From Halocalculus aciditolerans (GTDB taxonomy: Archaea; Halobacteriota; Halobacteria; Halobacteriales; Halobacteriaceae): a DNA stretch of 64,000 nt. The stretch is from the NCBI RefSeq assembly GCF_014647475.1, contig NZ_BMPG01000002.1, positions 682,001 to 746,000 of the forward strand, read 5' to 3'. The notes under the pieces were generated by a model that saw only the letters and a program-made list of their open reading frames with translations, ran no database searches and was not told the origin of the DNA. Both the position numbers and the translations under genes were made by a program. Within the stretch, counting starts at the first letter, position 1; every line of letters starts with the position of its first letter. Shown here in pieces: positions 1 through 64,000 of the stretch.

Positions 1-2
1 GT

Positions 3-815
3 ATGAGCGAAGCATCGGCGGTGGAGCGGTCGGAGCGACCGGTGACGAAGGAGCGGCTCGTCGAGGACTTTCGGGCGCTCGGCGTCGAGGCCGGCGATAC
101 CCTGCTCGTGCATTCGTCGCTGCGCGCGCTGGGGTGGGTGCCGGGCGGCGCGCAGACCGTCGTCGACGCGCTCCAAGAGGCCGTGACCGCGGCTGGAACT
201 ATCGTGATGCCGACGCACACGTCGCACCTCTGTAGTCCGGAGGCGTGGTCGAACCCGCCGATTCCCGAGGCGTGGCTGGACGAGGTGCGGGCGTCGATGC
301 CGGCGTTCGATCCGGTGAAGACGCCGACGCGCGGGATGGGCGCGGTCGTGGAGTGCTTCCGGCGTTATCCCGACGTGGTCCGGAGCGACCACCCGCAGTA
401 CTCGTTCGCGGCGTGGGGCGCAGACCGAGACGCAATCGTCGAGGGTCACGCGCTCGACGGCGGGCTCGGCGAGGCGTCGCCGCTCGCGCGCGTCTACGAC
501 CGGGACGGGCGGGTGTTGATGCTCGGCACGGACTACCAGACGTGCACGTCGCTCCACCTCGCGGAGGACCGCGCTGACTACGCGAAGGCGGAAACGACGG
601 AGGAGGGGCCGGTTCGAGCGGACGGCGAGCGCGCGTGGGTCGAGTGGATCGACATCGAGCGGAGCACCGACGACTTCCCGGTGGTCGGCGGGGCGTTCGA
701 GGCCGCACGACCGGACGCCGTCACCGAGGGAGAGGTCGGCGCGGGAGCGGGAAAGCTCGTCTCGCAGCGCGCGCTCGTGGAGTACGCGGCGGCGTGGTTC
801 GGCGAGGAGCGCTGA
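3..815 (+). CDS. AAC(3) family N-acetyltransferase
   Basis: 270-aa protein of the aminoglycoside 3-N-acetyltransferase (AAC(3)/YokD-like) fold, which transfers acetyl from acetyl-CoA to an amino group. Family signatures are visible: LLVHSSL near residues 34-40, the THTSHL stretch near 71-76, and RSDHPQYSFAAWG at about 127-139, followed by an LGT...TSLHLAE block typical of the substrate/CoA pocket. Length matches the family. The start is only two bases from the window edge, so an upstream start cannot be excluded. Tail-to-tail with the next gene with no gap. In haloarchaea such proteins are chromosomal and the natural substrate is not known; antibiotic resistance should not be assumed. Confidence 0.88.
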   Translation: MSEASAVERSERPVTKERLVEDFRALGVEAGDTLLVHSSLRALGWVPGGAQTVVDALQEAVTAAGTIVMPTHTSHLCSPEAWSNPPIPEAWLDEVRASMPAFDPVKTPTRGMGAVVECFRRYPDVVRSDHPQYSFAAWGADRDAIVEGHALDGGLGEASPLARVYDRDGRVLMLGTDYQTCTSLHLAEDRADYAKAETTEEGPVRADGERAWVEWIDIERSTDDFPVVGGAFEAARPDAVTEGEVGAGAGKLVSQRALVEYAAAWFGEER

Positions 816-1148
816 CTACTCGCGTTCGAGGCGCTCTTCGCGTTCTTCGAACTCCTCCGTGCTCAGGTCGCCGCGGCCGTAGGCCTCGCGGAGTTCGCGC
901 ATCGCCCGGTCGTCGGTCCCGCGGACGAGGACGACGACGAGGTAGACGAAGAGGGCGAGCAGGACGAGCGGCACGAGGACGAAGAAGAGACCGAGCACGC
1001 CGATTCCCGCGCCGCCCATCATCCCGCCGTAGCCCATCATTCCGCCGTAGCCCAGCATCCCGACCGGGACGAGGACGGCGACGACGAGCAGCGGGAGGGC
1101 GACGACGACGCCGAGGACGACGAGGAGGGCTTTCAGCCAGTCTTCCAT
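816..1148 (-). CDS. SHOCT domain membrane protein
   Basis: 110-aa membrane protein. Two long hydrophobic segments (about residues 6-32 and 48-74) flank a Gly/Met-rich loop with YGGMMGYGGMMGG. The C-terminal 30 residues (MRELREAYGRGDLSTEEFEE and following) are a classic SHOCT domain, a short C-terminal oligomerisation module. The Met-rich loop could sit at the membrane surface; no enzymatic motif is visible. Its stop abuts the stop of the preceding acetyltransferase, so the two genes are convergent. Function unknown beyond the domain call. Confidence 0.85.
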   Translation of the reverse strand: MEDWLKALLVVLGVVVALPLLVVAVLVPVGMLGYGGMMGYGGMMGGAGIGVLGLFFVLVPLVLLALFVYLVVVLVRGTDDRAMRELREAYGRGDLSTEEFEEREERLERE

Positions 1149-1197
1149 ACCGTCTAGAGAGTCGGGATGGGTGATAAATCTGAATCCCGGTCGCAGT

Positions 1198-1329
1198 TTA
1201 GAACGCGAGGAAGGCGAGGTAGGGGAGGAGGAAGAGGAGGACGGTGAGTCCGGCGAGGATGAGGAGGTAGGAGACAGCGGTCGCGCCGGCGGTGCGCCAG
1301 GAGGGGTGGTCGAAGTCGAGGGTGGCCAT
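1198..1329 (-). CDS. 43-aa single-pass membrane protein
   Basis: A short reading frame from ATG at 1329 to TAA at 1198 encodes 43 residues: a polar N-terminus (MATLDFDHPSW) followed by a strongly hydrophobic helix from about residue 17 to the end (LLILAGLTVLLFLLPYLAF). Third codon positions are almost all G or C, as in neighbouring genes. It lies 49 bp upstream of the SHOCT protein gene and 25 bp downstream of the DUF5800 gene, all on the minus strand, so the three may be co-transcribed. No family recognised. Confidence 0.62.
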   Translation of the reverse strand: MATLDFDHPSWRTAGATAVSYLLILAGLTVLLFLLPYLAFLAF

Positions 1330-1354
1330 ACGCGTCCTGTGGACGCGCGGGGCC

Positions 1355-1558
1355 TTAGTTGGACCGGAGGATGTCTTGCACGCGGCGGGGTTCGCCGGAG
1401 AGGTTCGGGTCTTTCTCGACGATCTGGAGGATTTCGTGGTCCGTGACGTCGACGTACTCCTTCTCGGTGGCGCGTTCGATGAGGTCGCGGTCGAGGCGGA
1501 ACTCGGTGCCTTCGTAGACGACGTCGACGCCGTCGTCTTCGACGGAGAGAACGGTCAT
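1355..1558 (-). CDS. DUF5800 family protein
   Basis: 67-aa soluble acidic protein. It resembles the haloarchaeal DUF5800 family: an N-terminal small beta region (MTVLSVEDDGVDVVYEGTEF) then DRDLIERATEKEYVDVTDHE and a C-terminal DPNLSGEPRRV stretch. The ATG at 1558 is chosen because upstream in-frame sequence runs antisense through the next gene and lacks coding character. First gene of a probable minus-strand run with the 43-aa membrane protein and the SHOCT protein. Function unknown. Confidence 0.75.
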   Translation of the reverse strand: MTVLSVEDDGVDVVYEGTEFRLDRDLIERATEKEYVDVTDHEILQIVEKDPNLSGEPRRVQDILRSN

Positions 1559-1631
1559 GTCACCCGGTAGGGGGCGAACAGACAAAAGTCGTGCGTCACG
1601 GGAGTTCCGGACCGGTCCGCATCGGCCACAC

Positions 1632-1663
1632 ATTTTATCAGTACTAAGGACATTGGAAAAAAT
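1632..1663 (+). promoter_or_regulatory. Promoter of the cytoskeletal-like gene
   Basis: An A/T-rich stretch, cattttatcag at 1631-1641, lies about 25-30 nt upstream of the ATG at 1664, followed by an A-rich run just before the start. In this GC-rich DNA that spacing fits a haloarchaeal TATA box giving a leaderless or nearly leaderless transcript. No Shine-Dalgarno is visible. Confidence 0.5.
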
Positions 1664-2509
1664 ATGCTTGGAGCCGACCCCCTCGACAAACTCGTCATCC
1701 CGGACGGGACGACGATGGAAGAACACCGCCTCGTGACTGACCGGGACGTCCTCGTCGGCGGCCAGTCCCGAGTCGAGTTCGGAATCCGCGGGAACAACAT
1801 CCTCGCCGGCGAGCGCGTGGAGTTCGGCGGCGAAGTCGAAGCGGAAGGCGACGCCCGCCTCGACATGTGGACGACGGTCGACGGGAACGTCGTCGTCGGT
1901 CGGAACGCCTACCTCGGCGAGCGCGTCCTCGTCGACGGCCGCCTCGTCGTCGGCGGCGACCTCGACATCGGCGACGACGTCGACATCGACGAAGGCTTCG
2001 AAGCGAACGGCTGGATCGTCATCCGCAACCCCATGCCGACGGTCGTGTTCTTCATGGCCTACCTCGCCCACCTCCTCAAGATCGGCGCGGACGACGAAGC
2101 GAAAGAGCTCATCGAGGACCTCGCCGGCGACGAGGCCGACCACCCGATGCGCGTCCCGCGCAACGCCCACATCTCCGACGACGCCTGGCGCGTCTCCACC
2201 CCCGCCGTCATCGGCGACGAATGCCGGCTCCACGGCAACCTCCGCGCCCGCAACATCGAGGTCGGCGAGGACGGGAACATCTTCGGCAGCCTCCGCTCCC
2301 AGCAGGACATCCACATCGGCGCGGACACCAAAGTCCACGGCGACGTCACCACCCGCGGCGGCGACGTCACCATCGAAGAGGACGCCACCATCCTCGGAAA
2401 CGTCGTCGGCGCGGACGTCGAAGTCCAGGAGGGCGGCCGCGTCCAGGGCCGCATCCGCGCGAACGGCGAAACCAACCTCTCCGCGTCCGCCCGCAGCGAA
2501 GCAGACTAA
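1664..2509 (+). CDS. Polymer-forming (bactofilin-like) beta-helix protein
   Basis: 281-aa protein built from short repeating turns rich in Gly, Val, Ile and Asp (for example VDGNVVVGRNAYLGERVLV, near 72-90, and VEVQEGGRVQGRI near the end), the pattern of a right-handed beta-helix as in polymer-forming cytoskeletal/bactofilin-like proteins. Two beta-helix halves (about 20-120 and 165-275) are separated by a hydrophobic segment PMPTVVFFMAYLAHLLKIG (about 123-141) and an acidic helix. That insertion could anchor the filament to the membrane or form a hinge. The ATG has a good promoter just upstream. Identification rests on repeat pattern, so the exact family is moderately certain. Confidence 0.72.
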   Translation: MLGADPLDKLVIPDGTTMEEHRLVTDRDVLVGGQSRVEFGIRGNNILAGERVEFGGEVEAEGDARLDMWTTVDGNVVVGRNAYLGERVLVDGRLVVGGDLDIGDDVDIDEGFEANGWIVIRNPMPTVVFFMAYLAHLLKIGADDEAKELIEDLAGDEADHPMRVPRNAHISDDAWRVSTPAVIGDECRLHGNLRARNIEVGEDGNIFGSLRSQQDIHIGADTKVHGDVTTRGGDVTIEEDATILGNVVGADVEVQEGGRVQGRIRANGETNLSASARSEAD

Positions 2510-2628
2510 CCCCTCGACGCACCACCCCGCTCGGCACGTCCGGCCGCGGCTCCCCCGGACGAACCACGCCCGCTCTCGCCGAACCCCACACTCGACCAGC
2601 CACCGGCACGCGAGCAGCCATCCCTCCT

Positions 2629-2677
2629 CGTCTGTCGAACCGGCTCGCATGCGTGTCTCTCCCCGTCTGCCGAACCG
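2629..2677. repeat. Two copies of a 35-nt-spaced intergenic unit
   Basis: Copies of cgtctgtcgaaccgg (2629-2643) and cgtctgccgaaccg (2664-2677) lie 35 nt apart between two plus-strand genes. The same core returns in pairs or triplets at 12302-12346, 38782-38830, 47111-47190 and 59826-59880, in either orientation, with spacing of 32-35 nt. Confidence 0.7.
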
Positions 2678-2722
2678 CCGAGTACCGAAACCACCTTTCC
2701 GGCGACGGCCCGAGAGGCGGAT

Positions 2723-3904
2723 ATGCTCTCTGTTGCGCTCGCGGGGAAACCGAACGCGGGCAAATCCACGTTCTACACCGCGGCCACCCAATCCGAAGTC
2801 GACGTCGCGAACTACCCCTTCACCACGATCGACGCGAACCGCGGCGTCACGCACGTCCGCACGGAGTGTCCGTGTCTCGCGCGCGAGGAGCGCTGCGGGC
2901 ACGAGAACTGCCACGACGGGAAACGCTACGTCCCAGTGGAGCTCCTCGACGTCGCCGGTCTGGTGCCGGGCGCACACGAGGGGAAAGGCCTCGGGAATCA
3001 GTTCCTCGACGAGCTGACGAACGCGGACGTCATCCTCAACGTAGTGGACGCGTCGGGCGCGACGAACGAGAAGGGCGAGCCCGTGGAACCGGGGAGTCAC
3101 GACCCCCTCGACGACGTCGACTTCATCGAAGAGGAGATGGACCTCTGGCTCGCGAGCATCATCAACCGGAACTGGGAGGGCGTCGAGCGCCAGTCGCGCA
3201 GCCCGGGCTTCGACATCGACGAGGCGCTCGCCGACCTCCTCACGGGCTTCGGCGCGACGGAGAACGACGTCGCCGTCTGCCTCCGCGGCATGGAGTACCC
3301 GGAGAACCCGCGGGCGTGGACTGACGAGCACCGCGAGACGCTCGCGCGCGCCATCCGCTCCCGGACGAAACCCATCGTCGTCGTCGCGAACAAGGTCGAC
3401 GAGGCGTCCGAGGAGAACGTCACGCGCCTCCTCGAACTCGACAAACCCGTCGTCCCCGCGACCGCACAGGGCGAACTCGCGCTCCGCCGCGGCGCGGACG
3501 CCGGCGTCCTCGACTACGACCCCGGCGACGACTCCTTCGACGTGCTCGACGACCTCCCCGAGGACCGCGCCGCCGTCCTCGACGACCTCGCCGCGACGAT
3601 GGACCGCTGGGGCGGCACCGGCATCCAGGCCGCCCTCGACGAAGCCGTCTACGGCCTCCTCGACCGGATCACCGCCTACCCCGTGCAGGACGCCTCGAAG
3701 TGGACGGACGGCACCGGAACCGTCCTCCCCGACGCCTTCCTCCTCCGCCGCGGCTCGACCCCCGTCGACCTCGCGTATGCTGTTCACTCCGACATCGGCG
3801 ACGGCTACCTCCACGCCATCAACGCCCGCACAGGCCGGGATATCGGCGAAGACTACGAACTCGAAGACGGCGACGTCGTGAAAATCGTGAGCACCGCGAA
3901 CTAA
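2723..3904 (+). CDS. ychF: YchF/Obg-type GTPase with TGS domain
   Basis: 393-aa P-loop NTPase of the YchF/OBG family, which binds GTP or ATP and associates with ribosomes. Walker A is GKPNAGKST (residues 8-16), switch II is DVAGLVPGAHEGKGLGNQFL, and the base-recognition motif is NKVDE (about 222-226). The last ~75 residues (VDLAYAVHSDIGDGYLHAIN...) form a TGS domain. Length is normal for the family. A weak A/T stretch (acctttcc) lies about 30 nt upstream. Followed by a repeat-rich 236-bp spacer and a convergent gene. Confidence 0.93.
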   Translation: MLSVALAGKPNAGKSTFYTAATQSEVDVANYPFTTIDANRGVTHVRTECPCLAREERCGHENCHDGKRYVPVELLDVAGLVPGAHEGKGLGNQFLDELTNADVILNVVDASGATNEKGEPVEPGSHDPLDDVDFIEEEMDLWLASIINRNWEGVERQSRSPGFDIDEALADLLTGFGATENDVAVCLRGMEYPENPRAWTDEHRETLARAIRSRTKPIVVVANKVDEASEENVTRLLELDKPVVPATAQGELALRRGADAGVLDYDPGDDSFDVLDDLPEDRAAVLDDLAATMDRWGGTGIQAALDEAVYGLLDRITAYPVQDASKWTDGTGTVLPDAFLLRRGSTPVDLAYAVHSDIGDGYLHAINARTGRDIGEDYELEDGDVVKIVSTAN

Positions 3905-4140
3905 CGACGCACGGTTCGCGCTGGCTCGCGGGTCGCTCTGCTCGCCGTTCGCCTTTTCCGCGGTTCTCGCTCGGCCGCTTCGCGCTGGCTCGCGTGTCGC
4001 TCCCTATCGGTCGCTCCCGCTCGCCTTGACGCGGTTCTCGCGCGAGTGCGACCGAGTGCGAGCAGGGAGGAACTCGTTCCGACCGTGCTCGCTCGGCCGC
4101 TTCGCGGCCTCGCTCCGAACCGCGTTCACTCCGAACTGCG
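3905..4140. other. Repeat-rich convergent spacer
   Basis: Gene-free 236 bp between two convergent genes. It contains a near-exact direct repeat, ttcgcgctggctcgcg followed by gtgtcgct or ggtcgct, at about 3915-3937 and 3979-4001. It also carries several short self-complementary stretches. No coding character on either strand. It resembles a degraded version of the structured downstream elements seen elsewhere in the window but lacks their core. Confidence 0.5.
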
Positions 4141-4899
4141 TTACTCCTCGGAGTAGTCGGTTTCTTCGACGTGGCCGCGGAGCCAGTAGACGGCGTCGGC
4201 GACGTCGTTCGCGTCGGTTCCTCGCACTGTGATGCGGTTCGGGCGGTCGCCGGTCCCGGCGTAACTTCCCACCGTCACGTCGAAGCGTTCCTCGGCGTCG
4301 CTGGGGATGCTGCCGAGGTCGCCTTCGGGGGTGTCGGTCCAGATGGTTTCGGAGACGACGTCGCCTTCGAAGTCGTCGGCGACGCGTTCGAAGACGGCCC
4401 GCATCTCCGCGGGGACGCCGGGTGTGACGTAGACGGTTCCGGACGGCGGGCTGCCGGGGTCGCCGCCGACGACGTAGCCCGGAGAGAGCCCCTCGTCGTT
4501 CTCGACGACGCGCGCGCCCTCGGGGACGACTGCCCACGCGTCCGGGTCGATGTCGACGGCGTCGCGGCCGCGTTTCTCTCTGTACCGCCGCATGCGTTCT
4601 GCGATGCGGTCGCGGACGTCGGGGTCGACGGTGCGCTCGCGGCCGAGCGCGGCGGCGACGGCCTGCGTGGTGACGTCGTCGTGCGTGCCGCCGAGCCCGC
4701 CGGTGACGATGACGGCGTCGAACTCCTCGCGCCAGTCGCGGACGTAGGCCTCGATGACGTCCGGCTCGTCCGGGACGGCGAGGATGCGCGTGACGGTCGC
4801 GCCGCGCGCCGTGAGTTCGCGCGCGAGCCAGCTCGCGTTCGTGTTCTCCGTCGCTCCCGTCAGGAGTTCGTCGCCGACGGTGAGCAGCGCGATGTCCAT
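4141..4899 (-). CDS. CinA-like molybdopterin-binding domain protein
   Basis: 252-aa stand-alone MoCF (molybdopterin-binding/CinA N-terminal) domain. Signatures are TVGDELLTGATENTNASWLA near the N-terminus and VIVTGGLGGTHDDVTTQAVA near 62-83, matching the CinA consensus. A later GYVVGGDPG and VTPGVPAEMRAVFE stretch also fits CinA. The nicotinamide-nucleotide amidase domain found in bacterial CinA is absent, as is common in archaea. The substrate is unknown; related proteins bind pterins or hydrolyse ADP-ribose. It lies 43 bp downstream of the next minus-strand gene and may be co-transcribed with it. Confidence 0.85.
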   Translation of the reverse strand: MDIALLTVGDELLTGATENTNASWLARELTARGATVTRILAVPDEPDVIEAYVRDWREEFDAVIVTGGLGGTHDDVTTQAVAAALGRERTVDPDVRDRIAERMRRYREKRGRDAVDIDPDAWAVVPEGARVVENDEGLSPGYVVGGDPGSPPSGTVYVTPGVPAEMRAVFERVADDFEGDVVSETIWTDTPEGDLGSIPSDAEERFDVTVGSYAGTGDRPNRITVRGTDANDVADAVYWLRGHVEETDYSEE

Positions 4900-4942
4900 A
4901 CCGGAGCGAGTCGCGCCGGCCGTGTAAGCGTTCCCGATTCGA

Positions 4943-5338
4943 CTACTCTCGCCGCCGGTAGACGCCGAGGGCGTGACTCGCCGCCATGCTCGGCAGGGTG
5001 AACGCGGGGAAGAAGAGGAAGCCGTAGAGGAAGAGTCCGAAGAGCGCGGGAACCCCGCCGGTGAGCGGCGTCGGCGGGTTCGCGCTGCCGATGCTCGTCG
5101 CGAGGACGACGCGGCCGTAGACGAGGAAGTACGCGAGGCCGACGAGCGGCCCGGTGACGAACCCGGCGGCCGCGCCGTCCAGCCACTCCCGGCCGGTGTT
5201 CCGAGAGAAGACGCCGGTGACGACGCCGGGGACGAAGACGACGGCGAGCGCGACCGGGATGGGGAGAGGGAGGGCGGTGACGGTGACGACGGCGACGACG
5301 CCCGCGAGCGCGGCGGCGACGATAGCGCGACGGTCCAT
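4943..5338 (-). CDS. Small multi-pass membrane protein (DUF5518-like)
   Basis: 131-aa integral membrane protein with about four hydrophobic segments (residues ~5-38, 55-72, 73-90 and 95-118), ending in a basic tail. Gly/Ala/Val-rich composition and overall pattern resemble the haloarchaeal DUF5518 family, but this match is from memory of the pattern only. It sits between the CinA-like gene and the aminotransferase gene, all on the minus strand with short gaps. No catalytic motif is seen. Confidence 0.7.
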   Translation of the reverse strand: MDRRAIVAAALAGVVAVVTVTALPLPIPVALAVVFVPGVVTGVFSRNTGREWLDGAAAGFVTGPLVGLAYFLVYGRVVLATSIGSANPPTPLTGGVPALFGLFLYGFLFFPAFTLPSMAASHALGVYRRRE

Positions 5339-5383
5339 ACGTCCGTGTCGCGGCCGCGCGGGCTTCAGGGATTCGACTTCGCG

Positions 5384-6505
5384 CTACCGGACGGCCGCGG
5401 TCGCCTCCCGCATGACGTCGATGGCGGCCTCGATGTCGTCCATGCTGGCGGCGTAGGAGATGCGGGCGTAGCCCTCGCCCTGCGCGCCGAAGGCGTCACC
5501 GGGGACGACGACGACGTCGCGCGAGAGGACTTCGTCCACCCAGCCCTCGGGGACTTCGGGCATGACGTAGAACGCGCCCTGCGGGGAGGGGACGTCGAGA
5601 CCCATGTCGCGGAGCGCGTCGACGAGCACGTCGCGGCGCGCCTCGAACTGCTCGACCATCTCCCCGACAGGCTCCTGAGGGCCGGAGAGCGCTTCCGCGG
5701 CGGCGTACTGGGCAGGAGCGGACGCGCAGGCCTGCACGTACTGGTGGACGCGGAGCATCCGCTCGATGCGTCGCGTGCTCCCGGTCACCCAGCCGAGCCG
5801 CCAGCCCGTCATCGAGTACGCCTTCGAGCAGGCGTTCACGAGCACGACGTTGTCGGTCTCCGCGAACTCCATCGGCGAGCGGTGTTCGCCCTCGTAGACG
5901 ATGCGCTCGTAGACCTCGTCGGTGATGCAGAGGACGTCGTGTTCGTCGGCGATGCGCGCGAACTCACGCATGTCCGCTTCGGGGTTCACTGCGCCCGTCG
6001 GGTTCCCGGGCGAGTTCACGATGAAGACCGCCGTGTCGTCGGTGATGGCGGCTTCGACGTCCGCGGGGTCGAGCGTCAGGTCGTCGCGCAGCCCGACCGG
6101 GACCGGTTCGCCGCCCGCGAGATACGTGAGGTTCTGGTAGGCGACGAACCCGGGGTCGGGGATGATGACTTCGTCGCCCTCGTCGACGTGCGCCTCCATG
6201 GCGATGTGGAGTGCTTCGCTCCCGCCAGCGGTCGCGATGACGTCGTCCGGGTCGACGTCGAGGTCGTTGTCGCGCGCGTGCTTCGCCGCGATGGCCTCGC
6301 GGAGCTCCGGAATGCCCTTGTTGCCCGTGTAGGCGTCCGCCCTCCCGGACTCGACGGCGTCGACGGCCGCCTGCCGGGCGTTCGTCGGCGTCGGGAAGTC
6401 CGGCTGGCCGATGCCGAGGTTGATGGCGTCCGCGCTCGCCGACTCGAAGACCTTCCGGATGCCGCTGATGGAGATGGATTCGACGCGCTCCGAGAAATCC
6501 GTCAT
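5384..6505 (-). CDS. Class I/II PLP-dependent aminotransferase
   Basis: 373-aa fold-type I aminotransferase. The PLP-binding lysine sits in SKAYSMTGWRLGW, and VNSPGNPTGAVN and the N-terminal NLGIGQPDF are canonical for the aspartate/aromatic aminotransferase superfamily. A conserved SFYxxP-like PQGAFYVMPE lies near residue 305. Length is normal for the family. Likely transfers amino groups between amino acids and 2-oxoacids; the exact substrate cannot be read from sequence. Heads a minus-strand run with the membrane protein and CinA-like genes downstream. Confidence 0.92.
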   Translation of the reverse strand: MTDFSERVESISISGIRKVFESASADAINLGIGQPDFPTPTNARQAAVDAVESGRADAYTGNKGIPELREAIAAKHARDNDLDVDPDDVIATAGGSEALHIAMEAHVDEGDEVIIPDPGFVAYQNLTYLAGGEPVPVGLRDDLTLDPADVEAAITDDTAVFIVNSPGNPTGAVNPEADMREFARIADEHDVLCITDEVYERIVYEGEHRSPMEFAETDNVVLVNACSKAYSMTGWRLGWVTGSTRRIERMLRVHQYVQACASAPAQYAAAEALSGPQEPVGEMVEQFEARRDVLVDALRDMGLDVPSPQGAFYVMPEVPEGWVDEVLSRDVVVVPGDAFGAQGEGYARISYAASMDDIEAAIDVMREATAAVR

Positions 6506-6536
6506 GCGCTAGAGGCCGCCGCGCGCGCCGATAAAG

Positions 6537-6866
6537 TTAGGGTTTGACGTAGGCGTAGCCGCCCGACTGGAGGCGGGTGAGCTCGCCGACGCCCGACGAG
6601 ACGACGTCGACGCCGTCGGCGAGGTCGTCGGGCGTGAGGTCGTAGCGGTCGAGGGAGTTCGCGCACGCGAGAAAGTCGACTCGCCCGCCGAGGTCGGCGA
6701 CGTCCTCGCGGTACTCGCCGCGCCGCAGGAGCGCGCGCACGCCGTCCCCGTTCGCCACGACCGCGACCGCGTCGACGCGAACCGTCTCGTCGCCGAGGAG
6801 GTTCCGCGCGTTCGACAGTGCGCGCGCCGCCCGGTCCGCGCTCCCGAGGTGGAAGACTGTCTGCAT
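6537..6866 (-). CDS. DsrE family protein
   Basis: About 109 aa, DsrE/DsrF-like fold. It starts MQTVFHLGSADRAARALSNA, with a Rossmann-like beta-alpha pattern and a single Cys in DFLACANSLDRY at the position where DsrE proteins carry the sulfur-handling cysteine. An in-frame GTG lies 6 nt upstream (6872), but the ATG at 6866 matches family starts better. The family is linked to sulfur relay and persulfide handling; no sulfur-pathway gene is adjacent. The aminotransferase starts 31 bp downstream on the same strand. Confidence 0.82.
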   Translation of the reverse strand: MQTVFHLGSADRAARALSNARNLLGDETVRVDAVAVVANGDGVRALLRRGEYREDVADLGGRVDFLACANSLDRYDLTPDDLADGVDVVSSGVGELTRLQSGGYAYVKP

Positions 6867-7078
6867 ACGCACAGAGTCGCCGCCGAATCACGAAAACCCA
6901 TCGCACACACCGAGGCGACAGTTGCCGCTACCTACGACGCGCCCGTGGTGGCGCGACCGAGCGTTTCCCGCCCGCAGCGCGTGATACCCGACTAATCCCG
7001 CGTCCTGCGACGTCACGTACCGTGGCTCGCTTCACCGTTATCTGGGAGGGAAAGGGCACGGAGAACAAACGACGAGTA

Positions 7079-8128
7079 ATGACGAAGCAGACTCGTTCGA
7101 CGCGGCGGCGATACCTCCAAGCGACCGGCGGCGCGCTCGGCGCGGCCGGCCTCACCGCCCTCGCCGGCTGTTCCGGTGGCGGCGGGAGCACGGAGTCCCT
7201 GAGCGTCGCGTACATGCCCATCTACCCCGACATGCAGCACTTCGTGATGGAGAAAGAGGGGTACTACGACGCGCTCGACGCCGACGTCGAGGCCACGGAG
7301 TTCTCCGACGGCCCGAGTATCGTGCAGGCGTACGCGACCGGCGACTACGACGTCGCGCTCTTCGGCGTCGTCCCGGCGATGATCGTCATCGACAAGACCG
7401 GGTTCGCGAAGGTCACCGCGGCGAACATCCAGAACGCGATGCAGATTCTCGCGCGCGACGAGTTCGCGGCGATGTACGACGAACAGGGGAAGGACGCCTT
7501 CGCCGCGTGGGAAGCCGAGAAGGGCGAGAAGTTCACGTTCGGCACGTTCCCGCCGGGCTCCGTCCCCGACATCCTCCTGCGGTACTGGCTGGAGCAGGAA
7601 CTCGGCCTCGACCCGGGGAGCGACGTCAACATCGAGTCGCTCGGCGGCGCGGGGCCCGTCCGGCAGGCGCTCGCTGCCGGGAAAATCGACGGTACGTCCA
7701 TCATGGAGCCCGTCCCGACCATCGCCAACGAGAAGGGGATGGGATACTCCAGCATCGCGTGGGCGGGCGACTTCATGCCCGGCCAGCCCGCCGCCGTCAC
7801 GATGATGCACGACGACCTCCGGAACGACCGCCCCGAGCTCGCAAAATCCTTCCTCGAACAGCACAAGAAGGCGACCGCGTTCACCGAGAACAACCCAGAT
7901 GCCGCGGCGAAGCACGCGAGCGACGTCATCGGCTCCGACGCCCTCCCCGTCGACCTCGCGCGGAAAGCGATGGACTCCCCGGCCTCGGACTTCATCTCGA
8001 ACCCCCACCAGATCGAGTCCGGAACGGAGACGTTCGCGGCGTACGCGAACCGGCTCGGGAAGACGAGCACGGAGCTCTCGGTCGACCAGATATTCGACTA
8101 CTCCCTCTACGATAGCGTGAGCGAATGA
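7079..8128 (+). CDS. ABC transporter substrate-binding lipoprotein (NitT/TauT type)
   Basis: 349-aa extracytoplasmic binding protein of the nitrate/sulfonate/taurine/thiamine-precursor group. The N-terminus has a twin-arginine signal (STRRRYLQA, residues 7-15) and a lipobox LAGC with the lipid-anchored Cys at 31, so it is exported folded by Tat and membrane-tethered. The mature part begins LSVAYMPIYPDMQHF and contains GDYDVALFGVVPAM, typical of SsuA/NMT1-like proteins. The ATG at 7079 is chosen because the twin-arginine signal starts there; upstream in-frame sequence is not coding-like. Its stop overlaps the permease ATG by 4 bp. Ligand unknown. Confidence 0.9.
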   Translation: MTKQTRSTRRRYLQATGGALGAAGLTALAGCSGGGGSTESLSVAYMPIYPDMQHFVMEKEGYYDALDADVEATEFSDGPSIVQAYATGDYDVALFGVVPAMIVIDKTGFAKVTAANIQNAMQILARDEFAAMYDEQGKDAFAAWEAEKGEKFTFGTFPPGSVPDILLRYWLEQELGLDPGSDVNIESLGGAGPVRQALAAGKIDGTSIMEPVPTIANEKGMGYSSIAWAGDFMPGQPAAVTMMHDDLRNDRPELAKSFLEQHKKATAFTENNPDAAAKHASDVIGSDALPVDLARKAMDSPASDFISNPHQIESGTETFAAYANRLGKTSTELSVDQIFDYSLYDSVSE

Positions 8129-8970
8129 GCGAGCGTGGAACCGTCGGCGGGCGGGCCCCCGGCGTCGACCGCGGCGCGTCGACCACCCGACAGCGCGTCG
8201 CCCGCGGCGCTGCCGGCACCGTCGCGTTCCTCTGCGTCTGGTGGGCGGCGGCGACCCAGTTCCCCATCTATCTCCTCCCCGGTCCGGTGGAGGTCGCGAC
8301 CGCGTTCGGCCGGCAGGTCGCGTCCACGGCGACCTACACCGTGCCGTTCACCGGAACGGACGTCGCGCTGTCAGCGGTCGTGACACACCTCCTGCAGAGC
8401 CTCCAGCACTACCTCCCGGGCCTCTTCATCGGCTCGACGCTCGGCGTCCTGCTCGGCGTGCTCGTCGGCTGGTTCGCGCTCGTCGACGACGCGCTCACGC
8501 CCGTCATCCGCGTTCTCCGGCCGATTCCGCCGCTCGCATGGGTCGCGTTCGCTATCGTCTGGTTCGGCATCGGCCACACCGGCGCGACCTTCATCGTCTC
8601 CATCGGCGCGTTCTGGATCACGTTCTACAACGCGCTGAGCGGCGTCGAGAGCGTCGACAGGGAAGTCCTCGAAGCCGCGGCGAGCCTCGGCGTCCACGAC
8701 CACGCGACGATGATTCGGAAGGTCGTCCTCCCCGCCGCGAGCCCGGGCATCTTCACCGGGCTCCGGACGAGCATCGGGCAGTGCTGGATGATCGTCGTCG
8801 CCGCCGAACTCGTCGGGCCGCCCGGCGTCGGCGAGGAGATCCTCATCGCCGCGCAGAACCTCGCGCTCGACGTGAGCGTCGCCTACATGCTCGTTATCAG
8901 CGCGGTCTTCCTCGCGAGCGACGCGGCGTTCCGCGCAGTGGAACGGGGGGTGCTCGCGTGGCGGACGTAG
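8125..8970 (+). CDS. ABC transporter permease (NitT/TauT type)
   Basis: 281-aa inner-membrane permease of the BPD (SsuC/TauC-like) family with about six hydrophobic segments. The cytoplasmic EAA loop that contacts the ATPase is visible as EAAASLGVHDHATMIRKVVL followed by PAASPGIFTGLR. The gene overlaps the binding-protein gene by 4 bp and the ATPase gene by 13 bp, so the three are translated from one transcript and form one importer. Confidence 0.92.
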   Translation: MSERGTVGGRAPGVDRGASTTRQRVARGAAGTVAFLCVWWAAATQFPIYLLPGPVEVATAFGRQVASTATYTVPFTGTDVALSAVVTHLLQSLQHYLPGLFIGSTLGVLLGVLVGWFALVDDALTPVIRVLRPIPPLAWVAFAIVWFGIGHTGATFIVSIGAFWITFYNALSGVESVDREVLEAAASLGVHDHATMIRKVVLPAASPGIFTGLRTSIGQCWMIVVAAELVGPPGVGEEILIAAQNLALDVSVAYMLVISAVFLASDAAFRAVERGVLAWRT

Positions 8971-9710
8971 ACGCGAAGGTCGTCGTCGACGCCGTCTCGA
9001 AACGCTTCGAGGGCCGGCAGACCGTACAGGCGCTCGACGATGTCTCATTCGACGTCGCGGACGGCGAGTTCGTCTGCATCGTCGGTCCCTCCGGCTGCGG
9101 GAAGACGACGCTCTTCCGCATCATCGCCGGCCTGGAGACCGCGACGGCGGGCGCTGTTCACGTCGACGGCGACCGCGTGACCGGGCCGAGCACCGACCGC
9201 GGCATGGTCTTCCAGGAGTACGGGCTCTTCCCGTGGCGGACCGTCCGCGGGAACGTCCGCTTCGGCCTCGAACAGGAAGACGTCACGGCCGCGGAGCGCG
9301 ACGAACGCGTCGAGGAGATGCTGGACCTCGTCGGGCTACGAGACGCCGCGGACCAGTACCCGAAGGAGCTGTCCGGCGGGATGAAACAGCGCGTCGGCAT
9401 CGCTCGCGCGCTCGCCGTCGACCCGGACGTCCTCCTGATGGACGAGCCGTTCGCGAGCGTCGACGCGCAGACGCGCGCGAACCTCCACACCGAGCTCCTC
9501 CGAATCTGGCGAGAGACGGCGAAGACGGTGCTCTTCGTGACGCACGACGTCGAGGAGGCCGTGACGCTCGCCGACCGCGTCGTCGTCCTCCAGCCCAGCC
9601 CCGGGCGACTCAAAGAGGTCGTCCCCGTCGACCTCGACCGCCCCCGGGACCGAACGACGAGCGCGTTCCGCGAGTACGAATCGCGCATCCGCTCGCTCAT
9701 CGGCGACTAG
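8958..9710 (+). CDS. ABC transporter ATP-binding protein (NitT/TauT type)
   Basis: 250-aa ABC ATPase. Walker A is GPSGCGKTT, Q-loop VFQEYGLFPW, signature LSGGMKQRVGIARALA, Walker B VLLMDEPFASVD, and the switch histidine is in FVTHDVEEAV. These details match SsuB/TauB-type ATPases. The GTG start at 8958 lies inside the last codons of the permease gene; the next product residues ADVDAKVVVDAVSK begin the ATPase fold, so this start is favoured. Energises the importer encoded by the two upstream genes. Confidence 0.92.
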   Translation: MADVDAKVVVDAVSKRFEGRQTVQALDDVSFDVADGEFVCIVGPSGCGKTTLFRIIAGLETATAGAVHVDGDRVTGPSTDRGMVFQEYGLFPWRTVRGNVRFGLEQEDVTAAERDERVEEMLDLVGLRDAADQYPKELSGGMKQRVGIARALAVDPDVLLMDEPFASVDAQTRANLHTELLRIWRETAKTVLFVTHDVEEAVTLADRVVVLQPSPGRLKEVVPVDLDRPRDRTTSAFREYESRIRSLIGD

Positions 9711-9855
9711 GGGCGAACAGGCGGCAGACCGCTCCCGGACCGCGTGCCGCACGACCGCTGACGGCCCGGGGCGCTACTCACGTCACGGGGCAGGTTCGCC
9801 GCGCTATCGCACTTGAAGGCTCGGACGGCTATAGAGCAGAAACAGAATACTGCAA
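9711..9855. other. Spacer without recognised gene
   Basis: 145 bp after the ATPase gene. I see no start with coding character, no clear promoter and no repeat except the beginning of the structured element that starts near 9856. Confidence 0.5.
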
Positions 9856-10016
9856 GCATTCGGCGACCGAGCGGTCCGTCAGGACCCGGTAGGTCGCCGA
9901 TTCACTCGCGACGAAGTCGCGAGGCCCAAGCGCGACCAAAGGGAGCGCGCAGGGCTTTTCTCGTAGCTTTTGCTGCGCTTGACCGCGCGAAGCGCGGTCA
10001 AGCGCAGCAAAAGGTA
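9856..10016 (-). repeat. Structured downstream element, copy E
   Basis: Read on the minus strand it begins directly after the stop codon of the PAC2 gene. It contains a perfect 22-bp stem with a 3-nt loop (arms 9967-9988 and 9992-10013), then the core aaaagctacgagaaaagc (minus strand, 9954-9971), a G/C-rich segment, and a tail gtgaatcggcgacctaccgg. Core and tail match the copy after korB (33048-33260). The stem could end PAC2 transcripts and those arriving from the ABC operon. Confidence 0.75.
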
Positions 10017-10763
10017 CTATTCGAACATCCGGAGCGGCTGGGCTTGGCTGGATTCTTCTTCGGCGGCTTGCTGCATGCGCTGGGCGAGTTTCTGTTTCTG
10101 TTCCTGGATTTCTTCGGCGGATTCGACGAGTTCGTCGGTGTCGACGGTGAGGTCGGTGATGGGTTCGATGCCGTTGTCGATGAGTTGCTTGGAGGCGGCG
10201 GGGTCGGGGAATTGGGGGTCGGCTTGGACGACGAGGCCGACGCTGTCGTGGTCGGTGAGGCTGGCTTGGTGGACGAGCGCGCCGGTCGGGCCGCCGATGA
10301 CGCCTTCTTCCGGTGGGAGGTCGACGTCGGCTTTTTCGAGGAGGTGGCGGGCGTCGCCGGTGGAGACGCCGAAGACTTCGGGGACGTGGCCGGGGTCTTC
10401 GGCCTGATGCGGGAGGCCGGAGAGGTAGAGGGGGGTCGCGCCGTATTCGTCGAGCCAGTCGGTGACGGCGGTGGCGAAGTCGTCGGCGGCGGTGCGGGAG
10501 ACGGGGACGTCGCTCTGGAGGGCGAGGACGTCGTGTTCTTCGCTGCCGTAGATGCGGACGGGCGGGTAGACGTCGGTTTCGCCTTCGCGGTAGACGGCGA
10601 CTTCGGGGAGGCCGTCGCAGTCGACGGAGGCGACGAGCGTCATGTCGAACTGGTCGACGATGTGGTCGGTGGCGATCTTGCCGACGAGGCCGACGCCGGG
10701 GAGGCCTTCGATGAGCGTGGGGTCGTCGAGGTCGAGTTCGTTTCGAACGCGGACGTTTGCCAT
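10017..10763 (-). CDS. PAC2 family (proteasome assembly chaperone-like) protein
   Basis: 248-aa PAC2 family protein. The start NELDLDDPTLIEGLPGVGLV is typical: PAC2 members carry an LIEGFPGVG-type motif near the N-terminus. The C-terminal ~40 residues form a Glu/Gln-rich helix (EEIQEQKQKLAQRMQQAAEE), probably a coiled coil. Eukaryotic PAC2 helps assemble the proteasome alpha ring; archaeal homologues bind proteasome or act as ATP-grasp partners, but their role is not settled. Followed directly by a structured repeat element. A separate gene starts divergently 112 bp upstream. Confidence 0.9.
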   Translation of the reverse strand: MANVRVRNELDLDDPTLIEGLPGVGLVGKIATDHIVDQFDMTLVASVDCDGLPEVAVYREGETDVYPPVRIYGSEEHDVLALQSDVPVSRTAADDFATAVTDWLDEYGATPLYLSGLPHQAEDPGHVPEVFGVSTGDARHLLEKADVDLPPEEGVIGGPTGALVHQASLTDHDSVGLVVQADPQFPDPAASKQLIDNGIEPITDLTVDTDELVESAEEIQEQKQKLAQRMQQAAEEESSQAQPLRMFE

Positions 10764-10841
10764 ACGTCGCGGTTCGCTCGGCGGCCGCTTAAACCGTGTG
10801 GCGGACGCGACCCCGGACGCAGTGGGGCGTCGGGAAGCGCA

Positions 10842-10875
10842 ATTCCTTAACGGGGCTGGCGGGTAGTCGGTGGTA
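10842..10875 (+). promoter_or_regulatory. Promoter of the RNA methyltransferase gene
   Basis: The A/T-rich stretch aattccttaac (10840-10850) lies 26-36 nt before the ATG at 10876, suited to a leaderless start. This supports the ATG at 10876 over the GTG two codons upstream at 10870. Confidence 0.5.
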
Positions 10876-11784
10876 ATGGACGCACTCGGGCGGTACGAGC
10901 CGATTATCGAGGACTTCGAGGCGTTCCTCGACGCCTGTGCGAGGCCGCTGCCGACGACGGTGCGGGTGAACGGGATTCAGTCGCCGCCGACGCGGGCGGT
11001 CGCAGCGCTGGAGGCGGAGGGCGTGGCGGTGACTCGCCGCGAGTGGAGCGAGGACGTGCTCGAAGTGGAGACGGCGAAGCCGGGGAACACGTGGCCGTAC
11101 TTCCACGGGTGGATTCACGGCCAGGAGGAGGTGTCGATGGTGCCGCCGGTCGTGTTGGACCCGGACCCGGGCGACGCGGTGTGGGATTCGTGTGCCGCGC
11201 CGGGCGGGAAGGCGAGCCAGCTCGCCGACCTGATGGACGACACGGGGCTCGTGGTGGCGAACGACGACAACCTCGGGCGGGTGTCGGCGCTCCGGTCGAA
11301 TCTCGACCGCTTGGGCGTGTCGTGTGCGGCGGTGACGAATCGGGACGCGCGCCGGCAGACGCTCGACGCGTTCGACGTCGACGCGTTCGACGCGGCGCTC
11401 GTCGACGCTCCCTGCACGTGTGAGGGGACGGTTCGGAAGAACCCGGACGCGCTCGACGGCGCGGGGCCCGGGGCGAGTCGGAACCTCGGCCGCCTGCAGG
11501 CGGACATCCTCCGCCGGGGCGTGGAGTCGACGCGCGAGGGCGGGACGGTCGTCTACGCGACCTGCACGTTCGCGCCGGAGGAGAACGAAGCGGTGGTAGA
11601 CGCCGTGCTCTCGGAGGGGGACTGCGAGCTCGTCGAGTTCGACGTCGGCCTCGACTCGCGGCCCGGCCTCACCGAGTGGGAGGGCGACGAGTACGACGAG
11701 TCGCTCACGCGCGCGAAGCGCTTCTACCCGCACCTGAACGACACGGGCGGGTTCTTCACGGCGAAACTGGAGGTGACGGCGTGA
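10876..11784 (+). CDS. RsmB/NOP family RNA (cytosine-5) methyltransferase
   Basis: 302-aa SAM-dependent RNA m5C methyltransferase. The SAM-binding motif I is DSCAAPGGKASQLADLM, motif IV DAPCTCEGTVRKNP with the Pro-Cys pair, and motif VI YATCTFAPEENE with the second Cys used in catalysis. This is the Nop2/Sun (NSUN) family, acting on rRNA or tRNA. The N-terminal RNA-binding part is short. The stop overlaps the next gene's GTG, and the downstream product looks like the C-terminal domain usually fused to such enzymes. The two proteins probably work together. Confidence 0.92.
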   Translation: MDALGRYEPIIEDFEAFLDACARPLPTTVRVNGIQSPPTRAVAALEAEGVAVTRREWSEDVLEVETAKPGNTWPYFHGWIHGQEEVSMVPPVVLDPDPGDAVWDSCAAPGGKASQLADLMDDTGLVVANDDNLGRVSALRSNLDRLGVSCAAVTNRDARRQTLDAFDVDAFDAALVDAPCTCEGTVRKNPDALDGAGPGASRNLGRLQADILRRGVESTREGGTVVYATCTFAPEENEAVVDAVLSEGDCELVEFDVGLDSRPGLTEWEGDEYDESLTRAKRFYPHLNDTGGFFTAKLEVTA

Positions 11785-12290
11785 GCGAGAACCGCGGCGA
11801 CGTCGTCGCGCGCCTCCCCGCGACGGCCGCCGACCGCGACGTCGCCGGCCGGGTGACCCGCGAGGAGGTCGTCGACTACTTCGCCGACCGCTTCGGCGTC
11901 CCCGAAGCCCACCTCGAGGAGTACGCGTACTACGAGAAGGGCGCGGGCCGCATCTGGGCGTACCACGGCGACCACGCCGGCGGAGAGACACAGGTAGAAG
12001 CGCTCGGCCTCCCCGTCCTCCGGACGCGCCAGGAGTTCTGGAAACCCACGACGACCGCGGCGCAGAAGTTCGGCCCGCTCGCCACCGAGTGCGTCATCGA
12101 CCTCGACGACGCGGACGCCGACGCCTTCGTCGGCGGCGACACCGTCGAAGTCGACTGGGACGGCGACTGGGGCTACCTCTTCGCTCAGCATACGCTTCCG
12201 GGTGGTGAGCGCGCCGTGATGGGCGTCGGCCTCTTCACGCACGGCGAGTTGAAGTCGATGGTGCCGAAGGGCCGGCGGCGGGAGAAGTAG
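11781..12290 (+). CDS. DUF7122-like protein, probable partner domain of the methyltransferase
   Basis: 169-aa protein beginning at a GTG that overlaps the methyltransferase stop (GTGA). It contains YFADRFGVPEAHLEEYAYYE, then a stretch GLPVLRTRQEFWKPTTTAAQ and a C-terminal GVGLFTHGELKSMVPKGRRR. This resembles the PUA-like C-terminal RNA-binding extension of Nop2/RsmF methyltransferases, here as a separate gene. Translational coupling suggests a fixed stoichiometry with the enzyme. No catalytic motif is visible; the RNA-binding role is inferred from context and resemblance. Confidence 0.72.
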   Translation: MSENRGDVVARLPATAADRDVAGRVTREEVVDYFADRFGVPEAHLEEYAYYEKGAGRIWAYHGDHAGGETQVEALGLPVLRTRQEFWKPTTTAAQKFGPLATECVIDLDDADADAFVGGDTVEVDWDGDWGYLFAQHTLPGGERAVMGVGLFTHGELKSMVPKGRRREK

Positions 12291-12301
12291 GTCCGGACGG
12301 G

Positions 12302-12346
12302 GTCGGCAGACGGGCGAAGTAGTTCTCGCCCGGTTCGGCAGACGGG
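12302..12346. repeat. Two copies of the ~33-nt intergenic unit
   Basis: Two copies of cggcagacgggcg (starting at 12304 and 12336, spacing 32 nt) lie between convergent genes. They are the reverse complement of the cgtctgccgaaccgg unit seen at 2629, 47111 and 59826. Confidence 0.7.
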
Positions 12347-12354
12347 CGGTGGGG

Positions 12355-13848
12355 TTATTTCTCGCGGACGGTGCCGCCGGTGAGGCCGTCCCATTCGACG
12401 CGGTAGCCGAGGCGGGCGAGCACTGCGGAGGCGTCGGTGAGGCCGTAGTCGTCGAGGGCGTCTTCGGCCTCGTCGAGCGACTGGCCGGCGTCGATGTCGT
12501 CGGCGAGGGTTTCGAGGACGGCGGGGCGGACGAGGGTGCGGCCGACGAGTTCGTGCTCGGGGAACGCTCTATCTTCGACGGCGTCGACGGGGACGCCGAG
12601 TCGGTCGGCGTAGGCGTCGAGGTCGAGGACGTCGTCGTCGGGGGTGAGTTCGTCGGGGAGGTCGGCGGCGGCGTCGGCGACGATGTCGGCCTCGTGGTCG
12701 CGGAGGACGTCGACGACGTCTTTCACGCGGACAGTCCCAGCGTAGGTGACGACGCGGTGGTCGCGGGCTTCGATGTCCTCGCCGACGCCGAGGGATTCGT
12801 CGACGGCGACGACGAGGTTCTCTTCTGTTGCGTCGAGCTGGGCGAGTTTCTTCTCGACGTACTCGGGCGTCCAGAAGCCCATGATTTCGAAGTAGACGCG
12901 GACGTCGCCGTAGCGGTGCGTGAAGGCGAAGTCGGGAATCATCACGTGGTCGCCGGCGTCTAAGAAGTCGGGTTCGCGTTCGAGCGCCCAGTCGAGGTCG
13001 AGGCTCTCGAAGCGGGTGGCGAAGTCGCGTTCGACGTCGCTGTCGTAGGAGACGTCGACGACGGGTTCGACGCCGGGCGGGCGGAGCGGGTCGTCGTCGG
13101 TGAGCACCATCGTTCGCTCCGTTCCGCGGTCGTCGATGGTGGCTTCGACGCGGAACTCTTCGGCGTTCACGACGCTGCGGAGGAGGCGCGCGAAGCGCGT
13201 GCCGTACCGCCGCGTCTTCCGGAAGACGGCGTCGGGGCCGGTGAGGACGACCACGCGGCCGTTCTCGGTTTTCTCGATCTCGTAGAGGAGGCCGAGGCGT
13301 TTCACGGCGAGCACGAGGTCGCGGGGTTCGCTCGTCTCGACGCGGAGTTCGACGGCGTCGAAGAGCGCGGTCTGCGCGAGCGAGAGGTTGTATTGGCTCA
13401 CGAGGGCGTCGGCGTCCCAGCGCGGGTCGAAGTCGACGAGGACCTGTCGGGCGTCGAGGTCGGCGTAGAGGGCGTCGGCGAGGGCGTCGGGCGTCGTGTC
13501 GAGCGTCTCGCTCGCGCGTTCGAGCGCGGTTTCCCGCTCCGCGTCGGTGACGACGCCGAGGCGTTCGCCTTCGCGGAACGCGAGTTCGCGGGCGCGCTCG
13601 GGCCGGACGGCGCTCTGCGTCTCGAAGACGGCGTCGCGGTCGAGGAGTTTCGCGAACCCGCGGACGAGCTTGAAGTCCTCCGCCTCCCCTTCGAGGTCGT
13701 CGAGGGCGTCGGCGAGCGCGCCGCGCGTCTCGCCGCGGTGGCCCTGGTAGACGCCGAGGACGCGGGCGGCGAGCGCCGCGTTCTCCGTGAACCGGGGCGT
13801 GTAGCCGCCGCCGGCGCGCGTGACGCGGAGGAGGTCTTTCGTCAGCAC
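12355..13848 (-). CDS. Bax1-like nuclease (DUF790)
   Basis: 497-aa DUF790 protein, the Bax1 family that partners the XPB helicase in archaeal DNA repair. The C-terminal nuclease domain shows IPDFAFTHRYGDVRVYFEIM followed by GFWTPEYVEKKL, the PD-(D/E)xK-type core described for Bax1. The N-terminal half contains the DUF790 start MLTKDLLRVTRAGG. The XPB gene lies 470 bp away on the same strand, but an oppositely oriented lipoprotein gene sits between them, so they cannot form a simple two-gene operon. Role (opening and cutting damaged DNA) is taken from the family. Confidence 0.88.
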   Translation of the reverse strand: MLTKDLLRVTRAGGGYTPRFTENAALAARVLGVYQGHRGETRGALADALDDLEGEAEDFKLVRGFAKLLDRDAVFETQSAVRPERARELAFREGERLGVVTDAERETALERASETLDTTPDALADALYADLDARQVLVDFDPRWDADALVSQYNLSLAQTALFDAVELRVETSEPRDLVLAVKRLGLLYEIEKTENGRVVVLTGPDAVFRKTRRYGTRFARLLRSVVNAEEFRVEATIDDRGTERTMVLTDDDPLRPPGVEPVVDVSYDSDVERDFATRFESLDLDWALEREPDFLDAGDHVMIPDFAFTHRYGDVRVYFEIMGFWTPEYVEKKLAQLDATEENLVVAVDESLGVGEDIEARDHRVVTYAGTVRVKDVVDVLRDHEADIVADAAADLPDELTPDDDVLDLDAYADRLGVPVDAVEDRAFPEHELVGRTLVRPAVLETLADDIDAGQSLDEAEDALDDYGLTDASAVLARLGYRVEWDGLTGGTVREK

Positions 13849-13901
13849 ACTCGGAAGGAGGCAGGGGAAGGCTCTTACCGCTGCCGACTGAGTTCGAGAG
13901 T

Positions 13902-14252
13902 ATGAATCAGGCGCGCCGCCGCCTCCTCGCCGGCGTCGGACTCACGGCGCTCGCCGGCGTCGCCGGCTGTACGAGCGCACGCGCCGGCACGCCCGCGTCC
14001 GTGCCGGAGACGAGTTTCGAGCGGAGCGAGGACGGCCGCCTCCTCGTCCGCGCGACCGTCTCGAACCCGAGCGAGGCCGAAGAAGCCGTCGTTCTCACCG
14101 TCACGGCCGACCTCGGCGACCGCGTCCTCGAAGAATCCCGCGACCTCACTCTCGACGCCCACCAGACACAGGTCGTCGAGGTCGTCTTCGACGTCGCGTG
14201 GGAGGACGCCTCACAGGACCTCAGCGTCAGTTCGACCCTCCGTCCGGCCTGA
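13902..14252 (+). CDS. Small Tat lipoprotein (FxLYD-like)
   Basis: 116-aa exported lipoprotein. The signal has ARRRLLAGVG and the lipobox VAGC with Cys at 23. The mature part (about residues 35-115) is a single beta-sandwich-like domain with VRATVSNPSEAEEAVVLTVT, resembling FxLYD or CARDB-type adhesive domains. It is transcribed opposite to, and between, the XPB and Bax1 genes. Function unknown. Confidence 0.8.
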   Translation: MNQARRRLLAGVGLTALAGVAGCTSARAGTPASVPETSFERSEDGRLLVRATVSNPSEAEEAVVLTVTADLGDRVLEESRDLTLDAHQTQVVEVVFDVAWEDASQDLSVSSTLRPA

Positions 14253-14318
14253 GCCGGGTCGGCGGGGGCGTCCGCCGGGCCCGAATCCGCGTGGAACGTC
14301 GTTCAGCGGCGGCGTCGT

Positions 14319-15662
14319 TCAGCGGCGGCGGTCGGCGACGTTTTCTTCGGCGGTGTCCGCGGAGACGAGTTCGTAGAGGAGCGCGCGGCCGCCGTCGTCT
14401 TTGGGGCGGAGGACGCGGCCGAGGCGCTGGGTGAACTCGCGTTCGCTCCCGGAGCCGGCGAGGACGACGGCGACGTTCGCGTCCGGGACGTCCACGCCCT
14501 CGTCGAGGACGTTCGCCGTCACGATTCGGGAGTACGTGCCGTCGCGGAAGGCGTCGAGGAAGTCGCGGCGTTCGGCGGTGTTCGTCTCGTGCGTGATGGC
14601 GGGGAGGAGGAAGCGCTCGGAGAGCCGGTAGACGAGGTCGGTGGAGGCGGTGAAGACGATGATTCTGTCGCCGCGGTGGCGGTCGAGGATGCGTTCGAGT
14701 TCGCGGATTTTGTTCTCGGATTCGCTCACGATGCGGCGGGCTTCCTGTTTCGCGAGGAGGGCTTCGCGGGCCCGCGGGTCGCTCCCGGAGCGCTTCACGA
14801 GCTCCATGTAGTCGCTCCCGGAGGAGAAGGAGAGGTTCGAGGTGCGGAGGTACTCCACGAAGGTTCCCTGTGCGTCGTCGTAGCGTTCGCGCTCTTCGTC
14901 GGTGAGCGGGACGTCGACGCGTTTGACGGCGTACTCGGCGAGGTGGTCGCCGGCGAGGTCGTCGGGTGAGAGGCGGTAGACGACGTCGCCGACGAGGGTT
15001 TCGACGGTCTCGTGCGCGTGGTCGGGGCGTTCGAAGGTCGCGGTGAGGCCGAGGCGGGCGGGAGCGGCGGAGAACCGCGCGATTTCCCGAAACCCTTCGC
15101 CGCCGAGGTGGTGGCATTCGTCGTAGACGACGAGCCCGAAGTGGTCGCCGAGTTCGTCGGCGCGGAGGTAGGCTGAGTCGTAGGTGGAGACGGTGACGGG
15201 TTCGAGTTCCTGTGTGCCGCCGCCGAGCTGGCCGACGTCGCAGTCGAACTCGGCGTCGAGTTCGTCGCGCCACTGGACGAGGAGGTCGACGGTCGGGACG
15301 ACGACGAGCGCCGACTGGTCCACGGACTCGATGGCCTTGATGCCCAGCACGGTCTTCCCCGACCCTGTCGGAAGTTCGACGACGCCGCGGCGGCGGGCGT
15401 CCGTCCAGGCGTCGAGGGCGTCCCGCTGGTAGTCGCGGAGGACGTAGTCGGAGCGGACGCTGATACGCTCCCAGTCGGGCACCGAATCCTCGACGGGGAC
15501 GTCGAAGGTCTCGAGGTGCGCGCGGAGGTCGGGGTAGCGGTAGGCGGGCGCGCGGTACGTGTCGGTTCGGTCGTCGCGCTCGACGAACGGGAGGCCGTCG
15601 AGTGAGTCGTGACGGCCGTCGATGCGGATGGTGCCGTCCTCGTACGCGAGCGCGACAGGCAT
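14319..15662 (-). CDS. XPB-like DNA helicase
   Basis: 447-aa superfamily 2 helicase of the XPB/Rad25 type. Motif I is LPTGSGKT, motif II VYDECHHLG (DECH box), motif III LTATFERPDH, motif V TANVLDEGVDVPDANV and motif VI FTQRLGRVLR. The N-terminal ~70 residues contain the damage-recognition-like region before the ATPase core. It unwinds DNA during repair, in archaea together with Bax1, whose gene lies just beyond a small lipoprotein gene. An A/T-rich box (ctaaatc, 15692-15698) about 30 nt upstream suits a leaderless transcript. Confidence 0.92.
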   Translation of the reverse strand: MPVALAYEDGTIRIDGRHDSLDGLPFVERDDRTDTYRAPAYRYPDLRAHLETFDVPVEDSVPDWERISVRSDYVLRDYQRDALDAWTDARRRGVVELPTGSGKTVLGIKAIESVDQSALVVVPTVDLLVQWRDELDAEFDCDVGQLGGGTQELEPVTVSTYDSAYLRADELGDHFGLVVYDECHHLGGEGFREIARFSAAPARLGLTATFERPDHAHETVETLVGDVVYRLSPDDLAGDHLAEYAVKRVDVPLTDEERERYDDAQGTFVEYLRTSNLSFSSGSDYMELVKRSGSDPRAREALLAKQEARRIVSESENKIRELERILDRHRGDRIIVFTASTDLVYRLSERFLLPAITHETNTAERRDFLDAFRDGTYSRIVTANVLDEGVDVPDANVAVVLAGSGSEREFTQRLGRVLRPKDDGGRALLYELVSADTAEENVADRRR

Positions 15663-15989
15663 GCGTAGGTCGTCGTAGAACGCACGCCACTAAATCTCCG
15701 TCCCTCCGGGTCGGCAGTGTTCAGATAAGGCGGTCGTGACGAGAGCAGCGTTGGAGACGACGTTTCCGAAAACGCTCTCCCGCTCGGCGGCTGCGAACGA
15801 CGCTGTGCGCGGCCTCCGGCCGTGCTTGCGGGTTGGTTCGAGAGAGCGAAGCTCTCTCGTCATCACGAAAGGCGCTTTGCGCCTTTCGAACGATCTCGCT
15901 CGCCGACCGGTCGGCCCCTTTCGATTTCCCACCCGCGGTGGGTTGTGGCGACGTTCTATGCGTATCTGAACACCGCCTCCGCGTCGGCG
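15663..15989. other. Gene-poor spacer holding a twin-hairpin module
   Basis: About 330 bp upstream of the XPB gene and downstream of a possible small minus-strand gene. Apart from the XPB promoter and the twin hairpin at 15834-15892 I see short G/C-rich palindromes only. No reading frame here has sustained coding character. Confidence 0.55.
15834..15892 (-). repeat. Twin-hairpin module, free copy
   Basis: Two adjacent hairpins: gagagagcgaagctctctc (about 15841-15859) and cgaaaggcgctttgcgcctttcg (about 15866-15888) joined by tcatca. The reverse complement of this module occurs almost exactly at 20409-20472, nested inside element A after dnaJ. The first hairpin differs between the copies by matched changes in both arms, so pairing is kept. 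Confidence 0.75.
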
Positions 15990-16103
15990 TCAGAGTTCTT
16001 CGTCGTCGGTGTCGGAGAAGGCGAGGGTGACTGAGTCGTCGAGGTCCGTACCGGTGAGAGAGCGGACAGCGGGGTAGTCGCGCCGGCACTTCGGATTCTG
16101 CAA
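15990..16103 (-). CDS. Possible 37-aa acidic protein or gene remnant
   Basis: Minus-strand frame from a TTG at 16103 to TGA at 15990, preceded directly by an in-frame TAA. The product contains NPKCRRDYPAVRSLTGT, then LDDSVTLAFSDTDDEEL. Third positions are nearly all G or C and the C-terminus is acidic, as in real haloarchaeal genes. The non-ATG start and small size leave two readings: a true small protein divergent from grpE, or the tail of a decayed gene. No family recognised. Confidence 0.35.
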   Translation of the reverse strand: MQNPKCRRDYPAVRSLTGTDLDDSVTLAFSDTDDEEL

Positions 16104-16135
16104 TCCTTATACGCACGAGGGCGTTTTCATCGTGC
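16104..16135 (+). promoter_or_regulatory. grpE promoter
   Basis: The stretch tccttatacg (16104-16113) lies 23-32 nt before the grpE ATG at 16136, the right distance for a TATA box of a leaderless transcript. No other candidate is present in the short divergent spacer. Confidence 0.55.
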
Positions 16136-16723
16136 ATGAACGACGACGCCGACGCCGGTCAGGCCGTCGAGGAGGAATCGCCCGTGGAGTCGACGCTCGC
16201 CGACCGCGTCGCCGAGTACGACGAGGCGCTCGCGGCGGAGGTCGAAGCCGTCGAGGCGCACGAGCGAGAGCTGGAAGCCGAAGTCGCCGACCTCCGCGAG
16301 GAGGTAGACGAGACGGAAGAGCGCCTGAAGCGCGTGCAGGCGGACTTCCAGAACTACAAGAAGCGCGCGAAGAAGCGCCAGGAGCAGATGGAGGAGCGCG
16401 CGACGGAGGACCTCGTGACGCGCCTGCTCGACGTCTACGACAACCTGGAGCGCGCGCTCGCGGAGGAGTCCGGGGACTACGAGGGGCTGAAGGAGGGCGT
16501 GAAGCTGACGAAGGGCGAGTTCGAGCGCGTCCTGGAGAACGAGGGCGTCGAGGAGATTCGCCCGGAGGAGGGCGCGGAGACGGACCCGGAGCGCCACGAG
16601 GTGATGATGCAGGTGGAGAGCGACGCGCCGGCGGGGACGGTGGCGGAAGTCTACCGCCCCGGCTACGAGATGGGGGAGAAGGTCCTGCGGCCGGCGCAGG
16701 TCACCGTGAGTAGCCGTGAGTGA
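16136..16723 (+). CDS. grpE: GrpE nucleotide exchange factor
   Basis: 195-aa GrpE, which releases ADP from DnaK. A long acidic coiled coil covers about residues 35-95, followed by VQADFQNYKKRAKKRQEQ, the conserved GrpE helix. The C-terminal beta domain ends with VYRPGYEMGEKVLRPAQVTV, the family's signature. Length and order are normal. The gene overlaps the start of the following membrane-protein gene by 8 bp; dnaK and dnaJ follow, giving the full chaperone set in one place. Confidence 0.95.
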   Translation: MNDDADAGQAVEEESPVESTLADRVAEYDEALAAEVEAVEAHERELEAEVADLREEVDETEERLKRVQADFQNYKKRAKKRQEQMEERATEDLVTRLLDVYDNLERALAEESGDYEGLKEGVKLTKGEFERVLENEGVEEIRPEEGAETDPERHEVMMQVESDAPAGTVAEVYRPGYEMGEKVLRPAQVTVSSRE

Positions 16724-17129
16724 GACAACCGTCGGGTCCGCGGACGCCTACCGGCCCGGCTACTGTAACATCGGGCGGGAGCAGCGCCGGCAGCGCTACC
16801 TCGTGTCGGCGGCGGCGTTCGGCGCGGCGGCGGTGTACGTCGCCGCGTACCTCGCGGGCTACCTCGCGGAGCCCCTCCTCCTCGGGGTGTTCATCCCGCT
16901 GAGCATCGGGTACGAGTGGCTGTTGCAGGCGTACACGGCGTTCTGCGTGCGGCTCGCGTTCCGCCACCGCTACGACTTCAGCGGCGACGCGACCTGCGAC
17001 TGCGGCGCGGGGCGAGTGTCTGACGCGGAGGCGCGCCGGGCGGACCAGCTGCAGGCGACGAAAATCACGGCAGTCGCGGTCCTCCTCGCCGCGGTGACGA
17101 CGGCCGCGCTCGCCGCCGTGCTCTTCTGA
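16716..17129 (+). CDS. Membrane protein embedded in the chaperone cluster
   Basis: 137-aa protein starting at a GTG inside the grpE stop region. After a polar N-terminus (YRPGYCNIGREQRRQRYL) come three hydrophobic stretches (about residues 28-50, 53-66 and 112-137). A short loop has CDCGAG. It is translationally coupled to grpE, so it is made with the exchange factor, but no known family or motif is recognised. It may be a membrane link for the chaperone system or simply co-transcribed. Confidence 0.75.
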   Translation: MSETTVGSADAYRPGYCNIGREQRRQRYLVSAAAFGAAAVYVAAYLAGYLAEPLLLGVFIPLSIGYEWLLQAYTAFCVRLAFRHRYDFSGDATCDCGAGRVSDAEARRADQLQATKITAVAVLLAAVTTAALAAVLF

Positions 17130-17247
17130 GGTCGACGAGTCGATTTCCGCTTCAACATAAAGATACGTCTTATCCAGGGCGACGGGGGCGCGAGAGTCGT
17201 GTTTTCGGGCGGCTCGCGGAGTTTGGGGGCTTCCCGCACTAGCAAGG

Positions 17248-17281
17248 TTTAAACGAAACGCGCAGCTATCCTGCTACCAAG
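17248..17281 (+). promoter_or_regulatory. dnaK promoter
   Basis: The stretch tttaaac (17248-17254), preceded by agcaagg, lies 28-34 nt before the dnaK ATG at 17282. It is the best TATA-box match in the 152-bp spacer after the membrane-protein gene and suggests that dnaK has its own start site, as expected for a heat-responsive gene. Confidence 0.6.
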
Positions 17282-19204
17282 ATGGTTAGTGAGAAGGTTC
17301 TCGGTATCGACCTCGGGACGACGAACTCCGCGTTCGCCGTGATGGAGGGTGGGGAGCCCGAAATCATCGTGAACGCCGAAGGCGATCGAACGACTCCGTC
17401 CGTCGTCGCGTACGACGACGGCGAACTCCTCGTCGGGAAGCCGGCGAAGAACCAGGCGGTCCAGAACCCCGAGCAGACGGTGCAGTCCATCAAGCGCCAC
17501 ATGGGCGAAGACGACTACACCGTCGAACTGGGCGACGAGGAGTACACGCCGGAGCAGGTCTCCGCGCGGATCCTCCAGAAGATCAAGCAGGACGCCGAGG
17601 ACTACCTCGGCGACGACGTACAGAAGGCCGTCATCACGGTCCCCGCGTACTTCAACGACCGGCAGCGGCAGGCGACGAAGGACGCCGGCGAGATCGCCGG
17701 CCTCGACGTCGAACGCATCGTGAACGAGCCGACGGCCGCGTCGATGGCCTACGGCTTCGACGAAGGCGAAGAGGAGACCATCCTCGTCTACGACCTCGGC
17801 GGCGGGACGTTCGACGTCTCCGTCCTCGAGATGGCGGAAGGCTACCACGAGGTCCTCGCGACGAACGGCGACAACGACCTCGGGGGCGACGACTGGGACG
17901 AGGCCATCATCGACCACCTCGCGGACGAGTTCGAGTCCGAGCACGGCATCGACCTCCGCGAGGACCGCCAGGCCCTCCAGCGGCTCAAGGACGCCGCCGA
18001 AGAGGCGAAAATCGAACTCTCCTCGCGCAAGGAGACGACGGTCAACCTCCCCTTCATTACTGCGACGGACAACGGGCCGGTCCACCTCGAACAGGACCTG
18101 ACGCGCGCGACGTTCGAGAAAATCACGACCGACCTCATCGAGCGGACAGTGGGGCCGACGGAGCAGGCGCTCGAAGACGCTGACCTCTCGACGTCGGACA
18201 TCGACGAGGTCGTGCTCGTCGGCGGCTCCACGCGGATGCCGCAGGTCCAGGAGAAAGTCGAGGAGGTCGTCGGGCAGGAGCCGCGGAAGAACGTCAACCC
18301 GGACGAGGCCGTCGCGCTCGGCGCGGCGATCCAGGGCGGCGTGCTCTCCGGCGAGGTCGACGACATGGTCCTCCTCGACGTCACGCCGCTGAGCCTCGGT
18401 ATCGAGGTGAAAGGCGGGCTCTTCGAGCGACTCGTCGAGAAGAACACGACGATTCCGACGCAGGCCTCGAAAGTGTTCACGACGGCCGTGGACAACCAGA
18501 CGTCCGTCCAGATTCGCGTCTTCCAGGGCGAGCGCGAAATCGCCGAGGAGAACGAACTATTAGGAGCGTTCCAGCTCACGGGGATCCCGCCCGCGCCGGC
18601 GGGGACGCCGCAGATCGAGGTGACGTTCGACATCGACGCCGACGGCATCGTGAACGTCTCCGCGGAAGACCAGGGCTCGGGTAACTCCGAGGACATCACC
18701 ATCGAGGGCGGTGCCGGTCTCTCCGACGAGGAGATCGAGGAGATGCAGGAGGAAGCCGAGAAGCACGCCGAAGAAGACGAGGAGCGCCGCCAGCTCATCG
18801 AAGCGCGGAACAACGCCGAGTCCGCCGTGCAGCGCGCCGAGACGCTCCTCGAGGAGAACGAGGAGATGGTGGACGACGACATCCGCGCGGACGTCGAAGC
18901 CGCGATCGAGGACGTCGAAGCGGTCCTCGAAGACGAGGACGCGGACGCCGAGGAGCTCGAGGACGTGACCGAAGAGCTCTCCGACACGCTGCAGGAGATC
19001 GGGAAGCAGGCCTACCAGCAGCAGGCCCAGCAGGCCCAGGGCGGTGCCGGCGCGGGTGCCGGCGGCATGGGCGGCATGGGTGGAATGGGCGGCCCCGGCG
19101 GCATGGGCGGCCAGGCCGGCGGAGACGGCGACGGCGAGGAGTTCGTCGACGCCGACTTCGAGGATGTGGACGAGTCTGACGAGTCCGAGACGGACGAGAA
19201 CTAA
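17282..19204 (+). CDS. dnaK: Molecular chaperone DnaK (Hsp70)
   Basis: 640-aa Hsp70. The ATPase domain (about 1-360) shows [25 protein letters not shown] and [13 protein letters not shown]. The substrate-binding domain follows with [16 protein letters not shown]. The lid is a highly charged helical region, and the tail is Gly/Met rich ([11 protein letters not shown]) ending [13 protein letters not shown]. It folds proteins with DnaJ and GrpE. dnaJ starts 31 bp downstream. Length and motifs are normal. Confidence 0.97.
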
Positions 19205-19235
19205 CTAACCCTATCTACGCCGTTCAACTGAACTG

Positions 19236-20393
19236 ATGACTGAGACGTTTTACGATGCGCTCGGAGTGAGCAAGGACGCCGACGAGTCGGAGATAAAGAC
19301 GGCGTACCGGGAGAAGGTGAAGCAGTACCATCCGGACGTGAGCGACGAGCCGGACGCCGAAGAGCAGTTCAAGAAGATTCAGAAGGCGAAGGAGGTGCTC
19401 ACGGACGAGGAGAAGCGCCAGGCGTACGACCAGCTCGGCCACGAGCGCTTCGAGCAGGCGGAGAAGCGCGGCGGCACCGGCGGCGGTGGCGCTGGTGGCA
19501 TGGGCGGCGGCGGGCCGTTCGGCGGGATGGGCGGCGGCGGTGGTCAAGGAACGGGCGGGATGGGCGACATCTTCGACCAGTTCTTCGGCGGCGGCGGTGG
19601 CCGCGGCGGCCCGCAGGCCGGCCAGGACCTCCGCACGCGCCTGGAGATCACGCTCGAAGAGGCGTACGAGGGCGTGTCGAAGCAGGTGTCGGTGCGGCGG
19701 CCGGAGACGTGCCCGGACTGCGGCGGGGACGGCCACCCCGAGGACGCCGACGTCCGCACGTGCCCGGAGTGTAACGGGCAGGGGCAGACGACGCAGGTCC
19801 AGCAGACGCCGTTCGGGCGGATGCAGACGAGCCAGCAGTGCCGGCGCTGCGGCGGCGACGGCGAGCTCTACTCGGAGACCTGTAGTACCTGTAGCGGGCA
19901 GGGCCAGATTCGCCAGCAGGCGACGCTGACCGTCGACGTCCCCGCCGGCATCCAGTCGGGGCAGACGCTCCGGATGGACGGCGAGGGCGCGCCCGGCGAC
20001 CCGCGCGCCCCGAACGGCGACCTCCTCATCGAGGTCGCGGTCGAAGACCACCCGGACTTCGAGCGGGACGGCGCGGACCTCCACCACGACTTCGCCATCT
20101 CCTTCCCGCAGGCCGTCTTCGGCGACACCGTCCAGGTGCCGACGCTCGACGGCACGAGCGAGTTCGACATCCCGGCCGGCACGCAGTCCGGCGAGCGCTT
20201 CCGCCTCCGGAACAAGGGCATGCCGCGCCTCCGCGGCCGCCGGAAGGGCGACCTCTACGTCACCGTCCAGGTCGTCACTCCCGACTCACTCAACGAGGAG
20301 CAGCGCGAGGCACTGGAGGCCTTCGCGGAAGCCGGCGGCGAAGAAGTCGACGTCGAACAGGGCTTCTTCGAGAAGATCAAGAGCAGCTTCTAA
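19236..20393 (+). CDS. dnaJ: Co-chaperone DnaJ (Hsp40)
   Basis: 385-aa type I DnaJ. The J domain (about 1-70) contains the YHPDVSD loop with HPD. A Gly/Phe-rich linker (about 75-130) follows. Then come four zinc-binding CxxCxGxG repeats, CPDCGGDG, CPECNGQG, CRRCGGDG and CSTCSGQG. The C-terminal substrate-binding domains contain GTQSGERFRLRNKGMP. It stimulates DnaK ATPase and delivers substrates. Probably co-transcribed with dnaK. A structured repeat element begins immediately after its stop codon. Confidence 0.97.
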   Translation: MTETFYDALGVSKDADESEIKTAYREKVKQYHPDVSDEPDAEEQFKKIQKAKEVLTDEEKRQAYDQLGHERFEQAEKRGGTGGGGAGGMGGGGPFGGMGGGGGQGTGGMGDIFDQFFGGGGGRGGPQAGQDLRTRLEITLEEAYEGVSKQVSVRRPETCPDCGGDGHPEDADVRTCPECNGQGQTTQVQQTPFGRMQTSQQCRRCGGDGELYSETCSTCSGQGQIRQQATLTVDVPAGIQSGQTLRMDGEGAPGDPRAPNGDLLIEVAVEDHPDFERDGADLHHDFAISFPQAVFGDTVQVPTLDGTSEFDIPAGTQSGERFRLRNKGMPRLRGRRKGDLYVTVQVVTPDSLNEEQREALEAFAEAGGEEVDVEQGFFEKIKSSF

Positions 20394-20575
20394 CCCACTT
20401 TTTCATTGTCGTTCGAAAGGCGCGAAGCGCCTTTCGTGATGACGAGAGACGGCTTCGCCGTCTCTCGAACCACGAGCGTCCTGACGGGCGCTCGATGAAA
20501 ACCTGGACTAAAAGCCTCCTCGCTCCCGTGCGCCCTTCGGGCGCGTGGTCGCTCGTCGGCCCGCGACTCACGGAG
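20394..20575 (+). repeat. Structured downstream element, copy A, with nested twin hairpin
   Basis: Starts directly after the dnaJ stop with cccactttttcattg. A twin-hairpin module occupies about 20409-20472. Then comes stem-loop gagcgtcctgacgggcgctc, the core aaaacctggactaaaagc (20498-20515), cctcctcgctcccgt, a stem-loop gcgcccttcgggcgc, and ggtcgctcgtcggcccg. Without the nested module it aligns almost base for base with copy B at 25207. In the first stem a T.G pair here replaces the C-G pair of copy B, so pairing is kept. Confidence 0.78.
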
Positions 20576-20816
20576 CTCGTCGCGGTGAACCACTCGGTTC
20601 GGGCTTTCCAAGCCGCTCACCTCGCGGATGTTCGCATCGTGGCTCGTCTGACCAGTGCTAGCTTGCGGCGGATTCACTCCTGGTGAAGCGTCAAAACTGT
20701 GCAGTCGTCGTGAACGTCGGACTCGCCGTCGACGGAGCCGGGTAGGGGTGAGGTGGCGGTGTGGTGAGTAGCAGGAGACCGGCGTCGTTTTCCCGGCCGT
20801 GGCCGAACGGTGGGGT
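20576..20816. other. Spacer upstream of the AMP-binding fragment gene
   Basis: About 240 bp. It holds the tail of the preceding element and an A/T-rich stretch cgtcgttttc (20783-20792) about 25-34 nt before the ATG at 20817, a possible promoter. No gene recognised. Confidence 0.45.
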
Positions 20817-21500
20817 ATGGAGACGCTGTACGACCTGCTCGCGGACCTGCCGCCGGGGGCGAGCGTGGAGACGGCGCGGACGACGTACGACGCGGACGCG
20901 ACGCGCGGCACGGCGTTCAAGACCGGGAACTTCCTGCGGACGCTCGGCGTGCGCGAGGGCGTCGACGTCGGCGTCGCGTCCGTCGCCGAGGCGAAACCCG
21001 TCTTCGCGTTCCTCGGCGCGGGGCTGCTCGGCGCGACCGTCCAGTTCGACCCCGCGACCGGCGACGAGCTGCGCGCGTACGTCGCCCCCACGGCGGACGT
21101 CGAGGGTCTCGACCTGCCGGCGGGCGGCCAGCGCGTCGCCTGGGGCGAGAAACCCGGGAACCCCCGTATCGAGTATTTCGAGCGGGACGTGTGGAGCGAG
21201 AACCCGGCCTTCCCGCCCGTTTCGTTCGACGGCGACACCGCGCTCCTCGACGCGGGCTCGACGACTTACACGCACCGCGACCTCCTCGACGCCGCCGAGC
21301 GCTTCGAGCGCGAACACCCCGGCCCCGTGGTCGTCGACGCGGACTTCGTCCACCCCGGGACCGTCGTCGCCGTCCTCGCCGCGCTCCGCGCCGGAACCGC
21401 CCTCCACCTCGGCACGACCCCGGCGGCGGACGACGCGGACGCGACCGTCGTCAGCGTCACGGCCGAGAACGCCGTCGACCCCCGCTACGTCGACATCTAA
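20817..21500 (+). CDS. Truncated AMP-binding (ANL superfamily-like) protein
   Basis: 227-aa protein that resembles the N-terminal part of acyl-CoA/acetyl-CoA synthetases but is far shorter than the usual ~500-650 residues. It starts METLYDLLADLPPGASVETA, has SFDGDTALLDAGSTTYTHRD and VVAVLAALRAGTALHLG. The ATP-binding P-loop (TSGTTGxPK-type) and the C-terminal domain are absent. It may bind a ligand without catalysing adenylation. An in-frame GTG lies at 20799, but the ATG at 20817 has better spacing from the promoter. The assignment rests on overall resemblance and is tentative. Confidence 0.55.
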   Translation: METLYDLLADLPPGASVETARTTYDADATRGTAFKTGNFLRTLGVREGVDVGVASVAEAKPVFAFLGAGLLGATVQFDPATGDELRAYVAPTADVEGLDLPAGGQRVAWGEKPGNPRIEYFERDVWSENPAFPPVSFDGDTALLDAGSTTYTHRDLLDAAERFEREHPGPVVVDADFVHPGTVVAVLAALRAGTALHLGTTPAADDADATVVSVTAENAVDPRYVDI

Positions 21501-21544
21501 TTCTATCGGTGGGTTTTTCGAGCCGCGACGACTCCCACACGGCC

Positions 21545-21988
21545 ATGCCCGAGGACTCCTGGAAGCACATCCGGCCGGTGGCGGTCGGCGTGCCGACGCG
21601 CGCGAACGGCGACGACGTGCTCGTCGCCGAGCACGAGACGCCCGACGGCGAGACCTTCTACCGGCCGGTCGGCGGCGGCGTGGACTTCAACGAACGGAGC
21701 GACGACGCCGTCATTCGGGAGTTCCGCGAGGAGCTCGACGCGGCGTTCGCGCCCGAGGCCCGCCTCGCCGTCCTCGAAAACCGCTTCGAGTGGGACGGCG
21801 AAGCCCGCCACGAGCTCGTCTTCGTCTACGCCGGCCACCTCGTCGACGACGAACTCCGCGAGCGAGACAACCTCACCGCACACGAACCCGAGACCGGCGA
21901 GGAATTCCCCGTGGTCTGGAAGCCGCTCGAGGATTTCTACGAGGGCGACACGCTCTACCCCGACGACCTCCTCCCGGTCCTCGACTGA
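21545..21988 (+). CDS. Nudix hydrolase
   Basis: 147-aa Nudix protein. The Nudix box is nearly intact: GGVDFNERSDDAVIREFREE, giving G-x5-E-x7-RE-x2-EE. Only the last Gly of the consensus is replaced (LDA follows). It should hydrolyse a nucleoside diphosphate linked to another group, with Mg2+; substrate unknown. It lies between the AMP-binding fragment gene and a convergent acyl-CoA synthetase gene, with just one base between the two stops. Confidence 0.88.
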   Translation: MPEDSWKHIRPVAVGVPTRANGDDVLVAEHETPDGETFYRPVGGGVDFNERSDDAVIREFREELDAAFAPEARLAVLENRFEWDGEARHELVFVYAGHLVDDELRERDNLTAHEPETGEEFPVVWKPLEDFYEGDTLYPDDLLPVLD

Positions 21989-21989
21989 G

Positions 21990-23990
21990 TCAGTCCTCGC
22001 GGAGCGCCTCCAGCGCCTCGGGGTTCTCGATGCTGGAGAGGTCGCCGATATCCTCGCCGGTGTACGCGCCCTCGATGGCGCGCCGGATGATCTTCCCCGA
22101 CTGCGTCTTCGGGAACTCCTCGACGAACCGGATTTCGCGGGGGCGGAACGGTTTGCCGAGTTCGTCGCCGACCTGCGCGCGGAGTTCGCCCGCGAGCTCG
22201 TCCGACTCCTCGTAGCCGGGTTCGAGGATGACGTAGGCGACGACGGCTTCCCCGGTCGTGTCGTCGGGGACGCCGACGGCGGCCGCCTGATTCACGGCGT
22301 CGTGGTCCATGAGCGCGCCCTCGACCTCCGCGGGACCGACCTTCCGGCCGGCGACGTTGATGGCGTCGTCCGCGCGGCCGTGCAGGAACCAGAAGCCGTC
22401 GTCGTCTCGCTGCGCCCAGTCGCCGTGGTTCCACAGCGGCGGGTTCGTGAACGCGCTCCAGTAGGTGTCGAGGTAGCGGTCGTCGCCCTCCCAGAGCGAC
22501 CGCGTCATCGAGGGACAGGAGTCGCGGGCGACCAGCAGGCCGCGTTCGCCCGCGTCGGCGACGGAGCCGCCCTGCGAGTCGACGATGTCGATGTCCATGC
22601 CGAGGCCGGGGCCGCCGAGCGTGCACGGCTTGAGGTCCTGAATCGGCATCGGCATGAGGAAGCAGCCGACGATTTCCGTCCCCCCGGAGATGTTGATGAT
22701 GGGGGCCTCGCCGTTCCCGACGTGCTCGTAGAACCAGTGCCAGGACTCGGGGTCCCAGGGCTCCCCGGTCGAGCCGAGCAGGCGGATGCTGGAGAGGTCG
22801 TGTTTTTCGACGTGCTCGTCGCCGTACTTGCGGAGCGCGCGGACCGCGGTCGGGGAGACGCCGAACTGCGTGACGTCGTGGCGGTCGATCATCGACCAGA
22901 ACCGGTCCGGCTCGGGGTGGTCGGGCGCGCCCTCGTACATGACGACCGTCCCGCCGAAGGCGTGGTTCCCGATGAGCGTCCACGGCCCCATCATCCAGCC
23001 GATGTCGGACACCCAGAAGAAGCGGTCCGCAGGCTTCTGGTCGAACCCGAAGTGAATCTCCTTCGCCGGCTGGACGAGCGCACCGGCGTGCGAGTGGACG
23101 ATACCCTTCGGCTTGCCGGTGGTGCCGGAGGAGTAGAGGAGCATACAGGGGTCGTTCGCGTCCATCGCCCGCGTCTCGAAGTCGTCGTCCCGCGTCTCCA
23201 CGGCCTCGGTCCACGACTCGTCGCGCGCGTCGTCCCACGGGATACCCGCGTCGTCTGCGTCCTCGCCGTCGTCGGGCACGTGCCCCAGCCGGTCGAAGAC
23301 GATGGTCGACTCGACGTGACCCGTCTCCTCGACGGCCTCGTCGGCGGTCTCCTTGAGCGTGACTTCGCCGCCGCGGCGGTAGAAACCGTCGCCCGTGAAG
23401 AGCACGCGCGCTTCGGACTCATCGAGGCGCGTCGCCGTCGCGTCCGTTCCGAACCCGGAGAAGATGGGGACGGCGATGGCTCCGACCTTGAAGACGCCGT
23501 AGAGGATGCTCACGACCTCCGGGACCATCGGCATGTAGAGCGCGACCGTATCGCCCTCCTCGATGCCGCGTTCGACGAGCGCGTTCGCCACCTGATTCGA
23601 CTGCCGGGCGAGCTCGTGGTAGGTGAGCTCGCGCGTCTCGCCGGGTTCGCCCTCCCAGACGCACGCGGTCTTGTTCCGCGTCTCCCGGCCGCGCTCCGCG
23701 TAGCGGTCGACCGTGTTGTGCGCGACGTTCAGCTCCGCGCCCACGTACCAGTCCGTGAACTGCGGGCCGTCCGAATCGTCCCGCACCGCGTCGTAGCCCT
23801 CGAAGAAGTCGAGGCCGAGGTAGTGCGGGAGCTCCCCCCAGAACCACTCGAGGTTCCCCGTGGTTCGCTCGATGAGCTCGTCGTAGTCGTCGATGTCGTG
23901 CGCCTGCATGAACCGCCACACGTTCGTCGACTCGACGAACTCCCGAGAGGGGCGATGCGCGATTTCGTCGACGTCCGCCAGGGAATCCAT
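21990..23990 (-). CDS. Acetyl-CoA-type (AMP-forming) acyl-CoA synthetase
   Basis: 666-aa ANL-superfamily ligase that activates acetate or another short carboxylate to its CoA thioester through an acyl-AMP. The P-loop is LLYSSGTTGKPKGIVHSH; later motifs include STGEPWDPESWHWFYEHVG, NISGGTEIVGCF and the hinge region HGRADDAINVAGRKVGPAEV with the C-terminal catalytic Lys in KTQSGKIIRR. The ATG at 23990 starts MDSLADVDE; an upstream GTG is possible but lies beyond the likely transcript start. Exact substrate not decidable: acetate or propionate is likely given the methylmalonyl-CoA genes nearby. Confidence 0.9.
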   Translation of the reverse strand: MDSLADVDEIAHRPSREFVESTNVWRFMQAHDIDDYDELIERTTGNLEWFWGELPHYLGLDFFEGYDAVRDDSDGPQFTDWYVGAELNVAHNTVDRYAERGRETRNKTACVWEGEPGETRELTYHELARQSNQVANALVERGIEEGDTVALYMPMVPEVVSILYGVFKVGAIAVPIFSGFGTDATATRLDESEARVLFTGDGFYRRGGEVTLKETADEAVEETGHVESTIVFDRLGHVPDDGEDADDAGIPWDDARDESWTEAVETRDDDFETRAMDANDPCMLLYSSGTTGKPKGIVHSHAGALVQPAKEIHFGFDQKPADRFFWVSDIGWMMGPWTLIGNHAFGGTVVMYEGAPDHPEPDRFWSMIDRHDVTQFGVSPTAVRALRKYGDEHVEKHDLSSIRLLGSTGEPWDPESWHWFYEHVGNGEAPIINISGGTEIVGCFLMPMPIQDLKPCTLGGPGLGMDIDIVDSQGGSVADAGERGLLVARDSCPSMTRSLWEGDDRYLDTYWSAFTNPPLWNHGDWAQRDDDGFWFLHGRADDAINVAGRKVGPAEVEGALMDHDAVNQAAAVGVPDDTTGEAVVAYVILEPGYEESDELAGELRAQVGDELGKPFRPREIRFVEEFPKTQSGKIIRRAIEGAYTGEDIGDLSSIENPEALEALRED

Positions 23991-24144
23991 ACTGGACGTT
24001 CCCGCGGGAATCGTGAAGTAAGTTCCTCCACGCGCCACACCCCGCGAGGAGTTATCGACTCTCGCACCGACCGACCGATCCGGAAACGAACCGCCGTGAG
24101 AACGGGCGAAGATTTACCATCGTTCGAGAACGACGTGTGGTGTC

Positions 24145-25206
24145 ATGCGAGCCGCAGTCCTCGCCGAGTACGGAGAACCGCTAGAGATCCGGGACGTCGA
24201 CCGGCCGACCGCCGACGCGGACGGCGTCGTCGTCGAGACGGAGGCGTGCGGCGTCTGCCGGAGCGACTGGCACGGCTGGCAGGGCGACTGGGACTGGATC
24301 GGCTCCCAGCCGCCCAAGGGCCAGATTCTCGGCCACGAACCCGCCGGGACAGTAGTGGAAGTCGGTGACGACGTCGAAACGCTCCAGGAGGGCGACCGAA
24401 TCGCGGTCCCGTTCACCCTCGGCGACGGCGTCTGCCCCGAATGCCGCAGCGGCCACGGCAACCTCTGCGAGAACGTCCGCGCGCTCGGCTTCACCCCCAC
24501 CGCCCAGGGCGCGTTCGCAGAAGAGTTCCCGGTTCCCGTCGCCGACCACAACGCCGTCAAACTCCCCGACGGCGTCGACGCCGTCGACATGGCCGGCCTC
24601 GGCTGCCGCTTCACCACCGCCTACCACGGCCTCGCCCACCGCGCCGACATCACTCCCGGCGACTGGGTCGCCGTCCACGGCTGCGGCGGCGTCGGCCTCT
24701 CCGCCGTGCACATCGCCGACGCCCTCGGCGGCCGCGTCGTCGCCGTCGACCTCGACGACGACAAACTCTCCGACGCCACCCGCCTCGGCGCGGAAGCCAC
24801 CGTCAACGCCGGCGACGTCGACAACGTCCCCCGCGAAATCATGGGCATCACCGACGGCGGCGCGGACGTCGCCGTCGACGCCCTCGGCGTCGCCGCCACC
24901 TGCCGCAACGCCCTCGGCTGCCTCCGCCGCCACGGCCAGCACGTCCAGATCGGCCTCACCACCAGCGACGAAGGCGGCGACATCCCCCTCCCCACCGACA
25001 TGATGGTCATGAAGGAAATCGACGTCGCCGGCTCCTTCGGCATGCAACCCACCCGCTACGACGAAATCTTCTCCATGGTCGCCGCCGACAAACTCGATCC
25101 CGGCGCTGTCGTCTCCGGCACCATCGGCCTCGAAGACGTCTCCGACACCCTCCAAGCCATGACTACCTACGACACCGACGGCATCCCCGTCGTCGATTCC
25201 TTCTAA
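24145..25206 (+). CDS. Zinc-dependent alcohol dehydrogenase family protein
   Basis: 353-aa medium-chain dehydrogenase/reductase. Catalytic zinc ligands fit EACGVCRSDWHG and LGHEPAGTV. The structural zinc loop is GDGVCPECRSGHGNLCEN, where three Cys remain and Asp stands in the place of the first Cys of the four-Cys consensus. The Rossmann motif is GCGGVG in VHGCGGVGLSAVHIADAL. Substrate unknown, probably an alcohol/aldehyde with NAD(P). An A/T box (gatttacc) lies about 30 nt upstream. A structured repeat element follows the stop. Confidence 0.9.
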   Translation: MRAAVLAEYGEPLEIRDVDRPTADADGVVVETEACGVCRSDWHGWQGDWDWIGSQPPKGQILGHEPAGTVVEVGDDVETLQEGDRIAVPFTLGDGVCPECRSGHGNLCENVRALGFTPTAQGAFAEEFPVPVADHNAVKLPDGVDAVDMAGLGCRFTTAYHGLAHRADITPGDWVAVHGCGGVGLSAVHIADALGGRVVAVDLDDDKLSDATRLGAEATVNAGDVDNVPREIMGITDGGADVAVDALGVAATCRNALGCLRRHGQHVQIGLTTSDEGGDIPLPTDMMVMKEIDVAGSFGMQPTRYDEIFSMVAADKLDPGAVVSGTIGLEDVSDTLQAMTTYDTDGIPVVDSF

Positions 25207-25440
25207 CCCACTTTTTTATTGCGAGCGCCCTGACGGGCGCTCGATAAAAACCTGGACTAAAAGCCTCCTCGCTCCCGTCGCGGCCCAAAGGGCCGCGGTG
25301 GTCGCTCGTCGGCCCGAGCGCTCACGCTGTTCGCGCTCGGAGGTCACGCGAGCCGGGCGGGACCGGAGGTCCCGCTTGCCGTACGGGCGACTCACGGGTC
25401 GCCCGTACAACGACCGCAGGGAGCGAGCGTGACTCAACCG
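25207..25440 (+). repeat. Structured downstream element, copy B
   Basis: Begins directly after the stop of the alcohol dehydrogenase gene: cccacttttttattg, stem-loop cgagcgccctgacgggcgct, core aaaacctggactaaaagc (25247-25264), cctcctcgctcccgt, stem-loop gcggcccaaagggccgc, then ggtcgctcgtcggcccg. The 3' part has gcgggaccggaggtcccgc (hairpin), shared with copies C and D, and a further palindrome around 25383-25410. It is the simplest complete member of the family. Confidence 0.78.
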
Positions 25441-25520
25441 GAACTCGTTCCGGCGCTAAATCGCGGCACTTCCGGGCGCTGACGACCCGCTCGGTGCGCG
25501 AACGCTCGACGGTGGTTGTG

Positions 25521-25970
25521 TCACTCTTCGTCGAGGTCGGCGTCGTCGCGGCGGTCGTGGACGGTGAGGACGGGGACGGCGGAGGCGCGGACGACGCGTT
25601 CGGTGACGCTGCCGAGGAGGACGTGTTCGAGGCCGGTTCGGCCGTGGGTTCCCATGACGATGAGGTCGGCGTCCCGGTCGCGGGCGGTGTCGACGATGAC
25701 GCGGTGCGGGGTGCCCTCGACGACGGCGGTTTCGGCGGTGACGCCGGCGCGCTTGGCGCGTTCGGCGGCGTCGGCGACGACCTCCGCGCCGTACCCGTGG
25801 AGGCGGTCGGCGAGCGTCGGCGTGTAGGAGTCGGCGGGGATGCCGTCGAAGTCGACGGCGTACAGGAAGACGACCGCGCTCCCGAGGTGACCGGCGAGCG
25901 CGAGCGCCTCCGAGACCGCACGGTTCGAGGGGTCGCTCCCGTCGACCGGCACGAGCACGCGGTTGTACAT
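25521..25970 (-). CDS. Universal stress protein (UspA family)
   Basis: 149-aa Usp domain starting MYNRVLVPVDGSDPSNRAV. The ATP-binding signature is present near the C-terminus: MGTHGRTGLEHVLLGSVTE (G-2x-G-9x-G-S type), so it is the ATP-binding class. Soluble, probably dimeric. The ATG at 25970 is supported by gatataactg (25991-26000), a TATA box about 25 nt upstream on the opposite strand. Stress role inferred from family. Confidence 0.92.
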   Translation of the reverse strand: MYNRVLVPVDGSDPSNRAVSEALALAGHLGSAVVFLYAVDFDGIPADSYTPTLADRLHGYGAEVVADAAERAKRAGVTAETAVVEGTPHRVIVDTARDRDADLIVMGTHGRTGLEHVLLGSVTERVVRASAVPVLTVHDRRDDADLDEE

Positions 25971-26045
25971 GTGGTACCGTAGGACGCGGAGCGATATAAC
26001 TGGGTGGGACAAACCCTTTCCCGAGCGCGCGCGAACCGACTGCGC

Positions 26046-26597
26046 ATGGAGATTCGTCCCGTGAAGAAACACGAGGAGGTGTGGCTGCTCGACCAGCTGG
26101 AGGAGCTGGGGATGGAAGACCCGGCGTTCCGTTCGCGGGACTACGTCGTCGCGCTGAACGACGACCGGGAAAAAGTCGGGTTCGGCCGGCTGCGCACGCA
26201 CACCGAGGAGGGACGCCCGGTCTGCGAGCTCACGAACATCGGCGTGCTCGACGCCTACCGCGGCGAAGGCGTCGGCGCGCGCATCGTCGAGGCGCTCGTC
26301 GAGAACGCCGCCGAGCAGGAGTTCGAGGCGGTGTACAGCCTCACGCCCGAACCCGACTACCTCGCGCAGTTCGGATTCACGGCAGTCGGCGAGGACGACC
26401 TCCCGACGAAGCTCGTCCACCGCCTCGAAGAAGTGCGGGGCTACACCGACGTCGTGACGCCCGTGCGCGTCGCCGTCGACGACTTCTCCCTCCCCTTACG
26501 CCTCCGCGAGGACTCCGAGGCCGAAGGCGAGGACCCCGAGGAGTTCGGCGTCGACACCGAGAACGCGACCTACAAGTACGACACCGGTCGGAAGTAG
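26046..26597 (+). CDS. GNAT family N-acetyltransferase
   Basis: 183-aa GNAT. The acetyl-CoA-binding motif A is NIGVLDAYRGEGVGARIVEA (R/Q-x-x-G-x-G/A type: YRGEGVGARI). The N-terminus MEIRPVKKHEEVW starts the fold. The C-terminal 40 residues are acidic. Target not predictable. Preceded by the divergent universal stress protein gene and followed by the methylmalonyl-CoA mutase gene 54 bp downstream. Confidence 0.86.
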   Translation: MEIRPVKKHEEVWLLDQLEELGMEDPAFRSRDYVVALNDDREKVGFGRLRTHTEEGRPVCELTNIGVLDAYRGEGVGARIVEALVENAAEQEFEAVYSLTPEPDYLAQFGFTAVGEDDLPTKLVHRLEEVRGYTDVVTPVRVAVDDFSLPLRLREDSEAEGEDPEEFGVDTENATYKYDTGRK

Positions 26598-26651
26598 GGA
26601 GTCGGGAGCGAACGTCGAACCATTAAGAGACGAGGCGACAGAGAGGCGAGT

Positions 26652-28328
26652 ATGTTCGACGACGAGGACCTCGCGTCCATCCGCGAGGGCCGCGAGGAGT
26701 GGGAGGAGGAGACGCTGTCTCCCGTGCTCGACCGGTTCGGCGAGCGGAAGGAGTCGTTCGACACCGACACCGGCGGGCAGGACGTCGACCGGCTGTACAC
26801 GCCGGCGGACGTCGACGACCTCGACTACGAGGACGACCTCGGGTTCCCCGGCGAGGACCCCTACACGCGCGGCGTCTACTCGACGGGCTACCGCGGGCGG
26901 CTGTGGACGATGCGGCAGTACGCGGGGTTCGGGACCGCAGCAGAGACGAACGAGCGGTTCCGCTACCTCATCGACCAGGGCTCCTCGGGGCTGTCGATGG
27001 CGTTCGACCTGCCGACGCAGATGGGCTACGACTCGGATGCGACGATGGCGGCGGGCGAAGTCGGGAAGTCCGGCGTCGCCATCGACACGCTCGCGGACAT
27101 GGAGACGGTCTTCGACGGCATCCCGCTCGACGAAGTCTCCACCTCGATGACCATCAACGCGCCCGCGAGCGTCCTGCTCGCGATGTACATCGCGGTCGGC
27201 GACAAGCAGGGCGTCGACCGCGAGGAACTCCGCGGAACCATCCAGAACGACCTCCTGAAGGAGTACGTCGCGCGGAACACCTACATCTACCCGCCGGAGC
27301 CGTCGATGCGAATCATCACGGACATCTTCGAGTTCTGCGCCGAGGAGACGCCGAAGTTCAACACCATCAGCATCTCCGGCTACCACATCCGCGAGGCCGG
27401 GTCGACGGCCGCACAGGAGGTCGCGTTCACGCTCGGGAACGGCATCGAGTACGTCGAGGCCGCCCTCGACGCCGGGCTCGACGTCGACGAGTTCGCGCCG
27501 CAGCTCTCCTTCTTCTTCAACGCGCACAACAACGTCTTCGAGGAGGCCGCGAAGTTCCGCGCGGCCCGGCGGCTCTGGGCGTCCATCATGGAGGAGCGCT
27601 TCGACGCGGAGAAGGAGAAGTCGAAGCAGTTGAAGTTCCACACGCAGACCGCGGGGTCGACGCTGACCGCCCAGCAGATCGAGAACAACGTCGTGCGCGT
27701 CGCGTACCAGGCGATGGCCGCCGTGCTGGGGGGGACGCAGAGCCTGCACACGAACGGGAAGGACGAGGCGCTCGCGCTGCCGACCGAGAAATCCGTGCGG
27801 ACGGCGCTCCGCACCCAGCAGATTCTCGCCCACGAGTCCGGCGTCGCCGACACCATCGACCCGCTCGCCGGCTCCTACTACGTCGAGTCCCTCACGGACG
27901 ACGTCGAGGAAGAAGCCAGAGGGATTCTCGACGACGTCGAGGAGAAAGGCGGGATGCTCCCCGCCATCGAAGAGCAGTGGGTGCAGCGCCAGATTCAGGA
28001 CGTCGCCTACGAACGCCAGCGCGAACAGGAGGAGGGCGAGCGCACCATCGTCGGCGTGAACGAGTTCGAGGTCGACGACGAACCGGAAGTCGACATCCAG
28101 GAAGTCACGGAAGAGGACCAGCAGCGCCAGCTCGACTCACTCGCCGAGGTGAAGGCCGAGCGCGACGACGACGCCGTCGAAGACGCGCTCGCCGCCCTCC
28201 GCGGGGCGGCGGAGGGCGACGACAACCTCCTCCCCTACATCGTCGACGCCGTCAAAGCCTACGCGACCGTCGGCGAAATCTGCAACGTCCTCCGCGACGT
28301 CTTCGGCGAATACCACCCCGGTATCTGA
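26652..28328 (+). CDS. mcmA1: Methylmalonyl-CoA mutase, large (catalytic) subunit
   Basis: 558-aa catalytic subunit that interconverts (R)-methylmalonyl-CoA and succinyl-CoA. It shows [54 protein letters not shown] and QNNVVR-like [15 protein letters not shown] motifs of the MUT alpha-barrel. The B12-binding domain (DxHxxG) is absent, as usual in archaea where it is a separate small subunit not found in this window. The C-terminal ~60 residues are acidic. The epimerase gene follows 258 bp downstream, so the two act in the same propionate/succinate route. Confidence 0.95.
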
Positions 28329-28586
28329 ACGGAAACCGACCGCCGCTCCCGCAGTACGCCGCGACGACTGAGACCGCTACCTCTCGTCGGACTCCTCGTC
28401 GGCGTCGAGGTCGGGTTCCGGTTCGTCGGCGAGTTCGCGTTCGGCGTCCCGGTCGGTCCGTGAGTCGCGTTTGTTCTCCCCGGACGCCTCGCGGCCGCGT
28501 TTCGTGTCGCCCGTACCGGTTCTCCGGCGGCACGGGGGATAACCGTTGTCGGGGTCTTTTTCTCGGGCGGCGACGGAAGAGCGAGT

Positions 28587-28973
28587 ATGCACGTGGACCA
28601 CGTCGGCATCGCCACCGAGGACGCCGCCGAACTCGCCGCGCTCTACGAGGAACTCCTCGACGCTCCCGTCGTCCACGAGGAGGCGTTTCAGGGGATGCGC
28701 GTCGTCTTCTGCGAGTTCGAGAACGGGTACTTCGAGCTCTTAGAGCCCGCGGAGGACGACACGACCATCGGCCGCTACCTGGAGCAGAACGGGGGCGGCA
28801 TCCACCACGTCGCGGTGGAGACCGACGACATCGAGGGCGCGCTCGACACCGCGCGCGACCTCGGCGTTCGCCGCCTCGACGACGACCCGCGACCGGGCGC
28901 GTGGGGGCACGAGGTGGCCTTCCTCCATCCGAAGGACACCGGCGGCGTCCTCGTCGAGTTCGTCCAGCACTAG
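28587..28973 (+). CDS. mce: Methylmalonyl-CoA epimerase
   Basis: 128-aa glyoxalase/VOC-fold epimerase that converts (S)- to (R)-methylmalonyl-CoA for the mutase. Metal ligands fit His in MHVDHVGIAT, His in GGGIHHVAVETDD and Glu near the C-terminus in GGVLVEFVQH. ELLEP and LGVRR are also typical. An A/T stretch ggtctttttctc (28553-28564) lies about 25-30 nt upstream of the ATG, so it may have its own promoter although the mutase gene is upstream on the same strand. Confidence 0.93.
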   Translation: MHVDHVGIATEDAAELAALYEELLDAPVVHEEAFQGMRVVFCEFENGYFELLEPAEDDTTIGRYLEQNGGGIHHVAVETDDIEGALDTARDLGVRRLDDDPRPGAWGHEVAFLHPKDTGGVLVEFVQH

Positions 28974-29003
28974 CGGTCGAGCTACCGCCGGGAATCGCGT
29001 GGG

Positions 29004-29519
29004 TTACTCCTCGTCGTGGCCACCGAGGCGGCCGGCGATGTGGGGGGCGAGGTCGTCGGGCGGGTCGTCGAACCAGCGGGCTTCGCTGATGGCTTCGGGG
29101 TTGAGTTCGAGGGTCGGGTCGTCGGCGGTGGCGTCCCAGAGCGCCCAGACGCCGCCGACGCGGTCGCCGTCGTCGTCCTCGAAGACGTAGACGAGCGCGC
29201 CGAAGACGCCGACGAGGTTCGGCGTGATGCCGGTGGCGTGCTTCACGGCTTTCCGCGCGGTCTCCTCGAACGCCTCGTTCGAGTCGCGGGAGCCGCCGGG
29301 GATGTCCCACGCGCTGTCGATTTCCTCGCGGACGAGCAGGTGCTCGCCGTCGTGTTCGACGAGGACGCGGGAGCCGCCGAGCTGGCCGCGTTCGAAGGCG
29401 CGCATGCAGTCGCGGAACGCGACGGACGAGACCGTGATGTGTTCGACCTCGACGGTGAAGTCGCCGTACTCTTCCTGGAGGCGGACGACGTGTCGTTCGG
29501 CTTCCGGCGGTATATCCAT
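29004..29519 (-). CDS. Nudix-fold protein with degenerate catalytic box
   Basis: About 171 aa from the ATG at 29519 (a GTG at 29549 could add ten residues). The Nudix region is recognisable from IPGGSRDSNEAFEET, where G-x5-E is kept, but the catalytic REUxEE segment reads KAVKHA, so Arg becomes Lys and all three following Glu are lost. GALVYVFEDDDGD and ALWDATADD support the fold. It is probably not an active hydrolase, or uses other residues; binding or regulation is possible. Convergent with the epimerase gene. Confidence 0.7.
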   Translation of the reverse strand: MDIPPEAERHVVRLQEEYGDFTVEVEHITVSSVAFRDCMRAFERGQLGGSRVLVEHDGEHLLVREEIDSAWDIPGGSRDSNEAFEETARKAVKHATGITPNLVGVFGALVYVFEDDDGDRVGGVWALWDATADDPTLELNPEAISEARWFDDPPDDLAPHIAGRLGGHDEE

Positions 29520-29586
29520 GAGTCCCCCTGTCGAACCTGTCTGACTCACCCACTCGCAAAAGGCGTATCGGTTCTTCGCGTCGCTC

Positions 29587-30234
29587 TCAGTTCGTCGGTG
29601 CGGGGCCGAAGCCCTCGGCGTCGATGACGGCGTCGGGGAGGCCCGCGTCGGCGAGCGCGGCCTCGGCGGTCGCGACGAAGTCGTTGAACCCGAAGACGAA
29701 CGCGATGTCGATGTCGTCCTCGACGGTCGTTGCGATGGCCGCGTCGACGTCGCCGTCGTCGCCGACGACCGCGACGGTCGCGCCGGCGGCGCTCAGCTCG
29801 GCGAGCCGCGCCTCGTGGCTCGGGTCGTCGTCGCGGTAGACGACCACCGCGTGTCCGCCGTCGCGGAGCGCGCGCTCGGCGACCGCGATGGCCGCGCCGA
29901 TACCGGGGCCGCCCGCGGCGACGAAGACGGTGTCCTCGTCGGCGTAGTGCGTGTCGCCGAGCGGCGCAGACACGCCGACCTCGTCGCGAGCGTCGAGCGC
30001 GGCGATTCGGGGGGAGACGTCGCCCTCGGGGTCGATGCCGATAGTTACCTCGAAGGTTCCCTCGGTGTCGGGCGAGGAGAGCGTGTAGAAGCGCGCGGGC
30101 GCGTCTTCGTCGAGACGGAAGGAGACGAACTGGCCGGGCTCGCCGGCGAATCCGTCCGGGGTGTCGAGTTCGACGGCGACGGCGTCCCCGCCGACGTCGG
30201 TGACCGAGACGACGGTCACGGTGGTGTACTCCAT
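29587..30234 (-). CDS. FAD-dependent oxidoreductase (ferredoxin reductase-like)
   Basis: 215-aa FNR-type flavoprotein. The FAD-binding motif is ARFYTLSSPD (RxYS/T), the beta-barrel contains GEPGQFVSFRL, and the NAD(P) half has VFVAAGGPGIGAAIAVAE. The chain is short; the end FGFNDFVATAEAALADAG replaces the usual C-terminal NAD(P) motif, and no iron-sulfur domain is present. It probably passes electrons between a pyridine nucleotide and a ferredoxin or another carrier. It is divergent from the KorAB operon, which uses ferredoxin. Confidence 0.85.
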   Translation of the reverse strand: MEYTTVTVVSVTDVGGDAVAVELDTPDGFAGEPGQFVSFRLDEDAPARFYTLSSPDTEGTFEVTIGIDPEGDVSPRIAALDARDEVGVSAPLGDTHYADEDTVFVAAGGPGIGAAIAVAERALRDGGHAVVVYRDDDPSHEARLAELSAAGATVAVVGDDGDVDAAIATTVEDDIDIAFVFGFNDFVATAEAALADAGLPDAVIDAEGFGPAPTN

Positions 30235-30444
30235 AGGAGAACGGAGTGGCGCGGGGGATATGGGAGTTTCGCGACCCGCGGTATCATTCGTTCGACGTGA
30301 AAACCCGCTACGAATACCCGTCAGAGACGAGTGTATTTGTACAGATGGTCAGTTATCGAAGGGCGAGCGGGCGATTCGGCCGTTCTCGCACCCTCCTCGT
30401 CGTTTGGAAGGGTTTTTGCCCAGCGCGTCGGAAGTCCCTGGTAC

Positions 30445-32187
30445 ATGCAGGACGACCTGAACTGGGCCATCGGCGGCGAGGCCGGCGATGGAATCGACTC
30501 CACCGGGAAGATCTTCGCGCAGGCCCTCTCGCGAGCGGGGCGACACGTCTTCACGTCGAAGGACTTCGCGTCCCGAATCCGTGGCGGCTACACCGCGTAC
30601 AAGATCCGAACCGCAGTCGATCGAGTGCAAAGCGTCGTCGACCGCCTCGACATCCTCATCGCGTTGACCGAGCGGACGGTCGACGAGAACATGGACGAAC
30701 TCCACGACGGCTCCGTCATCATCTACGACGGCGAGCGCACGGAGTTCTCGGACTTCGAGGTCCCCGACGGAATGGTCGGCCTCGACGTCCCCCTGAAGTC
30801 CTTGGCCGAGGACGCGGGCGGTGCAATCATGCGGAACATCGTCGCCCTCGGCGCGGTCTGCGAGGTCGCCGACTTCCCCATCGAGAACCTCGACGAATCC
30901 CTCCAGAAGAAGTTCGGCGGGAAGGGCGAGAAGATCGTCGAGAACAACAAGGAGGCCGCGCGCCTCGGCGAGCAGTACGTCGCCGAGAACTACGAGACCG
31001 ACTTCGACTTCGAGCTCGAAACGACCGACGAGGACTACGTCCTCCTGAACGCCGACGAGGCCATCGGGATGGGCGCAATCGCGGCCGGCTGTAAATTCTA
31101 CGCCGGCTACCCCATCACGCCCGCGACGGACGTGATGACCTACCTCACCGGGCGTATCGAGCAGTTCGGCGGGCACGTCGTCCAGGCGGAGGACGAACTC
31201 GCCGCGATCAACCTCGCGCTCGGCGCGGCCCGCGGCGGCGCGCGCGCCATGACCGCGACGTCCGGCCCCGGCATCGACCTGATGGCGGAGACGTTCGGGC
31301 TCGTCGCCACCTCGGAGACGCCGCTCGTCATCGCGAACATCATGCGCTCCGGCCCCTCCACGGGGATGCCGACGAAACAGGAGCAGGGCGACCTCAACAT
31401 GATGCTCTACGGCGGGCACGGCGAAATCCCGCGCTTCGTCCTCACGCCGACGACGGTCTCCGAGTGCTTCCACAAGACCGTGGAAGCGTTCAACCTCGCG
31501 GAGAAGTACCAGATGCCCGTCTACATCTCGGCCGACCTCTCGATGGCCGTGACGGAGCAGACGTTCAAGCCCGACGAGTTCGACATGGACGCCGTCGAGA
31601 ACGACCGCGGGAAGGTCGTCGACGAGTCCGAGATCTCGAAGTGGCAGGACGAACAGGACCGCTTCAAGGCGCACGCCGTCACCGCAGACGGCGTCAGCCC
31701 GCGCGCCTTCCCCGGCACGGAAGGCGGCGTCCACATGTCCACCGGCCTCGAACACGACGAGCTCGGTCGCCGGACGGAGGACGTCGACGAACGCGTCGAG
31801 CAGGTCGACAAACGCAACCAGAAGGTCGCGACCGCCGAGGAACGCGAGGACTTCGACTACCGCGAGTTCGGGAACGCGGACTCCGACAACCTCGTCATCT
31901 CCTGGGGGTCGAACGAGGGCGCGATGGTCGAAGCGCTCGACTTCCTCGCCGAAGAGGACGTCGACGTCCGCTTCATCTCCGTCCCCTACGTCTTCCCGCG
32001 CCCCGACCTCACCGACGAGGTCGAGGCCGCGGAGAACGTCGTCGTCGTCGAGTGTAACTCGACCGGGCAGTTCGCCGACCTCATCGAGCACGACACACTT
32101 ACGCGCGTCGAGCGCGTGAACAAGTACAACGGCGTCCGCTACAAGGCGGACGAACTCGCGGCGGAAATCAAGGAGGTAGTCGCATGA
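30445..32187 (+). CDS. korA: 2-oxoacid:ferredoxin oxidoreductase, alpha subunit
   Basis: 580-aa subunit with gamma domain fused in front of alpha. The gamma part starts NWAIGGEAGDGIDSTGKIF; the alpha part has the TPP-enzyme signature YAGYPITPATDVMTYL and TSGPGIDLMAETFGL. The enzyme oxidatively decarboxylates 2-oxoglutarate or related 2-oxoacids to the CoA thioester and reduces ferredoxin; which acid cannot be read here. The ATG at 30445 begins the gamma domain. The stop overlaps the beta gene ATG by 4 bp (ATGA), so both are translated together. Confidence 0.93.
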   Translation: MQDDLNWAIGGEAGDGIDSTGKIFAQALSRAGRHVFTSKDFASRIRGGYTAYKIRTAVDRVQSVVDRLDILIALTERTVDENMDELHDGSVIIYDGERTEFSDFEVPDGMVGLDVPLKSLAEDAGGAIMRNIVALGAVCEVADFPIENLDESLQKKFGGKGEKIVENNKEAARLGEQYVAENYETDFDFELETTDEDYVLLNADEAIGMGAIAAGCKFYAGYPITPATDVMTYLTGRIEQFGGHVVQAEDELAAINLALGAARGGARAMTATSGPGIDLMAETFGLVATSETPLVIANIMRSGPSTGMPTKQEQGDLNMMLYGGHGEIPRFVLTPTTVSECFHKTVEAFNLAEKYQMPVYISADLSMAVTEQTFKPDEFDMDAVENDRGKVVDESEISKWQDEQDRFKAHAVTADGVSPRAFPGTEGGVHMSTGLEHDELGRRTEDVDERVEQVDKRNQKVATAEEREDFDYREFGNADSDNLVISWGSNEGAMVEALDFLAEEDVDVRFISVPYVFPRPDLTDEVEAAENVVVVECNSTGQFADLIEHDTLTRVERVNKYNGVRYKADELAAEIKEVVA

Positions 32188-33047
32188 GCTCCAACGCACG
32201 ATTCATCGATTTCAAATCCGACAAGCAGCCGACGTGGTGTCCGGGCTGCGGTGACTTCGGCACCATGAACGGCATCATGAAGGGTCTCGCCGAGACCGGG
32301 AACACGCCGGACGAGACGTTCGTCGTCGCCGGCATCGGCTGCAGCGGGAAGATCGGGACGTACATGCGTTCCTACGCGCTCCACGGCGTCCACGGCCGCG
32401 CGCTCCCCGTCGGCACCGGCGTCAAGATCGCGCGCCCCGACATCGAAGTCGTCGTCGCCGGCGGTGACGGTGACGGCTACTCCATCGGTGCCGGTCACTT
32501 CATCCACGCCGTCCGCCGGAACATCGACCTCACGTACGTCGTGATGGACAACCGCATCTACGGCCTCACGAAGGGTCAGGCGTCCCCGACCAGCCGCTCC
32601 GACTTCGAGACGTCCACGACGCCCGACGGCCCCAAGCAGCCCCCCGTCAACCCGCTCGCGCTCGCGCTCTCCGCCGGCGGTACCTTCATCGCGCAGTCGT
32701 TCTCCTCGAACGCCAAGCGCCACCAGGAGATCGTCCAGAAGGCCATCGAGCACGACGGCTTCAGCATCGTCAACACCTTCAGCCCCTGCGTCACCTTCAA
32801 CGACGTCGACACCTACGACTACTTCCGCGACAACATCGTCGACCTCGACGAAGCCGACCACGACCCCACCGACCGCGAGGCTGCCAAGGACAAAATCCTC
32901 GACAACGACAAAGAGTACATCGGCGTGCTCTGGGAGGACGAAGACGCCACCGACTACAACACCGCCCACGGCGTCGACGAACCCATGCACGAAGTCCCCG
33001 ACGGCGCGCCCGACGGCGCGACCGACCTCGTGCGCGAGTTCTACTAA
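32184..33047 (+). CDS. korB: 2-oxoacid:ferredoxin oxidoreductase, beta subunit
   Basis: 287-aa beta subunit. The cluster-binding motif is TWCPGCGDFG, a further Cys lies in GIGCSGKIG, and the TPP-binding motif is GDGDGYSIGAGHF followed by YVVMDN. A later Cys sits in FSPCVTF. It works with KorA and ferredoxin; it binds TPP-Mg and a 4Fe-4S cluster in this family. It overlaps korA by 4 bp. A structured repeat element begins right after its stop codon. Confidence 0.94.
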   Translation: MSSNARFIDFKSDKQPTWCPGCGDFGTMNGIMKGLAETGNTPDETFVVAGIGCSGKIGTYMRSYALHGVHGRALPVGTGVKIARPDIEVVVAGGDGDGYSIGAGHFIHAVRRNIDLTYVVMDNRIYGLTKGQASPTSRSDFETSTTPDGPKQPPVNPLALALSAGGTFIAQSFSSNAKRHQEIVQKAIEHDGFSIVNTFSPCVTFNDVDTYDYFRDNIVDLDEADHDPTDREAAKDKILDNDKEYIGVLWEDEDATDYNTAHGVDEPMHEVPDGAPDGATDLVREFY

Positions 33048-33260
33048 CGCACGTTTTGCTCTGCGCTCGGCGCGCTTCGCGCGCCGTCGCTCGGCAAAAC
33101 CTGCACTAAAAGCCCATCGCGCTCCTGTCGCGCGCCTCCGGCGCGCGGTAGTCGCGCTCGGGCCTCGCCCTACGGGCGAGTGAACCGGCGAACTACCGGG
33201 TTCTTGGCGGGACCTTCGGTCCCGCTTGCCCGCACTCGCTTCGCTCGCGCGGACTCCGGA
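33048..33260 (+). repeat. Structured downstream element, copy C
   Basis: Begins right after the korB stop: cgcacgttttgctctgcgct, inner stem ggcgcgcttcgcgcgcc, outer arms gttttgc / gcaaaac, core caaaacctgcactaaaagcc (33094-33113), then catcgcgctcctgtc and stem-loop gcgcgcctccggcgcgc, a tcgccctacgggcga hairpin, and the tail gtgaaccggcgaactaccgg, ttcttggcgggaccttcggt, cccgcttgcccgcactcgct. The core and tail match copies D and E. Confidence 0.78.
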
Positions 33261-33392
33261 CCACTCGTCCGCCGGACATCTCTTGCGGTTCTTCCTCTCT
33301 CGGCACGCGTCCCTACTTCTCGGTCGATGCGCGCGGCGTCGCGCGTTCGCGTTCGGGGGAACAGTTACCTGTCTCTCGTCCCGTGTCCGGGT
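33261..33392. other. Spacer upstream of the 57-aa membrane protein
   Basis: 132 bp with no gene recognised; it includes an A/T-rich stretch (gttacctg, 33364-33371) about 25 nt before the ATG at 33393 that could act as a promoter element. Confidence 0.4.
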
Positions 33393-33566
33393 ATGGTCTC
33401 TCGGGAAAACCTCGTTATCGGCGTGTGCGTGGTCGCGGCGCTCGTGCTCGGACTGAGTGTGGCGTCGGCGACGTCGCTGCCGTCGTGGGTGGCGCTCGCC
33501 GTGTTCCTCGGCGTCGGCGTGCTCCTGCCGAACCTCCTGAACGAGTTCCTGCGGACGAGAACGTGA
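33393..33566 (+). CDS. 57-aa two-helix membrane protein
   Basis: Short protein with two hydrophobic segments (about residues 8-26 and 30-50) and a charged end NEFLRTRT. The ATG is the first good start after the structured element. Third codon positions are G/C-rich. No family recognised. The next gene, a flavoprotein reductase, begins about 200 bp downstream. Confidence 0.62.
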   Translation: MVSRENLVIGVCVVAALVLGLSVASATSLPSWVALAVFLGVGVLLPNLLNEFLRTRT

Positions 33567-33763
33567 GCGAACGAGCGAGTGCGCGGGTGTGCGAGTGAAT
33601 CGGACGGGTGAGACGCGGTGAGCGTCCGATAGTTCGAGCGTCACGCGTGGGGTTCGAGTGCCGTGTGAGCGGGTCGCTTCTGTTCCCGCTGAAACGTCGA
33701 AATACCGGCGGAGGCGTCCGTATTCAGCAACACTCATTAGCGAAACGTGGCTTCGGATAAGGT
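33567..33763. other. Spacer before the flavoprotein reductase
   Basis: 197 bp without recognised gene. An A/T-rich region tattcagcaacactcattag (33721-33740) lies about 25-45 nt before the ATG at 33764 and may include the promoter. Confidence 0.4.
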
Positions 33764-35014
33764 ATGACAGACCGCTTTGACGTGGTAGTCGCCGGCGCGG
33801 GTCCCGCGGGAGCGCAGTGTGCGCGGGACGTCGCACAGCGCGGCTACGACGTCCTCGTTCTCGAAACTGAAGCGGAAGACGAGTTCCCGCGTCAAAGCAA
33901 TAAATCGACCGCGGGGACGTTCCCCTCCACGATGGCGTCGTTCGGGATTCCGGACGACGTCGTGATGAACGCCACCGACGAGGTCGTGCTCGAATCCCCG
34001 AACGACCACTTCGTCCAGGAGCAGGCGGGCGCGGTCCTCGAGTTCGCGGACTACAAGCGCTGGCTCGTCGCCGAAGGCCGCGAGCACGGCGCGGAGTACC
34101 GCTTCGACTCCCGCGTCTCCAAGCCGATTATGGAGGGCGACGAACCGGTCGGCGTGAAGTACGACGGGGACGAGGAGGTCTACGCCGACATCATCATCGA
34201 CGCGACCGGGCCGGCCGCGCCGCTCGCGAAAGCCCTCGACGTCGTCGACCTCCGACGGGAGAAGCAGGCCATCGGCATCGAGTGGGAGATGGAGGGCATC
34301 GACATCGACCACCCGGGCTACGCCGACCTGACGGACGCGATGATGCTCCGCCTCGACCACGACCTCGCGCCCGGCGGCTACTCGTGGATCTTCCACACCG
34401 GCGGCGACACCGCGAAAGTCGGGCTCTGCTACATCCAGAACGAGCGCTACCGCGAGAAGTCCAAGCAGGGCATGAGCATCGACGACTACCTCCAGTACTG
34501 GCTGGACGACGACCCCCGCTTCGAGAACGCCGAGCGCATCGAAGGCAAACAGCACCGCGGCTCCGCGCACATCCAGCGGCCCGGCCGGATGTCGACGGAC
34601 AACTTCATCGCCGTCGGCGACACCGTCCCCTCCATCGACCCGCTCTGGGGCGAAGGCATCGGGAAGTGCATGCGCTCCGGGCGCGCCGCCGCCATCACGG
34701 TCGACTACTGCCTCACGCCCGACGCCCGCGACACGTCCCACGACAACATCTCCGTCTACGAGAAGCTCTGGCACGACGAGGTCGCGCCGTCCTCGCGCAC
34801 CCGCCTCATGATGACGGAACTCCTCTATCTCGCCTCGAACGACCGCTACGACCGCCTCATGGAGGACCTCAACAGCGTCGGCATGGACACCCTGCAAAAA
34901 GCGAACGCCGGCAACCCCCTCGCCATCGCCAAACTCCTCCACCTCGACGACGCCCCCCTCCTCGTCGACTTCGCCCGCGAACAGCTCACCGGCGGCACCC
35001 TCACGCAGAACTGA
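33764..35014 (+). CDS. Geranylgeranyl-reductase-family flavoprotein
   Basis: 416-aa FAD-binding protein. The dinucleotide motif is VVVAGAGPAGAQCARDVAQR, and a second FAD contact is AVGDTVPSIDPLWGEGIGKC. This pattern fits the geranylgeranyl reductase/PHBH-type superfamily that saturates isoprenoid double bonds, though the window holds a closer lipid reductase at 57223-58593. It therefore may act on another isoprenoid (carotenoid, menaquinone side chain). Standard length. Soluble or membrane-associated. Substrate not determined. Confidence 0.78.
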   Translation: MTDRFDVVVAGAGPAGAQCARDVAQRGYDVLVLETEAEDEFPRQSNKSTAGTFPSTMASFGIPDDVVMNATDEVVLESPNDHFVQEQAGAVLEFADYKRWLVAEGREHGAEYRFDSRVSKPIMEGDEPVGVKYDGDEEVYADIIIDATGPAAPLAKALDVVDLRREKQAIGIEWEMEGIDIDHPGYADLTDAMMLRLDHDLAPGGYSWIFHTGGDTAKVGLCYIQNERYREKSKQGMSIDDYLQYWLDDDPRFENAERIEGKQHRGSAHIQRPGRMSTDNFIAVGDTVPSIDPLWGEGIGKCMRSGRAAAITVDYCLTPDARDTSHDNISVYEKLWHDEVAPSSRTRLMMTELLYLASNDRYDRLMEDLNSVGMDTLQKANAGNPLAIAKLLHLDDAPLLVDFAREQLTGGTLTQN

Positions 35015-35139
35015 CACGGAACCTCGGCGCGACGAGTGTGGCTATCTCGCCCGCTGTCGCGGCGGCTCGCACGGACGAACCGGCGAAACCCGCGCTCGCC
35101 CGAACGTATAACTCCTCGACGGCAGTAGGACGATTCGTT

Positions 35140-35970
35140 ATGACACGACCCGACAGTGACGACTGTCCGCGCGCGAACGGTATGCCGATGCTCGGGCTCG
35201 GCACGTGGGAGAACACCGACCCGGACGCGTGCGCGAACGCCGTCGAGGCGGCGCTCGAAGCCGGCTACCGCCACATCGACACCGCGCAGGCCTACGGGAA
35301 CGAGGAGGACGTCGGCGAAGGGCTCGACGAGGCCGACGTGGCGCGGGAGGACGTCTTCCTCGCGACGAAAGTCTGGATCGACCACGCCGACCGCGACGGC
35401 GTCATCGAGAGCACCGAGGAGAGCCTCGAGAAGCTCGGCACGGACTACGTCGACCTCCTCTACATCCACTGGCCGTCGCGGACGTACGACCCCGAGGAGA
35501 CGCTCCCGGCGCTGGAAGAGCTGAAAGCCGAGGGGAAGGTGAAGCACATCGGCGTGTCGAACTTCGAGCCGCGCCACCTCCAAGTGGCCGAGGACGTGAT
35601 GGACGAGCCGATCTTCGCGAATCAGGTGGAGTTCCACCCGTTCCTCCAGCAGCGCCAGCTCCGCGACTACCTCGATGACACGGAGACCGAGATGGTGGCG
35701 TACTCGCCGCTCGCCCGCGGGAAGGTCTTCGACTCGGACGTCCTCACGGACATCGCGGACGCCCACGGCGTGAGCGCCGCGCAGGTGAGCCTCGCGTGGA
35801 TCCGCTCGAAGGGCGTCACCGCCATCCCGAAAGCGACCGGCGAAGACCACATCGAGGACAACTGGGCGAGCCTCGACCTCGAACTCACGGACGAGGAGAT
35901 CCGACGCATCGACGCCATCGAGGACGTCGACCGCCGCGTCGACCCCGGCTTCGGCCCCTGGAACGCGTAA
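35140..35970 (+). CDS. Aldo/keto reductase
   Basis: 276-aa AKR with the complete catalytic tetrad: Asp in HIDTAQAYGNE, Tyr in the same stretch, Lys in LATKVW and His in YIHWP. Later KHIGVSNFEPRHLQV and the C-terminal IPKATGEDHIEDNW are typical. It reduces aldehydes or ketones with NAD(P)H. An A/T box (cgtataact, 35105-35113) lies about 30 nt upstream of the ATG at 35140. Substrate unknown. Confidence 0.92.
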   Translation: MTRPDSDDCPRANGMPMLGLGTWENTDPDACANAVEAALEAGYRHIDTAQAYGNEEDVGEGLDEADVAREDVFLATKVWIDHADRDGVIESTEESLEKLGTDYVDLLYIHWPSRTYDPEETLPALEELKAEGKVKHIGVSNFEPRHLQVAEDVMDEPIFANQVEFHPFLQQRQLRDYLDDTETEMVAYSPLARGKVFDSDVLTDIADAHGVSAAQVSLAWIRSKGVTAIPKATGEDHIEDNWASLDLELTDEEIRRIDAIEDVDRRVDPGFGPWNA

Positions 35971-36117
35971 TCCGGTCGCACACGACCTTCCAGTTCTTTC
36001 GAGCGCCCAGCGTCGAAGAGCGACGGCGCGAACAGGGTGGCGCGGAGGTGACGTTCGCGGGGACGCGTCCGCGAGGTGGCGGTTCTCGGAGTCGGACGCG
36101 CGTGCTGCGTCGCGCTC
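35971..36117. other. Convergent spacer
   Basis: 147 bp between converging genes. No start, promoter or clear terminator hairpin stands out. Confidence 0.4.
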
Positions 36118-37275
36118 TCAGACGACGGTGCCGTCGGCGACGACGGCGCGCGGGCTGGTGTAGGCGCTCGCGTCCTCGCGCGGGTCGCTGTCGAGGACGA
36201 CGAGGTCGGCGCGATACCCCTCTGTGACGCGTCCGACGTCGTCGAGGTCGAGGAGGTCGGCGGCGTTGACGGTCGCGGCTTCGAACGCGCGTTCGGCGCT
36301 GAGGCCGTAGTCGTGCATGAGTTCGAGCTCGTGGGCGGCGTCGCGGTGGTAGTTGAACGGCGTCCCGGCGTCCGTTCCCATCGCAATCGGGACGTCGTGG
36401 TCGAGGGCGTGACTCCAGGCGTCCTCGAAGGCGTCGGCGGCGTCCTCGGCCTTCGCGACGGCCCAGTCGGGGATTCCGGCCTCGGTGCCGTTCTCGACGA
36501 TACCGTGGATGGCGGAGGCGGTGGGCACCCAGTAAGTGTCTTCGTCGGCCATGAGCGCGGCGGCTTCGGCGTCCATGAACGTCCCGTGTTCGACGCTCGT
36601 GATGCCGGCGCGCGTCGCGTTCTTGATGCCGGTGACGCTGTGGCAGTGCGCGGCGGTCGGCCGGCCTTTCGCGGACGCGGCGTCGACGAGCGCGTCGAGT
36701 TCCTCGGGGCTCATCTCGTACCCGCCGATTTCTGCGCCCTCGGTGAGCACGCCGCCGGTGGCCATCGTCTTCACGACCTCCGCGCCCTTCTTCAGCTGCT
36801 CGCGGACGGCCTTCTTCACCTCCGCGGGGCCGTCGGCTTCGCGGCCCGCCCAGTGGCCGTGCCCGCCGGTGACGATGACGGCGGACCCACAGGGGACGAC
36901 GCGCGGCCCCTCGACGAGGCCTTCGTCGATGGCGTCGCGGGTGTCGGGGCCGAGCGTGCCGGCGGAGCCGAGGTCGCGGACGGTCGTGACGCCCGCGCGC
37001 ACGGCTTCCTGCATGTTCTTCGCGGCGCGGTACGCGAGCTTCGACGCCGACTCGCGGCGGATCTCCTCGGTGTTCGGCCGGCCGTCCATCGAGACGTGGA
37101 CGTGCGAGTCGATGAGGCCGGGCGCGACGACGCCGCCGTCGCCGTCCACGACGACGTCCGGGTCGTTCGCGCTCGGCGATTCGCCGACCGCGGTGATCTC
37201 GCCGTTCTCGACGACGACCGGGCCTTCGCGCGCCCCGTCGACGTCCACGACTGTCGCGTTCTCGATAACGAGCAT
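36118..37275 (-). CDS. Amidohydrolase family protein
   Basis: 385-aa metal-dependent amidohydrolase. Metal ligands are visible: HxH in GLIDSHVHVSMDG, the bridging Lys in VVKTMATGG, His in RPTAAHCHS, His in SVEHGTFMD and Asp in MGTDAGTPF. This pattern is of the imidazolonepropionase/prolidase-like group. It hydrolyses an amide, peptide or related bond. Start at ATG 37275 (MLVIENATV), ahead of the beta-strand that opens the family fold. The next minus-strand gene upstream ends 51 bp away. Confidence 0.9.
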   Translation of the reverse strand: MLVIENATVVDVDGAREGPVVVENGEITAVGESPSANDPDVVVDGDGGVVAPGLIDSHVHVSMDGRPNTEEIRRESASKLAYRAAKNMQEAVRAGVTTVRDLGSAGTLGPDTRDAIDEGLVEGPRVVPCGSAVIVTGGHGHWAGREADGPAEVKKAVREQLKKGAEVVKTMATGGVLTEGAEIGGYEMSPEELDALVDAASAKGRPTAAHCHSVTGIKNATRAGITSVEHGTFMDAEAAALMADEDTYWVPTASAIHGIVENGTEAGIPDWAVAKAEDAADAFEDAWSHALDHDVPIAMGTDAGTPFNYHRDAAHELELMHDYGLSAERAFEAATVNAADLLDLDDVGRVTEGYRADLVVLDSDPREDASAYTSPRAVVADGTVV

Positions 37276-37326
37276 ACTGAGAGTGGTGCACACACCACGA
37301 AAAAGGCGCAGGTAGCGGAAACCCCG

Positions 37327-38289
37327 CTAGCACGCGTCGAGTCGCGCGGTCATCTCGGCGTCCACCCACGCGACGAAGTCCGCGTCCTCTTCGTCGACGA
37401 GGTCGAGGTACTTGTCGACGTAGCCGGAGACGCCGAGGAACCGGACGGCGGCGTAGACGGGCTCGCGTTCCGCGTAGCCCTCGGGGAGGCCACCGGCGAC
37501 CGAGCGGTAGCCGTCGAGGCAGGCCTCGCGGACGGCCGCGGGCGCGTCCTCGCGGAGCCCGGCGAACTGCTGGTCGAGCGCGCGGTAGAGGTCGCGCGCC
37601 GGGTCGCCGACGTACGCGAGCTCCCAGTCGAGAAAGCCCACCGCTTCGCCGTTCCAGACGGCGTTCGGCATCGCGGGGTCGCCGTGCGCGAGCGCCGCTG
37701 GCGCGTCCGAGAGCAGGTCGCGGTTCGCTTCGACGGCGGCTTTCACGCGGTCGAAATGCTCGTCGAAGCGGTCCGTGCTCGCGAGGTCGCGCGTCCACTC
37801 CACGCGCTCCGCGAGGAGCGTCGGCCACGAGCGCTCGGCCACGTCGAGGCCGCCAGCGTCGCCGCCGGTGACGTGGCCGTGTGCGTCGAAGCGGCAGTCG
37901 TGGACGCGCGCGAGCGCGCTTCCGACCGCGCGAGCGAGCGGCAGGCGATCGCCGCCGCTCCGCTCGCCCCAGGGGTGAATCAGCGACTCGCCGTCCATCG
38001 GCGCGGTCGCGAGATACGGCGTCGCGCGCGCGGTGTCGCTCGCGACGACGCGCGGCACGGGAACGCCGGCGTGCGCGCGGACGTAGTCGATGACTGCTCG
38101 CTCCCGCCGGATGCGCGTCGGGTCGCCGTCGAGACCGACCTTCACGTATCGCACGTCGCCGTCCGCGAGCGTCACGCGCGCGGTGGCGTTCGCGTCGTTC
38201 CACGACGGCCCCGCCGATTCGACGGCCGCGATTTCGCGACGCGGGAACGCGGCCGACACCGCCGCCGTCACGCGGTCACGGTGCTCCAT
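37327..38289 (-). CDS. Phosphotransferase (APH/choline-kinase-like)
   Basis: 320-aa kinase of the aminoglycoside phosphotransferase/ChoK fold. The catalytic loop is ALAHGDPAMPNAVW and the metal site GFLDWELAYVGDPARDL (Brenner-type HGD...N and DWE). The N-terminal ATP-binding lobe has RYVKVGLDG. It phosphorylates a small molecule; the substrate is not predictable. Resistance is not implied. Followed 51 bp downstream by the amidohydrolase gene on the same strand. Confidence 0.87.
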   Translation of the reverse strand: MEHRDRVTAAVSAAFPRREIAAVESAGPSWNDANATARVTLADGDVRYVKVGLDGDPTRIRRERAVIDYVRAHAGVPVPRVVASDTARATPYLATAPMDGESLIHPWGERSGGDRLPLARAVGSALARVHDCRFDAHGHVTGGDAGGLDVAERSWPTLLAERVEWTRDLASTDRFDEHFDRVKAAVEANRDLLSDAPAALAHGDPAMPNAVWNGEAVGFLDWELAYVGDPARDLYRALDQQFAGLREDAPAAVREACLDGYRSVAGGLPEGYAEREPVYAAVRFLGVSGYVDKYLDLVDEEDADFVAWVDAEMTARLDAC

Positions 38290-38341
38290 ACGCGCTCGTG
38301 GAGCGGGTGAGAAAAAGGCGCTTCGAGTGTGTGCGGACCGT

Positions 38342-38746
38342 TCAGAAGGGGGATTCGATGCTCTCGTCGGCCGGGTCGTCCTCGGCGTCCGAGAGCTCTT
38401 CGTCGCCGTTGAGCGTCTCCGCGAGTTCGCCGCGCTCGTCGAGCTCCGCGAGAATGTCGCTCCCGCCGATGAACTCGCCCTCGACGTACGTCTGCGGAAT
38501 CGTCTCCCAGCCGGAGTGCTCGTTCAGCGCCTCCCGGAACGCTTCGAGGTTCTGGAGCGTATCCACCGTCTCGAAGTCCTCTCGATACTGACTGATGAGG
38601 CCGACCGCGCGCTTGCTGAACCCGCACTGCGGCATCATCCGGTCGCCCTTCATGAAGAGGACGACTTCGTTGTTCTCGATCGCGTCGTCGACGACGTCCT
38701 GCACTTCGTCCGCGTCGAGGCCCTCGCCCATCGGGTCGAACGTCAT
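38342..38746 (-). CDS. Monothiol glutaredoxin (CGFS type)
   Basis: 134-aa glutaredoxin-fold protein with the CGFS active site in MMPQCGFSKRAVG, the WETIPQTYVEGEFIGGSDIL cis-Pro and GG motifs, and an acidic C-terminal tail (DEELSDAEDDPADESIE). CGFS glutaredoxins bind and hand on 2Fe-2S clusters rather than reduce disulfides. The 2Fe-2S ferredoxin gene at 58701 is a possible recipient. Start at ATG 38746. Family function is known in bacteria and mitochondria; the archaeal role is inferred. Confidence 0.92.
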   Translation of the reverse strand: MTFDPMGEGLDADEVQDVVDDAIENNEVVLFMKGDRMMPQCGFSKRAVGLISQYREDFETVDTLQNLEAFREALNEHSGWETIPQTYVEGEFIGGSDILAELDERGELAETLNGDEELSDAEDDPADESIESPF

Positions 38747-38781
38747 ACCTAGGTGATGGCTGTGAAGGTGGAAAAGACTTC

Positions 38782-38830
38782 CCCGTACGAGCCGACGCGA
38801 CAGCCGGCGAAATACCCGTCCGAGCCGACG
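38782..38830. repeat. Two copies of the 33-nt intergenic unit
   Basis: Units ccgtacgagccgacgcgaca and ccgtccgagccgacgcggtg start 33 nt apart. Their reverse complement aligns with the tandem unit at 59826-59880 (cggctcggacggatacctcg). They lie between the glutaredoxin and regulator genes. Confidence 0.65.
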
Positions 38831-38846
38831 CGGTGGCGGGTGGGCG

Positions 38847-39506
38847 TTATTCGCTTTTGCCGACGCGGATGACTTGGAGGAGGGATTCGACGGGGATGCC
38901 TTCGAGTTCGTCGACGCCCTGTTTGTCGACGAGGACGCCGCAGGCGAGGGCGTCGCCGCCGGCTTCGTCGATGGCGGTGACGGCTTCGGTCATGGTCGTG
39001 CCGGAGGTGATGGTGTCGTCGACGACGAAGCAGCGCTTGTCTTCGACCTGCGCGAAGTTCCGGCTGAACCCGCCGGTGAGGTTCTCGATGTCGCCTTCGT
39101 TCCACTGGTGTTTGCGGGGGGTGTAGGTGCCGATGTCGGAGGAGAGTTCGCGGGCGACGACGGTGGCGAGGGGGACGCCGGCTTTCTCGATGCCGACGAC
39201 GACGTCGACGTCGTGGGTGTGTTCGCGGAGCTGGTCGGCCATGGCCGCGCCGACGGAGCTGAGGCGCGCGCCGGCTTCACCGATGGCGCTCCAGTCGACG
39301 TGGACGTCCTGTGGGCCGTCGGTGGCGGGGGGACGGTGGCCGCGGCCGGGCTCGCGGTCGTCGGCGTCGGAGTCGCCGCCGGCGCGTTCGACGAGCCAGG
39401 ACGCGGTCTCGCGGGAGACGTTCAGCTCGTCCGCGATTTCGCCCTTGGAGAGGCCGCGGTCGGAGAGCTCGGCCGCGCTCTCGATGAGGTCGTCAACGTT
39501 CTTCAT
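38847..39506 (-). CDS. gfcR: GfcR-type transcriptional regulator (HTH + PRTase domain)
   Basis: 219-aa regulator with an N-terminal helix-turn-helix (GLSKGEIADELNVSRETASW, about 19-38) and a C-terminal phosphoribosyltransferase-like domain whose PRPP-binding loop is CFVVDDTITSGTTMTEA. This architecture is that of GfcR, reported in Haloferax as activator of sugar-degradation genes. Its start overlaps the end of the upstream glucose dehydrogenase gene by 14 bp, so both are expressed together, and the Entner-Doudoroff genes lie just beyond. It probably binds a sugar phosphate or PRPP and controls these genes. Confidence 0.9.
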   Translation of the reverse strand: MKNVDDLIESAAELSDRGLSKGEIADELNVSRETASWLVERAGGDSDADDREPGRGHRPPATDGPQDVHVDWSAIGEAGARLSSVGAAMADQLREHTHDVDVVVGIEKAGVPLATVVARELSSDIGTYTPRKHQWNEGDIENLTGGFSRNFAQVEDKRCFVVDDTITSGTTMTEAVTAIDEAGGDALACGVLVDKQGVDELEGIPVESLLQVIRVGKSE

Positions 39507-40587
39507 ACGTGGCGAGTTCGACGGCCGTCTTGATGGTCGTTTCGTCCTCGCGGAACGCTGCCGCCGGGTCGTCGAAGGCGGGGGCGACGGTCGTGAGGGC
39601 GTCGAGGAAGTCGGTGTCCATATCGGCGAGGGCGTCGGCGGCGGCGCGGAAGTGCCGGGCGTTCGAGTTCACGCTCCCGACGACGGCCTTGTTCGAGAGG
39701 ACGGCGTCGCGGTGGACGTGGGCGAGCGGCACGGATTCCTCGTGGGTGCCTTCGGGGACGCCGAGGAGGGCGGCGACGCCGTTCGGCGCGAGCGCGTCGA
39801 GCGATTCGACGGCGTGCGGCGGGTGGCCGGTCGCCTCGACGACGAGGTCGGCGGGCTCGTAGGCGTCGGCGAACGCGGCGAGCGGGGTGTCGCGGGCGTC
39901 GACGTAGGCGGCGTCGAAGCGGTCGAGGACGCGGACGCTCGGGTGGTCGGGGTCGCGCTGGCCGAGGCAGTACACAGTGTCGTAGTGGCCGGCGGTCGTC
40001 GCTCCGTCGGTGAGCGCGGCGACGGCGAGGAGGCCGAGCGGGCCGTTCCCGAGGACGAGCGCGGTGTCGGGCTCCCAGCGGAAGGAGGAGCGGGCGGCGG
40101 CCGCGAGTTCGAAGGCTTTCTCGACGACGCTGACGGGTTCGACGAGGAAGCCGTAGTCGGCGAGGTCGTCGGGGAGTTCGACGAGATCGGCGGCGGGGCT
40201 GGTGACGTATTCGGCCATGTAGCCGTCCGCGCCGTCGATGCCGCGTTCGACGTAGCCGCCGGGCGGAGCCATGTCGGGTTCGCCGCGGTCGAAGTAGGGG
40301 TTCGGGCCGCCCGCGGGCGGGCGGCGGACGGTCGGCGCGACGACCGCGCCCTCGTCGAGGTCGGTGTCGTTCGCGTCGACGACGACCCCGACGGCTTCGT
40401 GGCCGAGGACGAGTTCGTCCGCGCCCTCGGGGAAGCCGCCGTGGTCGCCGGCGATGACGGCGTGGTCGGTGCCGTCGACGCCGACGCGGAGAACGCGGAC
40501 GAGCGCCTCGCCTGACGCCGGCGTCGGCGGGTCTCGCTCGACGACGCGGGGCGTCCGGTCGTCGCGGCCGACGGCGATCGCGTGCAT
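39493..40587 (-). CDS. gdh: Glucose 1-dehydrogenase
   Basis: 364-aa zinc-dependent medium-chain dehydrogenase that oxidises D-glucose with NAD(P), first step of the Entner-Doudoroff route in haloarchaea. The catalytic-zinc region is RVGVDGTDHAVIAGDHGG, where Asp replaces the usual Cys as in characterised halophilic glucose dehydrogenases, then LGHEAVG. The nucleotide motif is LGNGPLGLLAVAAL. The ATG at 40587 is favoured over an upstream ATG six codons earlier because of promoter spacing. gfcR follows with a 14-bp overlap. Confidence 0.93.
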   Translation of the reverse strand: MHAIAVGRDDRTPRVVERDPPTPASGEALVRVLRVGVDGTDHAVIAGDHGGFPEGADELVLGHEAVGVVVDANDTDLDEGAVVAPTVRRPPAGGPNPYFDRGEPDMAPPGGYVERGIDGADGYMAEYVTSPAADLVELPDDLADYGFLVEPVSVVEKAFELAAAARSSFRWEPDTALVLGNGPLGLLAVAALTDGATTAGHYDTVYCLGQRDPDHPSVRVLDRFDAAYVDARDTPLAAFADAYEPADLVVEATGHPPHAVESLDALAPNGVAALLGVPEGTHEESVPLAHVHRDAVLSNKAVVGSVNSNARHFRAAADALADMDTDFLDALTTVAPAFDDPAAAFREDETTIKTAVELATYEER

Positions 40588-40640
40588 ATCCGTACTCCGC
40601 GACACGCCGACAAAAAGTTTATTCTATATCGAGTAATTAT
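40588..40640 (-). promoter_or_regulatory. gdh-gfcR promoter with shared motif
   Basis: The plus strand reads caaaaagtttattctatatc (40611-40630). It lies 24-44 nt upstream of the gdh ATG, so its A/T core acts as the TATA region. The first 11 bases are identical to those in the divergent promoter at 42216-42229 upstream of the aldolase gene. Confidence 0.6.
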
Positions 40641-40695
40641 TGCTGGCTGCGCGGGGCGGCGTCGGACTCTTGGCTCCGCCGCGCCACTACCGACC

Positions 40696-41916
40696 ATGAC
40701 CGACCGCTACGACGAACTCTACGCGGTCTACGAGACCGTCGACGCGGAGACCATCCGCGCCTACCAGGACCTCGTCGACCTCTACCCGCCGCTCGACTCG
40801 TCCGTCGCGCTCTCCTACTGGGAGGACGCGAGCGAGACGCTCGCCGAGAAACGCGCCGACGTCGCCGACCGCTACGGCGAGGGCGTCGCCGACCTCGTCG
40901 CCCGCGCCTCCCGCGACCAGGCGTTCACCGCGCTCGACCTCTACACGTCCTACGGACGCGGCGTGAACGTCCTCGTCCTCGACGTCGACGAGACCCTGCG
41001 CTCCGCCGGCCACACGGACAACGAAATCCCCCGGGAAGTCCTCCACCTCCTCACGGAGTTCCACGAGGCCGGCGTCCCCATCGTCATCTGCACCGGCCAG
41101 ACCCTGGAGAACGTCAAGGGCTTCCTCATCCAGGGGTTAGGCAACGAGCTCGTCCACTCCGGCGACCTCAGCGTCGTCTACGAGACCGGCACCGGCGTCT
41201 TCACGCCGGGCCACGGCCCGGAGACGAAACGCCTCCTCTACGAGGACCTCGACGACGACGTCACCGAGGTCTTCGCCGAAGTCCGCGCGCGCGTCCTCTC
41301 CGACGCGCCCGGCGACATCCGCTCCGGCTGCCACCTCCAGGGGAACGAGTTCAACGTCACGCTCAAGCCGAACCACGAGACCGGCACCGAGCGCGCCGTC
41401 GACGTCGTCGCGCACGCGCTCCGCTGGCTCCTCTCCCTCCTCGGCGACGCCGTCTCCGACGCGAACGAGAGAGAAGTGAAAGCCTACTACGCGGCGCAAG
41501 ACCCGGAAATCGCCGCCGTGCTCGACGCCGCCGACGACCGCCCCGACGTGTCCGTCCCGGACGCCGTCGCGGCGCGCCTCGAACGCATCGACGTCGCATA
41601 CTACGAGGGCGACGCCGCCGAAATCGCGAGCAGAGAACTGAACAAAGTCGTCGGCGTCACCGCCGCGCTCGACGTGCTCGGCGTCGACGACCCGTTCGCG
41701 CTCGTGATGGGCGACTCGAAGAGCGACCGGCGCGTGATGGAGTGGGCGGCGGCGAACGACGCGGGCATCGCCGCCGCGCCGGCGCACGCCTCCGCGGGCG
41801 TCCGCGACTTCGTCGAAGCCCGCGACGACCTCGTCTTCGACAGCGGCCGTGCCGGCGACGTCCTCCGAACGACCTACGCGCTCAACCGCCTCGCAGCGCG
41901 AGCAGACGAGAACTAA
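40696..41916 (+). CDS. HAD-superfamily hydrolase
   Basis: 406-aa protein with an N-terminal ~85-residue helical region, then a HAD phosphatase core. Motif I is LVLDVDETLRSAGHTD (DxDxT type), motif II is in PIVICTGQTLEN, and motif IV is FALVMGDSKSDRRVMEWA (GDSxxD). A cap-like insert separates them. It lies between glucose dehydrogenase and KDG aldolase genes, so a phospho-sugar or phospho-sugar-acid substrate is plausible. It is longer than most HAD phosphatases. Substrate not determined. Confidence 0.82.
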   Translation: MTDRYDELYAVYETVDAETIRAYQDLVDLYPPLDSSVALSYWEDASETLAEKRADVADRYGEGVADLVARASRDQAFTALDLYTSYGRGVNVLVLDVDETLRSAGHTDNEIPREVLHLLTEFHEAGVPIVICTGQTLENVKGFLIQGLGNELVHSGDLSVVYETGTGVFTPGHGPETKRLLYEDLDDDVTEVFAEVRARVLSDAPGDIRSGCHLQGNEFNVTLKPNHETGTERAVDVVAHALRWLLSLLGDAVSDANEREVKAYYAAQDPEIAAVLDAADDRPDVSVPDAVAARLERIDVAYYEGDAAEIASRELNKVVGVTAALDVLGVDDPFALVMGDSKSDRRVMEWAAANDAGIAAAPAHASAGVRDFVEARDDLVFDSGRAGDVLRTTYALNRLAARADEN

Positions 41917-41925
41917 ACGAAGCCG

Positions 41926-42192
41926 CTAGGCGGCGAGTCGGAAGCGAACGGTGTCACCGGTGACGACGCGGCTCGACGCGGTGAGCGTGTTGTTCCCGGC
42001 GGCGCGGACGACGACGGTGTCGGCGCGGAGGCGCTCGCCGTCGAGTACGCCGAGGGCGGCGTGCCCGCCGCAGCGGTCGGCGAGCGCGTGCACGACGTCT
42101 TCGACGGTGGCGTCCTCGGGAACACCCACCCGAATTCGGTGGACGCCCGTGCGCGCGGCGAGCGACCCCAGTACCTCTACGGCAACGTCCAT
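41926..42192 (-). CDS. MoaD/ThiS-like ubiquitin-fold protein without terminal GG
   Basis: 88-aa beta-grasp protein. It starts MDVAVEVLGSLAARTG and contains VPEDATVEDVVHALADRCGG and GDTVRFRLAA at the end. MoaD, ThiS and SAMP proteins end in Gly-Gly, needed for thiocarboxylate or isopeptide formation; here the end is RLAA. Sulfur transfer or protein conjugation therefore looks impossible without processing. A divergent gene for the aldolase begins 96 bp away, sharing one promoter region. It faces the HAD gene with nine bases between the stops. Confidence 0.7.
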   Translation of the reverse strand: MDVAVEVLGSLAARTGVHRIRVGVPEDATVEDVVHALADRCGGHAALGVLDGERLRADTVVVRAAGNNTLTASSRVVTGDTVRFRLAA

Positions 42193-42215
42193 ACTTCACC
42201 AACGGCTCGCGCCGG

Positions 42216-42239
42216 CAAAAAGTTTACTCGAACGTGAAT
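42216..42239. promoter_or_regulatory. Divergent promoter motif between MoaD-like gene and aldolase
   Basis: The sequence caaaaagtttactcgaacgt (42216-42235) with gaat at 42236-42239. Its first part matches the gdh promoter and its second part, gtttactcgaacgtgaat (42222-42239), matches gtttacacgaacccgaat upstream of the gluconate dehydratase gene. Confidence 0.6.
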
Positions 42240-42288
42240 TCGACACGAATGGTAACGTTGAGGGAGGGGGCACGCACAGGTTTCGCTG

Positions 42289-43200
42289 ATGCCCGAGAAC
42301 GCGCCCGCGCCCGGGAGCGCCGACCCGCTCGACCTCCACGGCGTCGTCCCGCCGACCCTCACCGCCTTCGACGAACAGGAGAACGTCGACCTCGAACGCA
42401 CCGCCGCGCACGCCCGCTACGTCGTCGACCGCGGCGTCCACGGCGTCTTCCCGCTCGGCACGAACGGCGAGTTCCCGCTCCTCACAGCCGACGAGCGCGA
42501 CGCCGTCGTCAAAGCGGTCGTCGACGAAATCGACGACGTCCCCGTCATCGCGGGCGTCGGCGCACCCTCCACGCACCAGACCGTCCGGCACGCCGAGCAC
42601 GCAGAGGCCGTCGGCGCGGACGGCCTCGTCGTCGTCACGCCCTACTACTACCCGCTCGACGCCGAGGCCGCCGTCGCCCACTACGACGCCGTCGCCGACG
42701 CCGTCGACCTCCCCATATACGTCTACCACATCCCGTCCAAGACGGGGAACAGCCTCTCGCTCGACACGGTCGAGCGGCTCGCCGCCATCGAGAACGTCGC
42801 CGGCGTGAAGGACTCCTCGAAGGACGTCCCGTGGCTCGGACAGGCCATCGACGCGAACCCCGAGCTCACCTTCCTCTCGGGGTCGGACAGCCTGCTCTTC
42901 CCCGGCCTCGAAATCGGCTGCACCGGAGTGGTGTCCGCGGTCGCGAACGCCTTCCCCGAACTCGTCGTCGACCTCTACGACGCTTACGACGCCGGCGACG
43001 AGGACCGCGCGCGAGCCCTCCAATCGACGGTCTACGACGTCCGCAGCGCCATCAAGCGCGGCCCCTACATGGCCGGCGTGAAGACCGCGCTCGACCTCAA
43101 GGGCGAGGACTTCGGCGGGCTCCGCCGCCCGCTCCGCGCGATGGACGCCGTCGACCGGGCGGCGCTCCGCGACGACCTCGAACTCTTCGACCTCCTCTGA
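42289..43200 (+). CDS. kdgA: 2-keto-3-deoxy-gluconate (KDG/KDPG) aldolase
   Basis: 303-aa class I aldolase of the DHDPS/NAL superfamily. It cleaves 2-keto-3-deoxy-(6-phospho)gluconate to pyruvate and glyceraldehyde or its 3-phosphate. Visible: PLGTNGEFPLL (GTNGE-type), catalytic Tyr in YVYHIPSKTG and Schiff-base Lys in VAGVKDSSKD. Length matches archaeal KDG aldolases. It sits next to gluconate dehydratase and near glucose dehydrogenase, giving the central part of the Entner-Doudoroff pathway. Phosphorylation preference cannot be read from sequence. Confidence 0.9.
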   Translation: MPENAPAPGSADPLDLHGVVPPTLTAFDEQENVDLERTAAHARYVVDRGVHGVFPLGTNGEFPLLTADERDAVVKAVVDEIDDVPVIAGVGAPSTHQTVRHAEHAEAVGADGLVVVTPYYYPLDAEAAVAHYDAVADAVDLPIYVYHIPSKTGNSLSLDTVERLAAIENVAGVKDSSKDVPWLGQAIDANPELTFLSGSDSLLFPGLEIGCTGVVSAVANAFPELVVDLYDAYDAGDEDRARALQSTVYDVRSAIKRGPYMAGVKTALDLKGEDFGGLRRPLRAMDAVDRAALRDDLELFDLL

Positions 43201-43208
43201 ACCCATAC

Positions 43209-43226
43209 GTTTACACGAACCCGAAT
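43209..43226 (+). promoter_or_regulatory. gnaD promoter motif
   Basis: gtttacacgaacccgaat lies 13-30 nt upstream of the gnaD ATG at 43239. It shares 15 of 18 positions with the motif upstream of kdgA (42222-42239), within an otherwise unrelated sequence. Confidence 0.6.
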
Positions 43227-43238
43227 AAACGATTATCC

Positions 43239-44471
43239 ATGGTTGACTACGCGGACCTCCACGACCCGAACGCCGAGTACACGATGCGGGAGCTCTCGAG
43301 CGAGACGATGGGGCTTCAGGGCTCGCGCGGCGCGCGCGACGTCGAAATCACCGACGTGCAGACGACGATGGTCGACGGGAACTTCCCGTGGACGCTCGTC
43401 CGCGTCTACACCGACGCCGGCGTCGTCGGGACCGGTGAGGCGTACTGGGGCGCGGGCGTCCCCGAACTCATCCAGCGGATGAAGCCGTTCGTCGTCGGCG
43501 AGAACCCCCTCGACATCGACCGGCTCTACGAACACCTCGTGCAGAAGATGAGCGGCGAGGGAAGTGTCGAAGGCGTCACCGTCACGGCGATCTCCGGCAT
43601 CGAGACGGCGCTCCACGACCTCGCCGGGAAGATTCTCGGGATTCCGGCGTACCAGCTACTCGGCGGGAAGTACCGCGACGAGGTCCGCGTCTACTGCGAC
43701 TGCCACACCGAGGCGGAAGCCGACCCCGAGGCCTGCGCGGACGAGGCCGAACGCGTCGTCGAGGAACTCGGCTACGACGCGCTCAAGTTCGACCTCGACG
43801 TCCCCAGCGGGCTGGAGAAGGACCGAGCGAACCGCCACCTCCGGCCGGGCGAAATCCGACACAAGGCCGAAATCGTCGAGGCGGTGACGGAGCGCGTGAA
43901 GGACCGCGCGGACGTCGCCTTCGACTGCCACTGGACGTTCTCCGGCGGGAGCGCGAAACGCCTCGCCGCCGCTATCGAGGAGTACGACGTCTGGTGGCTC
44001 GAAGACCCCGTCCCGCCGGAGAACCTCGACGTTCAGGAGGAAGTGACGAAGTCGACGCTCACCCCTATCACGGTCGGGGAAAACCGCTACCGCGTGACGG
44101 AAGAACGCCGCCTGCTGGAGAACCAGGCGGTCGACATCATCGCCCCCGACCTGCCGAAGGTCGGCGGGATGCGCGAGACGCGGAAAATCGCGGACGTCGC
44201 GAACCAGTACTACGTCCCCGTCGCGATGCACAACGTCGCCTCGCCGGTCGGGACGATGGCGTCCGTGCACGTCGGCGCGGCGATCCCGAACAGCCTCGCC
44301 GTGGAGTACCACTCCTACGAGCTCGGCTGGTGGGGAGACCTCGTCGAGGAAGACCTCATCGAGGACGGTTCCATCACGGTGCCGGAAGAACCCGGTCTCG
44401 GCGTCACGCTCGACATGGACGCCGTCGAGGAACACATGGTCGACGGCGAGACCCTCTTCGACGAGGCCTGA
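43239..44471 (+). CDS. gnaD: D-gluconate dehydratase
   Basis: 410-aa enolase-superfamily dehydratase that removes water from D-gluconate to give 2-keto-3-deoxygluconate. Metal ligands fit Asp in VAFDCHWTFSGG, Glu in VWWLEDPVPPEN and Glu in PITVGENRYR; the general-base region includes KFDLDVPSG and MHNVASPVGTM. It starts MVDYADLHDPNAEYTMREL. Between glucose dehydrogenase and the aldolase in the pathway, and adjacent to the aldolase in the genome. Likely under GfcR control. Confidence 0.92.
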   Translation: MVDYADLHDPNAEYTMRELSSETMGLQGSRGARDVEITDVQTTMVDGNFPWTLVRVYTDAGVVGTGEAYWGAGVPELIQRMKPFVVGENPLDIDRLYEHLVQKMSGEGSVEGVTVTAISGIETALHDLAGKILGIPAYQLLGGKYRDEVRVYCDCHTEAEADPEACADEAERVVEELGYDALKFDLDVPSGLEKDRANRHLRPGEIRHKAEIVEAVTERVKDRADVAFDCHWTFSGGSAKRLAAAIEEYDVWWLEDPVPPENLDVQEEVTKSTLTPITVGENRYRVTEERRLLENQAVDIIAPDLPKVGGMRETRKIADVANQYYVPVAMHNVASPVGTMASVHVGAAIPNSLAVEYHSYELGWWGDLVEEDLIEDGSITVPEEPGLGVTLDMDAVEEHMVDGETLFDEA

Positions 44472-44504
44472 AAGACCTCGTCGAGCAAGCAGAACGGCGT
44501 TCTG
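44455..44504 (+). terminator. Hairpins at the end of gnaD
   Basis: Two hairpins: arms cgacgagg / cctcgtcg (about 44459-44483) that include the stop codon, and cagaac-ggc-gttctg (44490-44504). A terminator or 3' processing signal is plausible; no T-run follows. Confidence 0.45.
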
Positions 44505-44710
44505 CCCAGTTCGACGAAGCCTAGCCTTCGTCGTGTTCGGGCGGGGCTGACAGCCGACACTCGGGGTGGTCGCGGGCGGTGTGTCGGACTCCCGCCGTGT
44601 TCGCCCGCGGTCGTTTTCAGCGGATACGGTGACGTCGCCGCGTTCCCGTATGTGAACTCTCGCCCCCGGTCGAACGCACCTTTATGCCGTTCGGCGCTCA
44701 TTGGTACCGT

Positions 44711-45661
44711 ATGGCATATTCTGTCGACTACGAGTTGGACGATAGCGACGAGAACGTCCATCACGTCTGGGACAACTCGATCGAGCCGGCGCTCACGGTC
44801 GAGCCCGGCGACGTGGTGCGGTTCGAGTGCCGGGACGCGTTCGACGGCCAGTTCGGGCCGGACGCGGAACTGGAAGACTTCCTGAACGCGAGCTTCGACC
44901 CCGTCCACCCCATCACGGGGCCGGTCTACGTCGAGGGCGCAGAGCCCGGTGACGTGCTCGCGGTGGAGTTCCTCGACTTCGAACACAAGGGCTGGGGGTA
45001 CACGGGGTTCTTCGAGGGCGAACGCGGGTTCGGCCTCCTGCCGGAGGACTTCGAGGAGGGCGGCGTCCACATCTGGGACCTCGACCGCGACGTCGCGCAC
45101 TTCGTGAACGGCATCGAGGTCCCCACCGACTGCTTCCCGGGAATCGCGGGTCTCGCGCCGGGAGAAGACGGCGAGTTCGGGACGCTCCCGCCACGCGACA
45201 CCGGCGGGAACATGGACGTGAAACACGTCACGGAGGGGTCGACGCTCTACCTCCCCGTGGAGGCCGAGGGCGGGTTGTTCTCGACGGCGGACTGCCACGC
45301 CGCACAGGGCGACGGCGAGGTCTCCGTGACGGGCATCGAGGCCCCGATGTTCGTCACGGCGCGCTTCGACGTCCGAAAGGACATGGACATCGCGCAGCCA
45401 CAGGTCCACTCCAGTCACCCGTACACGCCGACGGGGCGCGACGAACCCCAGTACGGAACCACGGGCATCGCGCCCGACCTGATGGACGCGACGAAGCTCG
45501 CGGTCCGCCACATGATCGACCACCTCGAAGCCGAACGCGGCCTCACCCGCGCGGAAGCCTACATCCTCTGCTCGGCCGCCGTCGACCTGAAGGTGAGCGA
45601 AGTCGTCGACGCGCCGAACTGGACGGTCACGGCGTACGTCGCTGACTCGCTGTTCCCCTGA
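44711..45661 (+). CDS. Acetamidase/formamidase family protein
   Basis: 316-aa amidase of the FmdA/AmdA family, which releases ammonia from small amides. Visible: EPGDVVRFECRDAFDGQFG, HPITGPVYVEGAEPGD, GNMDVKHVTEGSTLYLPV, STADCHAAQGDGEVSVTG and the final AEAYILCSAAVDLKVSEVVD. The ATG at 44711 is 25-32 nt after cacctttatg (44678-44687), a TATA box for leaderless transcription. The 3' end of the gene is partly duplicated 105 bp downstream. Confidence 0.9.
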   Translation: MAYSVDYELDDSDENVHHVWDNSIEPALTVEPGDVVRFECRDAFDGQFGPDAELEDFLNASFDPVHPITGPVYVEGAEPGDVLAVEFLDFEHKGWGYTGFFEGERGFGLLPEDFEEGGVHIWDLDRDVAHFVNGIEVPTDCFPGIAGLAPGEDGEFGTLPPRDTGGNMDVKHVTEGSTLYLPVEAEGGLFSTADCHAAQGDGEVSVTGIEAPMFVTARFDVRKDMDIAQPQVHSSHPYTPTGRDEPQYGTTGIAPDLMDATKLAVRHMIDHLEAERGLTRAEAYILCSAAVDLKVSEVVDAPNWTVTAYVADSLFP

Positions 45662-45768
45662 GACGGCCTGGTGGACTCTCCAAGGGCGAGCGCCGAACGA
45701 CGTGAGGCGTGAGGGCTTGGAACTCGGACGGTCACGGCGTACGTCGCTGACTCGCTGTTCCCCTGAGA
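45621..45768. repeat. Direct repeat: duplicated 3' end of the acetamidase gene
   Basis: 43 identical bases at 45621-45663 and 45726-45768, offset 105 bp. The first copy encodes the last residues of the amidase (WTVTAYVADSLFP) and its stop; the second is non-coding. The piece between contains no gene. A recent local duplication is the simplest reading. Confidence 0.85.
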
Positions 45769-45826
45769 GAGCGAACAGTCATCGGAGAACCGAAAGGCGG
45801 AGGCCGCGGTCGAGAGAAGTCGGAGT

Positions 45827-46402
45827 ATGGAACTCGACGCGGACGCTGTCGGCTATCGCGAACTGTCCGGTGCGGTGGTTCCGCGACCCATCGCGTGGGT
45901 GAGCACGGAGAGCACGGACGGCACGCCGAACCTCGCGCCGTACTCCTTCTTCACTGTCGCGGCGGTCGACCCGCCGACGCTCGCGTTCTCCCCGAACAAA
46001 TCGCGAGGGCGGAAGGATACGCCGCGGAACGCCGTCGAGACCGGAGAGTTCGTCGTGAACATCGTGACGGCGGACCTCGCCGCCGCGATGAACGAGACGA
46101 GCGCGACGATCCACGCCGACGAGGACGAGTTCGCCCACGCCGGTGTCACGCCCGAAGCCGCCGTGGCAGTGGCCGCGCCGCGCGTCGCCGAATCCCCCGT
46201 GAACTTCGAGTGCGAACTCCGCGACGTCGTCGACCTCGGCGGCTCCGACCTCGTGCTCGGCGAAGTCGTTCACGCGCACGTCGACGACGACGTTGCCACT
46301 GACGGGAAACTCGACACTGGGAAGCTCGACGTCGTCGGCCGCCTCGCCGGCAGCCAGTACTGCTACACGCGCGACCGCTTCGACCTCGAGCGACCCGACT
46401 GA
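45827..46402 (+). CDS. Flavin reductase-like (FMN-binding) protein
   Basis: 191-aa flavin-reductase-fold protein. The FMN-binding region includes VPRPIAWVSTESTDGTPNLA and APYSFFTVAAVDPPTLAFSP. A further TPRNAVETGEFVVNIV is typical of the DIM6/NTAB family. It probably binds FMN as a dimer and reduces flavin or another small molecule with NAD(P)H. Convergent with the TFS gene, separated by 16 bp. Confidence 0.88.
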   Translation: MELDADAVGYRELSGAVVPRPIAWVSTESTDGTPNLAPYSFFTVAAVDPPTLAFSPNKSRGRKDTPRNAVETGEFVVNIVTADLAAAMNETSATIHADEDEFAHAGVTPEAAVAVAAPRVAESPVNFECELRDVVDLGGSDLVLGEVVHAHVDDDVATDGKLDTGKLDVVGRLAGSQYCYTRDRFDLERPD

Positions 46403-46418
46403 GCGGTGAGAGTCGTGT

Positions 46419-46739
46419 TCAGTGGTCGTCTTCGCGCCACTTGTGCTCGCACTCGGTGCAGATGAAGAAACGCGTCTCTGACTCGTCCGCGGAGCGGATC
46501 TGCTGCATGTAGTAGTACGCCTCCATGTTCCCACACTCCGGGCACTTCACGGTCGTCTTCGGCATCCCCTGGTCTTCGGCGTCGGAGACGTCGATGACGC
46601 CCGAGTCCTCTTGCTTCCCGGCGCTGACGAACTCCGCGGTGTCGCCCTTCGGCTTCTCGAACCCGCAGTCCTCGTTCGTGCAGACCCACGTGCCGTCGCG
46701 GCCTTGCATCATCGAACCGCACTCGTCGCAGAACTCCAT
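46419..46739 (-). CDS. tfs: Transcription factor S (TFS)
   Basis: 106-aa archaeal TFS, which rescues arrested RNA polymerase by stimulating RNA cleavage. The N-terminal zinc ribbon is FCDECGSMM with CTNEDCGF; the C-terminal ribbon is KCPECGNMEAYYYM followed by QIRSADESETRFFICTEC. The catalytic acidic pair (Asp-Glu in SADES) of the TFIIS hairpin is present, so it should be active in cleavage. Standard length. Minus strand, next to a DUF5789 gene. Confidence 0.94.
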   Translation of the reverse strand: MEFCDECGSMMQGRDGTWVCTNEDCGFEKPKGDTAEFVSAGKQEDSGVIDVSDAEDQGMPKTTVKCPECGNMEAYYYMQQIRSADESETRFFICTECEHKWREDDH

Positions 46740-46796
46740 GATTACTCGGGCTAGTCCATCGAGCGTGATAAACGCGGTGTTTCGGCGGGTTCGCTC

Positions 46797-47054
46797 TCAG
46801 GCGTCGCCTTCGCTCTGCCCGGGTTCGCCGACCGCCTCCGTCGGGAGCGCGTTCATCACTTCCGTTACGAGATCCGCCGGATCGTCGAAGACGTCCTCCT
46901 CGATGCGGGCGAGCACGTCCGACAGCCGCTCGTCGCCGTCCGCGTAGACGAGCACGACGTCGTCGAGCTCCTCGCGCGCGTTGCTGTTCGTCATCGGATA
47001 CGCGAGGTCCTCGACGGTGTCCTCTAAGTCCTTCAGCTTGACATCCCGGGCCAT
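46797..47054 (-). CDS. DUF5789 family protein
   Basis: 85-aa acidic protein resembling the haloarchaeal DUF5789 family. It starts MARDVKLKDLEDTVEDLAYP and contains NAREELDDVVLVYADGDERL. No catalytic motif. The start at 47054 follows the family pattern; farther upstream the frame is not coding. It lies 57 bp upstream of TFS on the same strand, so co-transcription is likely. Function unknown. Confidence 0.75.
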   Translation of the reverse strand: MARDVKLKDLEDTVEDLAYPMTNSNAREELDDVVLVYADGDERLSDVLARIEEDVFDDPADLVTEVMNALPTEAVGEPGQSEGDA

Positions 47055-47110
47055 GCAGGGGAATACTCCACCCCACGTGGTAACTGTTGGGGCGAGAAGA
47101 GAAGCACCCA

Positions 47111-47190
47111 CTGCCGAACCGGGTAGTCGTCTACACCGACCCGTCTGCCGAACCGGGTGGTCGTCTACACCGACCCGTCTCTCGAACCGG
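47111..47190. repeat. Three copies of the 34-nt intergenic unit
   Basis: Copies start at 47111, 47145 and 47179 (34 nt apart): ctgccgaaccgggtagtcgt, ctgccgaaccgggtggtcgt, ctctcgaaccgggtcgga. Between the first two the linker ctacaccgacccgt is repeated exactly. It is the most regular array of this family in the window and lies between two minus-strand genes. Confidence 0.8.
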
Positions 47191-47197
47191 GTCGGAG

Positions 47198-47968
47198 TTA
47201 TTCGAAGTCGGGGTCGCGGTCGTCGAGGAAGGCCTGCATGCCTTCGCGCTGGTCGTGGGTGCCGAAGAGGGACGCCCACGTGCGGCGTTCGAAGTCGAGG
47301 CCTGCGCCGAGGTCGGTTTCGTGGCTCTGGTTGATGGCTTCCTTCGCGGCGGCGAGCGCGAAGCGCGGCTGGTCGGCGAGGTCGCTGGCGAGCGCGGCGA
47401 CGTGCTCGTCGAGTTCGTCGTGCGCGACGACGTCGCCGACGAGGCCGTACTCGTGGGCGTCTTGGGCGTCGAGGCGGTCGCCGAAGTAGATGAGGCGGCG
47501 GGCGACTTCGTCGCCGACGAGGCGGGGGAGGCGCTGCGTGCCGCCCCAGCCGGGGATGATGCCGAGGTCGATTTCGGTCTGCCCGATGATGGCGCGTTCG
47601 CTGGCGACGCGGAGGTCGCAGGCGAGCGCGATTTCGCAGCCGCCGCCGAACGCGTAGCCGTTGATGGCGGCGATGACGGGCGCGGGGAAGGCCTCTAAGT
47701 CCGTCGTGATGTCGTGGCCGAGTTTCGCGTACTCGTGGGCCTCCGTGGTGCTCATCGACTGCATGTGGGAGATGTCCGCGCCGGCGATGAACGCCTTGTC
47801 GCCCGCGCCGGTGACGACGAGCGCGTTGGGTTCGGCGTCGGCGGCGTCGGCGATGGCGGTGCGGAGCGCTTCGAGCGTCGGGCGGTTGAGCGCGTTCAGG
47901 CGGTCCGGTCGGTTCACCGTGATGGTCGCGACGTCGTCCTCGACGGCGAGTTGAATCGTCTCTGCCAT
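47198..47968 (-). CDS. Enoyl-CoA hydratase/isomerase family protein
   Basis: 256-aa crotonase-fold protein. Oxyanion-hole regions are KAFIAGADISHMQSM and INGYAFGGGCEIALACD; the catalytic Glu region GQTEIDLGIIPGWGGTQRLP matches hydratases with both Glu residues kept. It adds water to 2-enoyl-CoA in fatty acid breakdown. Length normal. Start at ATG 47968 (MAETIQLAVEDDVAT). Neighbours do not form a beta-oxidation operon. Confidence 0.9.
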   Translation of the reverse strand: MAETIQLAVEDDVATITVNRPDRLNALNRPTLEALRTAIADAADAEPNALVVTGAGDKAFIAGADISHMQSMSTTEAHEYAKLGHDITTDLEAFPAPVIAAINGYAFGGGCEIALACDLRVASERAIIGQTEIDLGIIPGWGGTQRLPRLVGDEVARRLIYFGDRLDAQDAHEYGLVGDVVAHDELDEHVAALASDLADQPRFALAAAKEAINQSHETDLGAGLDFERRTWASLFGTHDQREGMQAFLDDRDPDFE

Positions 47969-48064
47969 ACGTAGCGTGTCGAGTGACGGGGGAATAACCG
48001 TGTGGGGTTTTCGGGGCGGCGCGCATGGACAACACCAAAATAAGAGCGGGGGGAACGGGAGGGT

Positions 48065-48553
48065 ATGAGTGACGACGGGGAGCTCGGAGCGGAGGCGCGC
48101 GAGCGCCTCGAAGACCTGGTGGAACTCCAGCCGACGAAGAACAAGGTCTTACAGGACCGCTGGGGGATGGAGTCGGGGAGCGACGTCCACCAGTACCTCG
48201 AAGGCGAGCTGAAAGACTACTACTACCGGGACGAGGACAGTTTGATTCGCCCGACGGCGGCGGCGACGGCGCTCGTCGAGGGTCGCGAGCTCGACGTCGT
48301 TGCGGTCCACATGACCGAGGACGAACACCGCGTCTTCGAGGTGTTGAACGCGCCGGACGACGAGTCGGAGAGCGTCGTCGCCATCCTCCACAAAGTACGG
48401 GAGGCGTTCGACGACCCCGAGCTGGGGACGAAGCCGGTGAAGTCCGCGCTCCAGTCGCTGAAGCGGAAGGGCGTCGTGGACGTCGTCTACCGAACGGTTC
48501 CGACGTACCGGCTGGCGGTGGAGCGAGAGCGCGTTGAGCGGACGAACGACTGA
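48065..48553 (+). CDS. DUF5797 family protein
   Basis: 162-aa acidic protein of the haloarchaeal DUF5797 type. It contains LVELQPTKNKVLQDRWGMES at the N-terminus and a C-terminal segment KSALQSLKRKGVVDVVYRTV that looks like a winged helix. It may bind DNA or RNA. An A/T stretch ccaaaataag (48035-48044) lies about 25 nt upstream of the ATG at 48065. Convergent with the next gene. Function unknown. Confidence 0.75.
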   Translation: MSDDGELGAEARERLEDLVELQPTKNKVLQDRWGMESGSDVHQYLEGELKDYYYRDEDSLIRPTAAATALVEGRELDVVAVHMTEDEHRVFEVLNAPDDESESVVAILHKVREAFDDPELGTKPVKSALQSLKRKGVVDVVYRTVPTYRLAVERERVERTND

Positions 48554-48558
48554 ATATT

Positions 48559-49404
48559 TTACGCGGTCGTCACGCGGAAGTCGTAGTCGAGCGCGTCGCG
48601 AATCTCGTTGAGGCGGTCGAGGACGAGGACGGCCATCGCGTCGCCGCCGACGGGAATGCTGCCGGGCGGGCCGTCGCTCGCGCGGTCGAGGACGCTGTCG
48701 ACGGCGCGGAGGAGCGGGTCGCGCGCGTCGTCCGCGGACGCCCACGTGAGGTCGATGCCGGTGTCCGAGCGGGTGGGGCGGGCGCGTTCGAGTCGGTGGA
48801 GCGGGTAGCTTCGCTCGTCGCGGCCGGTGCCGACGTCGAGCGACGTCGGCGTGAGCGCGTACTCGGTGTCGCGGACCGTCCAGGAGACGAGGGAGCCGAC
48901 GGGGTAGACGGCGGCACCGTCGATGTCGGCGACGGCGAGCCAGGCGGCTTCGAGGAGCTCCCGGTCGTCGGCGGCGTAGAGGGCGCGGACCTGGCGGTTG
49001 CGGGGGACGGAGTGGTAGCGCGGTCGGTCGCCGTCGCGGACGGCGATTCCGTCGATGGCGTCGCGACGCCAGTCGACGGCGTCCCGCTCGGCGAGGGGTG
49101 CGCCGAGGACGCGGGCGAGCGCGGCTTCGTCGGCGGGGAGGGCGGCGACGCGTTCCGTGCCGTCGCCGCCGAGGACGCGGTCGGCGGCCGGCACGGGGTC
49201 GAGGTCGTCGAACGCGCTGGCGGCGTCGGGTGCGCGCGCGTCGAGTTCGGTCGGGGTCGCAGAAACGTGGACGTGGCTCGCGCTGTCGCAGGCGGCGTGT
49301 ACGACCGCGTTCTCGGCGGCGAACGCGGTTCGGTCGTCGACGGACGGGCCGTAGTAGAGGCGGTGGGTCGCGTCGACGCCGCTGAGCGGGCCACGGAGCG
49401 ACAT
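48559..49404 (-). CDS. Unknown 281-aa protein, end of the Nudix-DUF5787 operon
   Basis: Soluble, acidic protein starting MSLRGPLSGVDATHRLYYGP. The N-terminal half includes HAACDSASHVHVSATPTELD and the C-terminal half VGGDAMAVLVLDRLNEIRD. I recognise no family and no catalytic motif. It starts two bases after the stop of the DUF5787 gene and is the third gene of a run read Nudix - DUF5787 - this gene. The ATG at 49404 is chosen because the eight upstream codons overlap the preceding gene. Confidence 0.72.
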   Translation of the reverse strand: MSLRGPLSGVDATHRLYYGPSVDDRTAFAAENAVVHAACDSASHVHVSATPTELDARAPDAASAFDDLDPVPAADRVLGGDGTERVAALPADEAALARVLGAPLAERDAVDWRRDAIDGIAVRDGDRPRYHSVPRNRQVRALYAADDRELLEAAWLAVADIDGAAVYPVGSLVSWTVRDTEYALTPTSLDVGTGRDERSYPLHRLERARPTRSDTGIDLTWASADDARDPLLRAVDSVLDRASDGPPGSIPVGGDAMAVLVLDRLNEIRDALDYDFRVTTA

Positions 49405-49406
49405 AT

Positions 49407-50429
49407 TTATTTCTCGTCTTCTTCCCATTTAATTTTCTCGGCCGCCGGACGGCGACGCCGGCGCTGGTCCGCGAGAACACGCTTCACGGTCTGTCCCGGG
49501 CCGCCCTCGATGGGCCACCCCTTCGTCCGCCACGCCGGCGGCTCCGGCGAGAACTCGCCGCAGGAACCCGAGCACTCCGCGGCCGTCACTTCTCGACCTT
49601 TCGCGTGGCAGTACGGCACGAAGTCGTGTTCGGCCGCCCGGAGGTCGAAGTACCGGCAGTCCGGCCGCATCGTGTCCGCGTACGACCGCCAGCCGCGCTC
49701 GTACGCGCGCTCGGCGATGCGGTACCGGCGGTCGCGCTTCCACCCCGGACTCCGGTAGTCGAACTCGCAGCCGTCGTCGGCCCGCGACTCGATGTGCGTG
49801 CCGGGTTCACCGGGAGAGAGCGTCGTCGGCCGCCAGGCGACGTCTGCCCGCATCTCGTCGTCGAACGCGAGCACGCCCGCCTCGACCGGCATCTCGGCGA
49901 GGAGCGCGCGCTCCCCTGCCTCGCGCGTTGCCACCCACACCTCGTCGGCGAGGCCGAGGGCGACGTCGCGCTCCATCTGGTCGGCGAGCGCGCGCGCCGC
50001 CGACGCGTCCAGGTCGGGTTTGTTCTCGATGGCGACTACGCGCTCCACCCACTCCGGGTAGAAGTTCGTGCGCCGGATCTCGATGCGGTTCCCGTTCCGG
50101 CGTTTCTCCAGCGCGTCACGCGCCGCCGCCCGGTGGATGTGCTCGCGGACGTACCGCCACGGGTAGCCCGGGTCGGGGAGACAGTCTCGGTAGTACGCCC
50201 ACTCGCGGGGCGCGTGCTCGACGAGGAAGCGGAGGTCGCTGTCGAGCGCCCGTTCGCCGAAGGCCGCGCGGGCGTCGAGTTTCGTAGGGTCCGCCTCGAC
50301 GACGACGGTGTCCCAGCGCCGCCGCTGGAGGCCGAGTTGGCGGGCGACGAAGAAGGCGTCGTGTTCCGCGAAGCGATGCCACTCGCGCTCCGCCCACGCG
50401 CAGACGCGGAGTTCGAACGGGAACTCCAC
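49407..50429 (-). CDS. DUF5787 protein, possible PD-(D/E)xK nuclease with Cys cluster
   Basis: 340-aa protein of the haloarchaeal DUF5787 type. A nuclease-like core is suggested by YPEWVERVVAIENKPDLD: P125-E126, eight residues, then E135-N136-K137, followed by QMERDVALGLADEVWVATRE, a layout common in PD-(D/E)xK nucleases. Cys residues at 10, 83, 221, 258, 274, 286 and 290 include a tight C-terminal set. One N-terminal Cys plus three C-terminal ones recalls the iron-sulfur staple of Cas4/AddB nucleases. It sits in an operon with a Nudix hydrolase and an unknown protein. The nuclease call is inference. Confidence 0.72.
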   Translation of the reverse strand: MEFPFELRVCAWAEREWHRFAEHDAFFVARQLGLQRRRWDTVVVEADPTKLDARAAFGERALDSDLRFLVEHAPREWAYYRDCLPDPGYPWRYVREHIHRAAARDALEKRRNGNRIEIRRTNFYPEWVERVVAIENKPDLDASAARALADQMERDVALGLADEVWVATREAGERALLAEMPVEAGVLAFDDEMRADVAWRPTTLSPGEPGTHIESRADDGCEFDYRSPGWKRDRRYRIAERAYERGWRSYADTMRPDCRYFDLRAAEHDFVPYCHAKGREVTAAECSGSCGEFSPEPPAWRTKGWPIEGGPGQTVKRVLADQRRRRRPAAEKIKWEEDEK

Positions 50430-50436
50430 GACGTCC

Positions 50437-50865
50437 TCAGGCCTCGGCCTTCTGTTCCAGGAACTCCTTGGCCTCTTCGAGGATGTCGCGCGGGCCGTCC
50501 TGCGTGATAGTGTTGATCGCCTGTTCGTAATCCCGCCACTGGAGGTCGGAGTGCTCGTTGGAGAGCTCCGCGGAGGCTTCGTGGGAGCGGGCGATGAACA
50601 GGTGGACCGTCTTGTGAATCCGGTTCCCGTTCGCTTCGAAGACGTAGTCGTACTCCTCTCTGAAGCCGTCGATGAGACGGAAGTCCTCGATGCCCGCTTC
50701 CTCCTGCACCTCCCTGATAGCGGTTTGCTGCAGTTCTTCGTCCCCCTCGACGCCGCCCTTCGGGAACTCCCAGTCCCCGGGCCGGCTCTTGAGGAGGAGG
50801 TATTCGCGCCGGCCGCGGGTATCCCGGAAGAGGATCGCTCCGGCGCTGGTCGCTTCGACCGTCAT
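50437..50865 (-). CDS. Nudix hydrolase, Ap4A-hydrolase-like
   Basis: 142-aa Nudix enzyme with a complete box: GGVEGDEELQQTAIREVQEE followed by AGI. The pattern SAGAILFRD at the start and LLLKSRPGDWEFPKGG fit bis(5'-nucleosyl)-tetraphosphatases. It should cleave dinucleoside polyphosphates or related substrates with Mg2+. It heads a minus-strand run: the DUF5787 gene starts seven bases after its stop and the unknown gene follows. Start ATG at 50865. Confidence 0.9.
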   Translation of the reverse strand: MTVEATSAGAILFRDTRGRREYLLLKSRPGDWEFPKGGVEGDEELQQTAIREVQEEAGIEDFRLIDGFREEYDYVFEANGNRIHKTVHLFIARSHEASAELSNEHSDLQWRDYEQAINTITQDGPRDILEEAKEFLEQKAEA

Positions 50866-51061
50866 TACACCTCTCTAGTCGACCGTGGATTAAGAGAATG
50901 TCGGACGGACCACGAGGCGTTCGCGCGCTCGCGCGTCCCGCGCGAGGCCGCATTCGACGCCCGCCGTCGACGGCGACTGTCACGGACGTTCACCCCCGCC
51001 GGAGAACCCACACGACTTTTGTCGTTGCACGTTCTCGTAACGTGATACGCGCATCCCAGCT
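50866..51061. other. Divergent promoter spacer
   Basis: 196 bp between the Nudix operon and the S10-like gene, transcribed away from each other. It holds a palindrome near the S10-like start and an A/T box acttttgtc (51015-51023). A frame with sustained coding character is not seen. Confidence 0.45.
51028..51044 (+). promoter_or_regulatory. Operator-like palindrome upstream of the S10-like gene
   Basis: cacgtt-ctcgt-aacgtg: perfect 6-bp arms with a 5-bp spacer, placed between the likely TATA box (51015-51023) and the ATG at 51062. A protein bound here would cover the transcription start. Confidence 0.45.
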
Positions 51062-51397
51062 ATGACCTTCGTCACAAAACTAACTCTCAACAGCGGGGAC
51101 CGAGCGGCCCTCGACGGCGTCGTCGAGGACATCCGCGAGACGGTCCGCCGGAAGGGCGCGGAGTTCCGCGGCCCGCACACGAAACCGCCGAACAACCATC
51201 GAATCAGCCAGTACAAGGGCCTCGACGGCGACGACGCGGCGCAGTATCCGTCGTGGTCGTACACGGTCTACCGCCGGAAGGTCGAAATCGTCGGGCACGA
51301 CGACCTCGCGCGGCAGATTATGGAGTGGGATTTCCCGGAGAGCGTGAAGATCGAAGCGGACATCGAGCACGTGCAGGCCGTCGGTTCGACGGCGTAA
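51062..51397 (+). CDS. uS10-like ribosomal protein paralogue
   Basis: 111-aa protein resembling ribosomal protein S10 (uS10/mL48): VTKLTLNSGDRAALDGVVED matches the S10 start, then RGPHTKPPNNHRISQYKG corresponds to the S10 loop with its GP-x-PTK region, and VYRRKVEIVGHDDLARQIM the C-terminal strand. True haloarchaeal S10 genes lie next to the EF1A gene, which is not here, so this is probably a second, specialised copy. Role could be translational or regulatory; not known. Confidence 0.78.
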   Translation: MTFVTKLTLNSGDRAALDGVVEDIRETVRRKGAEFRGPHTKPPNNHRISQYKGLDGDDAAQYPSWSYTVYRRKVEIVGHDDLARQIMEWDFPESVKIEADIEHVQAVGSTA

Positions 51398-51448
51398 GCA
51401 CTTCTCTCTACCCGCCGTACTCGCGAGTTACAGCGGCGGTGCCGCGTC

Positions 51449-51868
51449 TTAGAAGACGCTGTAGTTGACGGCGTACGCCCAGGTCTGGCCGCCGACGACG
51501 AGGAAGCCGAGCGCCGCGCCGGTCAGGCCGACGTTCTTGAGGAACTGCGTCCGCTCGTTCTGTTTCTGGTCGTCGGGGGCGGCCCAGTAGTCGTGGACGG
51601 TGAACGAGGAGACGAGGAGGAAGACGGCGATAGCGCCGGCGGAGAGGACGGGGAGGACGCCGAGGACGATGCCGAGGCCGCCGAGGACGAGCATCCCGCC
51701 GGAGACGAGGACGCCGGCGCGCGGGGCGGGGATGCCGTTGGCGTCGGCGTAGCCGGCGAGCGTGTCGGCGTTCCGGAAGTGGTTGAGGCCCATGTAGGCC
51801 ATCGCGAGGCCGAAGAGGAGGCGGCCGAGGAGGAAGACGACGCCGCCGACGCCGCTGTCGATGGCCAT
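51449..51868 (-). CDS. DoxX family membrane protein
   Basis: 139-aa DoxX-like protein with four hydrophobic segments. It contains LLGRLLFGLAMAYMGLNHFR near the N-terminus and FTVHDYWAAPDDQKQNERTQ followed by FLKNVGLTGAALGF, typical of DoxX. Family members act in redox-stress responses and thiosulfate/quinone chemistry. It is divergent from a HxlR-type regulator gene, an arrangement often seen for redox-controlled DoxX. Start at ATG 51868. Confidence 0.9.
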   Translation of the reverse strand: MAIDSGVGGVVFLLGRLLFGLAMAYMGLNHFRNADTLAGYADANGIPAPRAGVLVSGGMLVLGGLGIVLGVLPVLSAGAIAVFLLVSSFTVHDYWAAPDDQKQNERTQFLKNVGLTGAALGFLVVGGQTWAYAVNYSVF

Positions 51869-51960
51869 CAGGCGGACACCTCCGGAGAGACGGTGGGTTC
51901 GGTGGCGGTACTCGCGTGCGTGGACGAATCGTGCGTCACAGCCGCCGATAGGGCCGACAC

Positions 51961-52030
51961 CGGCATATATCCTCGCTAACTGATAGGTAAGGGGGTGTCG
52001 TCGACGCCATCACAGTAACACTGTGTAACC
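51961..52030. promoter_or_regulatory. DoxX/HxlR divergent control region
   Basis: A TATA-like gcatatatcc at 51963-51972 (minus strand for doxX) and a palindrome cacagt-aac-actgtg at 52011-52025 lie in the 210-bp divergent spacer. The palindrome is a good candidate operator for the adjacent HxlR protein. Confidence 0.55.
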
Positions 52031-52078
52031 AGATTCGGAACCGAACCTTGAGGAGGGGGGAGGGCGTAGGGAGAGGCG

Positions 52079-52435
52079 ATGAGTGAAACTTCGACGGGGA
52101 CGGACGTGGCGAACGCGGCGTGTGGCGTGGTCGACTCCTTCGACCAGATCGGCTCGACGTGGCGGCTCGTCGTCCTCCACGACCTCCAGGGCGGCGAGAA
52201 GCGGTTCAACGAGCTCAAACGCTCCACGGACGCGTCGAGTCGGACGCTCTCACGGGTCCTCGACGACCTCGGCGAGCACGGCCTCGTCGACCGCCGTCTG
52301 GAGGAGGACGCGCCCGTGGCGACCTACTACTCGCTCACGGCGAAGGGCGAGGCGCTCTGCCCGGTGTTCGACGAGATCGAGAAGTGGGCGACGGAGTGGC
52401 TCGCGGAGTCCCCGGAACCCCCGGGGTCCGCGTAG
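52079..52435 (+). CDS. HxlR family winged-helix regulator
   Basis: 118-aa HxlR-type repressor/activator. The winged helix covers GSTWRLVVLHDLQGGEKRFN through RTLSRVLDDLGEHGLVDRRL. A single Cys in NAACGVVDSF is near the position of the redox-sensing Cys in some HxlR proteins, and a second Cys lies in ALCPVFDE. Divergent from doxX with a palindrome between them, so it probably controls doxX in response to redox or reactive carbonyl stress. Its stop directly abuts that of the convergent antiporter gene. Confidence 0.9.
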   Translation: MSETSTGTDVANAACGVVDSFDQIGSTWRLVVLHDLQGGEKRFNELKRSTDASSRTLSRVLDDLGEHGLVDRRLEEDAPVATYYSLTAKGEALCPVFDEIEKWATEWLAESPEPPGSA

Positions 52436-53884
52436 TCAGTCGCCGCTGCGGGCGGCGAGCGCGAGGAAGACGAGGAGGAGCGCCCAGCCGTAGAAGACGA
52501 AGGGGAGGACGGCGGCGGGGTTGACGACCATCGCGGCGGCGTCGTACGTCTCTGCGAGCCCCGGCATCTGACTGTACCCGACGAGCACGCCGCCCGCCCA
52601 CGGGAACATGTAGGAGGGGGCGGTGGTGGAGGCGTCGAGGAGGTTCGCGAGCCGGTGGGCGTCGATGCCGAAGCGCTCGCCGAGCTCTTCGAACATCGGG
52701 GCGATGCCGATTTCGATGGCGGTGTTGACGGTGACGAGGGCGTTGAGGCAGGTGCCGCCGACGAAGAGTGCGACTTCTGCGGTTCGGCGGCTGTTCACGT
52801 GCGTCGTGACGAAATCCCGGATGCGCGCGAGCGCGCCGCCCGCGGCCATGATTTCGCTGATGCCGACGACGAGGAGCGTGAGGACGACGAGGGGGAACGC
52901 GCCGACGACGCCGGTGTAGATGCCGCCGCCGACGCTGTCCGTGCCCGCCTGCTGGACGACGGGGAGGACGGAGAACGCACCGGGGTTCGTCGCGCCGAAG
53001 GAGAGGAGGTCCCAGGGGGCGGCGAGGCCGCAGGCGAGGTCGATAGCGGTGCCGACGATGATGCCCGCGGAGACCGCGGTGACGACGTGGTAGCCCGCCA
53101 TGGCGAGCGCGACGACGAGGCCGACGGCGAAGAGGTGGAGGAGGCCGACGGGGTTCCCGGAGGCGACGGCGCTCGCGTCGCCCGCGATGGACGCGCCGGG
53201 GAGGACGAGGCCGGCGACGAGGAAGGCGACGAGCGCGAGACCGGAGGCGACGCCGACGGCCGGGAGGCGGGAGGTGACGGCGTCGCCGACGGGAACTCCC
53301 TGTGTCTGCGCGGAGACGATGGTGGTGTCGCTGACGGGTGCGAGGTTGTCGCCGAAAGCCGCGCCGGAGAGAATCGCGCCGAACGTGAGGACGGGACTCG
53401 CGCCGAGGAGCACGGCGGCGGGGAAGAAGAGCGTGACGAAGGCGACGACGGTGCCCGCGCCGCTGCCGACGCCGACGGCGAGGAGGCCGGCGAGGACGAA
53501 GCCGACGGCGGGGAGGAGGAAGGCGGGGGCGTCGAGCGCGGTGGCGGCCCAGACGAGGCCGTCGACGAACCCGCCGACGAGGAGGACGCGCGCGAAGACG
53601 GCCGCCCAGAGCCACGCGATGATGGCGGTGATGGCGGTGCGCTGGCCCATCCCCTCGATGAGGGCGGCGGCGTACTCCTCGGGCGGGTCCTTGGTGAGGA
53701 CGAGGCCGGCGAGGAGGCCGACGAACGCGCCGACGGCGAGGCCGGAGGTGTCGCCGATGCCGAGCGCGCCGGTCTGCGTGACGGCCCACGCGACGAAGAC
53801 GCCGAGCGGAATCGCGCTGGCGAGCGGGCCGCCGTAGAAGACGACGTCCGGGATGCGCGCGGCGACGTCGTGCCGGCGAGTCAT
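52436..53884 (-). CDS. NhaC family Na+/H+ antiporter
   Basis: 482-aa multi-pass (11-12 segments) transporter of the NhaC type. The signature GAAFGDNLAPVSDTTIVSAQ is present near residue 190, as are LLDASTTAPSYMFPWAGGVL and GYSQMPGLAETY toward the C-terminus. It exports Na+ against H+, or exchanges other solutes. The ATG at 53884 is supported by an A/T box gcaaaaaata (53911-53920) about 27-36 nt upstream. A second paralogue lies just beyond on the same strand. Confidence 0.9.
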   Translation of the reverse strand: MTRRHDVAARIPDVVFYGGPLASAIPLGVFVAWAVTQTGALGIGDTSGLAVGAFVGLLAGLVLTKDPPEEYAAALIEGMGQRTAITAIIAWLWAAVFARVLLVGGFVDGLVWAATALDAPAFLLPAVGFVLAGLLAVGVGSGAGTVVAFVTLFFPAAVLLGASPVLTFGAILSGAAFGDNLAPVSDTTIVSAQTQGVPVGDAVTSRLPAVGVASGLALVAFLVAGLVLPGASIAGDASAVASGNPVGLLHLFAVGLVVALAMAGYHVVTAVSAGIIVGTAIDLACGLAAPWDLLSFGATNPGAFSVLPVVQQAGTDSVGGGIYTGVVGAFPLVVLTLLVVGISEIMAAGGALARIRDFVTTHVNSRRTAEVALFVGGTCLNALVTVNTAIEIGIAPMFEELGERFGIDAHRLANLLDASTTAPSYMFPWAGGVLVGYSQMPGLAETYDAAAMVVNPAAVLPFVFYGWALLLVFLALAARSGD

Positions 53885-53989
53885 ATAGAAAATACTCACG
53901 AGATACGCGCGCAAAAAATACATGGCCCACGGCGCTCCCGAACCGGGTGGCGAGCGTCGCGAGAGCGGACGCCGCGCCGAGTGCGGTGC
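53885..53989. other. Short spacer with promoter
   Basis: 105 bp between the 88-aa protein gene and the first antiporter gene; it holds the antiporter promoter and no gene. Confidence 0.4.
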
Positions 53990-54256
53990 TCAGAACGCGG
54001 CGTCGCCGACGGTCACGAGGAACTCGGCGTCCCCGGTGTGGGCGGCCGCGTCCCAGTCGGTCACGCGGACGCGGACGCGCTTCCGAACGCTCTCGTCGGG
54101 GGCGTCGTGGACCGTCAGGACGCTGTCGCCGATGCGGGCGACGGCGCGGCCCTCGGCGTCCGTGCCGGTGACGACGACGACGAACTCCGACTCGGGGTCG
54201 AAGTCCGGGGTGTTCGTGCGGAACCCGACGCCGGCGAGGAACGCGTCGAGATTCAT
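53990..54256 (-). CDS. 88-aa beta-rich protein coupled to an antiporter gene
   Basis: Small soluble protein: MNLDAFLAGVGFRTNTPDFD, then FVVVVTGTDAEGRAVARIGD and KRVRVRVTDWDAAAHTGDAE. The alternating pattern suggests a small beta-barrel (OB/TRAM-like DUF7513). Its ATG overlaps the antiporter stop by 4 bp (ATGA), so the two are translationally coupled. It may regulate that transporter or bind RNA. The family name is given from pattern only. Confidence 0.7.
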   Translation of the reverse strand: MNLDAFLAGVGFRTNTPDFDPESEFVVVVTGTDAEGRAVARIGDSVLTVHDAPDESVRKRVRVRVTDWDAAAHTGDAEFLVTVGDAAF

Positions 54257-55812
54257 ACGCGCGCCACCTCCTCGGCCTCGCGGTCCGTCGTGTACTCCAG
54301 GCCGTAGCCCGTGAGGGCCGCGGCGAGGAAGACGAAGAACAGGAACCAGCCGTGGAAGACGAACGGCCAGACGCTCACGGGGTTGACCTGCATCGCCTCG
54401 ACGCCGTACTGCTCGACGAGGTCGGGCATCTGGCTGTAGCCCGCGAGCACGCCGCCCGCCCACGGGAAGATGTAGCCGAGCGCGCTCGTGTTCGCGTCGA
54501 GGATGTTCGCGCGGCGGTAGCCGTTGATGTTGAACTGCTCGCCGACGCGCGCGACGTAGGGCGCGATGGCGATTTCGGCGGCGGTGTTAATCGTGATCAT
54601 CGAGTTGACGAGCGCGGTGCCGAGGACGAGCGTCGTCTCCGCGCGGCGCACGGACGTCGCGACCGTGGAGAGCAGGAGCTCCTGAATGGCGTCGAACGCG
54701 CCCCCGCGAACCATGATGCGCGCGCCGGAGACGATGAGCAGGGTGAGGACGATGAGCGGGAAGAACCCGGACGCGCCGGCGTAGAGGCTGCCTGAGACGC
54801 CGGACGCCGCGCCGTCGCTCGCGAACTGGACGACGGGGAGCCACGTGAAGGCGTCGGCGAACGGCGCGGTCGCCGGCGCGGTGAACAGGACGATTTCGCT
54901 CGCCGGCTCCAGCCCGAAGACGAGGTTGAAGACGATGGCGGCGAGGATGCCCCACGTGATGGCTTCGACGATGTGCCGGCCGTTCACGGCGGTGTAGATG
55001 ACGACGCCCATCGAGACGAGGTGGACGAGGCCGACGACGTTCCCGGTCGGGAGGCCGTCGCCGCTCGGTGCGGACGTCGGCATCACCGCGCCCGCGACGA
55101 GGTAGGCGACGAGCGCGAGCGCCGCGGCGACGAACGCGTACTTCAACCGGGAGGCGACGACGCCGCCGATGTCCGCGTTCTGCGTCACCGCGCTCACGAT
55201 GGTCGTGTCGCTGACGGGCGCGAGGTTGTCCCCGAAGACCGCGCCCGAGAGAATCGCGCCGAACATGAGGACCGGGTTCGCGCCGAGCAGCACGGTCGCC
55301 GGGAAGAACGTCGTGACGAACGTGATGGCCGTCCCGTAGCCCGTGCCGATACCGGTCGCGAGAAGCGCGGCGAGCAGGAACGTCAACGCCGGCAGCACGA
55401 CGAGGAGCGTGCTCCGCGGAATCGGAACCGCTTGTGCGACCCAGATGAGCCCGGAGACGAACCCCCCGTCCTGGAGGAGCTGGGCGAACATCCCCGCCCA
55501 CAGCCACGCCACGATAGCGGTCGCGGCGACGCGCTGCGTCATCCCCTCGAAGATCGTGTTCGCGTAGCGCTTCCAGTCGCCTTTCGCGAAGAACATCCCG
55601 ACGACGAGCGCCGCCAGCATGCCGACGACGAGCCCCGTCGTGTCGCCGATGCCGAAGAGGCCGGACTGTACAATGGCCCACGCGACGAAGAAGCCGAGCG
55701 GAATCGCGCTCGCCCACCGGCCGCCGTGAAAGTCGAGCGCCGGTTCGTCGCGAGCCTGTTCGGCGTCACGGAGCTCCGCCTCGACGTCCGCGTCGAGGTC
55801 GTCTTCGGTCAC
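54253..55812 (-). CDS. NhaC family Na+/H+ antiporter, second copy
   Basis: 519-aa transporter with the same signatures as its neighbour: SGAVFGDNLAPVSDTTIVSA near residue 185 and ILDANTSALGYIFPWAGGVL, YSQMPDLVEQYG near the end. A 30-residue acidic N-terminal tail precedes the first membrane segment. The two paralogues are only distantly similar outside these motifs, suggesting different ions or solutes. An M20 amidohydrolase gene starts divergently 129 bp away. Confidence 0.9.
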   Translation of the reverse strand: MTEDDLDADVEAELRDAEQARDEPALDFHGGRWASAIPLGFFVAWAIVQSGLFGIGDTTGLVVGMLAALVVGMFFAKGDWKRYANTIFEGMTQRVAATAIVAWLWAGMFAQLLQDGGFVSGLIWVAQAVPIPRSTLLVVLPALTFLLAALLATGIGTGYGTAITFVTTFFPATVLLGANPVLMFGAILSGAVFGDNLAPVSDTTIVSAVTQNADIGGVVASRLKYAFVAAALALVAYLVAGAVMPTSAPSGDGLPTGNVVGLVHLVSMGVVIYTAVNGRHIVEAITWGILAAIVFNLVFGLEPASEIVLFTAPATAPFADAFTWLPVVQFASDGAASGVSGSLYAGASGFFPLIVLTLLIVSGARIMVRGGAFDAIQELLLSTVATSVRRAETTLVLGTALVNSMITINTAAEIAIAPYVARVGEQFNINGYRRANILDANTSALGYIFPWAGGVLAGYSQMPDLVEQYGVEAMQVNPVSVWPFVFHGWFLFFVFLAAALTGYGLEYTTDREAEEVARV

Positions 55813-55941
55813 GGTATCACCATATCACCTCGTTCCGTCGGCGTCCGCCAAATACCCCCGTGGATGCGTTCTGATAGGTCGCCGGGAATTCGGGTTGCCG
55901 GACCGCGAGTCTTTAACCCGCCCGACGCCCTCAACGCGGCT

Positions 55942-57216
55942 ATGACGGACACCGACCACCTCGTCTCGCTCCGCCGCGACCTCCACCGCCACCCCGAGCC
56001 CGCGTGGTGTGAGTATTACACGACCGCGCGCATCGCCGACGAAGTCGAACGCATCGGCGTCGACGACCTCTTCCTCGGCGCGGACGCCGTGAACGAAGCG
56101 GAACGCATGGCCGTCCCCGACGAGGCCACGCGCCGCGAGTGGGCGGATCGCGCGCGCGACGACGGCGCGAACCCCGACGTCCTCGACGACCTCGGCACCG
56201 GACCGACGGGCGCGGTCGCCGTCCTCGAACGCGGTGACGGTCCCGTCGTCGGCCTCCGCGTCGACATCGACGCCCTCCACATCACCGAATCCGAGAGCGA
56301 CGCCCACTGCCCCGCCGCCGAGGGCTTCCGCTCCGAGCACGAGGGCTACATGCACGCCTGCGGGCACGACGCCCACGTCACCTTCGGCCTCGGCGTCCTC
56401 GAACGCGTGAAAGCGAGCGACTTCGAAGGGACGTTCAAGGTCTTCTTCCAGCCCGCCGAAGAACGCATCGGCGGCGGGAAGGCGATGGCGAAGAGCCGGC
56501 ACATCGCCGACGTCGACTACCTCTACGGCGTCCACGTCGGCCTCGACCACCCGACCGGCGAAATCGTCGCGGGCCTCGACGGCTTCCTCGCCGTCAGCCA
56601 CTTCCTCGCCGAGTTCGAGGGAGAACCCGCGCACGCGGGCGCACACCCCGAAGAAGGAAAGAATACCGTGCAGGCGATGGCGGCCGCCGTCCAGAACCTC
56701 TACGCGATTCCGCGGCACGCCGACGGCGCGACCCGCGTCAACGCCGGCCTCGTCGGCGGCGGCACCGCCACGAACATCATCCCCGACGAATCCCACGTCG
56801 AAGGCGAAGTCCGCGGAGAGACCACCGAACTGAAAGACTACATGCGCGAGCGCGCCGAGCGCGTCCTCGAATCCGCCGCCGACATGCACGACGTCTCGGT
56901 GGACATCTCGACGGAGGGCGAAGCGCCGAGCGCGACCTCCGACCAGGCGCTCGTCGACCTCGTCGAAGCCGTCGCCGCCACCACGAGCGGCGTCGACTCC
57001 GTCCTCGAACGCGACGCGCTCGGCGGGAGCGAGGACGCCACCTACCTCATGCAGGAAGTCCAGCAGCACGGCGGGCTCGCGTGCTACCTCTGCGTCGGCA
57101 CCAGCCACCCCGGCGGCCACCACACCAAGACCTTCGACGTCGAAGAGGACACCCTCCGCATCGGCGTCGACGTCATCGCCGAAACCGTCCGCGACACCTT
57201 CGAAAACCAGCCGTAA
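55942..57216 (+). CDS. M20 family amidohydrolase
   Basis: 424-aa di-zinc peptidase/amidohydrolase of the M20D (IAA-amino acid or aminobenzoyl-glutamate hydrolase) type. Metal-site residues fit VGLRVDIDALHITES, MHACGHDAHVTFGLG, FFQPAEERIGGGKAM and GVHVGLDHP; the lid domain has HAGAHPEEGKNTVQAM. It cleaves an N-acyl amino acid or dipeptide-like amide. The divergent antiporter could import or export a matching solute, which is only a guess. Start ATG 55942. Confidence 0.88.
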   Translation: MTDTDHLVSLRRDLHRHPEPAWCEYYTTARIADEVERIGVDDLFLGADAVNEAERMAVPDEATRREWADRARDDGANPDVLDDLGTGPTGAVAVLERGDGPVVGLRVDIDALHITESESDAHCPAAEGFRSEHEGYMHACGHDAHVTFGLGVLERVKASDFEGTFKVFFQPAEERIGGGKAMAKSRHIADVDYLYGVHVGLDHPTGEIVAGLDGFLAVSHFLAEFEGEPAHAGAHPEEGKNTVQAMAAAVQNLYAIPRHADGATRVNAGLVGGGTATNIIPDESHVEGEVRGETTELKDYMRERAERVLESAADMHDVSVDISTEGEAPSATSDQALVDLVEAVAATTSGVDSVLERDALGGSEDATYLMQEVQQHGGLACYLCVGTSHPGGHHTKTFDVEEDTLRIGVDVIAETVRDTFENQP

Positions 57217-57222
57217 GAGTGG

Positions 57223-58593
57223 TTAGTATTTCGCGTCCGCGCCGGTGACGTCGTAGACGCGCTCCATGATCTCGTCGCGTTCTTCCTGCCACGACTCGAA
57301 CTCGAAGGGACTGGAGGGGTAGCTCTCGTAGTGGTCGAGGAGTTCGTCGGCGACCTGCTTCGTCTTGTAGAAGTTCCAGATCTGCCCCCAGTGGCCGAAG
57401 CTCTTCACGGCGGTCTGGAGCGCGACCATCGGACTGATCGACGTGCTGCCCGCGTAGAGCGCCTCGGAGAGTTTCTCGCCGGGGAGGCGGGCGAGGAGGC
57501 TCATCAGGTCGTCGATGTCGACGGCGGTCGAGAGGATGTTGTAGACGTCGAGGCCGGCGTACCGGCCGCCGAAGTGGTCCATGACGCGCTCGTTGTACGA
57601 CCAGAGCTGTTCCTCGGAGACGTCGTCGTTCTCGATGCCCTCGATGGCGGCCTCGGCGGCGTACTTCCCGGAGTACGCCGCGCCCGCGATACCGCCCCCG
57701 GTCGTGGGGTTCACGAGCGCCGCGGCGTCGCCGACGGCCATGTAGCCGGGCGCGACCGCCGAATCGTACGGCCGGCGCGTCGGGAGCGCCGCCCCGAGCT
57801 TATCGAGGACTTCCGCGTTCGCGAACTCCTCGCGGTGCTGGAGGTCCTCCTTCAGGTCCTCCACGAGCTTCATCGGCTCCTCGTTCATCTGGAAGCCCAG
57901 CCCCGCGTTGATCTCGGTCCCCGTGCGCGGGAAGTACCAGAGGTAGCCCGCCGCGCGCTTCGTCGGCTTGAACACCAGCGCGTCCTTCCACTCCACTTCC
58001 TCCTCGACTTCGACAATCTCGCGGTACGCCGAGCAGAACTGGCTGTAGGAGACGTTCGTGTCGAACGTCGAATCCGAGAAGTCGACTTTATCCTGCAGGA
58101 GACTCAGCGAGCCCGCCGCGTCGATGACGACGTCGCCGGTGAACTCGTGTGCCTCGCCCTTCGTCTTCCCGCGCACGCCCGTCACTCGCCCGGCCTTATC
58201 CTGGTCGACGTCCGTGACGACGACGTCGTAGTAGAAGTCAACGCCGTGGTCTTCCGCCCCTTGGATGACGCAGCGGCCGTACTCCCAGCGGTCGATGACC
58301 GCGAGCTCACCGGGAACGGGGATTTCGAGCACCGTGTCCTCCTGCGGAATTTCGAACCGCCCGTGGTCGACCTCCGTGTTCGTTATCGCGGGTTCGAGCT
58401 TCCGCTTCGGGATGGCGTCCGGGAAGTTCGCCGCGCCCTTCAGCGCGTCGCCGCACGCGATGTGCCCCGCCTCCTCCGCCGACTTCCGCTCGACGATACA
58501 GGCGTCGTATCCGGCTTTCGCGGCCGTCGCCGCCGCGTAGCAGCCCGACGTCCCCGCGCCCACGACGACGACGTCGTACTCGTGTGTAGTCAT
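57223..58593 (-). CDS. Digeranylgeranylglycerophospholipid reductase
   Basis: 456-aa geranylgeranyl-reductase-family flavoprotein. FAD-binding motifs are VVVVGAGTSGCYAAATAAKA and YMAVGDAAALVNPTTGGGIA; the N-terminus has a Cys near GHIACGDALKGAAN typical of the archaeal lipid reductases. It saturates the isoprenoid chains of membrane ether lipids. The ferredoxin gene lies 107 bp away, divergent, and archaeal lipid reductases of this type can accept electrons from ferredoxin, so the pair may work together. Confidence 0.88.
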   Translation of the reverse strand: MTTHEYDVVVVGAGTSGCYAAATAAKAGYDACIVERKSAEEAGHIACGDALKGAANFPDAIPKRKLEPAITNTEVDHGRFEIPQEDTVLEIPVPGELAVIDRWEYGRCVIQGAEDHGVDFYYDVVVTDVDQDKAGRVTGVRGKTKGEAHEFTGDVVIDAAGSLSLLQDKVDFSDSTFDTNVSYSQFCSAYREIVEVEEEVEWKDALVFKPTKRAAGYLWYFPRTGTEINAGLGFQMNEEPMKLVEDLKEDLQHREEFANAEVLDKLGAALPTRRPYDSAVAPGYMAVGDAAALVNPTTGGGIAGAAYSGKYAAEAAIEGIENDDVSEEQLWSYNERVMDHFGGRYAGLDVYNILSTAVDIDDLMSLLARLPGEKLSEALYAGSTSISPMVALQTAVKSFGHWGQIWNFYKTKQVADELLDHYESYPSSPFEFESWQEERDEIMERVYDVTGADAKY

Positions 58594-58700
58594 ACGCCAG
58601 TGATTGCCGCGACGTGGGAAAACTCTTTATAGAAATCCGTCGCCCCAGCGGGGACACGGCGTAGTAAAGAGATATACGGGCGGTCGTCCAACCGGTTTCC

Positions 58701-59030
58701 ATGACCGACTACACTGTCGAGTTCGTCAGCCGGGACGAGACCATCGAGGTGTCCGACAAGGAGACGATTCTCAAGGCGTGCTTCCGCGAAGGCATCGCCC
58801 AGGAGTACTCCTGCCGCGTCGGCATGTGCCTCGCGTGCTCTGCCGAAATCGTCGAAGGCGACGTCGAACAGCCCGCCGCTCGCGGCCTCACCGACGAGGA
58901 AGCCGAGGACTACGCGCTCACCTGCATGGCGCGCCCCGCCTCCGACCTCGTCCTCGACCGCGGGAAGTACCCGCCGAGCATCGAGAACGACGCCGCGACC
59001 ACCGACGCCGCACCCGCCGACGACGACTGA
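58701..59030 (+). CDS. 2Fe-2S ferredoxin (plant type)
   Basis: 109-aa [2Fe-2S] ferredoxin. Cluster ligands are the three Cys in YSCRVGMCLACSAEIVEG and the fourth in YALTCMARPASDL. The acidic C-terminal tail (NDAATTDAAPADDD) is typical of haloarchaeal proteins. It is shorter than classical halobacterial ferredoxins, which carry an N-terminal acidic insertion. It probably donates electrons to the adjacent lipid reductase, to KorAB or to other enzymes. Confidence 0.92.
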   Translation: MTDYTVEFVSRDETIEVSDKETILKACFREGIAQEYSCRVGMCLACSAEIVEGDVEQPAARGLTDEEAEDYALTCMARPASDLVLDRGKYPPSIENDAATTDAAPADDD

Positions 59031-59104
59031 TCCGGCTATCAAGCCGGGTTAGACGACGACTGCGCCGTCTGTCGAACCGGCGCAGACCCATGACTCTTTC
59101 TCAG
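59031..59104. other. Short convergent spacer with one repeat unit
   Basis: 74 bp containing a single gtctgtcgaaccggcgcaga (59068-59087), a lone member of the 32-35 nt unit family. Confidence 0.5.
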
Positions 59105-59752
59105 TCAGGGACGCTTCCAGTCGAACGCCTCGTCGAGGTCGCCGGCGAGCGCCCGCGGGCTTCCGCCGTGCTCTCGGAACGCGTACCGGTACGCGTCCTC
59201 CCAGACGCCGAAATCCACGGAGGCGTAGCACTCGTGGTTCGGATAGCCGTCGTGCCGACCCGAGACTTCCACGACTCCGCGGCGGTTCGCCGTCACGTCC
59301 ACTTCGGCGTCGACGGTCGCGGGCTCCTCGACCAGTGGGTTCCCCGCGGAGAGCGCGAGCCGGAAGGACACCGTCTCCTCGTCCTCGGCCCACTCGACGT
59401 TCCGGAGCGCGAGACCGGTGGTGTCGGCCGTCCCCGAGTCCATCGTCACGCCGGCCGCGTCGGTGACGCGCTTCCGCGACCGACCGGTGTCGGCGTGGAA
59501 GACGACCTCGCCGCGGTCGAAGTCCGCCGTCGCTTCGGCTTCGACGCGCGACCGGCCCGTCCACGCCGCGTACGGCGTGAAACCGCGGTCGTCCCCCTCG
59601 AACTCGACGGTCGCCTCCTCGACGGGACGCGGCTCGATCCACTCGTCGGGGATGAAGACGGCGTAGCGAACGCGGACCGTCGAGGTCTGACCCGGTTCGA
59701 CAGACGGGTCAGTCGGGGGCTCGTCAGTCACACTCCGAGAGGCGTCGCCCAC
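59105..59752 (-). CDS. Unknown 215-aa beta-rich protein
   Basis: Soluble protein from a GTG start at 59752: MGDASRSVTDEPPTDPSVEP, then TSTVRVRYAVFIPDEWIEPR and a C-terminal CYASVDFGVWEDAYRYAFRE. Many beta-strands and few hydrophobic segments; no signal peptide. No family or catalytic motif recognised. It stands alone on its strand, flanked by the ferredoxin gene and a repeat-rich spacer. Confidence 0.68.
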   Translation of the reverse strand: MGDASRSVTDEPPTDPSVEPGQTSTVRVRYAVFIPDEWIEPRPVEEATVEFEGDDRGFTPYAAWTGRSRVEAEATADFDRGEVVFHADTGRSRKRVTDAAGVTMDSGTADTTGLALRNVEWAEDEETVSFRLALSAGNPLVEEPATVDAEVDVTANRRGVVEVSGRHDGYPNHECYASVDFGVWEDAYRYAFREHGGSPRALAGDLDEAFDWKRP

Positions 59753-59825
59753 CCGGATGAACGCGTCGGCTCACGACGCGGTAAGGGCGAACAGGCGGCA
59801 CGCGAAGGATTCCAACTCCCTCATC

Positions 59826-59890
59826 GACTGTCGAACCGGCTCGGACGGATACCTCGCCGTCTGGCGAACCGGCTCGGACGGATGCGGTGT
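59826..59890. repeat. Tandem pair of the 33-nt intergenic unit
   Basis: cgaaccggctcggacggat occurs at 59832-59850 and 59865-59883, 33 nt apart, each preceded by gactgt or gtctgg. The intervening acctcgccgtctgg matches the linker of the unit at 38782-38830 on the other strand. Confidence 0.75.
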
Positions 59891-60059
59891 GCCGCGCTCC
59901 CGCCTCGGCCGCACCCGACCGCTCACTAACGCATACGCCGCGTTCGCCGCGCCTTCCCAGATAAAGTCTCGTGCGGCACTGAGACCACAATCCGCCTCGG
60001 CCGTCTGTGGGCGAGCGCACAAAGCTGAGAGAATCAACCACAACGAGCATCCGCGAGCG

Positions 60060-60257
60060 AACGGTTCGAAGTCCGCGCGAACGGAGTGAGTGCGGGCAAG
60101 CGGGACCGGAGGTCCCGCCAAGAACCTGAGCGAGCGGTTCACCGAGCGCGAAGCGCTCGGGCCGACGACTGAACGGAGCGAAGCGGAGTGACGGAGGAGT
60201 GCTTTTAGCGTAGCTTTTCCCGAGCGCCGGCTTCGCCGGCGCGCAGCGCAAAAGGTA
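60060..60257 (-). repeat. Structured downstream element, copy D
   Basis: Read on the minus strand it begins directly after the stop of the PP-loop gene at 60258. Order: a stem with cttttgcgctgcgcgccggc and gccggcgctcgggaaaag arms, core aaaagctacgctaaaagc (60201-60218), cactcctccgtc, stem-loop tccgcttcgctccg, gtcgtcggcccgagcgcttc, then gtgaaccgctcgctcaggtt and the hairpin gcgggaccggaggtcccgc. The tail matches copy C. Confidence 0.76.
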
Positions 60258-61229
60258 CTACATGTAGCCGAGGTCGCGGAGGCGCTCCATGAGGTCCTCT
60301 TTGTCCTGGGCGCGGCCGGCGCGTTCGGTGGTTTCGTCGAGATTCTGGAGCCAGGCGGGCTCCTCGTCGGCTTTCGTGGTGCTGACCTCGGAGCCGAGGG
60401 AACGGAACCCCTCGAAGTACTTGGGCGAGACGGGGATGTCTTCGTGGGTGAGGTCGTTGGGGAGGTCGTCGTAGGACTGAGGGACGTAGCCGTCCTCGGG
60501 GAAGCCCTCGACGGTATCGGGAACGACGTAGTACCAGAAGGCCTCCCAGACGGCGGCTTCGTCGAACTGGAGGATCGGCTGGATGCGGTCGTGTGGCGGG
60601 TAGATTTCGGGGTCGTGGCGCGGACTGAAGAAGGTCTCATCCGCTCTCGCGTCCTGTTCGTCCCAGCGAATGCCGCTGAGGATGCCGTCGACGTCGTACT
60701 CTTCGAGGGCGTTGTTGAGGGCGACGGTCTTCAGGAGGTGATTCCCGACGTAGGTGTCGAGGAGGAAGGGGAAGGAGTCCTCTTCGTACTCGAGGAGGTC
60801 GCGGACGTGGTGTTGGTTCTGCTCGTTGAGGGCGTCGATAGGGATGTCGTCGCCTGGTTCGAGGTCGTTCGCCTCGACGTACCGGCCGACGTCGTCGTTG
60901 CGAGCGTAGACGAGGTCGAGGTCCCACTCGTCGGCCCACTTCTCGGCGAAGTCGATGAGGTCGTCGAAGTGCTGGTAGTGGTCGATGAAGATGGCGGGCG
61001 GCATCTCCAGGTCGAACTGCTCGGCGACCTCCTTCACGAAGTAGAGGGTGAGCGTCGAGTCCTTCCCGCCCGTCCACATAATCGCGGGGTTCTCGTACTC
61101 TTCGAGGCCGGTGCGGGTGACCTCGATGGCTTTCTCGATCTTGTCGTTCAGCGACGGGTAGTCCTCGGGGGTCTCGCCTTCGCCGTCGGTGTAGTCGACG
61201 TCGAGGTAGTCGGGGAATCCCTCTGGCAT
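60258..61229 (-). CDS. PP-loop (PAPS reductase/CysD-like) protein without cysteine
   Basis: 323-aa adenine-nucleotide alpha-hydrolase-like enzyme. The PP-loop is MWTGGKDSTLTLYFVKEVAE (SGGKDS-type). A second part SGIRWDEQDARADETFFSPR resembles the CysD/PAPS-reductase substrate region. The chain has no Cys at all, so the catalytic ECGxH cysteine of APS/PAPS reductases is absent and reductase activity is unlikely; an ATP-sulfurylase-like adenylation is possible. Many annotations call this phosphoadenosine phosphosulfate reductase. A structured element follows its stop. Confidence 0.82.
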   Translation of the reverse strand: MPEGFPDYLDVDYTDGEGETPEDYPSLNDKIEKAIEVTRTGLEEYENPAIMWTGGKDSTLTLYFVKEVAEQFDLEMPPAIFIDHYQHFDDLIDFAEKWADEWDLDLVYARNDDVGRYVEANDLEPGDDIPIDALNEQNQHHVRDLLEYEEDSFPFLLDTYVGNHLLKTVALNNALEEYDVDGILSGIRWDEQDARADETFFSPRHDPEIYPPHDRIQPILQFDEAAVWEAFWYYVVPDTVEGFPEDGYVPQSYDDLPNDLTHEDIPVSPKYFEGFRSLGSEVSTTKADEEPAWLQNLDETTERAGRAQDKEDLMERLRDLGYM

Positions 61230-61331
61230 ACTCGCCAGTACTGGGGGGGAGAGGGATAAACGTCGTGACTTCGCGGCGAATTGCCGTCACTCGACGGGGC
61301 GCTCGGGATCGCGGTTCGGAAGCGAGGGGGC

Positions 61332-62339
61332 TTACGACGGGCCGGGGGTGGGTGCGGCCTTTTGCAGGGCGGTTTCGGCGATGTTCCCGCCGTAGTCGGC
61401 GGAGCGGGAGAGGGAGTCGACGACGAGGCTGAGGTCCTGAGCGCGCCTGGGTTCGTGCTGGCGGAGGAGGTCGTCGAGTGCGCGCGCGTGCTCGTCGATG
61501 CCGGGGAGCGAGGTGCGGGCTTCGTTCGCGAGTTCGGTCGCGTCGTCGGTGTCGTCGGCAAGGAGTGCCTCCATCGCGGTGTCGACGATGGCGTCGGCGT
61601 CGTCGTGGAGTTCGGTGACCGCGTCGGCGACTTCGTCGGGGACGGGGTCGTCCATTTCGAGGGCGACGTTCGCCATCTTCGCGGCGTGGTCGGCGATGCG
61701 TTCGAGCTGGCGGGCGCTGGAGTGATAATCGAAGCAGGTCTCTCGGTCCATCCCGATCTCCTGGGCGGCCTGCGGGTTGCGGAGCGCGCCGCGGAAGATG
61801 CGGGAGACGACGTACCAGAGCCGGTCGACGTCGTCGTCGCGCTCCGTGACGTCCTGTGCGATGTCGTCGTCGTCCTCGACGAGGGCGGTGACGGCGTCGT
61901 CGAGCATCGAGAGCGCGATGAGTCGCATGCGCGTGACGGCGTTGTGGATGGAGAGTTCGCTGGAGTCGAGGAGGTCCTGTATGACGACTCGGTTACTCGT
62001 CTCCTCTAAGACTTCGAGGCCGACGAGGCTCTGCGTGGCGTTGCGGACGACGCGGCGCTGACTGCTCGTGATGCGGTCAGCTTCCAGTTCGAGGATGTCG
62101 AACCCGGAGATGTACATCGTCACGACCGTCCCCATGAGGCGGTCGCCGTCGAGGCCGGTGACGTCGATCTGGCCGCGCTGCGGCTCGTCGTCGCTCATCG
62201 GCGTCAGGAGGAGGCTCCCGCTGTCCGGATAGAACTCGATGCGGTCGCCCGCGCTCACGTCGTGATCGCGCGCCCAGTCTTTCGGGATGGAGACCGTGAA
62301 CGTCGACCCGCCGGTCACCTGCACCTTCCGTCGTTCCAT
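61332..62339 (-). CDS. phoU: PhoU domain protein with AbrB-like N-terminus
   Basis: 335-aa regulator. The N-terminal ~50 residues (RKVQVTGGSTFTVSIPKDWA) form a SpoVT/AbrB swapped-hairpin DNA-binding domain; the rest is a PhoU helical domain pair (LEADRITSSQRRVVRNATQS and later EIGMDRETCFDYHSSARQLE). It probably senses phosphate and controls the phosphate transporter encoded divergently. An A/T box gactataaatcc (62361-62372) about 25-30 nt upstream of the ATG at 62339 suggests a leaderless transcript. Confidence 0.9.
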   Translation of the reverse strand: MERRKVQVTGGSTFTVSIPKDWARDHDVSAGDRIEFYPDSGSLLLTPMSDDEPQRGQIDVTGLDGDRLMGTVVTMYISGFDILELEADRITSSQRRVVRNATQSLVGLEVLEETSNRVVIQDLLDSSELSIHNAVTRMRLIALSMLDDAVTALVEDDDDIAQDVTERDDDVDRLWYVVSRIFRGALRNPQAAQEIGMDRETCFDYHSSARQLERIADHAAKMANVALEMDDPVPDEVADAVTELHDDADAIVDTAMEALLADDTDDATELANEARTSLPGIDEHARALDDLLRQHEPRRAQDLSLVVDSLSRSADYGGNIAETALQKAAPTPGPS

Positions 62340-62359
62340 ACCTTGAGATATGACCTACG

Positions 62360-62566
62360 GACTATAAATCCACCTATGACTATATACACAGAGAGGTGAG
62401 AGCCGTATTCGTGCTCTAAGGGGCGGAGATGGTGTTTAATTCGGGCGGGCGGCAAGTATCTTCGGGTCGAATACTCACCGTGAGAAGTATTACCCAAGTA
62501 CGACTAAATACCACTATATATCTATCATAGTAGGGTATTTATTTAGAAGTGCGCTCTACTCAGGTG
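62360..62566. promoter_or_regulatory. Divergent phosphate control region
   Basis: A/T-rich region between phoU and pstS. It holds the phoU TATA box (gactataaatcc, 62361-62372), a tatatac (62383-62389) and, just before pstS, an imperfect palindrome with arms aaataccactat (62506-62517) and atagtagggtattt (62527-62540). The palindrome probably binds a phosphate-responsive regulator. Confidence 0.6.
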
Positions 62567-63685
62567 ATGTCAAAGCAGTTCCAGCGGTTCGGGGAGAAAA
62601 TCTCGCGGCGCAAGGCACTCGGTGCGGTCGGCGCGACGGGCGTCGCCGCGTTCGCCGGCTGCTCGAGCAACTCCGGGGGGAGTGGCGGGGGGAACAACAA
62701 CGGCGGGACGGGAACGACCCAGCAGACGACCCAGCAGACGACCTCGCAGGAAGTCACCGCCCTGACGGCGGGTGGGTCGTCGACGGTCTACCCGATTACG
62801 TCGAAGGCGTCCTCCGTTTGGAACTACAACCCGCCGGCGTCCGACACCGAGTACTGGCCGGCCGCCGAGTACGGTATCGACACCGACAAAGCGTTCGCCC
62901 AGTACTGGGCGGAGATGTACGGCTTCGAGGCCGACGGCGAGGGGAACCCGCCGTTCAAGGTCCAGGTCGGTCTCAGCCACTCCGGCGTCGGCCTGACGAA
63001 GGTCATGAAGGGTCAGGTCGATATCGGTGACGCGTCCGCGCCCGTCGAAGCGGAGCTCGAAGACGTCGACTACGACAAGTTCGTCAACCACGTCGTCGGC
63101 GTCGACGCACAGCCCATCGTCGTCTCGAAATACCTCTACGACAACGGTATCAAGGGCCTCGACGCCGAGACGGTCCGCGCCATCTACAAGGGCGACATCG
63201 ACAACTGGTCGGAAGTCGACGGCTACACGGGGAAGGACATGGAGATTCAGGCCATCGGCCGCTCCGTCGGGTCCGGTACCGACACCTCGTTCCGCGTGAA
63301 CATGCTCGGCAGCTCCGACGCCGAGATGCCCGGCGTCGACATCCGCAAAGGCGAGAACCAGCAGGTCGCCGCCGCGGTCGAGGGCTCCGACAACGCCATC
63401 GCGTACATGGCGCTCGCGTTCGTCTCCGACCAGGTCCCCGCTATCTCGCTCACCTTCGACGGCAAGACCTACACGCCCGGTGAGAACCTCTCCGACCAGG
63501 GCTACCCGCTCTCCCGCGACCTCCACTGCTACACGTACGACGGCACCTCGAACAAGGAAGCCGCCTTCCTCCGGATGATCATCCACGACTTCGGGCAGGG
63601 GCAGTACGTCGGTCCCTCGGGCTACGCGCAGCTCTCCGACGCCCGGCAGGAAGAGGAACTTTCAAAGCTCCCGGACCCGCAGTAA
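62567..63685 (+). CDS. pstS: Phosphate ABC transporter binding protein PstS
   Basis: 372-aa binding lipoprotein. Twin-arginine ISRRKALGAV (residues 12-21) and lipobox FAGC with Cys at 32, then a Ser/Gly/Thr-rich linker (about 33-65). The mature domain begins LTAGGSSTVYPITSKASSVW, the PstS signature, and continues with GDIDNWSEVDGY and GSGTDTSFRVNML. It captures phosphate outside the membrane for a Pst importer. The ATG at 62567 has a ggtg upstream; a GTG at 62549 would add six residues. The permease gene follows. Confidence 0.92.
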   Translation: MSKQFQRFGEKISRRKALGAVGATGVAAFAGCSSNSGGSGGGNNNGGTGTTQQTTQQTTSQEVTALTAGGSSTVYPITSKASSVWNYNPPASDTEYWPAAEYGIDTDKAFAQYWAEMYGFEADGEGNPPFKVQVGLSHSGVGLTKVMKGQVDIGDASAPVEAELEDVDYDKFVNHVVGVDAQPIVVSKYLYDNGIKGLDAETVRAIYKGDIDNWSEVDGYTGKDMEIQAIGRSVGSGTDTSFRVNMLGSSDAEMPGVDIRKGENQQVAAAVEGSDNAIAYMALAFVSDQVPAISLTFDGKTYTPGENLSDQGYPLSRDLHCYTYDGTSNKEAAFLRMIIHDFGQGQYVGPSGYAQLSDARQEEELSKLPDPQ

Positions 63686-63700
63686 CGCCCACGACATAGT

Positions 63701-64000
63701 ATGTCTGGGGCACTCACCACACAGGCCGTTCGGCAGTCGGTCGCCGAACTCGACCGCACGGCACAACTCGCCGGGCTGGTGGGTGCGCTTTCGCTGATCG
63801 CCGCGTTCACCGCGTTCGTCGTCGCACCGGGGCTCGTCGTCTTCCCCGCGATGGTGTTCGCGGCCGTCGCCGTTTACGGCTGGATCTTCCACCAGGCCGC
63901 AGCGGCGAAATCGCTGACGTTCCTGACGACCGTTTCGACGCTCGTTATCCTCGGACTCATCACTGCGTACCTGTTCGTCCAGTCGGTTCCGGCTGTACGG
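63701..64000 (+). CDS. pstC: Phosphate ABC transporter permease PstC, 5' part
   Basis: Starts MSGALTTQAVRQSVAELDRT at ATG 63701, 15 bp after the pstS stop, and runs open to the window edge (100 codons seen). Hydrophobic segments at about residues 22-60 and 80-96 fit the N-terminal extension of haloarchaeal PstC permeases. The conserved permease core lies outside the window. Assigned by position after pstS and by membrane pattern. Confidence 0.72.
   Translation, partial: MSGALTTQAVRQSVAELDRTAQLAGLVGALSLIAAFTAFVVAPGLVVFPAMVFAAVAVYGWIFHQAAAAKSLTFLTTVSTLVILGLITAYLFVQSVPAVR

Follow-up and report, generated by a model that had tools for sequence, protein, structure and literature searches.

What is the run of palindromes that directly follows the stop codon of a zinc alcohol dehydrogenase gene (adh) in Halocalculus aciditolerans, and why do its relatives stand behind four other genes close by? 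The first-pass annotation of the window, the whole 64,000-nucleotide stretch of DNA analysed here, had grouped five such sequences into one family and offered two explanations: an RNA element acting at the 3' end, or a mobile unit that targets gene ends. These alternatives are not mutually exclusive, and our sequence comparisons point to a probable transcript-end signal that is ready-made, slowly mobile, and positioned at gene 3' ends.

Architecture of the element and its copies in the window

The element is non-coding, about 160 nt long, and composed of four hairpins, P1–P4, together with a triplet helix, P0. In gene sense, 0–5 bases rich in A and C separate the stop codon from an NNA triplet, which is followed by a single C, a T4–5 tract, and hairpin P1; after P1 come an A4–5 tract, a second C mismatched to the first, the bases that pair with the triplet to form P0, and NNNAAAAGC. 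P2 is closed by GC...GC and carries the inner arrangement NN-U-CC...GG-UC-N'N'. The 3' part consists of hairpin P3, the segment GTGAA, and P4, whose stem of about 9 bp leads through a YACCG/RCTC internal loop to a further 5 bp and a short loop; the element ends near ATGCTCG. Two segments, the AAAAGC joint and GTGAA, are conserved and unpaired in the alignment. An unpaired reading of the mirror-like P2 linkers was dropped, as they resolve into GC/GC, U/UC, and CC/GG pairs.

An initial MAFFT alignment with RNAalifold recovered only 11 pairs because the hairpins vary in length; therefore, a hand-trimmed alignment of 11 copies was used to build a covariance model, R1. The five copies proposed in the window are all real, with R1 scores of 56–120 bits against 12 bits for the best independent match outside these copies and the detached P4 of the adh copy. 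The core CTAAAAGC occurs four times in the window against 0.17 expected, and none of 100 shuffles reached four. Pfam assigns the host genes to PAC2, DnaJ, zinc alcohol dehydrogenase, korB, and a PAPS-reductase/PP-loop-fold protein, and all five copies run from the stop codon in the direction of the gene, as had been claimed from the sequence.

The simplest copy, after the PAC2 gene (9853–10017, minus strand; R1 120 bits), shares the G of the TAG stop as the first base of its P0 (GUA:UAC), followed by a perfect 22-bp P1 and then P2, P3, and P4. Its predicted RNA fold reproduces the consensus structure of the model with z = -11; the opposite strand folds as well as the gene strand. The dnaJ copy (20395–20634, plus strand; stop TAA; R1 75 bits for 20470–20634) has its P1 broken up by a nested 73-bp double hairpin. 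In the adh copy (25208–25508, plus strand; stop TAA), R1 matches two parts, 25208–25352 with 56 bits and 25381–25508 with 27 bits, corresponding to P0–P3 at 25208–25335 and a P4 at about 25455–25508. Here, P0 and P1 (25208–25255, plus strand) read CCA-C-TTTTTTATTGCGAGC...GCTCGATAAAAA-CC-TGG, with the T-tract 5–6 nt downstream of the stop, and are followed by the joint ACTAAAAGC and P2 (25256–25315, plus strand), the latter showing GCC...GGC, an inner CC...GG, and the U/UC internal loop in the sequence and alignment. The remaining two copies, after korB, the gene for a TPP-binding oxidoreductase beta subunit (33049–33282, plus strand; stop TAA; R1 84 bits), and after the PP-loop/PAPS-reductase-fold gene (60044–60258, minus strand; stop TAG, its G shared with the element; R1 69 bits), each have P4 split by a nested 56-bp double hairpin. 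Thus, the shared structured family proposed at first stands, but the adh, dnaJ, korB, and PP-loop copies are longer than had been given, and P4, the conserved fourth hairpin, had gone undescribed as a unit. The same holds for the C.C mismatch beside P0 and for the P0 triplet helix, which changes on both sides (GCA:TGC, CCA:TGG, GTA:TAC).

Smaller units are nested within several copies. Type a is a 56-bp double hairpin, GCGGGACC..GGTCCCGCTTGCCCGCACTCGC..GCGCGGACTC, found inside the P4 loop of the korB copy (33207–33262, plus strand) and the PP-loop copy (60063–60118, minus strand); about 10 distinct copies occur in the loci examined, including a GTCGGAGC.. variant in P2 loops. Type b, the double hairpin GTCGTTCGAAAGG...GATGACGAGAGACGG...GAACCACGA, lies in P1 of the dnaJ copy (20405–20477, plus strand) and recurs in P1 of other copies, at locus L010 of the same genome and in a related form at L396. 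The adh copy contains an insert of about 110 bp between P3 and P4 (25336–25450) with further palindromes, GGGACCGGAGGTCCC and GTACGGGCGACTCACGGGTCGCCCGTAC.

The claim that the stems differ in sequence yet still pair was borne out by covariation far above the controls. Across 111 distinct aligned copies from several genera, standard pairs fill 94% of pair cells (71% when shuffled), and 846 cells show changes on both sides (286 when shuffled); covariation scores 0.468, compared with 0.139 for shuffled and at most 0.067 for slid alignments. These values come from an alignment that was fitted to the model and hence leans toward it, a concern limited by the slid controls and by a class-wide alignment with a score of 0.178 against 0.058 in the control. 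P0 pairs in 98% and P1 in 94% of the 111 copies, and the P0 triplet takes the forms GCA:TGC, CCA:TGG, GTA:TAC, CGA:TCG, GGA:TCC, and GAA:TTC.

Placement at gene 3' ends and distribution across haloarchaea

To place the copies relative to genes, we considered same-strand ORFs of at least 70 codons, with shifted positions as the control. In three genomes (the source genome G000, G017, and G013), 77 of 111 copies start between -12 and +6 nt from an ORF stop, mostly between -4 and +2, against about 6% at shifted positions. Of 43 copies from a pattern scan, mostly in other families, 22 start likewise at an ORF stop (control 9%), so the copies in other genomes are far from randomly placed relative to stop codons. 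Convergent neighbouring genes may bear one copy each, head to head.

Not all host genes are coding. Among the copies away from an ORF stop, one lies 2 nt downstream of a tRNA-Leu gene, one copy follows a tRNA in three Halobacterium species (G017, G018, and G019), and in genome G015 the element begins at 47919, 4 nt downstream of the RNase P RNA gene (C165:47589–47915). The copies are therefore united by a place at the 3' ends of transcribed genes and not by the translation stop: position and orientation at gene ends are supported in the three genomes and class-wide, but placement "after stop codons" was too narrow a description. This bears directly on whether the element could be translation-linked, acting at the stop codon like the REPs of Escherichia coli, which stall ribosomes when they lie no more than 15 nt from a stop (PMC12306157). 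Although its start a few nucleotides from the stop and the REP precedent would fit such a role, the copies directly behind genes for tRNA and RNase P RNA, where no stop codon exists, largely refute it, and we regard it as highly improbable.

In Natrialbaceae, several copies (L255 ~1956, L265 ~1974, L292 ~7548, L304 ~1737, L305 ~7479, L314 ~168, and L317 ~1091) follow a recurring sequence like GGTTCGGTAACTACGCGTGC instead of a stop codon. No tRNA was predicted at these sites; the sequence may be a different repeat, or the 3' terminus of a non-coding RNA that has not been described.

A search of haloarchaeal genomes with covariance models, the check proposed at the outset, found copies class-wide with covariation above background. 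The source genome (3.38 Mb) holds 52 R1 matches at E ≤ 1, about 44 of them below 1e-6, and 23 of the 25 family relatives searched carry 5–42 copies each. With a second model, at least 199 of 292 genomes and at least 58 of 76 genera in the class possess at least one copy, counts that are lower bounds as 10 candidates per genome were scored. A pattern scan of all GTDB species gave haloarchaea and two evident chance matches among the matches listed. Neither viral contigs, searched with the core pattern, nor plasmids and phages, searched with element DNA, yielded a match. The 43 copies of genome G017 are confined to its main chromosome contig, leaving three further contigs free of the element. Rfam 15 gave no match at the gathering threshold in the window, and the open-access literature that we searched, a partial sample and thus no proof of absence, contains no description of the element.

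Retention, turnover, and gain

The element is retained at particular genes to a degree well above expectation: G000 shares about 9 element-bearing genes with G017 and about 7 with G013, where about 0.5 would be expected. It is kept across genera or families at the thermosome, PAC2, korB, dnaJ, and PP-loop genes; at the first two of these, copies also occur in other families. Within a 46-kb block compared among five Halobacterium species, most element loci are held in common. At such shared loci, the genes are about 89–97% identical, whereas P0, P1, P2, and P3 can be wholly different or mosaic between sister species; the mosaic hairpins suggest exchange of hairpins between copies. One tRNA-linked copy survives only as a 3' remnant in two species, and lineage-specific subfamilies of the element are seen.

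The clearest case of gain is found where a succinylglutamate desuccinylase/aspartoacylase-like gene meets thrC. The two genes overlap or nearly abut, with no element, in six other genera and in Halobacterium G010, G019, and G024; in Halobacterium G016, G020, and G022, they are separated by a short spacer with a conserved leader, again with no element; and in Halobacterium G017, G018, G021, and G023, a full element runs from the stop codon and is followed by the same leader. We infer a gain at the stop codon, the direction resting on parsimony, although horizontal transfer of an allele within the genus may have mimicked an insertion. No target duplication is visible at this junction, where the flanks have diverged. 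A second insertion-like locus (G023 17381) was left out since its flank is a partial duplication of a gene end. The evidence for mobility comprises a single clear gain, with neither a target duplication nor a transposase identified; together with the lineage-specific subfamilies and mosaic hairpins, it supports the mobile-unit explanation of the first-pass annotation.

The last two codons and the stop of the desuccinylase gene vary with the element subtype, reading GACAAATACTAAACAC versus GATTCATTCTAACCCAC (G021 and G023 against G017 and G018), as if the exchanged unit extended a few bases into the gene.

RNA and DNA signatures and the likely role of the element

We examined whether the conserved pairing behaves as expected of RNA or of DNA. 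At the T-tract (alignment columns 8–11, four pairs), T:A fills 398 of about 425 cells and A:T only 7. The tract is thus strand-specific while P0 changes freely on both sides, which is the signal expected of an archaeal U-tract terminator. Wobble pairs give a different picture: G.T (52 cells) and A.C (36 cells) are about equally rare, with no significant preference (p = 0.11 against 1:1), whereas the RNase P RNAs of 20 genomes in this family have 57 G.T against 9 A.C (Fisher p = 0.0003 versus the element), a comparison in which the RNase P wobbles may come from a few conserved positions and the element alignment was fitted to the model. The apical loops on the gene strand are likewise skewed, with 195 of the form C(TN1-2C)G against 40 of the form C(GN1-2A)G, compared with 41 and 27 in upstream coding DNA. 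Read on the bottom strand, the former are C(GNA)G or C(GNNA)G, a family of extraordinarily stable DNA mini-hairpins (PMC4686876). Taken with their limited controls, these compositional biases are suggestive of hairpins maintained at the DNA level, in the bottom strand. An interpretation of the apical loops as UNCG RNA tetraloops was rejected on register and on the misfit of the 4-nt variants (TGAC, TAAC, and TACC).

These signatures weaken a purely RNA-level structure. As a cis-acting structured 3'-UTR RNA, the element would act through protein binding, stability, or processing after transcription through its whole length, its copies having arisen by duplication. The gene orientation and stop-adjacent start, the complex internal loops (C.C, U/UC) with massive covariation, the conserved unpaired AAAAGC joint and GTGAA within a stable fold, and the retention at the same genes all speak for this. 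Yet G.T scarcely exceeds A.C, against about 6:1 in the family's RNase P RNA; folding is just as good on the opposite strand; the loop bias is not known to match any stable RNA loop type; and the U-tract should end much of the RNA ahead of the structure. RNA ending at the T-tract would leave the remainder untranscribed, so its conservation requires either read-through or a role as DNA. We consider an exclusively RNA-based function doubtful. The 3'-end RNA element proposed originally therefore survives in part, supported by the strand-specific U-tract and the placement at gene 3' ends but not by the absent wobble bias and DNA-type loops.

Among known dispersed palindromes, REP/BIME sequences resemble the element in being extragenic and often near gene 3' ends; however, they are 20–40 bp palindromes with no fixed gene orientation, bearing a GTAG/CGTC tag and a RAYT partner, and were excluded on size and architecture against an element of about 160 nt with four different hairpins in one orientation. 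The attC sites of integron cassettes also follow stop codons in gene orientation, their bottom strand folding as single-stranded DNA, but each is one imperfect hairpin with RYYYAAC...GTTRRRY ends. The element, which lies at ordinary chromosomal genes and has four hairpins and no 3' GTTRRRY, was by inspection not assigned to them. A bacterial-type intrinsic terminator, in which a hairpin precedes a T run, was also rejected, as here the T-tract precedes the hairpin and an A-tract follows it.

By form, the nearest known relatives are the PATEs of Haloquadratum walsbyi, palindrome-associated transposable elements whose ends are related to IS605-type transposons and into which SMR-A units insert (PMC3119063). 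Both are non-coding haloarchaeal repeats with near-terminal palindromes and nested smaller units, and inspection of the element's copies, like the description of PATEs, revealed no terminal inverted repeats. PATEs insert without target duplication; for the element, none is visible at the one gained junction, with its diverged flanks. The element differs in having four hairpins and a U-tract, in lying at gene ends, and in being retained at fixed genes throughout the class; the literature searched holds no report of PATE placement or orientation at gene ends. One could accordingly ask whether the element is simply a selfish repeat that transposes as single-stranded DNA in the PATE/IS605 manner, its position reflecting target choice or survival with no host function. 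The near-terminal hairpins, the lack of visible terminal inverted repeats and target duplication, the lineage-specific subfamilies, the bottom-strand loop signature, and the units nested in palindromes, as SMR-A in PATEs (PMC3119063), would all be expected of it. Against it stand the persistence of the element at particular genes in different genera and families, its few copies per genome, and the lack of matches in plasmids, phages, or viral contigs, and we judge this account unlikely.

In its likely action, the element resembles archaeal U-tract terminators. Archaeal terminators use U4 or longer (PMC8716108), and intergenic termination sites in Haloferax carry a T stretch (PMC7237163); the element has such a tract directly 3' of the gene and strand-specific, as in aCPSF1-dependent terminators (PMC8716108, PMC7237163). 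Ordinary archaeal terminators need no conserved hairpin (PMC8716108, PMC7237163), whereas the U-tract of the element is built into a stem as its 5' arm, with about 150 nt of conserved structure behind it.

We give about even odds (roughly 0.5) to the reading that these sequences are slowly mobile, non-coding palindromic DNA elements with a putative U-tract terminator, occupying the 3' ends of transcription units. A transcript would meet the U4–5 tract about 5–12 nt past the last base of the gene, be it an ORF, a tRNA, or RNase P RNA, and termination or cleavage would follow at this point, with the aCPSF1/FttA route as the probable means, while P1–P4 might serve as a barrier to RNA polymerase or as a 3'-end stabiliser for read-through RNA. 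Spread as DNA would be rare and probably proceed via a folded single-stranded (bottom-strand) intermediate, with insertions retained where the gene end tolerates or profits from a terminator and hairpins swapped between copies by gene conversion. More tentatively, the family may constitute a mobile terminator in the full sense: a non-autonomous unit, mobile in the form of a folded single strand, with the 3' ends of coding and non-coding transcription units as its specific insertion sites. It would supply or renew their termination signal and would have been maintained for the age of Halobacteria, its hairpins continually replaced but their pairing kept.

Of the genomes sampled from this well-studied class, about two thirds carry a family that has no Rfam entry. 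Its strongly covarying structure appears to follow DNA-like and not RNA-like rules, which makes the question of RNA or DNA directly testable. If the favoured reading is true, the gene ends of haloarchaea would be partly furnished by a common dispersed module, and the family would offer a natural test bed for archaeal termination and for how a mobile sequence settles at gene 3' ends without breaking genes.
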